DNA of 64,000 nucleotides from Psococerastis gibbosa. Its lineage: Eukaryota > Arthropoda > Insecta > Psocodea > Psocidae. The stretch is from contig OZ020487.1 in assembly GCA_963971405.1 (NCBI GenBank), positions 48,147,039-48,211,038 of the forward strand, read 5' to 3'. Positions within the stretch are counted from its first letter, which is position 1. Each line of letters opens with the position of its first letter. The notes below the pieces were generated by a model. That model searched no databases and had not been told where the DNA came from. It saw nothing but the letters and a program-made list of their open reading frames with translations. Shown here in pieces: positions 1-64,000 of this stretch. Position numbers and translations under genes: made by a program.

Positions 1-256
1 ACCGCCCCAAATTGAGTTAGCCCCAAATAAAAGAATTGAGCCCGAGGTTTGATTTTTGTGAACCTACCGTACATGCCAAATTTCGGCAAAAGTTTGCCCG
101 GAAATCGATAAACAGACAGAGCGACAGACAGACATTTCGTAGAAACCACTTTTTTGGGTTCCTGGGACCTCAAAACGTGTAAATCTGTTGAAATCTCAGA
201 GTCGAAAATTTTGACCATGACAAAGCTTTCCTTACTTATACTTATAAATTGAAAGC
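1..256 (+). repeat. dispersed repeat, family A, copy 1
   Basis: This stretch matches 22225-22487 closely, sharing blocks such as GACCTCAAAACGTGTAAATC and CACAAAGCTTTCCTTA (with small differences). A third, inverted copy lies at 425-560. No coding capacity is seen. The class is not recognised; it is simply a multicopy element of this genome. Confidence 0.8.
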
Positions 257-424
257 AAAAAACAATGTTGGAATAATGTTTAAAAAATAAACGAATTTTT
301 ATTATATTATTATTACCGCATAGGAAAGGTGTGGTAAAAGTTCCATATAAAATTCCATTCCTATAAAAAATTTCCTGGGTAATTTAACCACATTTAAAAA
401 CGCTGTTTGACATCATACAAGCTG

Positions 425-560
425 CATTGCTTTCCTATTTATAAGGAAAGCTTTGTGATGGTCGACATTTTCGTTTCAAGATTTCTAAGGATTTACATGT
501 TTCCGCAAGAACCAAAAAAGTGGTTTTTACGAAATTCACAGATTGGTAGTATTTTGTGGT
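425..560 (-). repeat. dispersed repeat, family A, inverted partial copy
   Basis: The reverse complement reproduces the central part of 1-256 (CCACTTTTTTGGTTC, CATCACAAAGCTTTCC). Together with copy 1 it forms an inverted pair separated by about 170 bp, so the first 560 bases could fold back on themselves or be one foldback element. Confidence 0.7.
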
Positions 561-1149
561 GGTTTCTAGCCGGGAATTTGCGTGAAGCCGGTCTGAGGAG
601 TTGGCGGTGATTATGGCTGAACACTTGTTAGTCATTTACCTTACATGATTCATAATCATGTTTCTCGGTTCGTTGGTCTTCGCACTTGCTCATACTTTAT
701 TGACCTGTTTCGGTGAAACCATTGAACGAAATTTATTGCAATTTCAATTATGCAGGCCTGTTTATTTAACCCAGAGGTTTGAGTTAGCTTTAGATTTAAA
801 TAGCGTATCCATTTTTTAACACTAAATTGACCTAAGGTTGAAGAGGCAACCGCATTAGAACATTTTATCCGAAACTACAGTCTCAAGAAAAACTAATTAG
901 GATCGTGGTGCGTGGTCCGTGGTACGAGGCCCCGAGAAGGCATAGATCGTTTGTTAGAGTCCTGTCCTATTTTTCTAGTTACTCTACTTTTGGATATAAA
1001 TAAAATTGAAATAGCGTGTAAACAACAGGTTTGGTTTTAAAGCCGGGTGGCCATTTAAATACATAGCTTAGTTGTAGAATAGAATATCCACGATGTGAAA
1101 AGCGATTGTTTTGACGGGGAGATAGATGAGAATGGCTGTATGAAAAATT

Positions 1150-1320
1150 AATTTAAAAAATGGAAGCTTTCGTTTTTATAACTTTTTCATTTTCGCACCT
1201 GAACTTTTATTACTCTCGTAAGGCAGGATAAAATGCATTAAACAGATTTGATTGAATAATGGTAAATCAGTCTGAGAAATAATCTGTTTTTTTAGAAAGC
1301 TTATATTTTTTACGACTTTT
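1150..1320 (+). repeat. dispersed repeat, family B, copy 1
   Basis: Aligns with 63265-63415 in the same orientation: both have a block near GTAAATCAGTC followed by TTTAGAAA..AGCTT and an upstream CATTAAAC.GATTT. Diverged and non-coding. It directly abuts the Tc1 element that starts at 1357. Confidence 0.55.
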
Positions 1321-1356
1321 TAATAAGAAAATTTTCATATCTTTGCGGTAGGTAGT

Positions 1357-2957
1357 ACAACCCAAAGGCAGAATAGTTCGTACACCTCAAAAATTTATAA
1401 CTGAGTTTTAAAAAAAAATTAATTATCAACTTAATAGATAATATTATAAAGAATACTTGCTGTCAATCGATAGAGGACATGATAAAGTACATCTAGCAAT
1501 AGAAACCTCAAACGTAATAAACTAGAACAACTCAGGATTAATATTTGTTTCAACAACTTGGGAGGCGTAATAGTTCGCACAGTCAAAGTGAATTGTCTGT
1601 CAGTACTGCGATACCCCTCCTTTGTTTTTTATAACAGCGGCAATTCTTTTGGGCACTGAAGAAACAATATTACTGCACATCGCTGGTGTAATACCACTCC
1701 ACACATCTTGGAGGGCCTTCTTCAGTTCTTCCTTCGTCTTCGGGCTCTTTTTGGCTACTACCATCTTCATGGTGAGCCAAAGGTTTTCAATTGGTGACAA
1801 ATCTGGGCTATTAGCTACCCATGTCAAAACCGAAATGTTTTTTTCACCAAACCACTGTTTAGCAGAATTTTTAGAGTCACAAGTGGCCCCGTCTTGTTGA
1901 AATACAAAATTGCCATCGGGATGTAGGGCACTTATCGACGGTAAAAGATGGCTGTTTAGAATTTCTAAATACTCAGGGTCATTGCCAGTGCCTTCTACGA
2001 AGTACAGATGACCAACTCCTTTCGAACTCAAGCATCCCCATATCATTACGCTGGTCGGGAACTTGACCGTCTGTTTTATGCATTGTGGCTGATAAGCTTC
2101 AGGCTTCATCCTGATGACTTTGGGTCCTTGATTGCCCATATGTAGAACAAACCGTGACTCATCGGACCAAATAATTGTTTCCCAGCGGTCTTTGGGTCAT
2201 TTTGAAAAGTTTCCAGTCCATTGTAACCTTCTTCGTGTTTGACGCCTTAAAAGCGCGGTTATTTTCTTCGCTGAAAACAATTTGTAACCTATTTCTTTCA
2301 TGACCATTCGGCCAGTTCTTATAGAGAAAGCTTCACTAATAGCCTCCCTCTACTTTTCAGTGATTTCCTTCAAAGTTCCGCGACTATTCAGAGGAATTAA
2401 GGTCTTCAGGTGCCTGCGTTCTCTCAGAGAAATGGGAGTTTTTCGGCCTGTTTTTCCTTTAGGATGGCTACTGCTTCTTTCACGGAACAGGCTGATAATT
2501 GACTGCACTGTTGAATGTGGTAGAAGCAGTTGCTGAACAATGTTCCTCGCAGATACGCCGGTTTGGTGAAGATACATGATCTTCTTCCTTGTCTCTTCAG
2601 AAATTGGTTTTTCATTTTTGTAGATGTTATTTCTACAATATTTTTCAACTCTTTTCGGGTATTAAACATAAAAACAGAAGTGTGAATTGTTCAATCTGCA
2701 GTAAAATTTGGTCTTTATTTAGCCCAAAGTGGGTTCAGTACAAGTGTGCGAACTAATATGCCTCACGAACGGATAAAGAAATTTTTTTTTCTGAACGGAC
2801 CATACTTCTTATATTTGAAGTAAATGTAGCTAGATATACTTTATCGTGTCCTCTATCGACTGATAGCAAGTACTCTATCATATAATAAGATTGATTTTTT
2901 TTTTTAAACAGGAGTTGTAAATTTTTTAGGTGTGCGAACTATTCTGCCTTTGGGTTG
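1357..2957 (-). mobile_element. Tc1-like DNA transposon, complete ends
   Basis: A 1601-bp element flanked by TA target duplications (1355-1356 and 2958-2959). The terminal inverted repeats begin CAACCCAAAGGCAGAATAGT and extend about 220 bp: the inverted match also covers GATAGAGGACA.GATAAAGTA (1471 region and 2838 region). A second copy of the TAGTTCGCACA-type motif sits at the inner edge of each repeat (near 1568 and 2742), giving the IR/DR layout known from Sleeping Beauty-type Tc1 elements. The transposase within is broken, so the copy is non-autonomous now. Confidence 0.93.
1600..2669 (-). pseudogene. Tc1 (DD34E) transposase, frameshifted
   Basis: Cut-and-paste transposase of the Tc1 clade. 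The N-terminal helix-turn-helix part is readable from 2669, changes frame near 2610, and continues as a segment starting MYLHQTGVSARN to about 2350. The catalytic domain follows: a first D in WSDESRF (just upstream of 2139), a second D in QQDGATCD, and E in SPDLSPIENLW, 34 residues after the second D. The catalytic half from 2139 to the stop at 1600 is uninterrupted; frameshifts and stops lie in the N-terminal half and around 2140-2350. The usual QQDNAPCH motif is altered (N and H changed). Confidence 0.9.
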
Positions 2958-2959
2958 TA

Positions 2960-4260
2960 GAACGAGGAATTAGTTAATTTCGCCGTTTCTTACCAAAAAT
3001 GTATTTTATTCATTTATATCCCTAACGTTAGCATGTCAACTGTGACTAAAGTATCTATGAATTGTATTAAAGGTTACCACATACGTATAACGCGTGAAGA
3101 CTGTTCTTTCTTGCTTCCAAGTGCTGACCCCCCAGTCTTCCTAAGCGAAACCCCGTTCAGCCAGAATTATGTTATGGTTGAGTATTGAATCGGCTGGAGT
3201 TGTAAATAAGGTGCACGCTTTTTTATAAATAATTGACATGCTGTTCACATAACCTCCCTAAAGTTCCTAGAACTGATTAAAATGTTGGTTCTATGCCAAT
3301 AGTGGAGCCTGATTATTCCAATGCATAATTTTGTCGTGCCATTGTTGAGTTGGTATTAGCCTCAAGTTGTTCATTTCAAGTGCGCAATACAAAACTTTAA
3401 CGAACCTCTGTTACAATTAGCTATGTTGAATATTGATCATCAAATTGTTGGTTTGACAAAGAAATTATTGAATCATTAATTTATACGACATTTTCATGAA
3501 TTTTATTTCAAATCTCTAGTACCGGAGGCAGAGTATTTGAAACATATTAAGATGTTCCGTTTTTTAGAATACTGGAAAGTCTACTGTTGATCCGATGCTT
3601 CAGAAAGTTCTATACCTTATTCCACATTTCACTATCATCCATCGTATTTTCCAAAAACCATTTAGCACGCCGCTATAAATTACAAGTTTTTTTAATGCGT
3701 TTGCACAAACTTTGGGATTAAACAAATCCAATGTGGGTTGCTGAGTAAGTAGACTTTTCGTTATTTATGTCCTTATTATTTGTAGCATGTGGAACTGGTT
3801 TTTATTGGCAAAGTTTCAAAGTCGCGTTGCTTGCGGAGTTTAACCCAGTTTGTGGCTGTTTTCTACGAGAAATCCTCCACCCACGACCTTTTTTACTCCT
3901 TTCGCCTGTCACTTGCAGAAATTATCCTACAAAATGTCTGCGCTGTTGTTATTGATGGGATTGCAGGGGGAAACTGCTGGATAATTTTGGCATTAAGGCC
4001 CCCACAGACGATCTTTGGAGGTGATACCGGTCCAACCGAATTTTTTTGGATTGTTGGGTAGCATACATGGCCATTCCGACTAGACACCGTTCCAATCCTT
4101 GGAATCCCTTATGTAAAGTATAGGTCAGGTTTTAATTCTTTTTTTAAACGTACAGCGTCAATTCAATGGAAATTCAATATTATTTTGATGAGAATTGTGA
4201 ATATAACTATTATCTTGCCTAAATTAAATAAAAAGGAGACACAATTTTCTTCTTGCTATA
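2960..4260. other. intergenic stretch without recognised features
   Basis: AT-rich sequence with short open frames only. The frame at 3789-4061 has no protein-like motif or codon bias. No splice-framed exon or terminal repeats were found on inspection. Confidence 0.4.
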
Positions 4261-5340
4261 CTGCATTATAAAATGGATCAACTTGAAAGTAGACAGTTAA
4301 CTTCGACGTTAAGGGCATTCAGACCACAGAAAAGAGCCTTACCAAAGGAAGCAGGCATAGTAAGAGGAAGGTGGAAGCAGTGAAACTGAAGCAACATTTC
4401 GGCATAAACCGTTTGGTTATTAAGGCAAGCAAATTTACTAGCAGGCCCGAATGATAATCTTAAACCTTTGCGAACTATTTAAGGAAGAGGGGTGAAGTTG
4501 AAAGTTATATCAGTGATTTATTGCCAGATATGCTTCAATTCTGATGTAACAGAGTCTAGGAGTCCGTCGAGGTATAAAATAAACAAAAATATAAAGGAAA
4601 AAAGACGTCAAGAATACTACGCGATCTCGACGAATGTGATGAAAGTATGATAAGGATATTACGTATATTCATCCTAGAATGATTACTGACTGTTAAGCTT
4701 GGACACCCTACGACAAGAAATATTAGAGCTTGATGGTCGTTACCAAATGCCCAAGGAGAGCCTCCGCGTATTTATCACTATAGATGTCTTCCTTTTTTAA
4801 GTTAAATTAACATGAAGATACATGAAAAGTAGTTCCGAGAGAAATGAATTTCAATTTGCTAGTATTATTAGTATTTTGGTCTGATAGATACAATATTTCA
4901 AAAGACTTCTCCATATTATAAGGAAATCAATGTAATCAATTAGTACTCACATCAGAACTCATTGTGAAAATATTTTTCCTTGTAAAGTTATACGTAACAA
5001 AATAAAAATATTCAACCAGTTTCGGCTCACGCCATCGTCAAGTTACTAAGGAGACTATTATGGATGCACACATCAGGAGTGCAGCAGAAACAAAGCAGTC
5101 ACAATTTCAATGCTTTGCAGATTTAAGAAGTTTAACGAAAACAACGTCTTGGTCGAGTCGCCACGCACCGGTTCTTGGCGTTATAGGTATTTACAACGAA
5201 TCCGGAACGCCAGGTCTGAAGGAAAGTGCATTGTATACCTTGATGAGACCCTTATTGGTATGATACACAGAAACTCTTTTCTGGTCTGAACGCTCTTAAG
5301 TTAACTGTCTACTTTCAAGTTGATCCATTTTATAATACAG
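4261..5340. mobile_element. non-autonomous DNA transposon with about 60-bp inverted ends
   Basis: The left end CTGCATTATAAAATGGATCA and the right end (reverse complement CTGTATTATAAAATGGATCA) form inverted repeats of roughly 60 bp with few mismatches; both include AACTTGAAAGTAGACAGTTA. Flanking dinucleotides are TA on the left and TG on the right, so a TA duplication is possible but one base off. The interior of about 960 bp has no transposase-like frame. Superfamily not assigned; Tc1/mariner-type is possible. Confidence 0.8.
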
Positions 5341-5759
5341 TGTAGTAAGAAGAAAATTTTATAAATTTCTCAAATTCAAGAAACGCACCAATAATATTTG
5401 TAACAATAAATATTGCTTTGATTTTGTTCTATGATGACCCTAAAACCGTTCCACTAATGGTGCTATAGTAGTTGAAGACAATTAACTAACATTCAGAAAA
5501 TTTTAATTTTAATTTTGACATTGGAGCAGTAAATTCGTAAAAAGTGCAACAGATCGGCAATTTTAGCTAAATAAATAAGCAATGTCCACTTGTAACCTTA
5601 AAGCATTAAATTTGGAATGGAACCCCCATAAGTTTTGTGTATACAAACACATGCAAAGTAGTTCTATCTGATTTGAAAATGCAGCATAGGATTTTTGCAT
5701 GGAGAGGCGGGACTTGGGAAGGCACTGATGGAAAATCTATTGTGCATTTGCAAACTTTT

Positions 5760-6260
5760 CTGGGCGAACAGTATATATATCTTAATATATATATTTCGAC
5801 TCTCCGTGTGTATGTTCCGGGCCTCCTCTCAAACGACTGGACCGATTATGGTGAATATTGTTGTGTGTATTCAAGGAGATTCGAGGATGGTTTACATTAA
5901 CACTTTCGTCCACTGGAGAATGTTTTTATAATTCGATTTTGGAATGTTTGGTGCGTGTACATGGCTGCTGGTACTGCCGACATCAACCGACATCTAGCGA
6001 CAGACTGCGCTACCATTAATTTTCGTTTATCCCGACAGTTGGTGCTGCGTGTGTGTTGTGTGTGACCACAATTAATTTACATGATCAGTGACTGCGAGGC
6101 CGTAGGCCGAGCTGCCGCCTGATTTACATGAGCAGAGGCCGAAGGTCGAGCGGCCGCCCGCGGCAGGCGCAAGTAGTGGAGGCAGCAGCCGAAGACTGCG
6201 CCGGGAACAGCTTGTATATATATACATATATATGTATGTGTATCGATTTTTGGAAATACT
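5760..6260. other. unclassified repetitive-looking stretch with AT dinucleotide runs
   Basis: Contains TATATA-rich tracts at both ends (5770s and 6210-6240) and, at about 6088-6170, two imperfect direct copies of a GC-rich phrase (GAGGCCGTAGGCCGAGC and GAGGCCGAAGGTCGAGC). It reads like part of a mobile element, but I cannot name the class. No gene is seen. Confidence 0.35.
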
Positions 6261-6309
6261 CTAACTTCCGTAAATATTATCCGATTTTAATGAAACTTGG
6301 CACAAAAAT

Positions 6310-6600
6310 TGATCATGCAAATGTCTTGATCGAGTTCGCTAACCAGCTAGATCTACTATTTAGTTACAAGATGGCGGCCGATTGAAACCTTGTATTATTC
6401 ATATCTCAGTTAATATTGGTCGCAGAGGAATGAATTAAAATCTAACTGAAAGTCCGTATTATTATCTACGATAATGGTGATGGACACTTTTTACGACAAA
6501 TCAACCATTTCGAGTCAAAGTGAAAATAATTTGATAAATAAAAGTTCATAGTCGGCATGGTCTGGCATGGTCGGCATTGTGGTTCGAACACAAGAGTGTT
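6310..6600 (+). repeat. dispersed repeat, family C, copy 1
   Basis: The reverse complement of 26248-26524 aligns with this stretch: CTTGATCGAGTTCG, AATATTGGTCGCAGA, GACACTTTTTACG-type and AAAAGTTCATAGTCG blocks recur in the same order. Non-coding; class unknown. Confidence 0.75.
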
Positions 6601-6660
6601 TTGTGTGTTAATGTTGTGGTCGGGAAGATAATTAAGTATTTTTTATTTTTATTACATATA

Positions 6661-6769
6661 GGTACATAGCGTAGGTAGCGTAGAGGAAAAGCAGGGTCTG
6701 CGAGGGACAGTACTTAAAGTCCAACTAGGTACATAGCGTAGGTAGCGTAGAGGAAAAGCAGGGTCTGCG
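6661..6769 (+). repeat. tandem duplication, 42-bp copies with 67-bp period
   Basis: An identical 42-bp phrase beginning GGTACATAGCGTAGGTAGCG occurs at 6661-6702 and 6728-6769. Within it, the 8-mer GCGTAGGT/GCGTAGAG also repeats. The perfect identity suggests a recent duplication. Confidence 0.9.
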
Positions 6770-9300
6770 GAATCTCCCTACTGCTGATCGGTGAGAGCCG
6801 AAAGGGATTTTTTCTGTCTAAATCAAAGCTTTAGTCAACAAAAGTTCACTTAGTCGCAAACTTTTTGCAAAGCAGTTTGTGTCTACATTATTTAAAACAA
6901 AAAAGTTCAAAAGCATCTACTTCAAGACGGCAGTCATGTTTGGCTCGGTAGGACCAGGTGTGGCCCGGACTTTGGGTTTGTGGTACTAGAAAATTCATTT
7001 GGCCCAAATTTAGTGAATTTATAGCAAGACAATTTATTACGCTCTTATTTAATACAATACAATACAATATATATTTCAGTTAAATTATACAATACAAGTA
7101 AAGGATAAGATAAAATCGTCAAAATCGATACTACACAATATGTTTCTTCTAGTTTGACCCCCAAATGGGCTGAATCCGTCCCTGCGGCCTCTGAGGTGGT
7201 TTCCATTGTTTTTTTAACCCTTCGTTGGTCTTCCTCTCCTCCGTGTAGCCTCTTCTCGATTTATAATAATTATAATATACTGTGTAACCCAATCGTATAC
7301 AGTTTTTGTTTTTCCTTTTTTTCTATAGCCGCGGACATTTACCGTGTGTGACATAATTACAGGGAGTGTCATTAGTCAAAATTATTGTATAATGTTAGCT
7401 TATGAGATAGGTGGTTAATGTTAGTTAGATTAGGTTATATTATCGTATGTATGTGTAATGATATGCGGGTTATATTTGTAAATTATTATAGGTATTAAGA
7501 GCGGTATATTTTGCCCACTTTATAGTTCTGGTTGTTTGTGTTTGGTTTAGTCATAGTGAGTGCTATTCCTTCTTTGTATCTGGTGTTGTGATCGTGTTAT
7601 GTTGAATCCGACGGTGGCCGCTTGAAAAGTCTGCTGCTGTATATTTGGGACCTTTGCAAATTAAATAGCTCAGCAGTGGGGAATTGTTTTAGTTTTTTAT
7701 AGATAATTTTTAAGATTCTCTTTTGGACTTTGGGCAGCCTTTCGATTTTATTCTATAGGATTCTAGGATGCAGATTGACGTTGTTTTCGCATCCAGAAGC
7801 CAGAAGGGAACCTTGAACTCGTCTTATTACAGGTTTGTTTCAAATTTTATAAGTAATTTGTTTATTGAGTTAAGGACTCTGATAGTTGGCAAAAGAAAGA
7901 AAAGAAAAAAGGCCGTAGAGGAAGTACTGCTTTGAAGAGGAGGAAAATCCACGCAGTTCTTGCCATCTAACATAGCTGTGAATCAGCAATAAGCCGCGGA
8001 TTGGCGTGAAAAGGCGTTCAAATGTTAACTAAACCTTCTGAAGGATGAACGGAACATGATTGCGTGTCGTTTCGTAAACCTTGTTGTTTCGAGTGCCCAC
8101 ATCCACTTATAGAGTTTTGTCTTGCCGTCCACAGTCCATCTCATTCTGCCTCACACTATTTTTGATTTGCTTATTGGTCTCTGTAGGGCCTGAGGCATAA
8201 AATTCCGTATTAAGTATGAAGCAATAAAGACTTTCACTTGGATTCGGAGTAGCTTCCATTCTCCGTTGACTATCGTTGTTTGAAATCAAATTTTACGACA
8301 TGTTGTATTGCATATTGAATTCCTTGAACTTGAGTTCAATTGAAGGCCCAAGAGTGTTGACAAGTACGTGCTGCTCCACGATAATGGTATACCAATGTTA
8401 TTTTGGCCTCATTTCCACCATTATTGTTGGCTGGAGAGCAATATTTGGCGGTGTTGCAACTTGGCGTCTAGATTGAGGCTATTCTACTTCTTTCAAGGCA
8501 ATGTTGCCGCCTCAAAACTACTTCTCATTACCCATTGAAAAAAAAAAATCGAAATAGCCTCTTTCTAGCCCATCCATTGCGGGGGGACGGATGGTGGATG
8601 GATACCACCCAGTGAAGGTTCGGCCCATCAAGAAAGCCCTCAACATTAGACTAGAGATCTTTGGGGCGTCTGGGATAACTGGAATGGAAAAGGAACTCCA
8701 TGTGGACAGTTGGCAAAGGAAGGCAAGAAAAGATTGGTGGACTGACGTTGATGAGGCGGCCAAGAACTGCAAGGCCACGATTATGATAACTCTGTACAAT
8801 CCGGGATATCATGTCCATTCTGCTATATTTTACAGCTTAAATGGACGTGTGATTATTACGCATTAGATAATATGCATTGGATGTATGCCAAAGATGAAGC
8901 ATATATGTTATATAAATTATAGATTATGCTAGTTAAGTGCTACAAAATGGCGACCCGCAGGCATGGCTAACCTTTCTGCTATGTTCCGCTATCGCAAATT
9001 GGTATCATCTTAAAATTGAGTGAGGGGTATTGCGCCGTTGACTTCAGCTTGTAGAATATTCTAGTGCAAATGAAAGATACCAGTTGGAATTTTTATGGCT
9101 TCTTTGATGGAAATATTGTCTATAATAGTCTTGAATGGCATCTGTCCCATTTGAGAACCTGATGAACTAAAATTTTCTTCGGGGTGCCTTCAGTGTCTCG
9201 TTTCGCATTCCTTATTGCTTGCTTCTTGCATCTTGTATAAAATTCAGGTAAAAGTTCCCAAGCCTTCCTTCTTATATTGGTCCCCGACATCTCTGGGCGC
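6770..9300. other. long stretch without a recognised gene
   Basis: Mostly AT-rich non-coding DNA. An (AATAC)n-like tract sits near 7055-7075. The frame at 8591-8866 (91 aa) has a protein-like middle (WQRKARKDWWTDVDEAAKNC, resembling the end of some LINE ORFs), but no family was recognised. Nothing else supportable was seen. Confidence 0.35.
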
Positions 9301-9303
9301 TGT

Positions 9304-9720
9304 TTTGTGCCTTAACAAGCCATGCCTTGTAAGTTTGGTGCCGGCGATTGAAGTCTGTTATATATTTCATCGAAAAGAAAGTATTTCCCGACCTTTGTTG
9401 TTGGCCCCTCTGTTTCCTTTGGCCCCTGACATCAGTAGTCCATTCTCTGGCATTGTCTTGTGCCTGTACAAGGCCTGCCTTGTAAGTTTCGTGCCGCCTG
9501 TTAACGTCTTTGTTATCAGGTATATTTTCAGTGATGAGAAAGTACTTACAGCCCGTTGTCTTGTTTGGTGCCTGATTAGTTTTACATGGGTTTTTAATAG
9601 GTATATTTTGATTGAAAAGAGAGCATTTCGTTGGCGACCTTTGTTTAGCAGGCCTCCGCTGTTTCCCATTGGCCCCCGTAGCCCCTATACAAGGTCTGCC
9701 TTGTAAGTTTTGGCCGGCGC
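9304..9720 (+). repeat. degenerate tandem repeat built around a palindrome
   Basis: Three copies of a unit centred on the palindrome TACAAGGCCTGCCTTGTAA (exact at 9467-9485, near copies at 9313-9332 and 9688-9706), each followed by AAGTTT.GTGCCG or similar, and the first two then by a GGTATATTTTCA.-like phrase and GAAAGTA. Spacing is irregular (about 154 and 220 bp). Confidence 0.75.
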
Positions 9721-9907
9721 TGTCTCGGCAGTGCCAAGGCCATGTTTTTTCGTGCTTGTACTCTTGTCACAACAAGACTATTGTATTCTAATGCATTCTG
9801 CAAGTCATAAATCATAGCAACTGTCTCTTTACTCCTGAATATTACATGCATTTGTCTCAATCCTTACGTTTTACAGTTGGGAAATTAGAAGATGACTAAT
9901 CTAATTG

Positions 9908-9985
9908 TAAGAGTGGGCCGAAAGGCCCAAAATTCGCCCATATGGAAAATAAAGACAATTTTCTTTCTTCTTTCTTTCTTCTTTG
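9908..9985 (+). repeat. retrotransposon 3' end with (TTTCT)n tail
   Basis: Ends AAAATTCGCCCATATGGAAA, then an AATAAA signal, then a TTTCTTCTTTCTTTC run. The reverse complement of 35905-35975 is nearly the same with the same microsatellite tail. Shared 3' ends with simple-repeat tails are typical of LINEs or the SINEs they mobilise; no ORF is attached here. Confidence 0.7.
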
Positions 9986-10061
9986 CTCTTGATGTACAAT
10001 AATGTAGCCAGTGATTTAAGGTACATACCGTACTGTGTGTTTGTTTCAATATATTAAGTTG

Positions 10062-10298
10062 CAATGGCTTTCACGGCCAGATGCAGGACTGATGTGCCGT
10101 GGTCGAGCTGTAATCTCATTTCCAATCGTTTCGTCAACATCTGCGACAGTTGTTGCTGAGCTTCCAGGAAACATTGTTAGAAGTGTACGTAGTACCACTG
10201 ACCATGTCGGCTGCAAAAATTAACGAAATGTTTGCAAGTACGCTTTCACATCGACCACGGCCCATCATCCAGGATTCTACTGCTTCATCATGTTTGTT
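10062..10298. mobile_element. foldback MITE, family F, copy 1
   Basis: The two halves are inverted copies of each other. The left half reads CACGGCC...GCCGTGGTCGA...TTTCGTCAACATCTGC; the right half repeats this as its reverse complement (GCAAAAATTAACGAAATGTTT, then TCGACCACGGCCCATCA). Each arm is roughly 110 bp, moderately diverged. The same family recurs at 13425-13635 and, split by a LINE, at 13931-18882. Confidence 0.85.
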
Positions 10299-11115
10299 TA
10301 ATTTTAATGTAAATTGTGTGAGCGCCTTAAATATTTCCTACAAGTTCGCAAACAACCCTACCCTAGGCCTATGTTTATATTTCCCTGGAAAATATTGTAA
10401 ACTGTATTCACGGCTAGTCTGATCCACTGGAGTAAGCCAAATTGTCATGAGGTCGATAGATGGTCCGAAATCATATCAACCATAAGACGAATGTCGACTT
10501 CAGAGCGTTTTTTCTTGTCATAGTGACTCTAAATGGTTGTCTGTTGACTCAGTGTATGGACGTGAACCTATGCTTCTGGTAGCTTTGTGTGGTCAAAGGG
10601 ACCACCGCAATTGTATAATTTGGCGATCATTTATTAGCTGACGTCAGCAAGGCAACGGCTGATGATATGATTAGTTAACTGAATAATTTACGTGTCCCTA
10701 CTCTTTATTTCATCTCTTTCCGGTTAAAAATTTAGTCGGCGCCATAGCGAGTAATTGGCTCAAATTTTTGTGATTGGACAGTTTGAAGCAAAGACAATAG
10801 CCGTAGCGTCGCCAATGAACAACCGCCCACTTACTTGTGCCAACCCCTAACTGAGCAGCCAGTGTTTACACGTTTCAGCTATCCCGGTCCGGACTGGGAA
10901 GGTTATCTTGGTAGGCCTAATACTTCCAACACATTATAATAAAAGTAATATTACGTAATATTTTATACATTTACTTTTATTATAATGTTATCATGGCTAC
11001 ATACATTTCTGATCTCTCTGGTAACATGTTTCTGCACATTCCAACTATAGCACTATGTTGCCAATGGCTAATGCGCAAACACCCCTATTGCAATTTTCAA
11101 TTTGTGTTGTTACAG

Positions 11116-14085
11116 TGTATGCGGTTATATGTGGAGTACGAAATCCAGGAAGGAGCTTACGATATTTCGTGTCCGGACGCCCAGTGTCGATGTCAGGGCA
11201 CGATACAAGTCAGCGAAGTCGAACTACTAGTTACTAAGCAAATGATGGACAGGTACCACAGGTTTCGTCTCAACCACGAAGTAGACATGGATCGCACGAG
11301 AACCTGGTGTCCCAGAGCAGGGTGAGTGTATAACCCATAATACTCGTACGAGTAATAATGAAAACAAACAGTGGATGGACAGGTGCCAGAGTTTTCGTCG
11401 CTGGAGAAACTTCTGTCCTTGAGAACCTGTGGTAATGTGAGTAATGTCAGAGGAAATAATAATTATAAGTGATAATTAAACAAACATAAAATGCAATGCA
11501 AATGTTGCTTATTTATTTATTTTTATGTCGATTTAGTTAGATTGGGTATAAATAAATAAATAAGGTCTTTTTTGTTGTTCTATTACTAAGCCAACCTAGC
11601 GGAGTTAGGGCTATAAAGCCCTCTCTTACACTCAAGTAGGAAGGCCCGGGACCGCCTGCTTTACATGCCCTCCGAAGCATGGCTAGGAAATGTAGGACTC
11701 GAACCAACAACCTTTCGGGTGAAAGCCAGAGTCCGTACCACTACTCTACATGTGAAAGTTACCCATTGCACCACAGTTAGAACGTTTTCAAGGGAACCAT
11801 AGAAATTATAGTAGTTACTTGAGAGTTATGAAAATGAGCCTTGAATCACATGGAAAGTGAATGTAGAACTGTAGAAGGGCTCATGTATACTGTCGTATGT
11901 GAGTAGGCCTATAGGCTATGCCTTAAGTGGTCTGATAAACCACAGAAACGGATGTTGAGACATAAATAGCTGGATATGCTAGAGCTCGATAGTGTCCTAG
12001 GCTTTTTACAAATTTATAGACCCATACTATCACTTTAGTCTATTATTAAATATTAATGTAAGCTATAGTACTGTATTATTCTGGACCCCTAACCTCCGGG
12101 GGGTTAATGTGTTTCTTTCTTCTTAGATCACAATCTCAACGATTGGTTGGCAGTAACTATGCATATAATCCTCCAGTTCTCTCGGTCCAGATCGTGATAC
12201 GTTCTAGTTGCTTCACCCTCTTTCAGTTGATGCATGAATTCCTTCTTCCTTCCGCTATGCCCTCAATGATGGTGTGTACAAGATTTTCAAGTCTTAATAA
12301 GTGACATGTACCCATTTTGCTCTTCTACTTTCTATATAAGGTAGCAGCTGTCTCTCTTCTTCAATAGCCTATAGCACTCTCTCATTTGTCAACTGATCCG
12401 AGACATCCTTTTGTAACCACATTTCAAAGGCTTGCATTCTCTTCAATTCCTTATCTGTTATAGTTCAGGTAAATGATAAATAATACAGTAACCATAGCAA
12501 CTGGAATAAGGCTGCCTTGAAACGTCTCTCCCGTCTTTTTTGGGGAAACCTGAAATAGGTATAGTGTTTATGCAAGTTACGGACATAAAGGATTGTATAG
12601 CTTGGAAATACTAACCGTCTGTCATGCCCAACCAATCAAAACGTTGGGATTTGATGTCATTTATCTATGGGCTTCTGTACGAAATAGGTCATGACATCAA
12701 CCAGTTCTTCTTCTTCTCCTTCTTTATGTGCCTTTTCTAGCGAAGATTGGCAATTCTTTTTTTTTTATCGTGGTAATTTGGACCTTGATGACTGCTGCTC
12801 TGAAAAGGGAAGTCGTGCTCTTGCCAAACCACTGCCGCAGGTTTTTCAACCCGGATGTCCTTCTGCCGGGAGCCCCCAGTCCTTCAATCTTCCCTTGGAT
12901 TATAACATACAGGCCGTACTTTTCGTTTCTCATGACATGACAGAAGTACAATATGTTCCGCACCCATTCGCTTCGACCAATAATTGTCTAATTCTCTTGT
13001 CTGGTGCAGGTGTGAGACGGTATGTTCGATATGTCCGCGGGAGAAGTGCCAGCCGACTTGTGTGCACTGCCCCACCTGCACCTCCGACTTCTGCTCCAAC
13101 TGCAAGCACGGCTGGCACGAGGGCATGACTTGCGAGGACAACTCCAAGAAGCTGCTCAAGGAGGGCCGCGCCGACCTCGTCGAGCCCGGGCTCAGCTTCA
13201 ACTCGGACCTCATCAAGTGCTGCCCCATGTGCAGTGTGCCCATCGAGAAGGACGAGGGCTGCGCCCAGATGATGTGCAAGCGGTGCAAACATGTCTTCTG
13301 CTGGTACTGCCTCGCCTCGCTTGATGTAAGTTGACAGGATTAGGATATTACTAGGCTTGTCTAATATTAACTGCTAGAAGCCGGAATAAAGGGCTATCAT
13401 ATCATTCACTGCATAGTTACTGGTCAGATGTTGAAGCAGTAGACTTTCAAACGTTTCGTCAATATCTGCCGTCAATGTCTTCATTCCTACTGAGCCTCCT
13501 AGATGCTATCTTAAACATCTACGTATTGCCACTAAAGATGTGAAACACAAATGTTAACAATACGTTTCGAAGTACGCTGTCAGATCGACCAAGGCCCATC
13601 AGTCCGAATTCTACTGCTTCATCATGGGCTCTGTGATCTGACGTTGCCTTATTACATTACTTTGACTCGACTCCCTGCTTCTGTACTATCCTGATATCAT
13701 TCTTCGCCACTCAGCAATAGCTACGTGCGCTGTTCCCAGTGGCGGTCGGTGGTAGCAAGTGCTTGCGTGTTCTGACTGTCGATAAGTCTAATGAACACAG
13801 CAATAAGGGGTACACTGTTGAAATTCCTTCTCAGAATTGTTACTGCACCTTAAACTGTGTGAAAAATCTAATTTCACAGGTAATATCGATCGTAAATGAG
13901 ATTTCATAAGTAGATTATATATATAACTGCAAAGGCTTTCACGGCCGGAGTCGAATGAGGAACCAGTAGAATCCGGGCTGATGGGCCGTGGTCGAAGTGA
14001 AAGTGAACTTCCAAACGTTTCGTCAACATCTGCGGTCGACATCTTCAGTGGAACTGCGTAGACTTCTAAGATTGTATCTCGGAGG

Positions 14086-14127
<42 letters not shown>

Positions 14128-17100
14128 TATTAACCAAGAAAAAACTCAATACAATTCATAGATGTCCAAGGGCCACACTAAGTGCACCCTGTGAAGGGGA
14201 CTTGCGTCGTGGCCCTCATAACAATTACAATACAAAAAAACATTACATATTACATTACATAACAATTAATTATAAATAATGGTCTAAAACACTTACAAAT
14301 CTTAGAATATTTTATCCATTTATTTATATTTAAGTTATATTATTTTATTTTATTATTATATTTATCTTACATTATTTTATTTTAACATTATCGTTTCAAA
14401 ATATCTTTAAGTTCAGTAAAAGGCATATTATAAATTATTTTTTTTGTGATTGTTCTAAATTTTAAAAAACTGTCAGTATAATACCGTACTTTAATTTCCT
14501 TAGGCAAAGCATTAAAAACCTTGACGGCTCTGAAATTTGGCGATTGTTTAAAGTGCTCAACGAAAGGACGCTCTGTTTTCAAATTATTGGCTACGCTGTG
14601 TCTGGTATGAAGGGCATGAGTGGAACTCACACTCATTATTTGAGAATTTTTTAAAGTCAATAGCAGATTAACACAATAAAAATGCAAAAAATGAGGCACC
14701 TTAAAATCTTCATAAATTTTAGTCGTCGGGGTTCTACGAGGCATAAACAAAGATATTTTTATTAATGAGTTCAAAGCTACACAGATTTGTTTGATATAAG
14801 AATCCAGGGCTCCACCCCAAGCAGCCACGGCATACTGCGCTATGGACTGTGCTATTCCAAAATAAACCTGTCTCATTAACGTCTTTGACAAGATATTTCT
14901 CAATTCAACAAACTTATATATAGTCTTCCGAAGGCGGCTTACAGATTGCTGTATTTGTAGGTGCCATTTTAAGTTTTCATCAATTAGTACAATCAGATAT
15001 TTCATATACGATACATTTCTAACTAAAAAACAATTATTACATCCATACAAATTATCACAGTTAAAGTCAATATTATCACAGTTCAAACAATTTTCACAGA
15101 ATATTTTAAGTATTTTATTTATGGGTTGACCAGATTTAGAAAGAGAAAAAGTCATGTAATAGGTTTTGTCATAATTTAATGACAACTTATTAAATTTAAG
15201 CCAATTCTGAACGTGGTTAAAAGCAAGTTGAGCTTTCATAAATGTATCTTCCCATTCATCACCTGATACTACAATGGCACTATCATCGGCATAACTAATA
15301 ATATGTCCATGAATTTGGGCATCACAAAATTCATTTTCAAAAACTAAAAACAATATAGGGCCAAGAACAGTACCTTGAGGGACACCACAAGCAAACACTT
15401 CTTCTTCACTCAAAATTTTTGAAGAAGACAGCCTAACTCTCGAAACTCTGTTACTCAAGTAGGATTTTATTAATTCGTAACAAAGTCCTCGTATACCGTA
15501 ATTGTATAGTTTTTCCAATAACAAAGAGTGGGGAACTGTGTCAAGGGCTTTGCTCAAATCAAGAAAAATTGAAATAACAGGTTTTGACACATTCAGGTAA
15601 TGATAAACTTCGTTACACAATGATAAAATTGCATCCTGAGTGCTCATTCCCGATCTAAAGCCAAATTGTTGCCGAGAAATTACATCATGTTTATCAAAGA
15701 AATTGATTAACCTCTCTTTTATGCACCTTTCAATAATTTTAGATAATATAGAAGTTAAACTGATAGGCCTCCAACTGTTTGGATTCTCCGCTTTGCCACC
15801 CTTGAAAATAGGATGTATAAAAGCAACTTTGCAATTATCTGGGAATATACCAGTATCAAAGCAGAGATTTATCAAGTGAGCAATTGGTTTAGTGAGATAT
15901 GTAGCCATTTTCTTGTAAATAGATACATCTAAATTGTCTGGGTCTGTTGTTTTAGAATTATTCAAATTTACTATTAATTTAAGTATCTCACATTCGGTAG
16001 TTGGTGACAAAAACAGGGAATCGGATATAGAACGGCTAGGAAAAATCTGTGAAGAAGGCTGCGGCACTATAGAAATTCGCGATGATAAATCACTTGCAAC
16101 ATTTGCGTAATGTTTGATCAACACATTAGCTATGCACTTGGAGTCAGCAGTAACTTCCCCAGTGGGACAAAGTACTTTTTCAATTCGATTGGATTTCTTT
16201 TTGTTACTCGTAATTTCCCGAATAATATTCCAAGTTTTACCTAGATCCCCCTGACATTCGACCAATTTTGATTTATAGTAATCCCTTTTTGTCTTTTTAA
16301 CTAAATTAAGAATCCTTGTTCGGTAATTAACGAAGTCATTACGCAAGAATGTGTTATCAGGGTTATTTCTAAGTTTTTGTTTTAATTTATCTCTCTTCCT
16401 TATTAGACCAATTAACTCATGTGTAATCCAAGGTTTAAGCTTTCTCTTCCTACTGGTATTAATATTTTTCAATAGTGAACACTTGTCAACAAGGCTTTGG
16501 AGTATTCCAGAGAAACTATTTGAAGCATCATTAGGATTAGTACACTGAGTCACACGACCCCAATTCTCATCTTTTAGCAGCAATTCAAGATTTACATAGT
16601 TAATACATCTCTTTATGATAGGTTTATTGGAGGATTGTTGTTCTGAAATCATATTATCAAGGAAAAATGAAGTAATGAAATGGTCAGTTATTTTAAACGA
16701 CGTAATTACCGAGCCAGAAGCATGGTTAGGGTCAACATTTTTGACAAAGAAATGATCGATGCAAGATTTAGTGTCTTCTGTAACTCTGGTGGGGACTGTT
16801 ATAGCAGGGAGGAACCCATTGCAGCCCAATGTATCCAAATACTCAAAGGCATGATTAGACAAAACTGAATCACAATTATTTTCATAAGCCGGGAGTATAT
16901 CAATATTTATATCACCCACTATAATATAGCTGCTTACCCCATTAGATACTCCAGACTCTAAATATTTATTTAGTGACTCAATGAAAGAATCGACTTTGCA
17001 AGCCGGAGGTCGGTAAATAGCAATAATAACATAGTTTCTGTTATCAAGTTCAAAAAAAATGGTACATGAGTTGGCACAGCAAATTAGTGATTCAATATTG

Positions 17101-18881
17101 AAATTCACCTTAATATTTGATCTACAAAAAATTACAATTCCATCGCACTTATTGTATTTAGAATAACTATAGAAAACCGCATATCCTTCAAGGCTAAGTT
17201 GCTAGCCACTATTTTCTTCAAGCCAAGCTTCAGTTAAAACGATTACATCGTAATAGCAAGGTAAACTTTGCAAAAAGGTGCAGAGTGTGTCAAAATTTTT
17301 ACGAACGCTCCTTATATTCATGTTTAAAATTTTGAAATTCATACTTTTCTCACTGTGGTACTTGTTAATGTTGTCAGACAAAATAATTGATGGTATAACT
17401 ATTGTATTGTCTAAAGAAGAAAATAAGTCGTTAACCATTTCCATTTATATTGAAATTGAAATTTATTTTATACTGACAGCTTCTCACATTCATATGAAAT
17501 ATTTTTAAATTAGTGGGTATGTCTAGGATTTTATTACCATCTTTCAGTATATGGATTTCAGGTAAAGTAGTGCAATCAATGTCTTCCATACTACCTTTCA
17601 TATCGGTTCTGTGAGAATATCAGCAAATAATAGATGATATATAATTTAAATGAAACTGAATATGCCAAACTGTAAAGTATTGTAATAAGACCATGGTCCC
17701 CGTTGAAAGCAAAATAATGTACTGTAATATGAATTAAGGTATGTATGATATAGGCTTGTATATAAATATTAGATTGAACTAACACGTTAAAACTAACTAG
17801 TCAAGTTAATAATTTAGTCAATTCGTGTTCATCTTCGATGCGAATAATGGGCTGCTTCTCTTCCTTGCGTACGCAGACGCCATCTCTCCACCATACGTAT
17901 TTGTACTTCATGGTCTCAGCATATTGTTTTGTAGCCCACAGTAGCTTTTTATAGTAAGGGCTCAAAGAATCACTGATATAGATTTTATTCAGATCATTAT
18001 TTGCATTAGTAATGTCACATTTCCTAATAGTCATTGTTTTCTTCTTTTGCAAAAATTCATTTCTTTTTTTACGATTGGAAAATTTAACAATTATGGCTGG
18101 GGTTTTACCTTTCTTTTCTTTAAGTCGGTGAGCAATGGAAATATCACTAGGATTGAGTGGCACATCGAGCTTATGGGCTATTTTGAGAACAATGTCTTCA
18201 ACAATTTCATTACCAACAAAAGGAACTTCTCTTAACTCGATACTATCATTTCTAGAATACTGGTCAGCTCTATTTGTCTTCCTCTCAAGAGAGGCAATAA
18301 TTACCTTCTGCGCTTCATTTTCTTTAGAAAGTGAAATCATTTTAGTTTCAATAGCATCAATTTTAGTAGAAAGCATGGCCATTTGATCAATACGGTCTAG
18401 TAATAGCGAGTAATTATTATTAAGGGCCGTAAGTTGGAGCTTGATGTCTTCTAAGTCGGAGAGGACGAGTTGATTTCCAGAGTCGTTCGCTTTAGTTGTC
18501 ATGTTGGAGTTGGAATTGTTTCGTTGTACACCACTCCTCGTTTTTGGGGGTGTGATCGGCATGACAGAAATAAGTAAATTTACACACTCAACTGCCTAGT
18601 CTACCTACACAAGGTGCTCCTATCCGAGTTAAACGTATATTAACCTCACACAATTAAATTTAAAACAAGACTCAAGTCGCAGAATTTAAGAACTAACACA
18701 ATGCCAATAGGGCATCAGCGACTGTGACAGCGACAGTCGCTGATGAGCCTCCGAGATACAATCTTAGAAGTCTACGCAGTTCCACTGAAGATGTCGACCG
18801 CAGATGTTGACGAAACGTTTGGAAGTTCACTTTCACTTCGACCACGGCCCATCAGCCCGGATTCTACTGGTTCCTCATCAG

Positions 18882-18916
<35 letters not shown>

Positions 18917-20496
18917 ATGTACATTATTCAACTTGATTTGAAAATTATAACGGACACTGAGGATGTCAGATCTAGTTCCAAAACTGTGGCCAATTGTGCG
19001 TCAGCCACGTAAGCCAGCTATGTTTCAAATTGTAGAGGAATATTTCTTGTACATTATGACATCTCATTTATGGCTCTACGATTGATATTTTCTTGTGAAA
19101 TTTGATTTGATTTTGAGAAGTGGATGAGTTTGTTAGTTATTGCTAAGAACTAAATAGATAAAAACTTAGTTGCCCGCCGAGGAGCTAACGTCGCATTTAA
19201 TGCGTAGTATCGATAATATCGTAACACATCCCACAAAAGCTTAACCAGACCAGGCCGGAAAAGCTCAAGGAAATAATGACAGACAGACCTGCGCCGGGGC
19301 CGGGACGGGCTGTAATGAGTTAATAAATAATTAACGGCAGGTAGCTCGTGTGCAGTCATTAACGGCTAATAGCTATGGTTACACGAGGATGTCCTTTCTC
19401 CATTTGTTTGATATCGGGGCTAATTGACGTAATTATATTATCTAATATGTGCGCGAGATTGATAGGGCGGAATCGGTCCAATAACCGTTATTAGAACACA
19501 CTCGTCAACGTAATTGCCGCCGCATCGCCGTCAGCTTGCCGCTACCCATGTGCAGCCACTGTCAAGACCGGCCATATGCAGGTAAACCAACGCTAAGTGG
19601 AATCCTACAGTTTACTGCAGCCCCTATAAAGCTATGTTCTATACTAAACTATGAACGCATGAATGCTTTACATGACCCCGATGGTAATGTTTGCCCATAT
19701 TTAGCCCATCTCATAACCGAACTAGGTGAAGTCATGCTTACGCCTAACTTCTGTTACTTTGTGTCAACTGTAAGCTTGTCTATTATCACTATAACTCTTT
19801 CGCAAACATCCAAAAACTGTCTTAACGGTAAACGCTTTTTATTCGGTCAATGAATTTGTTAACTTTATGACACAGACTTTATAGCCTACGATGTTACGGT
19901 GCCTCATTATTTTGTATAGTGATTATTTTGTATTATTTATATTGTACGCAACGATTTCTATGTATTCTTCGAATACCTTTGAAATAAACAGTATCTTATC
20001 TTATCTTGTAGCCGGTTAGGGTTGACATCGAGGACCTGTACCAGTTTGTCAATGGCATTATGCTGACGCAATAAATTACCATTTTCCAATAATGACTGAA
20101 TATCCATGAGGTCGTTGGCATACGCCACGTATCAACAAGTTGGTGTTAGAAAAAAACAAGCTTTCTCCTTATCTACTGGCTACTGCCTACCTCATAGAGT
20201 AAAGCACTGTCCCCTCTTGGCTTGGTTTTAACAGTTGGTTTGTTATTGTTTTGCAGGACGATTTTTTGCTCCGCCACTACGACAAGGGCCCGTGCAAGAA
20301 CAAGCTCGGGCACTCGCGCGCCCGTGTCATCTGGCACCGTACCCAAGTCATCGGCATCTTCGCGGGCTTCGGTATCCTGCTGCTGGTAGCCAGCCCACTC
20401 CTACTCCTCGCCGCGCCCTGCATCGTCTGCTGCAAGTGTCGCGTCTGCTCTGGCGGCAGCAAACTCGACGCCGACGACGATGACTCCACCATGTAA
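11116..20496 (+). CDS. RNF144: RNF144-type RBR E3 ubiquitin ligase (5' end missing)
   Basis: A RING-between-RING ligase that passes ubiquitin through a RING2 cysteine; vertebrate RNF144 proteins are anchored in membranes by a C-terminal helix. Exons: 11116-11321 (opens with a Cys of RING1 in [13 protein letters not shown]), 13010-13325 (IBR and RING2), 20257-20496. Introns begin GTGAGT and GTAAGT and end CAG; phases agree (GG|G, then phase 0). RING2 is complete, with CPMC, the catalytic Cys in DEGCAQMMC (codon 13260-13262) and HVFCWYC. The last exon gives [20 protein letters not shown] and a transmembrane helix [19 protein letters not shown], then an acidic tail and TAA at 20494. About 253 residues are visible; the family has near 290, so the first 40-odd (start of RING1) lie upstream and were not found. 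The second intron is 6.9 kb and hosts a LINE. Confidence 0.93.
11566..11775 (-). mobile_element. tRNA-derived SINE, family S, copy 1
   Basis: On the - strand a pol III box B (GGTTCGAGTCC, 11705-11695) follows a tRNA-like head. The body GGGCTTTATAGCCCTAACTC CGCTAGG (as the reverse complement of the + sequence) is shared with 36165-36367 and in part with 61826-61880. It lies in the first visible intron of the RNF144-type gene. Confidence 0.82.
12115..12470 (-). mobile_element. RTE-clade LINE, 3' fragment
   Basis: The reverse complement matches the last part of the RTE element at 36510-37835: ACAGATAAGGAA.T.AA.A., the GACAAATGA.AGAGTG phrase, GAATTCATG.ATCAA and CTGCCAACCAATCG.T.AGAT occur in the same order. 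Only the region after the reverse transcriptase core remains and it is deleted internally. Lies in the same intron as the SINE above. Confidence 0.82.
13425..13635. mobile_element. foldback MITE, family F, copy 2
   Basis: Shares the CAAACGTTTCGTCAA.ATCTGC and CGACCAAGGCCCATCAGTC phrases with the other family F copies, with both arms present in inverted orientation around 13510. More diverged than copy 3. Confidence 0.75.
14388..17444 (-). pseudogene. LINE ORF2: endonuclease and reverse transcriptase, one nonsense codon
   Basis: One frame of 1019 codons broken only by an in-frame TAG at 17204-17202. The N-terminal AP-type endonuclease shows [10 protein letters not shown] just before the stop, then [17 protein letters not shown] and TDH in the continuation. 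The reverse transcriptase shows [38 protein letters not shown] (usual AFD changed to ALD), [13 protein letters not shown] and the catalytic YADD in [12 protein letters not shown]. Apart from the stop the frame is clean, implying a fairly young insertion. Confidence 0.92.
17801..18562 (-). CDS. LINE ORF1 protein (coiled coil plus nucleic-acid-binding domain)
   Basis: 253 aa, intact. Residues about 30-95 are heptad-rich ([15 protein letters not shown] onward), consistent with a trimerising coiled coil. Next come [18 protein letters not shown] and [20 protein letters not shown], the pattern of the FP-type/RRM-like ORF1 domain found in many insect LINEs. It would bind LINE RNA in the RNP. It precedes ORF2 by 356 bp. 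Confidence 0.85.
   Translation of the reverse strand: MPITPPKTRSGVQRNNSNSNMTTKANDSGNQLVLSDLEDIKLQLTALNNNYSLLLDRIDQMAMLSTKIDAIETKMISLSKENEAQKVIIASLERKTNRADQYSRNDSIELREVPFVGNEIVEDIVLKIAHKLDVPLNPSDISIAHRLKEKKGKTPAIIVKFSNRKKRNEFLQKKKTMTIRKCDITNANNDLNKIYISDSLSPYYKKLLWATKQYAETMKYKYVWWRDGVCVRKEEKQPIIRIEDEHELTKLLT
19150..19545. promoter_or_regulatory. candidate conserved intronic regulatory element
   Basis: High-complexity sequence in the RNF144 intron, unlike the surrounding AT-rich DNA. It holds clustered homeodomain-type TAAT cores (TTAATAAATAATTAACGGC; CATTAACGGCTAATAGC; GGCTAATTGACGTAATTATA) and several non-repetitive GC-containing blocks. No repeat partner is seen in the window and no ORF explains the base choice. 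The enhancer reading is inference only. Confidence 0.3.
19546..20230. other. rest of the large RNF144 intron
   Basis: The frame at 19536-19853 has no motif. Around 19975-20010 an AATAAA is followed by a (TCTTA)n run, as at the 3' end of a LINE. Nothing else is identifiable up to the acceptor at 20256. Confidence 0.35.
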
Positions 20497-21300
20497 AGAT
20501 GCAGGATGTGTTTATACAGCTAACCTCACACGGCATGCCTAAAGCTGCACCATGCCTCGCATTGTCTGCTCCGGCGGCAGTGAGCTCGACTCCTACGGTG
20601 ATGATTCGACCCTGTAAACATGGAGTACTTCCTGTGGTATGGCAGTGTTTACATCCGACGATGTTTCTACCATCCACCTACATACACATACCCGTAGAAG
20701 AGATCTCTGCTCACTTGCTTTCTTCCTCGTTCCCGGGGTTACAAGACAAGTAAGATACTGACCATGTCAACGTTCATAATCTTGAAATAGAATGTCTACG
20801 TCTAGCCTTCTGGGAGACGCTGCAACCACTCTTTGCACCACCTTGCCACCTTGCCGCCTCTGATTCTTCGTGTAAAACAGGATACCACGTGAAAATTTGA
20901 AGAAGTATAAGCCTTCCGCAATTTATTTGGACCTGTTCTTCTCCTCGCTACTCCGACAGAATTCTCAATACTGCCGACTTTAATTCTTCCGTGTAAACAT
21001 GCATTCAGTCTACTGGATGAGAAGTAGTTGATTTCATACACCACCCTTCTACAAAATGCGTAGCCTACTGGACCCATCTCGTAGAAGGAGTGTTCGATAT
21101 ATGCCCCCTTGGTTCTTCCATGTAAACAAAATGTTGGATACAGCACAAACGATTCTTCCATGTAACCATTCAGAACAACTTTGTGTTTAAATGTGTTGCT
21201 ACTGACGTCTAGTCCACGCCGAATTCAACCTGAATCTGTTCCTGATACAACAAGCGCGATGTTTGCCCGTTACCAACGCCGAAGATTCGTCGATGTACTG
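20470..21300 (+). repeat. decayed tandem array of the RNF144 exon end and donor site
   Basis: A short phrase GATTCTTCCATGTAAACATG and variants recurs at about 20481, 20600, 20861, 20981, 21110, 21150 and 21283, mostly 120-130 bp apart (one gap is double, one is 40 bp). The first copy is the real end of the coding exon (last codons, TAA and the overlapping GTAA donor). The second copy also keeps GTCTGCTC.GGCGGCAG...CTCGAC from the coding part. The - strand shows the same periodicity. Confidence 0.78.
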
Positions 21301-22224
21301 TGTTAAGATGTTATTTTTGTTTACATCCACCCAGACGCCTGCCTATTCAACCAGTTCTTCGGCCTTCCGCCTAGAGATTCGGAGGAGGAGACTGTTCTTA
21401 AATCCACTGCTGGTATGTTATTCTTTTTATCGTTGAAATTTCTCTGTTTACAGTCATTTTATTTCAGGCATTTATTTTTGGCATAAAATAACGTGTTTAA
21501 TGGACAAAATTGAAGTTTCATTTGTAATGTTTCTGAAACCCGTATATTTTTATTGTAGCTTGTATTTGGTGTTAAGTGCGACTTGCGCTTGAGACCATAT
21601 TGGGTTTGGTTAGGCTGCAGACAAGGCTTAAATTAAATGAAATGAAAAATGTCTTAATATTAATGGTAAGGTCCTTACAGTTGTGGCACAACTTTAATAA
21701 CTTGAGGCACACTAAGGGCAGACTCAGGGGAAAGGAAATTTCACTGACCGGGTGGACCTCCTGATTATATTGGATTCCGAGCCACATGGGAAACATAGTA
21801 AAGTCACACAATTTATTCGGAGGTGGCCAGGACTCGACACGCACGTAGACTGACTGGTATAGTCTCAACGCGTTATCATGTCCCCCTCCCAACGTTGTGC
21901 ACACTAACAAGTTTGCTGCAGCTTTAACAGGCTCTGTTCTGATGCGTTCAACTTGGTATGGCCACTAAACCACTGAACCGGTCCGAGTTTACTCGAACAT
22001 GCTTTCCAATTTATAAATTATTAGATAGAGATAATTAGATATTTAGGATCCCGGGGGGGGGGGGGGGGGTCTCCGGACGTGAGGTAACCTCAATATACTC
22101 GCATGATAATATACTATAATATATTTAAAAATCCTTAAAACTCCATTCTATCTAGTATACACTGCAAACGTTTCGTTGCCGTTACCGTTTTTGAGAAATA
22201 AATTCTTTAAGTTTTTGTTTTTTG

Positions 22225-22487
22225 AGATTAAAACCCCCCAAAATTGAGTTTGCCCAAAATAAAAATAAAATGGTCCCGAGGTATGATTTTTGTGAAAAAC
22301 GCCAAATTTCAACAAAATTGACCGAGTAGTTTGCCTGGAAATCGATGAACAGACAGACATTTCATAAAAACCGCTTTTTTTGGTTCCTGGGACCTCAAAA
22401 CGTGTAAATCCGTTGAAATCTCGGAATCGAAAATTTAGACCATCACAAAGCTTTCCTTATACTACGTATAAATTGGAAAGCAATTAA
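22225..22487 (+). repeat. dispersed repeat, family A, copy 3
   Basis: Matches 1-256 in the same orientation, ending in the same AAGCTTTCCTTA...TATAAATTGGAAAGCA phrase. It lies between the two alternative ends of the RNF144-type gene, about 100 bp upstream of the candidate last exon. A 17-base G run at 22053-22069 precedes it. Confidence 0.8.
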
Positions 22488-22586
22488 TACCATCTACAAA
22501 AATTACAATTACAAACATTTCCAACATGAGCTTCATTACTTTCCAGTATCAATTTACCATACTTACCTTCTGTTTTATTTTTTTAG

Positions 22587-22674
22587 ATCTACAGAAGACG
22601 TGTTCCGATCGCTACACAGTTTAACGCCATCAGCTGTCGGCAGTGGCCGCCTCTCGTCCACTTCATCCCTCTAG
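22587..22674 (+). CDS. candidate alternative last coding exon of the RNF144-type gene
   Basis: After a pyrimidine-rich acceptor (TTTTATTTTTTTAG, ending at 22586) an open frame of 28 codons reads STEDVFRSLHSLTPS and on to SSTSSL and TAG at 22672. In the previous exon, CAT|GTAAAG at 20492/20493 is a good donor that leaves phase 2; joining it to the A at 22587 gives one Ile codon and stays in frame. The codons are GC-rich compared with the flanks. The short form stops at the TAA that overlaps the donor. Supported by phase and sequence, not by transcript data. Confidence 0.55.
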
Positions 22675-22873
22675 TGACTACTGTCGGCAAGGTCAAGGTT
22701 CATCATGTAATAGACTATAATTGCACCTGGAAATCTCTTCAAGTTCGGTGAAAGTTAGTGAGTGGCAAATCCCGTGTTAGCAAGATTTTCCGATTTAATG
22801 TCTGCTTATGTTAGAGTAAAACTTAACAGCAGACTAATTGCAGTGCATCTTTTTTGATAGGATCTGATTATAA

Positions 22874-23007
22874 ATCGATGGGAAGACTGGGCTTGGTAGT
22901 CCCTCGCTGAGGAAGTGGGCTTCTTCTATTAATTTGTCTCGTGCCAATAAGTATAAATAGCCCTTTTTCCATAGCGAGAGAGTCCCAAGTCCAGTCTCTC
23001 TATCGAT
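22874..23007. repeat. 134-bp foldback in the presumed RNF144 3' region
   Basis: Arms of about 43 bp pair: the left starts ATCGATGGGAAGACTGGGCT, and the right, as reverse complement, starts ATCGATAGAGAGACTGGACT. The loop is about 50 bases. It may be a small MITE or a transcribed hairpin if the long isoform's 3' UTR covers it. Confidence 0.7.
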
Positions 23008-23577
23008 ATGACGTCAGACCCAATCTAAACCAGTATCACTGTAATTGGTCGGAGAAATTAATGTTGTTGGGACAATTTTATGTTTCAGCTTACTAAATCT
23101 ACAATATTTACGTTTGTAAGCAGCCATGATTTTCTTATTTTTATATATTACTTTGCCTTGGGTTGTGTGGTGGTTTTATGTAACGGTAAAAAACGTGCCT
23201 TGTAGGCTATCTACCTGTTAACAAATTTTCGTGGAGCCTGAATTGTTTGTAACACTGCATAGCTTAAAAATTAATTTAAAGGCGCTGTCAATCAAATGTC
23301 GTCCAGTTGGTACTTGGAGGCTAGTCATCTAGGCTACTTGAGGTTTAACTGAAAACATAACAATGCAAAATCGTAATTTGACTAGTCCAAGAGATTTATT
23401 TAAATTGTTAGTTTATTTATTTTTAGACTGATATCATCATTCACATAATTAATTAATTAAAAGTAAAGTTAACATTTTTCGTCTAAAAGCCAGCACACCT
23501 CACTCATCAATGTATTTTAATTTTTTATTTTGTGGCATTCTTAATTGAAAGTGTAAAAAATTATGTTACCGGGGTTA

Positions 23578-23834
23578 GGCCCGGTACACGCGGACGAGTC
23601 TGAGGTCGCGAGTTGCCGACGTGTTATCTCAATGTAGCAAATGAGTGACCACAGAGTCAATCTCTTCGATTAATGAGACTGGTGTGACTACACGGCACCC
23701 CCTCGCCCCGCCAACTCATAGAAATCTTGTGAAGTAGACTGTGGTTTTGCAACAACCACTCACCAAGTCCTATGGCTACAGTGGAAGAAATTCGACAAAC
23801 TCGCGACTGCAGACTCGTCCCTGTGTACCTGGCC
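23578..23834. mobile_element. PIF/Harbinger-type MITE
   Basis: 257 bp flanked by TTA on both sides (23575-23577, 23835-23837). Inverted ends of about 45 bp start GGCCCGGTACACGCGGACGA and, on the other side, GGCCAGGTACACAGGGACGA; both go on to GAGTCTG..GTCGCGAGTT. A 3-bp TWA duplication with GG-starting ends is the hallmark of the superfamily. Confidence 0.85.
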
Positions 23835-24980
23835 TTAACTGTATATGAGCTTCTTTGTGACTATTACATTATTGGCGTTTATTATTTTATTTATTATTTA
23901 AAAGAAAGAATTTTAATGTGCACTACTGTAATGCTGACGAGTCCATGCTAGTATCTTCAGTTTGGCACAAAATTACTTGATGAGCGTGCCCGACTTTCGT
24001 TCCTTAGGTTATTATCAGACTGTACGTTATTTTCCCGGCACTTATTCCTTGTCTAATATTTAAATAAGCACGTCGCAGTGATCAGGCAGGTCTTGGATGT
24101 GTGTAGGCTTATTATATTATCAGAAACTTTCCCATGTTCTAAATGGAAGAGATGTGACATTGGCTGTCTTTTTCGCAAATTAATTTGTCAAAGAAGACAT
24201 TAAAAATATATATTTTTTTTTTGGCTGGGGAAAACGTCCCATCTCTCGGATGACCCGTGCTTGGGATAGGGTAAACCGCAGTAGCCGACGACGTTGTCCG
24301 GCAGTTAGTCTCAATCGCCTCTAGTGGAGGTACGTCGCGTCCTTTCCATCCTTTAGAATTAATAATTGCGTTGATGGCAAATGGTTGAGAAATATTTATA
24401 GTAGGTACATACTGAATTGCTTGAACTTTTGTATTCGAATTGAATGTACATGCATACAATTGCCGTCAGTGGAGGTAGATAATTACTTTCACTTGATTGT
24501 AAATATATATATTGCCGATCCATAATTATTGGCAATTTCTGACTGCGTTAATCGTTACTAAGACGACTGTATTATAAAACATTTATAATTCTATTACATT
24601 GTTGCTTTTAAGCTGTAAATATGTACACAATGTTGTAAAAATATATAATATTCTTTATGCTATTGATTGCTTGTAGTTCAGCTTTAACTCTCTCCCTCCC
24701 TCTTCAGCAAACTATATGTATAGCATATGTCTGTTTCCTTGATGATTTCGTGAAAAATCTTAGGTATAGGAAAGCGGCAAGATTTGAATGTAAAACTTGA
24801 GTTAGGAAATAACCATAGAAATAGGCTAGCTGCCTTTGCTAGCTACTTACTATTCTTTAGAGTATACAGCCCGTAGGAAACTGGCAGCCCGAAATGTAAT
24901 GTAATACTTTTTATTTTTTATTTAATTAACTGAGCAAGTTATTAAAGATTTAGCTCATTTAAGTTGTAGAAGACTACTTC

Positions 24981-25127
24981 TGCATCATATAATAAGGTAC
25001 CGTAACTTTCGAAATTGTAGTTTTTCATAAACACGATTTTACGCGAAAGTTATTGTTTATAAATTATTATCGTGTTTATGAAAAAACTACAATTTCGAAA
25101 GTTAAAAATATCTTATTATATGATGCA
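24981..25127. repeat. long hairpin inside the nested MITE
   Basis: Arms of about 57 bp with a 30-base loop: TGCATCATATAATAAG at the start pairs with CTTATTATATGATGCA at the end, and AACTTTCGAAATTGTAGTTT pairs with its complement. Small differences only. Confidence 0.85.
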
Positions 25128-25134
25128 TGAAGTA

Positions 25135-25764
25135 CCGTCAAACCGCCTATATTGGGTCAGAAAGTGTATTTTGGGTCAGCGCGCTAAAATGTTTTATACA
25201 ATTTATTCTAGAACCACCGACAATCATCAGGGTGATGTTGATGTCTGTAAACACAGTACAATAACTAAAGTAAATAATTTAGGCAAAAGTGAGGCACTCC
25301 TATAACTCCTATAATGCTAAGTTAGTTTATTTTAATTCCTAGTTAAATTTGAAATATATGAATTCCAAGAACCCTGAAAAAACTTCAGTTGTAGGCAATT
25401 ACTGAGAAAAGCTATCCATTTTGCCGCTAATATTATTGAATCATGTTTATTTGGACATTCTCGAATAGTTTTAAGAGTAACCTAAATGAGGCGCGTAGCG
25501 CTTAACTGTGGTACAAGAGGGAGGGCACTAGTTAAGAATGGGTCCTTTCAGTGACCCAAATTACCCACCCTTAGAGTCCAAATTGGGTCAGTCTTTTTAA
25601 TTTTTATTCTTAGTGGGACCATTCTATTCGAAAAACTAGACTCCTGCTAAATCTCGTGTGCGTGCTGCTATGTATTAACGTCAATAACTGTGAAATATTA
25701 CAACAAACAATTTCAAGAGTTGAAAAATTCATTGAAAATTGACCCAATTTAGGCGGTTTTACGG
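25135..25764. mobile_element. inner TA-flanked MITE with TTGGGTCA subterminal motifs
   Basis: Ends CCGTCAAACCGCCTATATTG and, on the other side, CCGTAAAACCGCCTAAATTG, with TA at 25133-25134 and 25765-25766. The octamer TTGGGTCA (either strand) occurs at least five times towards the two ends. No transposase. Inserted into the outer MITE. Confidence 0.85.
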
Positions 25765-25924
25765 TAGTCTTCCACAACTTAAACGAGCCAAATCTTTAAT
25801 AACTTGCTTAGTTAATTAAATAAAAAAAATATGTGCTAAATTTCGGGCTGCCAATTTCCTACGGGCTGTACACTCTTAAGCTGCATGTAAAATAGCGACA
25901 AATACCAACAAAAAATCCTTTTCT

Positions 25925-26105
25925 GCTCTGGCCGATCAGCAGCCTGATCGATGCGATTATAATACCGGTATTCATTTAATCCCGTGGTAATAAAAATGTA
26001 AACAAGATAATGGAAAGTGCTATTCAAAAATTTTTTGTTTACAGTTGTAATCCTAGGGTATTTATTTAACGCCGGTATTATAATCGCCTCGATCAGGCTG
26101 CAGGT
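25925..26105. repeat. foldback repeat, family D, copy 1
   Basis: GCGATTATAATACCGGTATT near 25950 and its inverted partner GCCGGTATTATAATCGC near 26070, with AGCCTGATCGA paired outside. The middle (GTAAACAAGAT...AAGTGCTATTC...TTTTGTTTAC) recurs at 31190-31250; a weaker relative of the end lies at 52640-52700. Confidence 0.7.
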
Positions 26106-26247
26106 CTTGGGAGATTCCATGAAAGCGCAGACAACGCTTTTCATCTATGTCGCCTACGCTATAGGTAGGCCTATATGTTGTATATAATAAAAAGTTAAAA
26201 ATACTTCTTTTTCTGACAACAGCCCCAACACACAAAACTCTCTTGTG

Positions 26248-26524
26248 TTCCAATTTCGAACCGCAATGACGACTATGAACTTTTACTTAAGTACCTATCA
26301 CATTATTTTCACTTTGAATGGACGTCATCTTGAAATCCTTAATTTCCCGTAAAAAGTGTTTATCACCATTATTTTAGGTAATAATAATGGCTGTCAGTCA
26401 GATTTTATATTTCTTTCTTCTGCGACCAATATTAACAGATATGAATTAATTATAGGTATAAGATTTTAATAGACTGCCATCTTGGAATAAAATAGCGAAT
26501 AAAGCTGGTTAACGAACTCGATCA
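26248..26524 (-). repeat. dispersed repeat, family C, copy 2
   Basis: Inverted copy of 6310-6600 with the same order of blocks. It stops where the RTE fragment begins. Confidence 0.75.
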
Positions 26525-26539
26525 GGACATTTGTATACT

Positions 26540-27440
26540 CACTTTACATTAACTGCGCATTATCCCTCCCACGGGGTCGGCGGCACGGATCTTAATCTTC
26601 CAGCTGTTTCGGTTTTGGGAATCGTCCGGCGAGAGACCGAGGGTCCTGAGGTCCACCCTCACTTTCGTTTCAAGGGACATCCTCGGTCGTCCTATAGGTC
26701 CACCGGGTAGTCCCACACACCAGAGGCGTAAAGTTTTAGAATGATGGCGGGGGCAAAATAGTAGACCTAAGACGTCATCAGGCAGGATTTAAGGAAAAAT
26801 GAAAATATAAGAGCAAAATAGCTAAGGGAATAGTAAGCAGTAGCTAAGGGAAAGAAGACTCAGCTGGTGGGGCCACGTACAGAGGAGGGAGGAAACATCC
26901 CTCCTAAAGCGTACACAGAAATGTTCTCTCGCCCTGAACAAAGAAGACGCTCTAAACAGAGTTGTTTGGAAACGCCGCTGCCGTGCCACCGACCCTCCCT
27001 GAGGGCAAAGGCGATGTAAAAGTAAAAGTAAGAGCAAAATAGTATGGTTTTACGCATTTTAATAGTTGTAAAGTATAGCTGTAGATTTTACAAGGCTAAA
27101 ACATTAATATTGCTGCAAAGGGGACCATGAAGTATGAACTACGTCTTACAATGCTCGAGGCTGGGGGGGGGGGGCAAGTTGGACCATGCCCCCCCCCCCC
27201 CCAACTTTACGCCCCTGCCACACACCTTGTAGCAAGTGTCCATTTTCTTTTCTTAGCGTATGGCCCCACCACGCCAGTCTTCGTTCCCTGACTTTGTCGG
27301 TGATCGGTGCTACTTGCATCTCCGCTCGGATGTCCTCGTTTCTCCTCCTGTCTGTAAGACAGTAACGCAACATTCGCATCTCAGCCACATGCAGCAGTTG
27401 CTCTTCGTCCCTCCGCAATGGTCAGTACTTTTTTTTTGCC
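26540..27440 (-). pseudogene. RTE-like LINE C-terminal fragment, split by a hAT element
   Basis: On the - strand the frame reads EEQLLHVAEMRMLRYCL...RERRLAWWGHTLRKENGHLLQG down to about 27218, is interrupted by the 497-bp hAT element, and resumes at 26720 with a frame giving RPRMSLETKVRVDLRTLG, DSQNRNSWKIKIRAADPV and a stop. These are typical of the tail of RTE-family ORF2 after the reverse transcriptase. The upstream part is missing. Confidence 0.82.
26721..27217. mobile_element. hAT-type non-autonomous element with captured RTE piece
   Basis: Ends CAGAGGCGTAAAGTT (left) and CAGGGGCGTAAAGTT (right, complement) are flanked by the identical 8-bp duplication CCACACAC (26713-26720, 27218-27225). 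An 8-bp duplication with CAGGGGCG-type ends is diagnostic of hAT. The interior + strand (about 26850-27000) codes for another RTE tail (RLSWWGHVQRREE...LNKEDALNRVVWKRRCRRAT), so it carries LINE sequence. G and C runs lie next to the right end (27163-27174, 27189-27202). Confidence 0.9.
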
Positions 27441-27837
27441 AAGTTTAATCAATATCAAATATTATCTACGGAAGTAACAGTGTTTCCTAAAATCGACACA
27501 ATTAATATATTATATTATAATATGGATTTAGGCTCAGGGGTCATGAAATGATAGGCAAGGTTGTGAAGAAATTTTCCGGAAGTCGAACGAACATTGGTCG
27601 CCTTCTCAACAGGCAGATGAATGAATGGTTTGAATCTATAGACCTTTTAAGACGTATGTATGGAACATAAAAGTCGTAGATCGTCTCTATAGGAACTTCC
27701 AAATACAATAATAATACCAAGCCGTTATAACTTATAAGTAAATTTTAAGCATCGTCGGATCGGACCTATGAATTTTAAACTATTGGCGCCTTTCTTCATT
27801 TTTTCGGCGACAAAAATCGTGGCAGCAGATCACGAAA

Positions 27838-27915
27838 CCACTTCCGTTTTCCGTCCACCATCTTGAAAGTTAAAAGACAAAAGTCTTCTTCCAGCTCAAC
27901 AAGCAAGAAGAGATT
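27838..27915 (+). promoter_or_regulatory. RpS2: RpS2 promoter edge and non-coding exon 1
   Basis: Pyrimidine-rich tracts CTTCCGTTTTCC (27841-27852) and TCTTCTTCC (27884-27892) are candidate 5' TOP starts, as expected for a ribosomal protein mRNA. The leader ends ...AGATT|GTAAGT at 27915/27916, a strong donor, and the next exon opens at 28269 with ACAATGG. The exact transcription start is inferred. Confidence 0.55.
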
Positions 27916-28271
27916 GTAAGTAAATTTTAGAATTAATTAATTAATTCTTCAATTTCTTTCATGTATTTGCGACGTCTCTAAAAGACTCTCCATTCCCAGC
28001 TTATTATTCATTTATCAGGTTCCAGATTTTGCAACAGCTGTGTTGTGTTAAAATTTCTTAAATCTGACCGGCAGAATGCCTCGTGGCTAATGAACACTTA
28101 TTATTGCGTATATGCGTCATGCATTTTTATTATTTTAAATTCTACTTTATTATTGATCATATACTGTAGTTAGGAATTGGATTATCACAAATTAGCCATC
28201 ATATCAGTAGACGTAATTGCTACGTTATTGTATGCAACCATGTAGCCCGGTTTAATTTCTTATTTCAGACA

Positions 28272-30526
28272 ATGGCGGACGCAGCTCCAGCCCGTGGTCG
28301 AGGTGGATTCGGCAGGGGTGGTCGTGAAGGAGGTCGTGGTGGCCCACGTGGACGTGGTAAGTTTATCACAGACTTCAGATAACTCTCTGGGCTCTTGGTG
28401 TTCGTGAAATTTTTAAGCACAATTCAAATGAAACCTGTCCAGGACAATGTCACCACTATTCCTCAGACCGTGCGACACATCCTATAACTCAATTTACGTA
28501 ACGTCAATTTCTAGTCACTTTCTTGCTAGTGACAGATATACAGATAGTCATACCCGTGGATTAAGAAAGTTAATTAAGTTACCTCGTGACTAGTCATAGC
28601 CTCCTTACTATAGACATTTGGGTCTCTTGGTCCGTACCAACGTTGAAGTTGAGGTGCTTAGTAAACAAAATGAGCTGTTAAACTATGACCTACCTATGTA
28701 ATAAAAAGGTTCTTGGCAACTAAAACATTAAATCAAACATTTTGAAATCGTACTTCTCACCCGATCAAACTTCAAAAAAAAAATATTTTATCATTATTAT
28801 ATGACACGGTCGATCCGGCTCTGGCTGGTCAGGGACTCGAATTATAATTATTGTATTGTTAATAGACTAATAATTTGAGTGCATATTATGTTAATTGTAA
28901 AGGCTGGGGCGTATGTTAAGCCTAGATATAATGACTCATCTTATTACAGGTCGCGGCCGTGGGCGTGGTCGTGGTCGTGGCAAGGAAGCGGAAAAGGAGT
29001 GGGTGCCCGTCACCAAGCTGGGCCGTCTGGTTGCCAACGGAAAAATCAAGTCGCTAGAAGACATCTACCTGTTCTCTCTGCCCATCAAAGAGTTCGAGAT
29101 CATTGATCATTTCATCGGGCCCTCTCTCAAGGACGAAGTCCTCAAGATTATGCCTGTGCAGAAGCAGACGCGTGCCGGCCAGCGCACGCGATTCAAGGCT
29201 TTCGTCGCCATCGGTGACTCAAACGGACACATCGGGCTTGGCGTCAAATGCTCCAAAGAAGTGGCGACGGCCATCCGCGGTGCCATTATCCTCGCTAAGC
29301 TTTCGGTGGTGCCCGTACGTCGGGGTTACTGGGGTAACAAGATCGGTCGACCCCACACTGTCCCTTGCAAGGTGAGCAATTGCTTTCTTTCTCATCAATA
29401 GAAAATAAACTGTTGTTGAAACGTAGTGAATTAGTAGCAAGTTCTGCAGTGCAGAGCCACTGTTCTATGTATTGACAGTAATATTAATAATTATAAGAGT
29501 CGTCTTAATATTGAAAAAGTCCTATCAACATATCATCATGAGCTTCACTTTACAAGGCATTCTATGATGAAACCTCTTCACCACTTTTATGAGAATTAAT
29601 GATTCAATTTCCATCATGCACTACCAACTGACGGTCTGCCTTTCGATTGGGCACGGTGCTGAACTCTGGCGGCTGCTTGTCACAACTAATGTAATTTCAT
29701 TTTGCAGGTGACAGGCAAGTGCGGATCCGTACAGGTTCGACTCATCCCTGCTCCCCGCGGCACTGGCATCGTCGGAGCTCCGGTCCCCAAGAAGCTGCTG
29801 CAGATGGCCGGTATTGAGGATTGCTACACATCAGCTCGTGGCTCTACTGGAACTCTTGGCAATTTCGGTAAGATTTTATTAAAACCAAAATTAGCGATAT
29901 TCAGGAGGATTTTACTGCAAATACAGTTTCTTATTTTGGTCAATGAAAGCCATCATCAACAATCAGCTATGCGGCACATGCAGATTATTGTTTTAGCCTC
30001 TGACTTCCATCCATAAAGTTTTTGATCGAGTCTCCATTGGCTCGGAGGCCATGTAAAACCGGTGGTCCCGGGACTTTGTAGTTGAGTAATAGATAAGATC
30101 GTCGCTATTTATTATTTAGCGCGGATGTGGTGGTGCAACCTCTACCTTTCTATCTCCCCCTCCCCCAGGCTATATTTTAAAATTCTGGAACTTGTAAGTT
30201 GTATACCTTCCTCGTTGGAGGGGTAGAGTCAATTGGACCAAGTCCTGACACATGCGCAGTAACAAGGAGACAGTCCAGCATTTAAGTTTTCGTCATACAT
30301 CACGATCGGTGACAGGAGCTCAATTTAATTGATGATTATATTCAGTTAGTCCGTAATTCCTTGTTTTGTTGCAGCTAAGGCAACGTACGCTGCCATTGCC
30401 AAGACTTACGCCTATTTGACTCCGGACCTCTGGAAGGAGAATCCGCTGAACAAGGCTCCTTATGCGGAGTTTGCTGACTTCTTGGCCAAGAGTCAGCGCA
30501 TCAACGTGGGCGGTCGCGTCGACTGA
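28272..30526 (+). CDS. RpS2: 40S ribosomal protein S2 (uS5), four coding exons
   Basis: Core small-subunit protein lining the mRNA entry channel. Coding exons: 28272-28356, 28950-29371, 29708-29867, 30375-30526 (TGA 30524-30526); total 819 bases, 272 aa, in the normal insect range. All introns are GT-AG and phases match. Residues 7-40 form an RG-rich tail ([19 protein letters not shown] and [11 protein letters not shown]) typical of eukaryotic S2 and a target of arginine methylation. The S5 double-stranded-RNA-binding part has [20 protein letters not shown], and the S5 C-terminal domain has [20 protein letters not shown] and [14 protein letters not shown]. The start ATG is fixed by the Kozak ACAATGG and the family N-terminus. 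Codons are GC-rich compared with the surroundings. Confidence 0.97.
28779..28846 (+). repeat. dispersed repeat, family E, copy 1
   Basis: ACACGGTCGATCCGGC and CTGGCTGGTCA match, inverted, 38275-38335. Located in an RpS2 intron (28357-28949). Confidence 0.6.
29556..29640 (+). ncRNA. candidate box C/D snoRNA in an RpS2 intron
   Basis: C box ATGATGA (29564-29570) and D box CTGA (29628-29631) are 57 bases apart, in a short intron of a ribosomal protein gene, the standard host for animal snoRNAs. The 13 bases ending two before the D box (TCATGCACTACCA) can pair with the universally conserved 18S segment containing GGTGGTGCATGG, with two G-U pairs. An internal AATGATT near 29598 could be C'. The closing stem next to the boxes is weak (only GGCA/TGCC further out), which lowers confidence. 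Not seen in expression data. Confidence 0.5.
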
Positions 30527-30546
30527 ACGATTTATCCAGAGCCATG

Positions 30547-30552
30547 ATTAAA
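30547..30552 (+). terminator. RpS2 polyadenylation signal (ATTAAA)
   Basis: ATTAAA lies 21 bases after the RpS2 stop codon; a short 3' UTR is usual for ribosomal protein genes. Confidence 0.55.
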
Positions 30553-30944
30553 CAGCTGGAATTTTTATAAAAAATATTGCGTTCTCTTGTTAGGGCAATG
30601 ATTTGGCGCACGACACAATGCTTTTGCACTCTTCAGATATTAATTTAAAAATATTCCGTGACAAATCTCTGCATAAAATAGCTCTTATCATGGATTAGAG
30701 ATCTTCATTCTTCCATTAACTTAGTTTTAAAGTATCGTAAGACTTAAAATAGCTCGCATTTGGAGCTTTACTGCTCTGCAGCAGGCATAGCACGGGAAAC
30801 CAAGATAACTTATTCTCAGGGGTAAAAATATAAATAAAACCATTATATACATTACATTGTAGTATTATATGGTATATATAACACTGACATTAAATTAACT
30901 TTGGTTGAAGAGGTAACCTCCTCGTTATAACCGAAATTAGAGGT

Positions 30945-31017
30945 GGGCTTGTGGTCCAGCGGTTAAGGCGACGCCCCGGTTAGCCGTAGGTCGTGGGTTC
31001 GGATCCCGCCAGGCCCA
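30945..31017 (+). tRNA. tRNA-like sequence between perfect inverted repeats, probably pseudogene or SINE
   Basis: 73 bases fold as a tRNA: acceptor GGGCTTG pairs with CAGGCCC (one G-U), and the T arm GTGGG-TTCGGAT-CCCGC is good, with box B GGTTCGGATCC. The anticodon arm (30971-30987) has one C-C mismatch and position 33 is C instead of T, so the GGT anticodon reading is doubtful; the D stem is also weak. A 15-bp inverted repeat AACCGAAATTAGAGG flanks it at 30929-30943 and 31031-31045. A functional tRNA would not be expected to carry such ends. Confidence 0.5.
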
Positions 31018-31149
31018 GTTTCTTCCATATCCTCTAATTTCGGTTAAAACCATTATAGAATAGCATTCTTAAAGCCTCGTTTGAATTTTTAACCCTGGGA
31101 ATGATTATCTTGCACACCTTTACTTGCTTTGCCTCCTGTGGGTCTATCA

Positions 31150-31265
31150 AGGCGATAGGCGATCATTTTTCATCTTTACCTGGAAGTAAAAAAGTAAACA
31201 AGATGATTTTTGCATAGTAAGTGCTATTCGAAATTGTTTTGTTTACATTATAAACCCCAAAAATA
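31150..31265. repeat. foldback repeat, family D, copy 2
   Basis: Shares GTAAACAAGAT, AAGTGCTATTC and TTTTGTTTAC with 25985-26045 in the same order and orientation. Confidence 0.6.
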
Positions 31266-31493
31266 AGTTAATCCTAAACGGCATAGTGGGTCCGTTTGTT
31301 CGAAACTTTGAAAGCGTCTTAAGGCGCCAATGCGGAACAGTAGCAAGAAACATTGCAATTTATTTCATTTCACGTAAGCGTTTTGTCTTAGGTTATTTAA
31401 GGTTGCTCCCAACAAGGCCCGATTCCACCACGTTCAGAAAAGCAAAGAGTTTTTTGGCACCGCTGTGTATTGAAACAATAGGTTGCCACCTAA

Positions 31494-32129
31494 GGCTAGC
31501 TTCACATGCGCGATTTCTGTCTGTTTGACATAGAAGAGATCTCAAAGAAACAATGTCTCGCAAGTGTGAAACGAAAAGCGATGTCTCGGCGACGTCGCCT
31601 CCCCCGAGCCGCGCAGATACTGAGACGTCGCGCATTGCGGTGGGCAGGCATTTCTATGTTTAGCTTACGCGCCGTTTCACACACGCGATTTCGTGAGGCG
31701 TCTTATGCTAGACACAGACGACACAGTATTTGTTTTGTATTGACAGAAGCGCCATGGAGTTAGACTGGGAGGTATTAATTAATTCAGTCCATGCAAGGCC
31801 TGTCTAATGGGATAAAGAAATTGAAAGTCAAAATAGCATATTTGACGATGCCTAAAACTAAGGCGACATGCCTAGGCGGTTGGCTTAGTTAAGACTGGTG
31901 GAAATACTGAATAACTTCTGATAGTTAAAAAATGTATCGTCGTATTTTCTTAATTTTTCGAACAGGATGTAAAACGCTCCCTGATGGCTTCTGTTCATCA
32001 GCATAGGGTGCACCCATTCACCGCTTCGGAGTAGCTTGAGTGTGAAGAAGCCCCTGCGCTACACATCGCTTTTTAATCGTGTCTCTTTCATGTGGAACAG
32101 ACAGAAATCGCGTATGTGTGAAACTAGCC
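31494..32129. mobile_element. PIF/Harbinger-type MITE, 636 bp
   Basis: TAA on both sides (31491-31493, 32130-32132). Ends GGCTAGCTTCACATGCGCGA (left) and GGCTAGTTTCACACATACGC (right), both continuing into CGATTTCTGTCTGTT. The interior repeats the GCGATGTCTC and CACACACGCGATTTCG theme. No transposase. Confidence 0.87.
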
Positions 32130-32133
32130 TAAG

Positions 32134-32314
32134 GCGGCGATTTTACTTCATTTGTGATTTCTTGTCTGTTTTGTTTTAAGGAGACTTATGTATTAAGTTA
32201 TAGTATGGTAGAGACTTATTGATGTATTATAACTTATAATATACTATATAATAGATAAGCATCTACATAATAGTCTCCTTCAAACAAAAAATCACAAATT
32301 AAGTAAAATCGCCG
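32134..32314. mobile_element. 180-bp foldback MITE
   Basis: GGCGATTTTACTTCATTTGTGATTT on the left pairs with the complement AAATCACAAATTAAGTAAAATCGCC on the right, and AAGGAGACT pairs with AGTCTCCTT further in. It starts next to the previous MITE. Confidence 0.78.
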
Positions 32315-32360
32315 GTGGAATTGCATAGCCAACGTTTTTTTTTTTTTTAAATACTACGGC

Positions 32361-32396
32361 CATTGAATGTATAACACTAGTGTTATATATTCAATG
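32361..32396. repeat. 36-bp near-perfect palindrome
   Basis: CATTGAATGTATAACACT and AGTGTTATATATTCAATG are reverse complements with one mismatch; centre ACTAGT. No spacer, so it may be a miniature foldback or a replication/repair scar. Confidence 0.8.
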
Positions 32397-32893
32397 CTAC
32401 AGCCAACGCCCGTTCTTGGCTGCTCAGCAATTTGACGCCGTGACCCTTGATAATTAAGTAACTCGAAGTAGTAGTCCGCCGGGGATCGGGTGTCGATTGT
32501 ACTTCGGTTGAATTTTCTGCGTGGGCATGGTAGAGGCGCAGGTGTAGCTCTCATTTAGTCTAGCTAGGGTGCACCACTGGGTGAGCTACGTTGCGCCCCT
32601 TTTTAAAATGGGACGGAAGTTTTAGGCTACGCTTATTTTTCAACAGTAGAGATGTTTTTGTCCTGTGACAGCACGGCACGGGTAAATTATAAGACTTCAT
32701 GAATACTCATCGAAGCTAGGCTTCTTACCATATAGGATAATTGAAGATGCAGATGTCTTTGAGATACGATCATTTGAGCCAGCACGCAGAGAATTTGCCG
32801 AAGAATGTTTTAGCAGGAAAATTAAAGAAAAAAAATCTATTGACCACATCAGTTTCGAGCAGAGTACCTATCCATTCTATTACAATTTCATTA

Positions 32894-33323
32894 GGCGGGT
32901 ATTCCACATACGTACAACGTCAATGTAAATTATGAAATTGAAGGACATTTCAATTTTTCATTGATGGCGGCCATTCCACACGTTTTTTCCGTTTTTTCAA
33001 AAATTGACAATTTTCTATTGAAACGTATGTGCCAAATTTTTGAAATTTGTTTGCATTTGCTCCTTGAAATTGTATTTGTTTTCTTCGTCGCCTTATTATT
33101 TAAACCTTATTATAATTTTTATACAGAAATGCTTACTTTTTAGAGAAATCAATTAAAATAGTTGTACTTGTCATATCCCATGACGCCATTTTTTAATTTT
33201 TAGATTGTTTCATTGTTTGTGATTTTACTCTATGATCAATTTTAACAATGGCATAGAGTAAAATTGAAATGTCCTTCAATTTCATAATTTTCATTGACGA
33301 TGTACGTATGTGGAATACCCGCC
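32894..33323. mobile_element. PIF/Harbinger-type MITE, 430 bp
   Basis: TTA on both sides (32891-32893, 33324-33326). Inverted ends of about 65 bp start GGCGGGTATTCCACATACGT, with two or three mismatches. The interior is AT-rich and non-coding. Confidence 0.9.
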
Positions 33324-33751
33324 TTACGTTAAGCATATTTATTGGGTTATGAGCGTTAAACCCGCGTAACGGATGACGTCACACTTTTCGTACATGCACT
33401 TTCAGCCAGCGCTCATCGATTTATTAGACGTTGTCACGTCTCACGTCAAAAGAAATGAGAAAGGCCGGATTCGGACGATGAAACAGTAGATGCCGGACTT
33501 ATGAAGCGTTCAATACTAACTTGCTAACATTTTGTTAACACCTTTAGTGGTTCTACGATTCAGATCGAACACGACACATCAGGCTAGCCTACCATATGCT
33601 AGCGAGGGACTAATCTACACTTTATTTGGAAATATATTGAACAATTGTGCAATATTGGTGAAACGACAAAACAGTGCAAGTGCAAATTCAGTAAGTTGAC
33701 CAGATATCTGTCAAAAGATACTTTTGACAGTGACAATAAGTTTCCTCGTAA

Positions 33752-33937
33752 TCTGGAATTTTCGTGACTTCGGAAGAATGTGTTCTAAAGTTGCTTGCTC
33801 GCCACGCAAATGAATGGAAATTATACAATCAAATTAACGACTATGCCATAGGCAGGGAACGCTTCCACAAATATCTGAATAGGCTGGTAACTAACGGACG
33901 CTTTATTAGTCATTCCGAACTCCCCTTAACACGATGA
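33752..33937 (+). other. 61-codon protein-like open frame, no start codon
   Basis: The frame from 33752 to the TGA at 33935 reads VTSEECVLKLLARHANEWKL...RERFHKYLNRLVTNGRF. Its composition looks like a folded helical protein rather than random frame. No ATG, clear splice sites or family match was found; it could be an exon or transposon debris. Confidence 0.3.
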
Positions 33938-34591
33938 GAAAAACTAAGACTATTTTTAAACTATATTAGCCTGAGCTGCTAGGTCAATCATAAGTTATGA
34001 TTCATAACCTATTACTAATATTTTGCTTTGTCCAAATAACAAATAGAAATAAAAACAATAACACGACTGTAGATATAATTGAATCAAACGTTAATACGAT
34101 AGCTGCATACTGCATACCTACATCTAACATTGGCAGTATTCGTCATGGTTAACAACCAACCATACCATATTGAAGACGATCTCACAAGTGTGGGACTTGT
34201 ACCAGAGGCAGTGCTGTGTATTCACAAGTGAAGAGACAGAAGGAAGTGGAGGGCGTCACATATCACATGCAGGCAACTGCAGCTGATACTTGACTATGAT
34301 AATTATGATGAAAGCAAGCAAGGGGGACCGACTTTCGCATCGGGGCAATGGGCCCAAAGTTGCATGCTCAACCACACTCCTCCAGTCATCTCGGTTTTTC
34401 ACTATACTCCACCATCTTCCAAGTCACAACTCGCGGGGGTCAGTCACTTCACCGTCCGGGCTGTTTTCCCTAGATGCGAAAATCCATTCACTTGATTAAT
34501 TTTGACACAAGAGTTGTGTTTACTCTGCCTCTGGAGGGCTGTTTCCAACAGTAAATGCTGTAATGTTTGGTAGCCCATTTAGCCGCAAGCA

Positions 34592-34597
34592 TTTATT
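34592..34597 (-). terminator. polyadenylation signal of the seven-exon gene
   Basis: AATAAA on the - strand, 81 bases beyond the TGA at 34678. Confidence 0.5.
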
Positions 34598-34677
34598 ATT
34601 ATCTTGATAGGTTACTCGTACCTATTTAATATTCAAACGAGACAATTAAATCCACATTATATTGTACAACACATTGA

Positions 34678-35848
34678 TCAATCCGTAGGATTACTCCAAT
34701 CTGAAAAAAAAAATTAGAATGTGAAAATATATCTATGTATAATATAATACGTGTATATATCTGTTAGGCCCTCTTTCTTTGACATAACGGCATACATCAG
34801 CATACAACCCTGAAAACTTGGGGAACAATGCGTCAAACTTAAGTATACCTGTATTAAATACATGATTCTGTGTATTTTATACGAAAAAAATGGCGACTTA
34901 CGACAATAAAAAGTACTTACCATCATCTGGCTCTTCCTTCACGACCTCCGCCAAGTTGTCTGAAAGGTCGTCCTCTGTTCTGAGGTAATTGTCTAAAAAC
35001 AGTAAACGTACGAGAGCTTATGCAGTTTGTGTAGAGTCTGCTTCAATGGGAGTACTCACTTACCATCCAGAGTAGAACTGAGTGTAAAACGCATTGAAAA
35101 CGTGTCCTATTTTAGGAAATTGGAACATTTAAACCGACACGTGTAACGTGTTCCAAATATTTTACACTCACGGGCCGTGCTGATTGGGCAAAGTGGGAAA
35201 TGTCAGGTAAAATCGAAATTAGTGAAGTATTATTCCTAAATGGACATTATTTCCGATGTACTTCGGCTTTACTGACTTTACCACAGAGAAGTGAGTATGG
35301 CTATTGTAATATTAGTTTCGCCGCATCGTGAAGAAATTCAGGAAATGCGGTTTTGTTAGCTCTGTACAAATTTGAAATTAGTAGTGTTTCGCCTCACCTT
35401 CTTTCTTAGCAATTCGATCGTGAATACTCAAGTCAGTCTCATTTGTTTCCGATTCATCATCGTAGTCTAAAAAAACAATAAGAATTATTATTACTTTTTA
35501 GCCGGCCGCCATACCAAGTTGAATCCAGCGGACCAGACCAGGTTCAAAGCCGCAGATAACTTGCTCGTGTGCACAGTGCCGGTAGGGAAACATGGTAGGA
35601 CTTGTCCTGGTCACCTCGGAACTAATCGTGTGACTTCTCTGTGTTTCCCAAGTGGTTCGGAATCCACTATAATTTGGAGGTCCACTGTCCTATGGGCCCA
35701 CACCGTGGCTTGGGACTGTGTCCAACCATTCTACTACTATTATTACTTTATAATGGACATGCCCATTGAGAGCCCTTTCCTGTAAAATTTGTTAAATGTT
35801 AAATTTGCATATTATTGGACTTTGTCTGTTTGCAAATAAACGCTTATT

Positions 35849-35883
<35 letters not shown>

Positions 35884-38800
35884 ACATTGATTTGTCAGCC
35901 ATTATTTAAAGAAAGAAAGAAAACTGTCTTTATTTTCCATATGGGCGAATTTCGGGACTTCGGCCCACCCTATTTGTATCGTTTCCGCATAAATTTTGGC
36001 CGTTCGCAATCCACACCTGCTACAAACAACAATGGGGCCCGATTGAGCCATGTTTGTGAACGAGTCGGCAGTGAGTATTTCAATATTGTATATATGTTGT
36101 ATATTATATTCTACACATTGTATATTTTGTAATATCTAATAAATAAATCAATAAATAAATACTGACTTTTTTGTTCTATATTACTAATCCAACCTAGCGG
36201 AGTTAGGGCTATAAAGCCCTCTCTTGCTCTCATCTAGGAAGGCCCGAGACCACCTGCTGTACATGCCCTCTGAAGCATGGCCAGAAATGTAGCAAGTGTG
36301 GGACTCGAACCAACAACGTTTCGGGTGATGGCCGGAGTCTGTACCAATACTCTATATGTCATGACATAATATTGTACAGAGTAGCTTTTATTTGTGACAA
36401 GGCTCTACAGAGAGAGGAATGCTGAACACTGCAATAAATCCGTCTGGGACTGAAACGGTTCAGTACAGCATGCCACCCCGGCAAGGTCCATTTTCAATGG
36501 CTTCCTTCAATTATGGTATTTAGTACATTTAAATGCGAACAACATAAAACGCTCAGCCTAATCTCCCATGCGTCCAAGATCCTGACCAATATAATTCTAA
36601 AGAGAATAAATCCGATAATTGAAGAGCGATTAGCCCCAGACCAATTTGGGTTCCGCAATGGCAGAGGAACACGAGAAGCGATTGTATCACTAAGAGTACT
36701 GCTAGAAAAAAGACTAAGAAGAAACCGTAGAACTTAAATCGGTTTTATTGACCTGGAGAAGGCCTTTGACAAAGTCCAATGGAAAAAGCTCTTCGAAATA
36801 CTAAAAAAGTCTGGAGTCAAGCATAAGGACAGGAAAATCATATGGGCGCTATACAAAAATGAAGCGGTAGTCATAAGGTCTGGGACAGAAATTGGAGAGG
36901 CCAAAATACGTCAGGGGGTAAGACAGGGATGTTCGCTATCTCCGGCACTATTTAATATATACATACAAATGGCCTTAAACGAGATGAGAGAATCGCTGCT
37001 TGACGTAAGAGGTGTGAGAGTGCAGGGGGTAAAAGTTGACATGATACGTTTCGCTGATGACATTGCACTTATCGCTGACGACGAAGAGGAACTACAGCGT
37101 GCCTTAGAAACAATGCAGGTCATACTGACAAGAGGATATAATATGACCATAAATAAAAGCAAAACCAAAGTCATGGTTGTGAAGAATAAGAATGACATTA
37201 GCTTATATGCATCCATTGACAGAGTAGTTCTCAGCAGTGTCAAGCAATTTAAGTACCTGGGCAGCACAATAACAGAATACAATAGCTCAGCGATTGAAAT
37301 AAACAGCCGTATCCAACAAGCCAAGGTGGCATTCAAAAAAAAAAATCCAAGATTCTGGAATCCTAAACATAAAACTAACCATCAGGAAGCAATTTCTAAA
37401 AACATGTGTGTGGAGTGTTTTATTGTACGGCTGTGAAACCTGGACTATAGCAGATAAGGAACTAAAGAAACTCGAAGCTTTCGAAATGTGGTGTTACAGA
37501 AGGATGCTACGGATCAGCTGGAGGGACCATGTGACAAATGAAAGAGTGCTAGACGCTATCGGGGAAGAAAGACAGTTAGTAGCCCAGATACGAATCAGGA
37601 GAACGAAATGGATGGGGCATTTGCTAAGGCACGAAAATCTGGTACACACTATTATCGAGGGCACAGTAGAGGGAAATAACCGAAGAGGACGGCCGAAGAA
37701 GGAATTCATGGATCAAGTAAAAGAAGACGCAGGAGCAATATCATATCAAAACTGAAGAGGAAGATCGAGGACCGAGTAAACTGGAGGACGATATGCAGGG
37801 AGTTGCTGCCAACCAATCGCTAAGATTGTAACCTTAAGAAGAAGAAATCATCTCAGCACAGTTATATATCACATAAGCCTAATTATTTCAACTGTGCGCC
37901 CACATGGGTTTGCTTACCTACAATTTCCTGCTTAACAACAACTTCAGCCATTACATCAGACTCCTCCCCGTTAGAATCTGAAACAAGAGAATTATTATAT
38001 AGAGCAATATTTGCAATCAAGCTGGTCCAAATGAGATTTTCTCCAGTGACTTCGTGGAAGCGAAGCGTTATAAAATTAATTTAAGTATCCAATATTATTA
38101 ATTTTAATAAGGCCCTTATCGGAGTTCCCCTCTGTCCCCCAACACCACTCTTTTTTCCGTTATATATGATTTACTGCACAAAATTGGGTTTAATGGTGAA
38201 AGTTCGAATACAGTTGTCGTAAACGAACAAACAGGGTAGTGAGATACAAGCCTCAGAAATGAATTTTAAGAGAAAATAAAAAATATTACGGTCCTTGACC
38301 AGCCAAGGCCGGATCGACCGTGTCACAAATTGCAATGCAATTGCCAATTAAAAAAAATAGCCACCCGAAAGAGTGTTGTGCGATGGCGGGGTGGGTTCAC
38401 TCACACCATCTGTTCCTAGGGTGAAACTCAACCAAAGTTATACAGGGTGTGTCAGTAAGCTAACCATTTGTATATACTCTAAAACATTTCGTATCCAATT
38501 GCCTCACTGATAATGGCAACTAATTGTACAACTGGTGAGGCGCCACCTAGGCATATCAAAACCTTCTGTCGAGCGTGTGTTATATTAGTGTACAGAGTGC
38601 CCCTAGATGGTAGTCCAGGACTGATGATGGAGTTATAGTTTATACTATCTTCAATATTCCTGAGTTGTCAACAACAAAAGGGGTTTATTTACCTTCATCT
38701 TCTTCGTTCCAGCTTACTTTTCTGATTCTTTTTCTCTTCTTACCTACAATAAATTAACAGAAAATTGTACAGCTATGGTATTACAATATTTGTATTGTAT

Positions 38801-39277
38801 TGTATTATTATTGTAGAATCCAGGATGATATTATGTATGTAATTACACTGTATTGTACTACTTTTTAGAATTACTCGTTGACTAAATATTGGCTGAACAC
38901 GAACTTCAAACATAGGGATGGCTATCAACATAAAAAACGTACCCTTGTGCAAGCCGGAACGTTTGGCCATAGCTGATTTTAAGCTAGCACTTTCCGCCAA
39001 CCTATAAAGCAAAGATTGCATTAATTAAAAGTTGCTGACAGTAACAGTAGCTTTTTCTTAATATCGCGGTTTTACCGGAGTAATTCCTCCCGATTCGTAA
39101 ATTCATATTGTTCTACATGACTCAAAAATCAAAATATATATTAGCCCTGTTATTTTTTTTCTTTCGGAGCTGTAGTGTAAAGGAGATAGCCTACCTGCGT
39201 AATCGCCTCTTCCTACGACGGGACACTATTAAATATAGCGCTAGTAATGCAAGGAAATCATCATCAACCTCACTCAT
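34678..39277 (-). CDS. small seven-exon gene encoding a 138-aa protein of unknown function
   Basis: Coding exons on the - strand: 39277-39195 (ATG), 39001-38943, 38743-38693, 37977-37918, 35466-35398, 34992-34921, 34700-34678 (TGA). Every intron starts GT and ends AG, phases agree at all six joins, and the sum is 417 bases. Exons 3-6 are symmetric class 1-1, and exons 4-6 each begin by completing an Asp codon. The N-terminus MSEVDDDFLALLALYLIVS is followed by a basic run RRRKRRLRR, a second basic patch KKRKRIRK (possible NLS) and an acidic tail. VKQE and VKEE fit the SUMO site consensus. Exons 4 and 6 look like copies (SDVMAEVVVKQE, SDNLAEVVKEE). The start resembles N-termini of Harbinger transposases, so that exon may be transposon-derived; that is inference. 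Function unknown. One intron holds an RTE and a SINE. Confidence 0.75.
35835..35882 (+). repeat. poly(A) tail of a retroposed sequence
   Basis: AATAAA at 35835-35840, then about a dozen bases, then an A run (35852-35882). This is the end of a retrocopy or SINE whose start was not found; the frame 35519-35785 upstream has no recognised domain. Confidence 0.5.
35905..35975 (-). repeat. retrotransposon 3' end with (TTTC)n tail, second copy
   Basis: Inverted relative of 9908-9985: same AAATTCGCCCATATGG phrase, AATAAA and TTTCTTTC tail on the - strand. Confidence 0.68.
36165..36367 (-). mobile_element. tRNA-derived SINE, family S, copy 2
   Basis: Close to 11566-11775, with box B as GGACTCGAACC on the + strand at 36301-36311, and the CCAACCTAGCGGAGTTAGGG body. 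In an intron of the seven-exon gene. Confidence 0.82.
36510..37835 (+). pseudogene. RTE-clade LINE, 5'-truncated reverse transcriptase
   Basis: Retrotransposon polymerase piece starting in the palm (LISHASKILTNIILKRI, DQFGFRNGRGTREAI), with an in-frame TAA at 36735-36737, then FIDLEKAFDKVQW, VRQGCSLSPALFNIYI and the catalytic FADD in MIRFADDIALIADD. A frameshift at an A run near 37338 leads into the tail frame (LLYGCETWTIADKELKKLEAF, KWMGHLLRHENL, GRPKKEF). Ends near 37835 in an AAGAAG-rich tail. Antisense to the seven-exon gene, within its 37917-35467 intron. Confidence 0.92.
38275..38335 (-). repeat. dispersed repeat, family E, copy 2
   Basis: Inverted relative of 28779-28846 (TGACCAGCCAAGGCCGGATC, GACCGTGTCA). 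Confidence 0.6.
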
Positions 39278-39519
39278 GCTTGCTATTTTAACGTCTATTT
39301 AAATCAAATATAAAATTAATACGATCTAAGATACAAGTATGCTGTAAACGGAAGCTGTACAGTGTATGCGGAAGCCGGAAACCCATGAAATATTGAAAAT
39401 TGAAATGTTAAATGTTTGAACTTTGTTATTTGTATTGTTTGTATTTTCATTATCACTGAATTATGTTCATTATGCAATATCTATCACCACGTAGAGTCGT
39501 AGACTTCTAAAAAATAAAA

Positions 39520-39730
39520 ATATCCAATCTGATGACACGATTTGAGTGACCTTGATGGACCGACGCCGGACGCCAAAGCCGCGTCGACTACTCGACAACA
39601 GACGACTCGAGTCTCGACTCACCACTGTCGAACATGTGTCGAACTGTCCGCTGTCGACACGTTTCCGTTTGTTAATTTGTTATTGTTATTCAGTTATTGT
39701 CGCCTGTCGGTCTCGGATCGGTTGTCGGTT
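39520..39730. promoter_or_regulatory. CpG-rich island upstream of the seven-exon gene
   Basis: About 200 bases unusually rich in CG and GTCGA words, in otherwise AT-rich DNA, beginning some 240 bases upstream of the ATG at 39277. Position suggests a promoter or first non-coding exon. No TATA box stands out. Inference from composition only. Confidence 0.35.
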
Positions 39731-40162
39731 GTGTGATGTGTGAATTTATACAATATATACATTGTTATAATGTTTATTAGTAGTAGTACATTGTATTCAA
39801 TAGCAGAAATTTGATCTTGAAGGTTTAAACGTCTTGATGTAATTAAGTTGATGTTGGATTCCCAGGAAAAGGTGCTATATTGACATGCACGTGCAGATTT
39901 TATTGTTGTTGTGGTTGTCTGTGAGTATAAGTAGCGTAGGGACGCTAATTGGTCTCTCCATATGTATCACATAATATAATCACAGTTTAACTTTAGTCTA
40001 TGCACTAACGAACTATTTCGCGCAGGGCCAAACGAAAGGCTCCTATCGAATCCGTCTCATCTATTATAATCTACAAGTTGTTGTTGTATTCCCAAGTAGC
40101 GCTTGCGCTAATGTTCAGTTCTTCTGTTGTACTATTGTACACACTTTTACTATATCACTATG

Positions 40163-43100
40163 TCACATGTTTTCCATCAATTTAGTTTTTAATTTAGCTC
40201 GAAATATAGAAATATTTTGCGATGTTCTTATTGACGGTTCTATTTTATAATACTCTGCCACGCCTTTATGATACACTGAATTTATTCCTAAGTTCGTTCT
40301 TCTGTAATTTCTGTGCAGGTTGTTCATACTTCTTGTTCCATACTTATGTATGTCACTATTTTTCTCCATTTCCGTAGTCATGTACTCCGGGAGGTTTCCT
40401 TTCTCAAGTTTATATACAAAAGACATTGTGTCTAAGTACACACAATCCTGAAACTTGAGCATATTGGCCGCTCGGTGCAAGTCAACGATGTGGGCATCCT
40501 CTTGTTCATCCAGTATGGCTCGCAATGCTTTGTTTATTAATATCTGTATATCATTTATTATTTTCTGTGGGGCATAATTAAACATTGTACTGCAGTATTG
40601 AAGGTGAGGTTTAAGAAGACCATTAAACATAGCCATTTTCGCGCTTCTTGTTAGACAATGTCTCATTCTCCTCATAATTGACGTTTTTTTATTTACTTTT
40701 TCAATGGTCTTTTGAAAATGTTTCTTAAAATTTAACTTGTCATCCACTATCACTCCAAGATACTTAATGTCCGAAACCTTATCTATTTCTTCATCACCAA
40801 TTTTAACGTTCAAATTTATTTGTTGTGTGTTATTACATCTATTTATCAACATGAATTTGGTCTTTCCAATGTTTAAACTTAGTTTGTTCATATTTAGCCA
40901 TTCATATACAGCTCTCAGGTCTTCATTTATCCTTCGAAAGCCTTCTTCTAAAGAGTCTGTTTCTATGTATATTAACGTATCATCCGCAAACAACATGATT
41001 TTACAATATTTCAGACATTGCGGTAATTCATTGATAAATAATATGAATAAGAGCGGTCCAAGTTTACTGCCTTGTGGGACTCCAAATTTATTCTCTATAT
41101 CAGGTGATTCTTTTTTTCCAATCTTGGTTTTCTGTTTGCGCCCTTTGAGGTATTCAACTTCTGTGCTTCACCACGTATGCCAATATATTCCAGCTTCTGA
41201 ATTAGTATTCTCCGGTCAATTGTCTCAAACGCTCTACGGAGATCAAGGAATACTGTAATGACTTTTTTCTTATTTTCCACCGCGATAACCCAGTCATTTA
41301 TGACACAGCTAAGAGCAGTTTCAGTCGAATGTTTAGTTCTGAATCCTGATTGATATTTACTTAAAATTGAATTTTCATCTACAAACTTAAGTATTTGTTT
41401 CTTTATAACTGCTTCTAGTATCTTTTCCGTTGCAGGAAGTACATTTATTGGACGAAATTCATCCATAGAGGATGGTTTTTTAACTTTCGGCACCGGTGTT
41501 ATTCTAGAAATTTTTAACTGCATTGGTATATCACAATTTTGAATTGATTTCGTAACTATGTGTTCAATTACAGGTCCAATTTTTGTCCACATTTTTTTAA
41601 TGACGAAGGCATTAGGTTGCATAGAATCTTTTCCTTTTATAGTCTTAGCTATGTCCCATAGCTCCTCCGAGTTTGGTACCGTAAACGATGTCAACTGCGT
41701 CTCTTTCATAAGCAAAATATTAACATTCTTTGATGGGGATTTTTTCCCTTATAAAAAATTTATAAAAAATTTGTTGAGTTTTTCAGACGCATTTTCACAA
41801 TCTACGACGTAATATGCTATTTCCACTATTTACACTATTTACACTGTTTTCTTTTTTTACATTTAGTGCGTCTTTAATTACTTTCCATAACTTCCTTCCA
41901 TCATGTCCACATTCTTCAATTTTTTGTTTAAAATAATCATTCTTTCTACGCCTTAGTATAGCTACAAATTTATTCCTTGACATCTTAAATGTTTCCCATT
42001 TTGTATTCAATTCCACTTGGGTTGCATGGCCATTATTAAATGCCTCTTTCATTGCTCGAAAATTTCTATAATCAGTAATTTTATTATTTCTTGCTTCTAC
42101 GACTTCTGTAGTGAAATATTTGCTGTATTGTTTCTTTCTTATGTTGACATCTGGTCCTCTGGACATTTCAATTGCACTTTCCACTATCTCCGACATATTA
42201 CTGTAACACTTATCTAAATCCTCCAACATCACTTTATTGTCCTTTAGTTTATCTTTTATCCTATTTTCACATACATCCCAGTCAACCGGCCCTGGGAATG
42301 TTATTTTGACATGAGATGTTTGCATAACTCCTATGTTCACAAGTATTGAGTCATGATCTGTTACACTTATTTTCAGTACATTGTGTTTTAGGTCTTCATT
42401 ATTAGAAAATAGCAAGTCGATCATTGTTTGTGAAGACTTTGTCACCCTCGTATTACTTGTCACTAGCTGTTTCAAACCCATCATAGCCGCTAAAGACTTT
42501 AGTTTCTTCACATTTATGTCAACATCTAGGCAATTCCAATTTAAGTTAAAATCACCAATTAGGATTATATTCCTATGGCTATCTCTCATCTGATCTTGCA
42601 GTTTTCCCATTAATATCTCAATTTGTTCCAGACATGACTTTGGTGATGAAGATGGTGATCTGTATATTAAACTTATTGTTTGTTTCTCTTTTCCCAATTT
42701 CACATCAACTGTCAGTATCCATACAACAAAGTCGATTTTTACTATATCTATTATTTTATATTCAATGTCGTTTTTTATGTATAGTAACACACCCCCAGTG
42801 TGTGCAGAATTTGATTGTAAGTTTATTTCACAGTATCCGTCTAAGTGAATTTCAGAATCATCGACATCATCAGTCAGGTGCGTCTCCACCAGTCCAATAA
42901 TATTGGGTTTGTATTCTACTATTTCGTTATATACATCCAACGGGCTTTTATTGTTTAGTCCAGCTACATTCGTATAAAATATTCTACATTCCATGTACTT
43001 ATTGATATTTAGCATTGATTAATTCTGCTCCTTATTGACATTTCCACATCTCTCCTTGCTTTACATTCTTTCGCAGTTGAACCATGATCAGTGTCGTAAT

Positions 43101-43495
43101 CTGTGCCAAATTTTTCGTTCTTCCATACACAATTAATGCATTTAAGGTTCTGCAAACACTCATTTAATGTACATGTATGCGGGCCTCCGCATTTAAAGCA
43201 AGCTTTAAAATTCTCACTCTCATTACAATACTTGGTGGAATGCCCCAACTTCAGACATTTAGTACATTGTCTTATGTTAGTGTATTCAAAAAATTGACAA
43301 CTTTGAGAGCCAATATATACTTTCTCTTTGTTCATGAGTTTCCTATTTGAAACTGGATCTAGCGCTATAATTGCTGTCCATACGCTATAATTGTAGCCTG
43401 CACTACTTTTCTTTTTAACCTCATATCTTGTCAAAAGTTCAACATTTGCTTCTTCTGCCAAATCATTTTGTGTTTTTATTATCTTAATCAAGTCT
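40163..43495 (-). pseudogene. two-ORF LINE, 5'-truncated and frameshifted
   Basis: ORF1 remainder (43491-43009) has zinc knuckles (CTKCLKLGHSTKYC, CFKCGGPHTC) as in gag-like ORF1 of Jockey/I-type elements. ORF2 starts at 43015, overlapping the end of ORF1 by a few bases: endonuclease 43015-41795 (IGLVETHLTDD, IGDFNLNW, SVTDHDSILV), then a frame change to 41715-41095 (ITPVPKVKKPS, YQSGFRTKHSTETAL, FLDLRRAFETIDRRIL), then another to 40996-40163, which starts with the catalytic FADD (MLFADDTLIYIE). Both breaks are small indels. Coding order and spacing are otherwise intact. Confidence 0.9.
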
Positions 43496-43499
43496 TTTT

Positions 43500-43930
43500 C
43501 TTCATAATATCCTTTCTGAAGTAACGAATTCCTTCCTATCTCCAGTGTCCTATGTTGTAGAGTGAATTCGTTCCTTTCTCTGGTGTTGTACCGATGATTG
43601 TCCGAGAATCGTTTTAGTTTTAGTCCTTGTTTGATTTTATGTATAAACGTTAGGGCGTCGGTCGTCGGTCCAGACGATATGATCCTCTGATTGCCGCCCG
43701 AGTTCTCTTAGCATTTGGGAGATCGGGGTATCATAACTAGATTTCAATGTCACTGTCATTGCTTGATTTATTATAATTTGTAAGTCCTTGACTGTTGACC
43801 CTTCCATATAGAATAGTGTCGAACAATATGAGCCTTTATGATAATTTAACTCACTAATAATTTCAGATTTGATTTTTAATCTAATGCTGGAAAGGTAAGC
43901 AGGTGTTACAGTTTCGGACACTCGTTGCAA
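43500..43930 (-). pseudogene. C-terminal reverse-transcriptase remnant of another LINE
   Basis: YCSTLFYMEGSTVKDLQIII in this stretch aligns by eye with YCSTMFNYAPQKIINDIQIL of the LINE at 40163-43495, i.e. the thumb/tail part of a reverse transcriptase. It then continues in another frame (ALTFIHKIKQGLKLKRFS, YNTRERNEF). It lies immediately upstream of the ORF1 remnant of the other LINE, so one element is inserted beside or into the other. Confidence 0.65.
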
Positions 43931-44329
43931 ATAGTGGCGAGTAGAATGAAGAATCTTAGCATGGTCGGTTGCTATAACTTGTTACACCTATAACAATTCA
44001 AATTATGTGAGGTGCTCTACAAGCAGAGAGAAATACTATAACCAGCACGGATGAATGTATCAAACTCTTACACGTTCCAATTAATGTTTTCGTGGAAACT
44101 ACATATCTCTTGTCTCAATTCTAGCTTCTGTCTGTGGTTCAGAAAGTAATGCTGATACTAAAGTAACAATTCGAAGTATTTTCCATTTGAATAGTTTGAC
44201 GTCATGCCGAATTTTAAATCAACAAATTATGACTGTCATATGCCGCTTTCTCACTCTACTATGGTTATTTGACTGAGTTAGTAGTTGTAAGTATTTAGCA
44301 TCTTAGCCGAATTCATATATCGACATAGA

Positions 44330-44430
44330 ATAGGGTTCAGTTCAGTTATGCTGAGGATCGACAAAGATGGAGGGAAATTGTCAGAGCGGCCAAAAGTCCC
44401 ACTGCTGGGCTGATCGCGCCTAATTAAGTC
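44330..44430 (+). mobile_element. short RTE-like LINE tail
   Basis: DRQRWREIVRAAKSPTAG can be read in one frame, the pattern seen at the very end of RTE-family ORF2 proteins. Only the last bases of the element remain. Confidence 0.5.
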
Positions 44431-45024
44431 AAGTCAGTTAAATGTTCTTATCTGGCCGTTGTGGCAAGTTGTTCCAGTTTTACTATTTCTAGGCTTCGTC
44501 AAAAAACAATATTATGTACACCCCTCATGAAGTACTAAAGTAGTCTGTTATCAGCGGTCAAACTATTAGAAATTACCCATTGGGTACCCTGTCATGTGAT
44601 TATATTGTACCAAACAACAGAGCTGTGGAATACAGATTACAGATGCCAGATGGGCACTGGGCAGCCAAAGAGGCTTCAACCATGTTGTATATTTGTGGGT
44701 ATTATACTTGATAATGTAATAATTATAGGACACGTACTCCATAGTTTAATAACTGCTCATTCCATAAAATCTCCATGGTAACGACTAACGAGAATCGATA
44801 CGAAACATTTGAAAAGGCTACTACAATTCGCCCCCCCCCCCTTAAGAAAAATTCAACACAGTCTTGAAGGTGGCTAGGTTTCCTTGCGATGCGCCCTGTT
44901 CTTCGCTCGTTTTGGTTAAGGTTGACATCATTGCCAGGCAGTAGAAACAAGGCTATTTTACATTAAAAAACACTTCAACCACTGAAAACATCAAGACAGA
45001 AAATCCAGAAAACCTCTTCAAACC

Positions 45025-45829
45025 TTACACTTTAGGCGTTCCAAATATGTACTTCACAGTGTTGACTGGACAATCCACGACCTGATTGTTCGCATCCATC
45101 CAAACACCAGTACCTTCGTATTCTTCTTCCTTGAATATCTTGAACTCTGACTGCATTTGCTGCATCAAGTTGTTTCCTGAAGGTTTCATTCTTTCATAAC
45201 CCCATGTGCGACTGCGGAGCCCTGCAGGACGATCGGCATCTTCTGATATGTCCAAGGATGAGCTGCCCTATCACGCAAGGGGACTTGGACCAGGGAACTG
45301 ACAAGGCCATCCAGGCCGCAATTTTCTGGCGGAACGTGTCCTGATGGCCCGGACACGTAAACTAACTAATTGCCAGGCATTTCAATTCGTTGCTCGTTAT
45401 CTCGCTGTTCCCCATGCTCTTGGCTAAAATCTTGTGTATCTTCTGTCTGCTCATCGAGAGGTTTCTGCAAGTACGGTTGCTCGTTGTGATCTGGCTCTCT
45501 GCCAACAGGTATTTCGAAAAACTGTTCCTCGCGGTTGATTTTAGATGGTAGAGGCTTGTCTGCCTTTGTTTTAGCTGGCTGTTCCGCGAAGGTGACGGAT
45601 CTTGCAGTTCCATGCATTTGAAGAGGAAATTATCTTGTGCGATCTCTGTCTTGTTCCCATAGAATTTTTTGTAAAACAGCATCATATCTGCAATAGTAAG
45701 GCTCTTGCATTGAAAGCACCGATGAGTTGTGACCGGAAGTTGCATTTTTGGAGCTCTGGTTTCCAAGTACCTAGAAAATAGGACAAAATTCAACTGAATA
45801 AATCTATTAAATAATGCTTTATGAAACAT
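45025..45829 (-). pseudogene. unrecognised transposon-like coding debris
   Basis: Two fragments. 45829-45362 contains RCFQCKSLTIADMMLFYKKF and NKTEIAQDNFLFKCMEL, a pattern I associate with N-termini of multi-copy insect transposon proteins that have no well-known name; a frameshift near 45617 shifts the second half. 45255-45025 reads LRSRTWGYERMKPSGNNLMQ and VVDCPVNTVKYIFG, unrecognised. Both are on the - strand and may or may not belong together. Confidence 0.4.
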
Positions 45830-46099
45830 TCAATTTGGCCATCTAAGAAAAGCCACAACAAAATTTTCATATAAAAGCACATACTGTACATTAAATAGCT
45901 ATGTTTAATATAGCAGTGGCCAGTGTCATTGCGCAACGTTGTAATTTTTGGCACCAGTGTACAGTAATAATGATGTACAGCTTCGTCAAAAGATACATGG
46001 ACAATTAATAAACACTGTAGTCCGCTCAGTACAAAAAACAGCCTGCCAATCGAAATAAGCAGACTGGCATCCCTATGCTTATACATAGGATGCAATATT

Positions 46100-47180
46100 T
46101 CAGGGCTTTGTGATTTTTTTCAATGAAATCACAGGATCGAAGTTACAAAATATTTGCGTCCCACTTTCGCCTTTTGGCCACTTGGTTGCGCTTGGTTGTT
46201 TCCCGCACAAATTTAAAAATTGAAATGTAGTAGTCAATATCAATTTAATGTGTCATTTCATATTAATCCATCCATAATGACCCAAATTTAATGAAACCAA
46301 TAGTTTTTTGTATCAATCGCACACCTAGGCCTATCTACAGTACAATGGTCAATGAATATTCCAAAAAAAAAAAAAAAAAAAATACTCGTGGTATACTACG
46401 CAGGATTGTATCAATTGATGGAAGTATCCCACACAATACTTCAAATTATGTTCCAACATGAGTTTAGAAAGAGTAGGTACTTTACGTTACGACAAGTATT
46501 CATTTTTGCTTAGAAAAAATGCTTAAATCATTAGGAAAACATTGAATAATTCAATAATATTATTTTTATTAAGCAAAAGTTCCCAATTTTTTCATTGGCT
46601 TCAGAAGTGCCATGTAATAAAGCATTACATGACACCTTCATTCACGCAATAAAAACGAAATTTCATTTTTTTTGCGACATGGCACTTGACATTCACTTGT
46701 GTCTTCAATTGATTATTATTACATGAACTAAATAACGCCGTTGACTATGCATAACCACGTAAGTGACTTTTCTCTACTTTTGCAGGAGGGAGAAAAACTA
46801 ATGCGCATTTAATATTTGTGAGAACCCCAATTACATAACTTTTTATGTTTCGTTTAGTAATTTACATTAAGCTTCACAAAGATTTTTTTTCTGTTTTTAC
46901 CTGTTATATTTTAAATAAATCACTTACGCGAATTTGCTTCCTTCATATACACGGTTTTATCGGGACATTTTTTCACTTTTACTTTGGTAGGCTATGAAGA
47001 CAATGCCCTCCAACGCATGATGGTGACTGAACTGTGGTTAAAAAAAATTATCTCTCGAACAAGACCACAAGCATTCCGCCACCATATCAACTGACCAAAT
47101 GGCGCGCATTACAAATAAGGAAATATGTTGCCGCACTCTGTATAAGCCTAAAAAACTTCCAAATACAAATTCAAATAACA
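46100..47180. other. stretch without recognised features
   Basis: AT-rich; contains an A run at 46363-46382 and short inverted AT blocks. No exon-like or transposon-like coding was found. Confidence 0.35.
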
Positions 47181-47182
47181 GG

Positions 47183-47524
47183 TCACGTTTGTGTTTTGGA
47201 AAATAGTGCACTTCCATATTGAGTTAGTTTTCGTGATTTGAGTGATGAAATCTTTTTCTTTATTTCCGTCATATACAATTTTTTCATAAGATCTTGCTCA
47301 ATGGAAATTAAAGACAGATAATTAATCATAGACTGAGTCATGCATGTTCTTTTTTCGTTTAAAATCTGCTTTAATTTGGAAAAGCTTCTCTCACCAGTGC
47401 AATTCGTTACCATCAGGCTGAGAAAAAGTTTCAAACAGATGTCAACATTTGGAAATGTTGATTGTAAGCCGTTGTCTTTTATTGCTGGGTACATTAAGAG
47501 TTCGGAAACCGGCTTCTTATCCAT
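47183..47524 (-). pseudogene. hAT/ZMYM-type transposase C-terminal dimerisation domain fragment
   Basis: TFPNVDICLKLFLSLMVTNC followed by GERSFSKLKQILNEKR and a helix ending LISIEQDL is the hAT dimerisation signature in the form found in zinc-finger MYM-type transposase-derived proteins. Only about 113 residues are open; scraps of the same protein may extend to about 47800. Confidence 0.8.
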
Positions 47525-48104
47525 TTTCTATTTAGCCTCATTGTCCCACTCACTCGGTTCACTCAAAAAGTCTTCAATGAAGCCACGAAATAGCCCAATT
47601 TCTGATACAAAATCATTGTTCAAGTCTTCTGGTTAGGCAGCTATTAATTCCGTAGCTTTCTTCTTCAGATCCTCATCTGCGATCGTTTTAAACTTGCGCA
47701 AAAACCCAAATGTTTATTTAAGCTTTTTGTAAGCTTCATGCCGCTTTTTAAAGGCATTAGAAGCTGAGTCAATAATAAAAATAAAAGAATCCGGTACAAT
47801 TAGTATCGCCAGTAGCTACTGCTACTAGATACTGTTAAGACAATGTCGTCCACTTTAACTTTGTCTCTTGCGGTTGGTTGTCTTGTATGAATAAGTTCTC
47901 CCATGTATTCTATATGGGTCATTCTTTTTTTTATTGCCTAATGAAGTAAATTATTTGTAATTTTTTTAACTACATTTAAATAAATATTCGCACCTGGCAT
48001 TAATTAGATATACCATCTTAGGTGTCTTTATCATACGTCACTCGTGTTCATTTTCAAGTTTAACATTGCTAGAAATATTTTTACTCCAAACGGCCCTCTG
48101 AAGC

Positions 48105-51100
48105 GTCACAAGTGTTACTGGACAATTATCGATTGGTCTGCTATTCGTAAAAATGTATATTAAATTTTCTTTCAGCCTGGCTTAAAATTTAGTGTGTCCT
48201 GAACGGTTATTAAATAACTTGCACACCTTCTTCATTATTTTGCTTAAGCCTACAGGGAAGTTAAGGTCACAAGTGTTACTTTGGGACTGGTCGAAAACAT
48301 CAACATCAAGGAAAACAGATTTCTGGAGCCATCTCCCTACGCTATTTTCATTACATATTGCAGAAACAGTGAATAGGAAATCACTCAGCTCGATTTTTAG
48401 ATTTAATGCGTCTTTCTTTTGAAATAGCTTACAATTTTTGCAGCAATAACACTTGTGACTATTTTATTGTCACTAGTGTTACCACAACTCAGATTCGAAT
48501 AAAAAAAATTATCAGCTGGAAATAATAACTTTATTTTTCCTTTACATTAATTTCCTCATCAAACTCATAGAACATTCTTTTGCCCTTCATCTTCAGCTCC
48601 GGCGCTTTAAGAATTTGAATGATGTCATCGTATCTTACATACGCTATGTCCTTTTCATTAACTGTGAAGGTGGAACGGTTGTCGGTCATGGCAGACAAAA
48701 ACATTACAAGGACTTCACCTTCTTCGTCATCAAACTCTTCCTGCACTACAGCCGCATATGTAAACTCTCGGCTTTTCCTTCCCTTGCCGCTCTTTACTTT
48801 GACAAGAAGAAAAGTTCCCACAGATATATTTTTTATGTGGACTTCATGGGGTTCGAGACACTTCAGGGAAGTACCCGCAACTGCTGCACACTCAGGCATT
48901 GTTAACTCCGGTTCAGAGAGCAAGTTGGCTACCTTCATGTCGACGCCGCTACTGCATTTGCAAAATTGTCCTTTCACCCACTTATTTTCTTTGCAAAAAC
49001 AACCTACATCGCGGTACCAGATTTCGTTGGTACTTTTGTACACAATTTGATGCAGGTCCGCAGTTCCTTTAACGGGTGTCAAAGAAGGAATATTTTGCGG
49101 TGTAATATTTTCGACTAAAAAATATGTAATTCGCGACTCACATTCTTTCATAGCCTTGAAGAAATCTACTGCATTGTTTATATCGGCCCCATGGGCCACT
49201 ATGGCGTCTGCTCGCCTTTTCACAGCACCCCCAATGCCATCTGCTTCCCCCTTCCCGTGGCCGCTTTCAAAGAACGTCCAAGTACATGTATGAAATTTGT
49301 ATTTTTTTAAATTTGCGCACATTAAGTAGAAATTAATTTTTTGGCGATATTGGGAAAATGGACCGTCAGAAAAAAAGTGCATGACATGTATTTTCAACTC
49401 ATCTCTTACGTAGCTCAAGATAGGATGTAAATGAGCCCAAATGGCATTAGGGGTGTGCTCAAGGTTCGCAGATATGGTACAAAATGATTTTTTCCCCGCT
49501 GAAGTGAAGAGGACAGAAGTATGTAACGCTACCTGCTCTCGGCAGCCCCCGAAGTGAAAGCTCTGAATCTCCACTGCCTTTTTGCAGTTGTAGTTCTCTG
49601 AGAAATCCATTAACAGAACAGCCTCATAGTCGTTGCTTTCTACGTTCTGAATACAATCCTCAAACGCACGTCGCTGTTGTTGCATGTTGAATGCATGCCT
49701 CTTGAATCGTGGGGTCATCTTATCCAATACCGCGATAAGTTCCATTAAAGACCCGTAGTGTTTAACGGTACCTACAATTTTTGATTTTTTGATTTCGGTT
49801 CCTTTTACATATTGCTTTTCGAGGTATTCCCACTGAAGCCACGAAACCGTATTACTTGAAGTTAGCACGTTCTGCAGACGAAATTTTTGGTCCTTGCAAA
49901 TAATGCACTTAGAGTACATGCATTCCGCCGAGAGACTGTTGCACACGAGGGTTTCCAAATATTCTCTGGATGAGGAGCTCCCCAATGCACCAATTTGCTT
50001 GAGCTTTCGTAATATAAGGAAAATGTTTTCATGTAAGACACACCTGCATGTATCTCTTTTTCCGACTTTTGGCTCCATTACATAAAAAGGTCTGTATTTG
50101 GTGAACGTGGCATAAGACACAGCCTTATTCTCTAAGTTATATTTCAAATGCAGTTCTTTCATTGTCGCATTCATGATTCTTATCTGCTTTTTTATCTTTT
50201 TTCTAGTAATAGTCTCCTTTTTGCCTGCAGTGCAAAAACTTTCTTTTTCGTAAAAGTGGCGAATGCTCTCTTGGTGCTCGCGATTTTTTGTAAGTCCGGA
50301 TTGAACAATTCTCTTCCTGTCCTGCAATCCGAGGGCCCTCCCCACAGCCCCTTTCATTTTATATTTTTTGACAATAGCATTTGTAGCTATTAACCCAATT
50401 ATTTTTTTCTGTGCAGCAGGGGATGCCTCGTATGTGGTCGTCAGAGACTCCTTCAGTACATTAAACTCAAAAAGTTGTCTTTTTACACGAGGATTTGTTA
50501 TTTTGGCTTCTTTAGCTAACTTATTGGTCTTCGACTGAGGGGTAAGATTGTGTTTCTTTTTCTTCAGCAGTCGCTCAGCGCGCTTCCTGTACATGTCCGA
50601 AGACCTGCTCATTATTGCCAGTTGACTCTTTAACACTTCTAATTCATTTTCAAGTCTCTTATTATCCCTGTATAATTTTGAGCGGTTCCGGAGAATCGTT
50701 TTCCGGCCTCTCGAAGATGACGGAGGAGTATCTAATTCAGAATCAGGTGGAGTGTTACCTAACACACCATTAGTTGCTTTTTGACGTCTTCTTGATTCTG
50801 CTTTCCGTTCCTTCCACGCTTTTCGTTGCATACATTTTTCTTTCGTGCTTAAGTCTTTTATCTTCTTTTGCTTAGCATTTCTCAACTTGTGTTTAGCCTT
50901 GTAAGCTTCATCTCGTGCAGGGTCGCTTTTACGCTTCTCACGGTACATCTTCTGCTTTTCTTTATTTGACAACGGTGGCATTCTAGAAAAATAATTCAAA
51001 TATTAGTTATTGGAGCAGCAAGAAAGTCCTAAGTGTTACTATTTGTCACAAGTGTTACTAATTTTAAAGTAACACTTGTGACCAATAACACTTGTGACAT

Positions 51101-51445
51101 ATTATGTTCTAGCCATTCCCTCCAAACGAGATGCTAACGGTGACCATGTCAGGTTATGGTGATGCTAAGTAATCCTCTTTCCATAACTAATTAAATCGCT
51201 GCAACTGTCAAATTCTCTATAAAACTGTTCAAAAATACTGTAACACTTGTGACTTCAAATAAAAACACGCTGCAATTTCTACTACTTACCTTAAAATTTA
51301 AAAGAATAGTGTTTAAATACTCTCTTTATCACTGTTTTGGTAGTTTGCCGATCCAATATGGCTGCTCATTCTGCTGCCACTGCGCGTTTCCCGGCATTTT
51401 TCAAAAATTCTCAGACAGTAACACTTGGGACATAACACTTGTGAC
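48105..51445 (-). mobile_element. DNA transposon of unnamed family with 14-bp end motif arrays
   Basis: About 3.3 kb. The motif GTCACAAGTGTTAC, or its complement, occurs at 48105, 48266, 48446, 48469 (left) and 51026, 51045, 51069, 51085, 51240, 51418, 51432 (right), with one or two changes in some, and nowhere in the ORF between. The outermost copies form short inverted ends. A single intact 822-codon frame fills the middle. No clear target duplication was found, so the exact ends may differ by some bases. The layout matches a cut-and-paste element whose transposase binds subterminal repeats. Confidence 0.75.
48531..50999 (-). CDS. 822-aa putative DDE transposase, family not recognised
   Basis: Uninterrupted frame. 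Residues 10-75 are Lys/Arg-rich and helical (KEKQKMYREKRKSDPARDEA), possibly DNA-binding; 105-150 look like a coiled coil. A cysteine group (C318, C320, C353, C360, C365, C368) suggests zinc binding. The middle shows LLMDFSENYNCK (D465), HFFSDGPFSQYRQK (D545) and FFESGHGKGEADGIGG (E578). The gap of 32 residues between the last two fits a D-D-E RNase H-like catalytic core, but this is read by eye. A second Cys group lies near GCFCKENKWVKGQFCKC. Similar proteins occur as multi-copy unnamed genes in invertebrates, as far as I recall. The start may be Met1 or Met7. Confidence 0.75.
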   Translation of the reverse strand: MNYFSRMPPLSNKEKQKMYREKRKSDPARDEAYKAKHKLRNAKQKKIKDLSTKEKCMQRKAWKERKAESRRRQKATNGVLGNTPPDSELDTPPSSSRGRKTILRNRSKLYRDNKRLENELEVLKSQLAIMSRSSDMYRKRAERLLKKKKHNLTPQSKTNKLAKEAKITNPRVKRQLFEFNVLKESLTTTYEASPAAQKKIIGLIATNAIVKKYKMKGAVGRALGLQDRKRIVQSGLTKNREHQESIRHFYEKESFCTAGKKETITRKKIKKQIRIMNATMKELHLKYNLENKAVSYATFTKYRPFYVMEPKVGKRDTCRCVLHENIFLILRKLKQIGALGSSSSREYLETLVCNSLSAECMYSKCIICKDQKFRLQNVLTSSNTVSWLQWEYLEKQYVKGTEIKKSKIVGTVKHYGSLMELIAVLDKMTPRFKRHAFNMQQQRRAFEDCIQNVESNDYEAVLLMDFSENYNCKKAVEIQSFHFGGCREQVALHTSVLFTSAGKKSFCTISANLEHTPNAIWAHLHPILSYVRDELKIHVMHFFSDGPFSQYRQKINFYLMCANLKKYKFHTCTWTFFESGHGKGEADGIGGAVKRRADAIVAHGADINNAVDFFKAMKECESRITYFLVENITPQNIPSLTPVKGTADLHQIVYKSTNEIWYRDVGCFCKENKWVKGQFCKCSSGVDMKVANLLSEPELTMPECAAVAGTSLKCLEPHEVHIKNISVGTFLLVKVKSGKGRKSREFTYAAVVQEEFDDEEGEVLVMFLSAMTDNRSTFTVNEKDIAYVRYDDIIQILKAPELKMKGKRMFYEFDEEINVKEK

Positions 51446-51956
51446 TGCAATAGCGGACATAGAGAAAAGGTCCACTGGAGTCCGGTCCGTTTTGAAAACG
51501 AAAACGAGTATGCTGTATATATACTAAATGTGTTCTATAAGTTGCATTATCAACGGAATCAGTTAAATAATTGTCACATTTTCTACAATTTTCCACATTT
51601 GAAGCTAGAAAATGTCCCCATGGACAGTTTCAGACAAGCCGTTTTGTTAGTTATAGACTAAAAAATTTGCCTATAGTACGGTCACCGAAACAGTTGCATA
51701 CTGTCTAAATGTAGTTAAACTAGTATAGTTTTAAACTTTCACTTAAAATTTGAAAAAAAGACTGTCTTAGTTGGCTAAATGGGCGATTGTAAGCTTCGGA
51801 CAAGGATCGGCAAGATTTTTTAGAATGACCCCTATGCAGAAACGCTACTTCAAATGTTTTCGCATTTCTGGAGAGTATTGTAAGCGATTGGTCAGGTATT
51901 TCGTCAATTTCATCCACGTCTGGGTTGCGTTGTTTTAGTATGTAAGTGTAAGTCTT

Positions 51957-52489
51957 TTATAAAATGCCCCGGCGTAAGAGGGTATAATTCCTGGATATCA
52001 TCATAAACGTAATGGGTCTGGCGTTGACGAACGCTTCACACTCACATAAGCAAGTATGGAGTTCCTCTGCGGTTAGGAAAGCGGTTACAAGTACCTTTCT
52101 TAAAACTCTCTTGATGACTCCTACTAACCTCCCCCAAAAGCCTCCCCACCATGGGGTTGAAGGTGGGATGTGTCTCCACTCAATGCTCGGAAATGAAGTG
52201 TAGCATTTAAAAGAAACGGACTTCACGAACAGCCAAATGGAACACGACACAGTTGAAACTTAATCACGTCGCCTGTTTTTTGATCTTGCCAAGGAAATCT
52301 AAGCACGTTATTGTGTTCTTTGGTCACTTTAATTTGCAAGAACGCACTTTTTATATCGGCTGTACATCCCACTGCTTTTGCTCTTCTTCTTGCACTCGAG
52401 TCGAAAATAGGGCGTATTTTAGTTGTTGCCCTATCCATTTTTATAGTACCACTGGGCGATGTGGTAAATAATGACATACTAATAAACAT
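51957..52489 (-). pseudogene. BEL/Pao retrotransposon pol remnants
   Basis: 52489-52223 reads as reverse transcriptase (TKIRPIFDSSARRRAKAVGC, AFLQIKVTKEHNNVLRFPW), and 52250-51957 holds integrase (WRHIPPSTPWWGGFWGRLVG, ALTAEELHT-like, EAFVNARPIT). The RNase H part between them is deleted. Order fits a - strand BEL element; no LTRs were found for it. Confidence 0.82.
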
Positions 52490-52663
52490 TAAAATATACT
52501 GGTAGAATTTTGAAATATAATAAGAATTTTAATTAATGTGTCTACATCTGAGGGAGAAAAATTGAAAACTCACCAAAAATATTAATTTGTCAATTTGAAT
52601 TTCCCGCGCATTTTGTACTAATTTGTTTAAAAAAATTGAATAAACCCCGGTATTATAATAATC

Positions 52664-53252
52664 CTAAATCACCATGATCGGGCTGCAGGAGTAATTCCGA
52701 TTGACAGGGTGGTCGCATCGTAATTCCGGATACCCACGGAAAAGGATTTTGATTTGTACTTTACCATGTATGCCTAAGATGACAAATCTGACTTGATTGA
52801 CACCGTCTAACTTTTTCAACCCATGCAAGTGGCAAGTAAAAGACTGCATGATATTAAAAGAATCCTGCACATTAAGTTCCTTTGTTCCCAAATCCAGAAA
52901 TTATGTTTGGAAAATTTCTGAATTCATCAGAAATTGCAAAGGTTTCTTTTTCCCTCGTTGGTAGAATGCCGGATTGAAATCGCAACCAGTGAACACATGC
53001 AAATTTGGGAACATCTTCGAAATTTTTGGGCTTAATTTTTTTGTAAAGAGCGGATACTTCGATGCATCAGCGTGCATTGCCAATTCCGAGATCCAGCCAG
53101 ACTGGCTTCTGCTGGTGTTCCATATTCGCTAACATATGGCCACTAAATATACCATTATCAGAAGTTCTGTTAGTAGTAGTAGTAGAGTCTTCATTTTGTT
53201 GGCAAGCAAGAAATGCTATCTTCTTATCCGTTTCTTCGTGATCAGGGGGCAA
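52664..53252 (-). pseudogene. remnant of an unclassified multi-copy gene
   Basis: Fragments DHEETDKKIAFLACQ, LHVFTGCDFNPAFYQRGKKK and FTCHLHGLKKLDGVNQVRF follow each other on the - strand with frame changes. I recall this HEEAD...GCD...GK order from repetitive, unnamed insect genes, but I cannot assign a class. It begins just after the family D-like sequence at 52640-52700. Confidence 0.4.
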
Positions 53253-53253
53253 T

Positions 53254-55060
53254 GATTTGAAGAAATGATACGTATTAGAACAGAGTCGTTTTATTAATTC
53301 AATCCCAAGACAAATCAGTCATATTATCGATCTAAGTCACACCACCTCGGCTTCCTCTTTTCATGGTCCCTTCTTCTGGCCAAATCTCTTTCACAACATC
53401 CTTCTTTTCTCAGTTAGTCCTGTCCAGTCCTGGAAATTACTAGCACTATCCCTTTCACTACTTGTGGTCCTAGACCTTACCAATTACCGGTTCCGACTAT
53501 ATGTCTTCCTTTTACAGTACTCCCAATAGGATCGAGGCTCAGGACACTTACCTTTTATTATACCTTGTATGAATTCACCCTTGGGTTGCAACTGTATCCA
53601 CACCTCTGATGCTATGGGAAAGTCACATAATTTTCAAGTTCCCCGGTCATACCACTTTTTAATCTGCTTATTTTTTGTATCGGGATACTCGAGGGTCGGA
53701 GTCTTTCCTCCAGTACAGGCGGGACATTAATAACTCCGCCGGAGACCGGTTTTTTTTCTTTAGTTGTGTTTCTAAATTGTATGAGGCCCGAACGGTTGCC
53801 TCCATTCAAAGATGGAAAATATGAGTTAGTCCTAATATGACTTGTGTTCCATTCTTTTATCAAATTTCCAAATTCACTCGAAGCAAATGGCAGCCCACCA
53901 TCCATCATGAGCAGTAATAGGCATGTCATATGCGTTATTCAGTGCCGTTGCGTTTACATAGATTAGATCGTAAAACGCAATTTCCAATGTGTCCAACCTT
54001 CTGTAATGTTAGTGGATAACAAACTTGAACGGCTTTGACATAGTTAATGGCTTCATCCAACGTTAGGTCGTGTTGCGCAGTAGAGACTCTTTTATGTTCA
54101 TATAATTATGTCCAGTAACCAAAACACACAATAACATCTCATTATCCAAAGCACCACAATCGCAGTCTCGCACAAGTCTTTTTAGTTCCACCAAGTAATG
54201 TTCAAAACTGTCATTATCTCTGTACATTCTGGTCATAAACGTATAGTGATTAAAAAGTACCCTCTTCTTGGGCAAGTAGAAAGTGTCAAACTTTTTAATT
54301 ACGGTATCAAACTGGTACACTTCTCTTTGTCACTAACCAACACGAAACTGTCAAACCCTCTACGCCCACTTACAATAATAATGAAAGAATGTATTGCAAC
54401 CAACAGACCACAGCTCCAATTTAGGTTACATTACAAATCTTGCAAACTAACATTCAATCAATTTTGTCTAGTATCATTGTCTTAAACGCACTGAGAGAAA
54501 TTGCTAAAGGGTCAATTTCCAAGTAAGGGCCTAGTAGCCTAGGGATTCTGCATAGTTGAGGCTCGTCAGTGTCATGTAAAAATAAACTCTTTAAGCGAGA
54601 ATTTGCCGCGCTAACTCTAAAATGTACCCCCGATAAATAAATCAGGGCAGTCAATAAAACCATTAAGTACCTAACCTAAAACCAAAAATACAGTCGTTAA
54701 TTTTCCTCCTGGAGACTAATGATTTAATGTCAAATTCTAGTAGCAACTGATTAGTGGACACTGCGTGATGCACATAGTGCATACGTTGGCTGAGCACGCC
54801 TGTGATCCGTAGTTTGATGAGGGACTGTCAGTTTGTCCACTCACTCCCGTTTTCACATCACTGTTATCCATGCTACGATAAGTAATTGCCACCACTTTTA
54901 CTGTTAATTTCGCTGTTTTCCACTCAGCACCATGGTTTGAAGTAATTATACGATTTAGAACAGAGTCTGTTTTATTAATTCAATCCCAACACAAATCCGC
55001 CATATTATCTATCTAAGTCACACCACCTCGGCTTCCTCCTGCCACGGTCCTGCTTTTTTC
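53254..55060 (-). mobile_element. Gypsy-type LTR retrotransposon remnant, internally deleted
   Basis: Two direct repeats share TTTTATTAATTCAATCCCAA and CTAAGTCACACCACCTCGGC (53290-53360 and 54965-55050) and are the LTR remnants. Between them, 54320-54063 is gag-like (FDTFYLPKKRVLFNHYTFMT, VELKRLVRDCDCG), and 53929-53800 is the end of an integrase core (DGGLPFASSEFGNLIKEWN). Protease and reverse transcriptase are gone. LTR limits were not fixed. Confidence 0.72.
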
Positions 55061-55142
55061 ACAACAGGCAAGACAGACTCATAATTAATGATGCGTGTTA
55101 CTTTATTATCAGTGACAGAATATTCATAACACAAATCATGTA

Positions 55143-58100
55143 GGGTAAAGTAGGTAGTTATTGGCACCCATAAAAATTTATTTGACTTTAAAGAACTACC
55201 ACATTTTAAGTTTTCATTTCACAGTCATTTTTTATGTTTCATACCTTTAGGAACCTTTCTTTTTTCGGCAACTGATTCTATTTTCAGATTTCCTTTCCTA
55301 TTTGTTGGTGAAAAAAAAAATGTGGAAAATAGTGCTTTGCTGGGGTTATTGGCATACAAATCTCAGTTATTGGTATCCCTTTAAGGTAGTTATTGGCAGT
55401 ATTCAGAGAATTACTACTTAAACCTAAACCCCTCTTTTAACTGGGTTGGGACAAGAAGTTTAATAGAAAAAACATTTAAAAGATAAGAAAAATCAAGTCT
55501 ATATTGACAACATCTCAGAAACATCATACACACCTCTCGCATTTTTCAGTTTCGGAGGATCTATTTTTTTAATAACAGTACGACAATTGGTCTTTTCTGT
55601 CAGGAAATTTCCAAAAATCGCCATACTTTTCCATCACGCTGACATTGATTTCTTGTTTCCCTACCTTCTCAACAATACCTGGGTATATTTTACCTTCATA
55701 GCGGACTAAGACATAGGAATTAATTTCGAATTCTTCATTACCAACTGTAGGCGATTCATTGTCAATGTCACTTTCATTCCATTGGGAGTCTTCACCGTCA
55801 TCACACAGGTTGCTGGGTACATCTGACATTTCTTCGTTGCTGCTATCACTGGTACTAGCCCTATTTCCAGCAGCTTTCTTTCTCTTACTTGCTTGCATCC
55901 TTAACTTTTCCTTTTTTCTTTTCTCCCGCTCTTCTTTCTTTTCATTCTTTGCCTTTGCATCTGCTTCTTTCTTAGCTCTCTTACATTCAAACAGCTCCTG
56001 CCACTTTGATGAAATGACAAATGGGGTCTTCTCCGTCTGACGTTTCGACTTTCGTTTTGGAGTGCCTGGATAGTGGAGAAAATTTTCTATGGCTGAACTT
56101 TCATCTGTGGAATGTGGGCTTGGTATATCAAGGTTAGGCCTAGATGTGTTTTCTTGTTCCATCTTATCTTTTGGCTTTGGTCCCTCGATGTCTGTTGATT
56201 TGTTGTTCCCTGTGGCTGAAGTTTCATCTGTGGTCAGTGTACTAGGTGTAGTGGTACCAGGAATAGGCCTTGATGTGTCTTCTTGTTCAGTAGTATCTTC
56301 TCGCCTTGGTGCCTCAATGTCTGTTGATTGCTCCCTCCCTTGCTTAAAAGCGTTGATAAGTTTTTTATGCTTCTCCTCAACCCCACAATCTTCTGCCATA
56401 ACAGCCTTGAAGGTTTTGTATGTGATAGTAGCAGAATCAAGCAGACCCTCTGCATGCAAAGATGATGAATTTCGGGCACCCAGGCACAACAAATCATTAA
56501 ATGCATTTGGGTTCCAGGGGTGAAGTCCTGTTTTCCTGAACCCCTTTATAATCCACTTTTCTTTCACTCGCGTAAGAGCCTTTGCCAAGACAGGTGCAAA
56601 AAACTCTTTAGTCAGTGTACCATCAACATTGCAGCGGTACCAGTCACCAACTGCAGTTTTCCATTCTGTTTTCAGTCCCTTGAAAACCGCTACATCACAT
56701 GTTTGTAAAATTCTTGTCGAATTGGGGTAAAGGGCCACGAGAACTACACCTTCCTTACTGCACAGCTGACTCAGGTGATATGTGAGGTGCGTTTTGTGGC
56801 CATCCAGAAACAGCAGCACCGGCATGGTGCAGTTTTGCTTAAAGTGAGGAATGAGAACATTAGCCACATACTCATAGAACACTTCTGATGTCATCCATCC
56901 ATTTTCAGACAGGCCTATTACCCACGAGCTCGGAACATTCTTTATTAGCTGGGCAGGAGGCCGTTTGTATGGATATATTACCATAGGTGGACATTGTTGT
57001 CCAGATGCTGAACATGTGAACATGACTGTTATGGACATTTTGGCATAAGATTTTTCTACTAGATTGACGTTTCGTATCCCTTTCTCGGCGATCACTTCGC
57101 CTGATTTCGGGTTCAGCAAAAACCCTGTTTCGTCACCATTGAAGATGCGGGTGGGATCATGAAGGATATCAGCAACTCCTTCATCCTTAAGGTACTGCTC
57201 CACCTGCTGGAACCAACCACGCAAATCTTCAGCAGCTGCGTACGCACTGGCAAACGTGACTGCTTCTGGCTCCCGGGTTGTCAAACATGGGTGTCTTTTC
57301 ATGAAGGCCCGGTACCATGCTTCTCCCGGCATATTGTCTTTAAAAACTGTCACTCTGCCAGTTTTATCAAGAAACTTTTGGACTGATTGCTCTAGGCAAA
57401 GTTTTTTCTGGGGGAACCCCTTCCGCGCACTTTTTAGCAACCATCGTTCAAGGGCTGCTTCCTCTTCTTTGGAGAGAACTGGGGCTGGTCCCTTTCATGT
57501 TTTCTGGAAATTGTTGCTCAGCCGAAACTGAATTGTTGCTCGAGGAACGCCGAACTCTTTGGCTGCCGCTTTTTTGGACAGCAATCCATTTTTCACAGCT
57601 TCTACTGCTTTATCCAGTTTTTTTGGATCATAATTGCGGGTCTTGGGCATTTTCTAAAAATAAAATAAAAATACAGTACAGCAGTAAATTGGCATGCCTG
57701 GGCCCATGGCTGGGTTCACACAGTAATTGGCATGCTCTGTCTAGTATCTTGGCACTGGGGCCAATAACTAGTAAAAATGACTCAATCAACTTCCGGAACA
57801 GTCATTATGATGACAAGAAAAAATACAACAAAATCAAGATGCAATACACAATTAAATCAGCAAATCACAAATTCCCAGTTATTGACAGGGGTGCCAAGCA
57901 CTAAAAGAGACACAACAATTTGTTGCAGTTATTGGCATGATGCTAATTAATATTTGAAAGTAATCTCTAATTATCTTTGGCATCTTGACTTCCTCTGCAT
58001 GTCTTGTCACCAATGTATGCCACAACCACCTAAATTCTTAAAAAAACATTATTAAATAAAGTTAAAAAAGAATGTGTGTACTTACTTCCCTGGTCAATAT

Positions 58101-58309
58101 TTACAACAATTCACGTTCACAGTGTTCATCCCTCACGCGAATCCACCATAATAGCGCTGGTGGTGTAGTGACGGCTTTCCAAACTAAAAATTTGGGTTAG
58201 TGGAGAAAAGAGCTATGTGTTATGGTTTCAATAAGAAGATAGATCCTAATGTCTTCCTTGATATTGACTCTTTCTGCCTTTGGTGCCAAGAACTACCTAC
58301 TTCATACCC
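55143..58309 (-). mobile_element. pogo/Tigger-like DNA transposon, complete ends
   Basis: 3167 bp, flanked by TA (55141-55142, 58310-58311). Ends GGGTAAAGTAGGTAGTTATT and GGGTATGAAGTAGGTAGTTC continue to TTGGCACC. The decamer GTTATTGGCA, or a near copy, is repeated at 55157, 55345, 55366 and 55389 on one side and at about 57723, 57880 and 57928 (plus an inverted copy at 57759-57768) on the other: candidate transposase-binding sites. Confidence 0.92.
55569..57650 (-). pseudogene. pogo/Tigger transposase, one nonsense codon
   Basis: 693-codon frame from ATG 57650, broken only by TGA at codon 52 (57497-57495). Residues 1-50 form the pogo/Psq helix-turn-helix (MPKTRNYDPKKLDKAVEAVK, KKAAAKEFGVPRATIQFRL), followed by a CENP-B-type DNA-binding part (EEEAALERWLL). 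The DDE core shows FNGDETGFLLNPKSGEV, LLFLDGHKTHLTYH and RILQTCDVAVFKGLKTEWK, all key acids present. The C-terminal third is low-complexity and charged (REEREKRKKEKLR-like) and ends in a Tudor-like LVRYEGKIYPGIVEKV. A very young copy. Confidence 0.93.
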
Positions 58310-58976
58310 TATTATGTAAATTACGTTACTACCGATAATCGTTGCCATCTCCTGATCGGCCCAATGTTTGATAAAAAAACGTAACCATATCTTCCTTAAA
58401 CTTATTATTTTTCAAATCTTACGTAAAATCAGCTGTTCTTGTTTCTTGAGGACCGGAAATATGGAATTCCTTGTCGTCTGCACTACCTCGAAGAGAATGC
58501 TCATAATCTTTGATAGAGGGTGTGAATTAGTGATCAAATACAAATGGCAACTTTACTTGTAGCGTTATTTACAAGGCATTGTAATATCTTATTTGACATG
58601 CCTCCAAAACTACGGGGCATTTCTATAAAAGTATTAAAAAAAGACATACCATCACAATGTCAAAATATCTTCGGCTTGATTCAGAGATTTCATGAATTAG
58701 AACTGGCTTATCAGTCTTGTTTAAAGAAAGAACCATCTATATAGCACAGTGTTAATGGCGTAGGAGTTATAGGAAAGTACTTTCTTCAAGTCTATCCTCG
58801 TGTCAAGAGATATAGCTAATAACCGACCGAATAAATCCCACTGCAATTTAACTTCGTGAACTTTTCCACCAATTTTCATTTTTCTTTTCTTAAGGCAAAA
58901 GTCAGCACCTTATTTTTAATAGGTGGGGAAACCGGTTTGAATTTAAATCCGTTATGAATTGATCTGACAGAAATAT

Positions 58977-59650
58977 TTGTTATTTCTTCATGCAATGCTG
59001 ATAGGCAGCCACAATACTGTGGTAAAATTACAAAATACTTTAAGGTCAACCATTATTATCAACGGTGAAGTAATACCCTTTAAACAAGATGGTGTGAAAA
59101 ATCTAGGAGTTTATTTACACCCACAACTTAGCTGGTCACTCCATGTAAATGAAGCCTGTAGCAAAATTTATGAATGTTTATATCCCTTGAACAGAATTAG
59201 AAACTTTTTACCAATTAATATAAAGAAAAATATTGTTTCTACGCTTATTACCCCACTATTTGATTATTGTATCGTACTGTCATCCAGTCGCACGGATTAT
59301 CTGTCTCGTCGTTTGCACCGGGCAATGAACTGTTGCATCCGATTCATTTCTAATACAAAGCGCCGCGACCATAGCCCACAGTACAAAGTACTAAATTTCC
59401 TAACCACCGACCAAAGAACACAATACCACGCACTTATGTTAATTAATGTATAAAGTAACCCACTCAAGCTCACCTTCCTACATCATACAAAATTACAGTC
59501 ACAGCGCAATGGCACAACATACGAAACACCACTACATAAGACCACAAGACACAGTTATTACTGTAGATTGCTATTCGCCACTGGAAACGCCTGCCATTGG
59601 AGGTTAGGGCAGCTAGTTCACTCAGTAGCTTTAAACACATAGGCTGCCGA
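58977..59650 (+). pseudogene. LINE reverse-transcriptase C-terminal fragment
   Basis: VKNLGVYLHPQLSWSLHVNE, LPINIKKNIVSTLITPLFDY and RLHRAMNCCIRFISNTKRRD are the post-palm part of a CR1/Jockey-type reverse transcriptase; after the stop at 59453 further pieces (ALPLEVRAASSLSSFKH-like) can be read in other frames. Everything upstream is lost. Confidence 0.8.
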
Positions 59651-59761
59651 GGGGGTTATCGCAAGTTGTGCAAATCTAAAAAATTACGGGTGTAGGGAAT
59701 TTTCCATAAAAAAAATATTAATGCATGCAAATATACGGTAAAACAATGTAATTTCAATTCA

Positions 59762-61733
59762 TTAATGACAGTCATTGTAACATGGAAGGCACATTTGCGG
59801 CTGGTTGTCGCATGTGGGACAATAAGTCAAAATATTTTTGGACTTTTTACTTGCATCCACCCTAGAGAATTCGTTTTTTATCATTTTTTTTGTAGCAGCG
59901 GATACATCGACGCCTCACTTTTTTATCCCCCTTCATGCGGATGATCAGTTCATGGTGCTTTCCTTGCCTCTTTCTTTCAGCTACTTGTAACTCGCATTCT
60001 GGGACTGTCAACATTTCTTGAACTAGCATTTCTCTAAAAACTCTTATTTGAATTTTCTTCTTCGTTATCATTTTGTAAAGTACCCATGCGTTAACTACCG
60101 ACATTTCAGTAATTAGTGAGATTGCCAGTTTTCTATACCATTTTATCCCCTTCCTTAGGGCTGGTGCATAAGAAGCCATCTGGTCCGACAGATCTATACC
60201 CATTTTCCCATTATTATAGGCAAGAATGCACTCTGGCTTCTCTGTTGCCCTTTTCTTTTTCTTCTTGACGTTAATTATGCTTTCAGTATCTTCAGCTGGT
60301 TTTCTTTTCACCGCTTGGTCCATGTCTGCAGTTTTCTCATTTTCGGTTTCTTTCTGAACCAGTTCTTCTTCCTCCTTTTCAGCTTCTTTCTCAACCATTC
60401 CTACTTTGTCACTTTGTGCATGATCAGACAATGTTGTATTATTTGCATCCTTATTCTCAGACTTTTTACTGTTGTTTACTTTTGGAGGAACCGGCAGTAG
60501 CTTAGGGGAGTGCTTGGTCGATAGCATTCGCACATCTCGTGTGTCCTTTCACTTCATCACAAGGATACCATTTTGATCTTCCGCAGACACAACTTCCCCC
60601 CTCACCAGTTTTTTCGTCATGACATCTTTAGGGTTATCTTTTCTTTTGGCCCTCAGAGTGCCAACAAGATGGGTATTTTTATCAAGCAAGTTCTTTGCTA
60701 AAGAATAGCAAGTATAAAAGTTATCGACGGTCAATGTCCTACCCTCGTGAAGTAGCCCCTCACACAATTGGAGACAGACGTTCTCGGCCAATCCTCTCTG
60801 TACCTGTCCCGACGTCAATTTACCTGCATACACATTTACTACCCTTTACCCCTTACTTTAATACCCAACCAAGGAACACAATTTGAAAAGCTTGATTCCG
60901 TATCTATGGGCCTTATTTGGAAGGTATTGCCTGAACTGTAGTCGTCCACGCCAAGGTATCAAACTCTCATCGATTACGATATTTTCCCCTGGAGTATACA
61001 AACTCCTGAAATTCTTCACAAGCGTGTCAAGAAGGCCCTGTATTTTGTAAAGACGGCCCCCGTCAACAGCAGCTATGTTATCGACGAAATAAATATTAGA
61101 CAGTAAAGCCAAATATCGGTTCCTTGACATGTATTTACCAGGAACCGCTCTCTTGTAAAGTTCTTTTTTTGACCAGTTATCTTGTAACCGCCCATAGTGT
61201 ACAAGACCCATTGAAATTGTTATTGCAATGAATGTAACAATCTCTTCATCGGTCGTTATCTTCCACTTTTTCATTCGGCTATGTTTTTTGGTAATTCCCT
61301 TACGACGTTCTTCTGCATACTTGTTGGTCTCGTCCACGATAAGTTTTAATACGTCACTGTTTATTATTTCAAGATAAATTGCTTTTGGTGATGGAGTCAG
61401 GTTGGGATTCTGAATTCCACCTTGCCCAGCATAGGGAAACACTTTATGGTTGCCAACATATGGACCCCATGATGGAGTACAGGCGCTCGTATCTAATCCT
61501 TCTGCTTCATCATATTCTGTGTCTTGCTTTTCGCCATCATCGGAAGCGGCTCCATCATCGGACTCTCCCTTATCCTCTGAATCGCTCTCAGATTCGCTAT
61601 TGCGCCAATCACGGTCACTACCGTCTGCAGCGAATTCGGATGCCTCGCTTTCGTCACCTGTATCCTCCTCGTTGAACTCTTCCAATGCCTTGGCAAGTTT
61701 ACTTTCTGGTATGACTCTGCGACGTCTCTCCAT
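59762..61733 (-). pseudogene. piggyBac transposase, lightly damaged
   Basis: Start MERRRRVIPESK at 61733; an acidic N-terminus, then VTFIAITISMGLVHYGRL and the first catalytic D in VIDESLIPWRGRLQFRQYLP. A small insertion at about 60835-60857 shifts frame after KLCSLVGY. Next TLTVDNFYTCYSLAKNLL (second D), a TGA where a Trp is expected at 60549, and MGIDLSDQMASYAPALRKGI (third D). The frame shifts again near 59860, and the Cys-rich end YCPTCDNQPQMCLPCYNDC finishes at 59762. All domains are present; no TTAA-bounded ends were found with confidence. Confidence 0.9.
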
Positions 61734-61825
61734 CTTCTGAAGAAATAAGACAATAAAATAATGAGATATGGTATTTAGAATATTCCGAATACGCAAATAA
61801 ATTAATGAATAATGATTTTTTGTTA

Positions 61826-61880
61826 TGTACTAGACCAACCTAGCGGAGTAAGGGCTGTGAAGCCTCTCATACAGTTGAAA
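61826..61880 (-). mobile_element. SINE family S fragment
   Basis: CCAACCTAGCGGAGTAAGGG matches the body of the SINEs at 11566 and 36165. Only the distal part remains; it sits about 90 bases upstream of the piggyBac start. Confidence 0.7.
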
Positions 61881-61884
61881 AGTG

Positions 61885-63260
61885 AAGGAATCAATAAATA
61901 TTTGTGCGAGTGTGAGATTGATTTCAGAGCAACACCATTCCAGTGTGGGTCCGAGTAGTCACAATCTGACGGCAAAGTCTGTATTGATCAAAAATGCAAA
62001 TAAGTCATGTAAAAATTGAAATAACTTAAATTCAATAGCCACACTTGGTTGAGAGTGCTTGTTGAGTTTGCATACATGTCACACTTCAACGTAACACACG
62101 TAATTCGAAAAATGCATGTGATACCTTGGCGTGCGCCATCAAAATCTCAGTAACTAATAGTCTAAGAACACTAAAAATAAGATAGAAATAAAACAGGGTC
62201 ACTAAAAAAAATGGCGCCTTACAGTCCAGTGCCCCCAACCTCCCCGCGGATCCAATGGGAACTGTTCTGTGATACGCATGCGTGTGACAGGGCAGCCAAT
62301 GTGTTAAGAAAATAATTAAACCATATATCTTGGATAACACTTGAGTCTCTCTCCGGTCTCATAATGGTAACGACAATGGATCCCCCCCTTATCCTTCTTT
62401 TTGTTTCTCCTCTATTTAATTTTAAGCAGCTATCAATAATTAATACAATAGTTTTGTTCTTCAAGGTTAGCATGAAAAGAAGTCTTTATAGTCTTATTGT
62501 TCGCCTTTCGTTTTTTTTTTTTTTTTTTTTTTGCAATAAAGTCGTATTCAATTCAATGCAATGGGCAGCTTGCCCTGTTGAAATACCCCTAAGATATTTT
62601 GGCGTTGCAATCTGTTGTCATTTTGTCCACTTTTCTTACCTTTCTGCATCAGGCCCATATTTATATGGGTGGCAACGACACATCACTAGTTACTTTAAAC
62701 CACTCACGAACTTAAGATTTAGCTAATTTTTCAACATGACAAAGTTAAAATTGTTCGCTATCGAAAGTCCAACGGCCCGCGTCTGCCAGTGTTGCCAACT
62801 GTTGGGCTTCTTGCCTGTGAAGCTTGATATCCTACCGCATCGTGAGTGAGCACCCAGGGGGAGATGCGAAAGTGCAAAACCTGCCTACGATGACTGCGTT
62901 GCGCCAACACAAGGTTTGTAAACCTATTCATAGATATATACGACTGTCGGGCAGAACAAGCCAAAATGACAATCCATTGCTAGTGGATACAATTTTTGAA
63001 AGTATGTACATTTCTCTTGGATGCTACCTACTTATGTTCCTTATTTGTCGCATCATTCGGCTTGGAGACGGTTTCACATTAAATAAAAGTGATCAGAATA
63101 TTTCTAGTAAAACTACAATGTTACGAGTAAAATAATGTGACAACAAGTTACAAGCCGCTGAAATGAAAGCAGCCCGTCAGCACTAAGTCCACAAATCGAC
63201 GAACAGACATACATTTTGTGTAATCAAATAAAGTTACGGAAGTTGAAAAATTTATTAAAA
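61885..63260. other. stretch without a recognised gene
   Basis: Contains a T run (62509-62532) followed by TTGCAATAAAGTCG and otherwise unremarkable sequence. The frames at 62364-62726 and 62824-63135 carry no motif. Confidence 0.35.
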
Positions 63261-63264
63261 ATGC

Positions 63265-63415
63265 TAAGCTTTCGTAGGAAATTTACATTTTCTCATCTGA
63301 AATACTGTTACTTGTATGTAAAACCAGAATAAGTACATTAAACCGATTTTCTAGAATAGTTGTAAATCAGTCAGGGAAATTTTTTACTTTTAGAAAAAGC
63401 TTGAATTTTATATGA
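63265..63415 (+). repeat. dispersed repeat, family B, copy 2
   Basis: Same-orientation relative of 1150-1320. The window ends with a T run at 63971-63994. Confidence 0.5.
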
Positions 63416-64000
63416 ATTCTTCATCTTCACTTTCACATCTTTTGGGGCTGTGGAAAACAAGAAATTACTTAATTTGGTCAAAAATACTCGGCCATTCCCA
63501 ATCAACCCAATACTTTGACTTCTCCCTTAATAAAGTTGTGGCCAATCGGTGGTAGTGACGCCCACATACCGTACTGTATTATACTGTATTTAGACTAAAA
63601 CATATGACATCTCATTTATGGTTCTACCTTGTATAGGTATGTATCCAGTGACAATTTAATTCTTTACACACGCATAGCTATTAACTGTTGTAGACTGCAG
63701 AAGTGCGTTGTTGACTACTAATCTAGTTTATGAATATTGTTTGAGAAATCTTCTTCTTTAAATACTATAAGTTCCCTTCTAAGGGTGGCTTCCACCATAG
63801 TGAAGCTACGGATAGTAGAATCTGAAAGAAGCACCACGTTATTCTTAGGGTGGGTGATTTCCACCATTGCAATCGCTAGGAAAAGTCTGATTTCTGATCT
63901 GAGCTTGTCCAGAAAAACCATCAGTGCAAAAATTATCTACAGATGGCTAGAATGGCTGAAAACAAAACATTTTTTTTTTTTTTTTTTTTTTTTTAAAAAT

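Follow-up and report, generated by a model that had tools for sequence, protein, structure and literature searches.

What kind of transposon carries one long reading frame between two arrays of a 14-bp motif, where does such an element end, and what reads the motifs? These questions are raised by a locus of the psocid Psococerastis gibbosa (assembly GCA_963971405.1, contig OZ020487.1), located in a stretch of 64,000 nucleotides (positions 48,147,039 to 48,211,038 of the forward strand) that was analysed as a whole and is referred to here as the window. The initial annotation, made from the sequence alone, had proposed an intact, recently active transposon of an unnamed family with motif arrays at both of its ends. 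Feature coordinates below are positions in the window.

Element Boundaries, Target Sites and Copies

Comparison of 13 genomic loci in register, each with 2-kb flanks, placed the boundaries where identity among the copies is abruptly lost, which defined an element of 3916 bp with perfect 10-bp terminal inverted repeats (TIRs), GGGTCATTCT/AGAATGACCC:

47916..51831, minus (gene strand): whole transposon, 3916 bp, bounded by abrupt loss of identity among the 13 genomic copies
47916..47925, no strand: TIR GGGTCATTCT at the gene's 3' end, from the copy comparison; also ends family 2 (see below)
51822..51831, no strand: TIR AGAATGACCC at the gene's 5' end, from the copy comparison
47912..47915, no strand: left 4-bp flank of the window copy, ATAT, unlike the right flank
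51832..51835, no strand: right 4-bp flank of the window copy, CTAT, from the copy comparison
40101..40437, plus: paralogous empty site for copy L018, a related LINE-like sequence that runs unbroken through the insertion point, with a single ATAC

Ends at the motif arrays are ruled out, as copy identity extends to 47916 and 51831. Perfect 4-bp target duplications flank 12 of the 13 copies, the copy in the window (ATAT versus CTAT) being the sole exception, and 24 of 27 copies when the related family 2 is included. Across these 24 perfect sites of the two families the target centre reads T-ATAT-A, with A or T at 79 of the 96 duplicated bases versus 62% in the flanks of the present family (family 1). 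Sixteen different duplications occur among the 24 sites; ATAT is the commonest (6/24) and TTAA is found in none. The boundaries are confirmed by paralogous empty sites. For copy L018, the match stops 20 bases past the insertion point and is identical at 18 of these 20 positions; for copy L010, where matches were taken from the best 40 of 3200 candidates, 39 of the 41 matches listed cross the junction at 79–84% identity, the remaining two being the copy's own flanks. The corresponding search for the window copy matched its own flanks only. Searches by the two end segments (180 bp on the left, 386 bp on the right) detected neither separate end fragments nor small internally deleted derivatives: each query gave 13 matches, all of them full copies, in a search that skips very common words.

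The 13 full-length copies, five of them on contig C13, are distributed over a genome of 409 Mb in 68 contigs. Among them, only positions 47957 and 51064 vary, combining into three haplotypes (T-G in two copies, T-T in three, G-T in eight), and no copy has a private substitution; the ORF is open and its protein 100% identical in all 13. This is a very recent amplification burst of a cut-and-paste DNA transposon, and the earlier suggestion of an intact element with recent activity is thus borne out by 13 near-identical copies, 12 of them with target duplications. As a separate observation on the contigs, a (TTAGG)n telomere-type repeat, the usual arthropod telomere repeat, lies near the end of contig C1.

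The Putative Transposase Frame and Its Proposed Catalytic Residues

48531..50981, minus: ORF of the proposed transposase (816 aa and a stop codon), open in 13/13 copies
49605..49607, minus: codon of the first proposed catalytic Asp, D459 (MDFSENY), from the relatives' alignments
49365..49367, minus: codon of the second proposed catalytic Asp, D539 (SDGP), from the relatives' alignments
49239..49241, minus: codon of the proposed third catalytic Asp, D581 (HGKG..DGIGG), from conservation

The single uninterrupted frame described initially between the two motif clusters was seen again; it comprises 823 aa from stop to stop (48531–51002, minus strand) and 816 codons when counted from the ATG (48534–50981). 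In the latter numbering, the acids earlier listed as D465, D545 and E578 become D459, D539 and E572. Two members of this proposed triad, D459 and D539, are well conserved among relatives of the protein, but the third was probably misassigned, to judge from the same alignments: the E572 position varies and D581 is better kept. D581 is present in all six rows of alignment A2 and in 9 of the 10 relatives covering the position, the exception being the degenerate-looking L055, in which E also replaces D459 and D539. Invariant in alignment A2 are H575, G576, K577, G578, D581, G582, K588, G598 and H644, whereas E572 varies. The spacing would then be 79 residues between D459 and D539 and 41 between the last two acids.

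It is improbable, in our estimation, that E572 is the third catalytic acid after all. Glutamate does occupy the position in 7 of the 10 relatives (L035, L036, L037, L038, L055, L057, L060), including both that have a complete open frame (L036, L038); L053 has I there, and T is found in L058 and L059, which are nearly identical to each other. The ten relatives compared are not independent, L037 being close to L036 and L058 to L059. Structure predictions, whose mean pLDDT was 38.5 for the whole protein and 33.0 for residues 435–625, bear on both sides: the first of these low-confidence models has E572 after a strand and D581 just before the next helix, the usual place of the third acid in the RNase H fold, while in the second D581 does not precede a helix. 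In the available part of one account of RNase H enzymes, the C-terminal helix is named as the site of this acid (PMC3985635). D581 remains our preferred candidate. A leucine-zipper-like stretch was noticed in the N-terminus of the protein. As a lead, the motif pair DFxENY / HGKGxxDGxGG presumably marks a group of animal proteins that is widespread and lacks annotation.

Motif Arrays Flanking the Frame

The copies of the 14-bp motif (GTCACAAGTGTTAC) located by a motif scan, and an intron predicted from sequence only, are as follows:

48105..48118, plus: motif, exact, outermost of the 3' array
48266..48279, plus: motif, exact, subterminal
48446..48459, minus: motif, 1 mismatch, subterminal
48469..48482, plus: motif, 1 mismatch, subterminal
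51026..51039, plus: motif, 2 mismatches, near the ORF start
51045..51058, plus: motif, exact, near the ORF start
51069..51082, minus: motif, exact, near the ORF start, inverted relative to 51045
51085..51098, minus: motif, 1 mismatch, near the ORF start, neighbour 16 bp away
51240..51253, minus: motif, exact, subterminal
51418..51431, minus: motif, 1 mismatch, subterminal
51432..51445, minus: motif, 1 mismatch, outermost of the 5' array
50983..51289, minus: predicted 5'-UTR intron (AAG/GTAAGT ... TTTTTCTAG)

At a threshold of two mismatches, the count first reported was reproduced, with four copies on the left and seven on the right, in both orientations and none in the ORF. Dinucleotide shuffling of the element (300 shuffles) yielded 0.01 copies on average and never more than one, against the 11 observed. 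Genome-wide, the exact 14-mer has 65 matches, five in each of the 13 ORF-bearing copies and nowhere else; the pattern read backwards occurs once. The arrays thus flank the ORF on both sides, as had been claimed, but they are subterminal, the ends of the element lying 189 and 386 bp further out. In gene orientation, the 5' motifs start at 387, 401, 579, 734 and 750 (+) and at 774 and 793 (−), followed by the ATG at 851; those after the stop start at 3350 (−), 3373 (+), 3553 (−) and 3714 (−).

The predicted 5'-UTR intron has its donor, AAG/GTAAGT, at −308 and its acceptor directly before the ATG. A donor-like site at −308 and an acceptor-like site just before the ATG are also found in the related family 5, and acceptor-like sequences near the homologous ATG in families 2 and 3. 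Since five of the seven 5' motifs would lie inside this intron, an influence of the 5' motifs on transposase expression is possible.

Related Families and Their Array Layouts

Protein searching revealed related families in the same genome at about 30–45% protein identity; the best 55 of 110 candidates were scored, so that family counts are minimum values. Family 2 comprises a frame-shifted copy and 19 or more open frames. The 14 copies inspected (L038–L051) measure 4010 bp and represent three distinct sequences, with perfect 4-bp duplications in 12. Its protein is homologous to that of family 1 (31% identity over the alignment, 34% in the local match) and its ends are the same 10 bases, apart from a changed 5' end in L041, within a TIR of about 24 bp with one mismatch (terminal sequences compared by eye). 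It likewise has a subterminal array, but differs in the motif, GTCCCCTCCGTGCA, and in the opposite orientation of the 3' motifs. Family 3 consists of one full open frame (L036), whose protein is 40% identical to that of family 1, and a partial near-copy (L037). Its motif, GTCATAAGTGTAAC, differs from that of family 1 at 2 of 14 bases, the array layout is nearly the same, and its 3' end, AGAATGGCCC, lies 203 bp from the start of the last motif, a distance equal to that in family 1; a 5' terminus was looked for at L036 and not found. Most other relatives are single and decayed. Motifs were also assigned to family 4 (L035; GTCATGAGTGCAAC) and family 5 (L054, L062, L063; GGCAGGACTGTTAC), scans allowing up to two mismatches in family 3, three in families 2 and 4 and four in family 5, where one 4-mismatch match falls inside the coding part. 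For L057 a repeat scan gave nothing; for L053 a 9-mer present three times is a hint at best. The idea that the 14-mer is an imperfect palindrome (a dimer site) was dropped, as by eye this feature is not kept in the motifs of the other families.

With the second motif of the 16-bp pair as zero point, the 5' layouts are:

Family 1: −363/−349, −171, −16, 0, +24 (−), +43 (−)
Family 3: −364, −173, −16, 0, +21 (−), +40 (−)
Family 5: −397, −173, −16, 0, +20 (−), +36 (−)

On the 3' side, successive spacings are 23/180/161 in family 1, 25/172/170 in family 3 and 20/182/158 in family 4 (one motif of which has three mismatches); of these three, only family 1 has its first 3' motif inverted. A 5' array was not found for family 4, whose protein match starts at residue 134–137, nor a 3' array for family 5 beyond one partial match. 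In family 2, four motifs lie in + orientation (181, 378, 579, 734) and a fifth (757) is inverted, all 3' motifs being +; its layout matches those of the other families only in part. When the 5' layouts of families 1, 3 and 5 were compared with 20000 sets of random positions, agreement as good was reached in 5/20000 sets for families 1 and 3 and in 28/20000 for families 3 and 5; for families 1 and 5, 1796/20000 random sets match as well, and the layout of this pair alone is not significant. Around the 16-bp pair, families 1 and 3 share 22 of 28 motif bases against 12 of 52 bases outside the motifs; for families 1 and 5 the figures are 17 of 28 and 13 of 52. The families thus have their own motifs in a largely shared layout, while other non-coding DNA has diverged to background. 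This combination across co-resident families is the new point of the present analysis.

Discussion

The best reading of the 14-bp motifs, on the evidence of base and spacing comparisons, is that they are candidate transposase-binding sites co-evolving with the transposase. As the motif letters change by family within one nucleus and the layout is largely kept, their reader is most likely a product of the element itself rather than a host protein. We give little credence to the alternative that they are sites of a host transcription factor driving the gene: such a role would suit the 5 of 11 copies located in the predicted 5'-UTR intron close to the ORF, but not the four copies 3' of the gene, nor the variation of motif letters among families of one host in a largely kept layout, nor the confinement of all 65 exact genomic matches to the 13 copies. 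Extending the reading as transposase sites, each transposase might have its private version of the motif in a largely fixed geometry, by which co-resident families stay separate, perhaps within an undescribed superfamily; this composite proposal is doubtful.

In the mechanism that we propose, the ORF product would act as a transposase using D459, D539 and D581, cutting at the GGGTCATTCT ends, which it would join to the two target strands at positions offset by 4 bp. The basic N-terminal part of the protein may dock on the subterminal 14-bp motifs, and motifs occupied in this way could help to bring the two element ends together. Through the motifs clustered just before the coding start, the transposase may, in addition, adjust its own expression.

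Sola transposons, to which the element is assigned below, have to our knowledge been little studied at the bench. A first biochemical study could start from family 1, with its 13 near-identical intact copies, or from family 2, in which 19 or more frames are open. The related families, whose motifs differ within much the same layout, offer a ready test of co-evolution between transposase and binding site, and the same set can be used to ask whether co-resident families cross-mobilise. The family-specific arrays with their largely conserved layout, an unusually readable candidate binding-site architecture, are what deserves to be followed up.

Comparison with Known Transposons

The initial annotation had been unable to match the protein to Tc1, pogo, hAT or piggyBac, and this still holds: none of the Pfam families matches the 816-aa protein, and the 4-bp duplications differ. 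PDB and NCBIfam gave no match either. Nor did the Pfam search bring up a clear match to a known non-transposase family. This negative Pfam outcome is a fair one: the pogo-like, piggyBac-like and Tc1-like proteins of the window and a hAT remnant are all recognised by the same release. These proteins, with the hAT remnant next door, are further residents of the window; a profile comparison of the protein with the piggyBac-like frame gave no match. The strongest library matches came from PHROGs, phrog_7930 'lipoprotein precursor' (E 0.0068, residues 164–308) followed by phrog_769 'transcriptional repressor' (E 0.14, residues 254–297), both of which we take as chance. Relatives beyond this genome were not confirmed in viral contigs, prokaryote genomes or phages, collections that are not expected to hold animal transposons. 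A literature search with motif and terminus words returned nothing relevant by title among the matches listed, and the peptide words were absent there.

Known superfamilies could be set aside one by one. Duplications in hAT are 8 bp long; the 4-bp duplications and the lack of a Dimer_Tnp_hAT match rule it out. CACTA/EnSpm elements have CAC termini and 2–3 bp duplications, and are ruled out by the element ends and the duplication length found here. Ginger elements have an integrase-type protein and TG-type termini, and are excluded by the absent Pfam match and the differing termini. Tc1/mariner/pogo elements would be expected to duplicate TA and to match Pfam DDE_1/DDE_3; here the duplications are 4 bp long and Pfam gave no match. 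PiggyBac duplicates TTAA; with TTAA at none of the 24 sites and ends of the form GGG..CCC, it is ruled out. PiggyBac ends are given as CC..GG in the available part of one source (PMC10045372).

We are fairly confident that the element, compared with Sola2 by published description, is a Sola-superfamily DNA transposon, autonomous and of the cut-and-paste type, most likely within the Sola2 subgroup. In the excerpts available to us, Sola elements have a DDD transposase, 4-bp duplications, sizes mostly of 2–9 kb and TIRs from 11 bp (PMC10741241), and the Sola2-type elements described from two amoebae have TIRs of 12, 13 or 21 bp and 4-bp duplications rich in A and T, for instance ATAT, AAAT and ATTT (PMC3627910). 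With these descriptions, as far as they go, family 1 has in common the AT-rich 4-bp duplications, short TIRs, a single large ORF and the size range, into which both family 1 (3916 bp) and family 2 (4010 bp) fit; its proposed acids (D459, D539, D581) would form a DDD-type pattern as described for the Sola transposase. Its perfect TIR of 10 bp is just below the 11-bp minimum in print (PMC10741241). Subterminal motif arrays with conserved layout are a feature of family 1 to which the excerpts of PMC3627910 and PMC10741241 make no reference, 'subterminal' concerning Helitrons in that of the former. The same transposon could instead belong to a separate, undescribed superfamily with DDD acids and 4-bp duplications, as the absence of a meaningful match in the libraries searched (Pfam, NCBIfam, PHROGs, PDB), from a Pfam release that recognises the other transposases of the window, and the short perfect TIR would allow; with duplication length and composition, size and the proposed DDD pattern all fitting the Sola/Sola2 descriptions as excerpted, this seems unlikely to us. 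Assignment to Sola2 is hence preferred, and what had been called an unnamed family is new at the family level, its superfamily-level kind probably being a known one.

For the arrays themselves, the closest functional parallels lie outside Sola. The subterminal repetitive regions of En/Spm (CACTA) and the internal sites of the P element and hAT are repeated transposase-binding motifs near the ends. These systems are unlike family 1 in their ends and duplication length, and family 1 has no such Pfam domain, but they are work-alikes, with short motifs repeated near both ends and some of them near the promoter.

Insertion-site flanks

The window copy of the Sola2-like transposon lacks a matching 4-bp target-site duplication, with ATAT at 47912–47915 on one side and CTAT at 51832–51835 on the other, the sole such case among the 13 full-length copies. 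This mismatch could have arisen by mutation or by recombination between copies; when the flanks of this copy were joined and searched against the genome, no match was found elsewhere. In the second family, the related 4010-bp transposon of the same genome, 2 of the 14 inspected copies (L041 and L050) are without a matching 4-bp duplication, and the 5' end of L041 reads TTA in place of GGG.

Neighbouring elements

Further features of the window, all on the minus strand, are:

14388–17201, minus, reverse-transcriptase ORF
17801–18595, minus, adjoining ORF with Baculo_FP domain matches
47183–47527, minus, remnant of a hAT dimerisation domain; the Sola2-like transposon's left end lies about 390 bp away
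55572–57494, minus, pogo/Tc5-like transposase
59862–61829, minus, DDE_Tnp_1_7 domain matches in two frames

The first two ORFs are possibly the two frames of a single LINE-like element. The DDE_Tnp_1_7 domain is of the piggyBac type, and 59862–61829 is apparently a broken piggyBac-like element. The pogo/Tc5-like transposase ends in ~55 residues that are similar to the C-terminal module of the Sola2-like transposases by hhalign (E = 0.0011, but with a probability of 20.6) and by pairwise blastp (7e-5 and 2e-4). Judged from these alignments, one small C-terminal module may thus be common to otherwise unrelated transposases, pogo/Tc5-like and Sola2-like.
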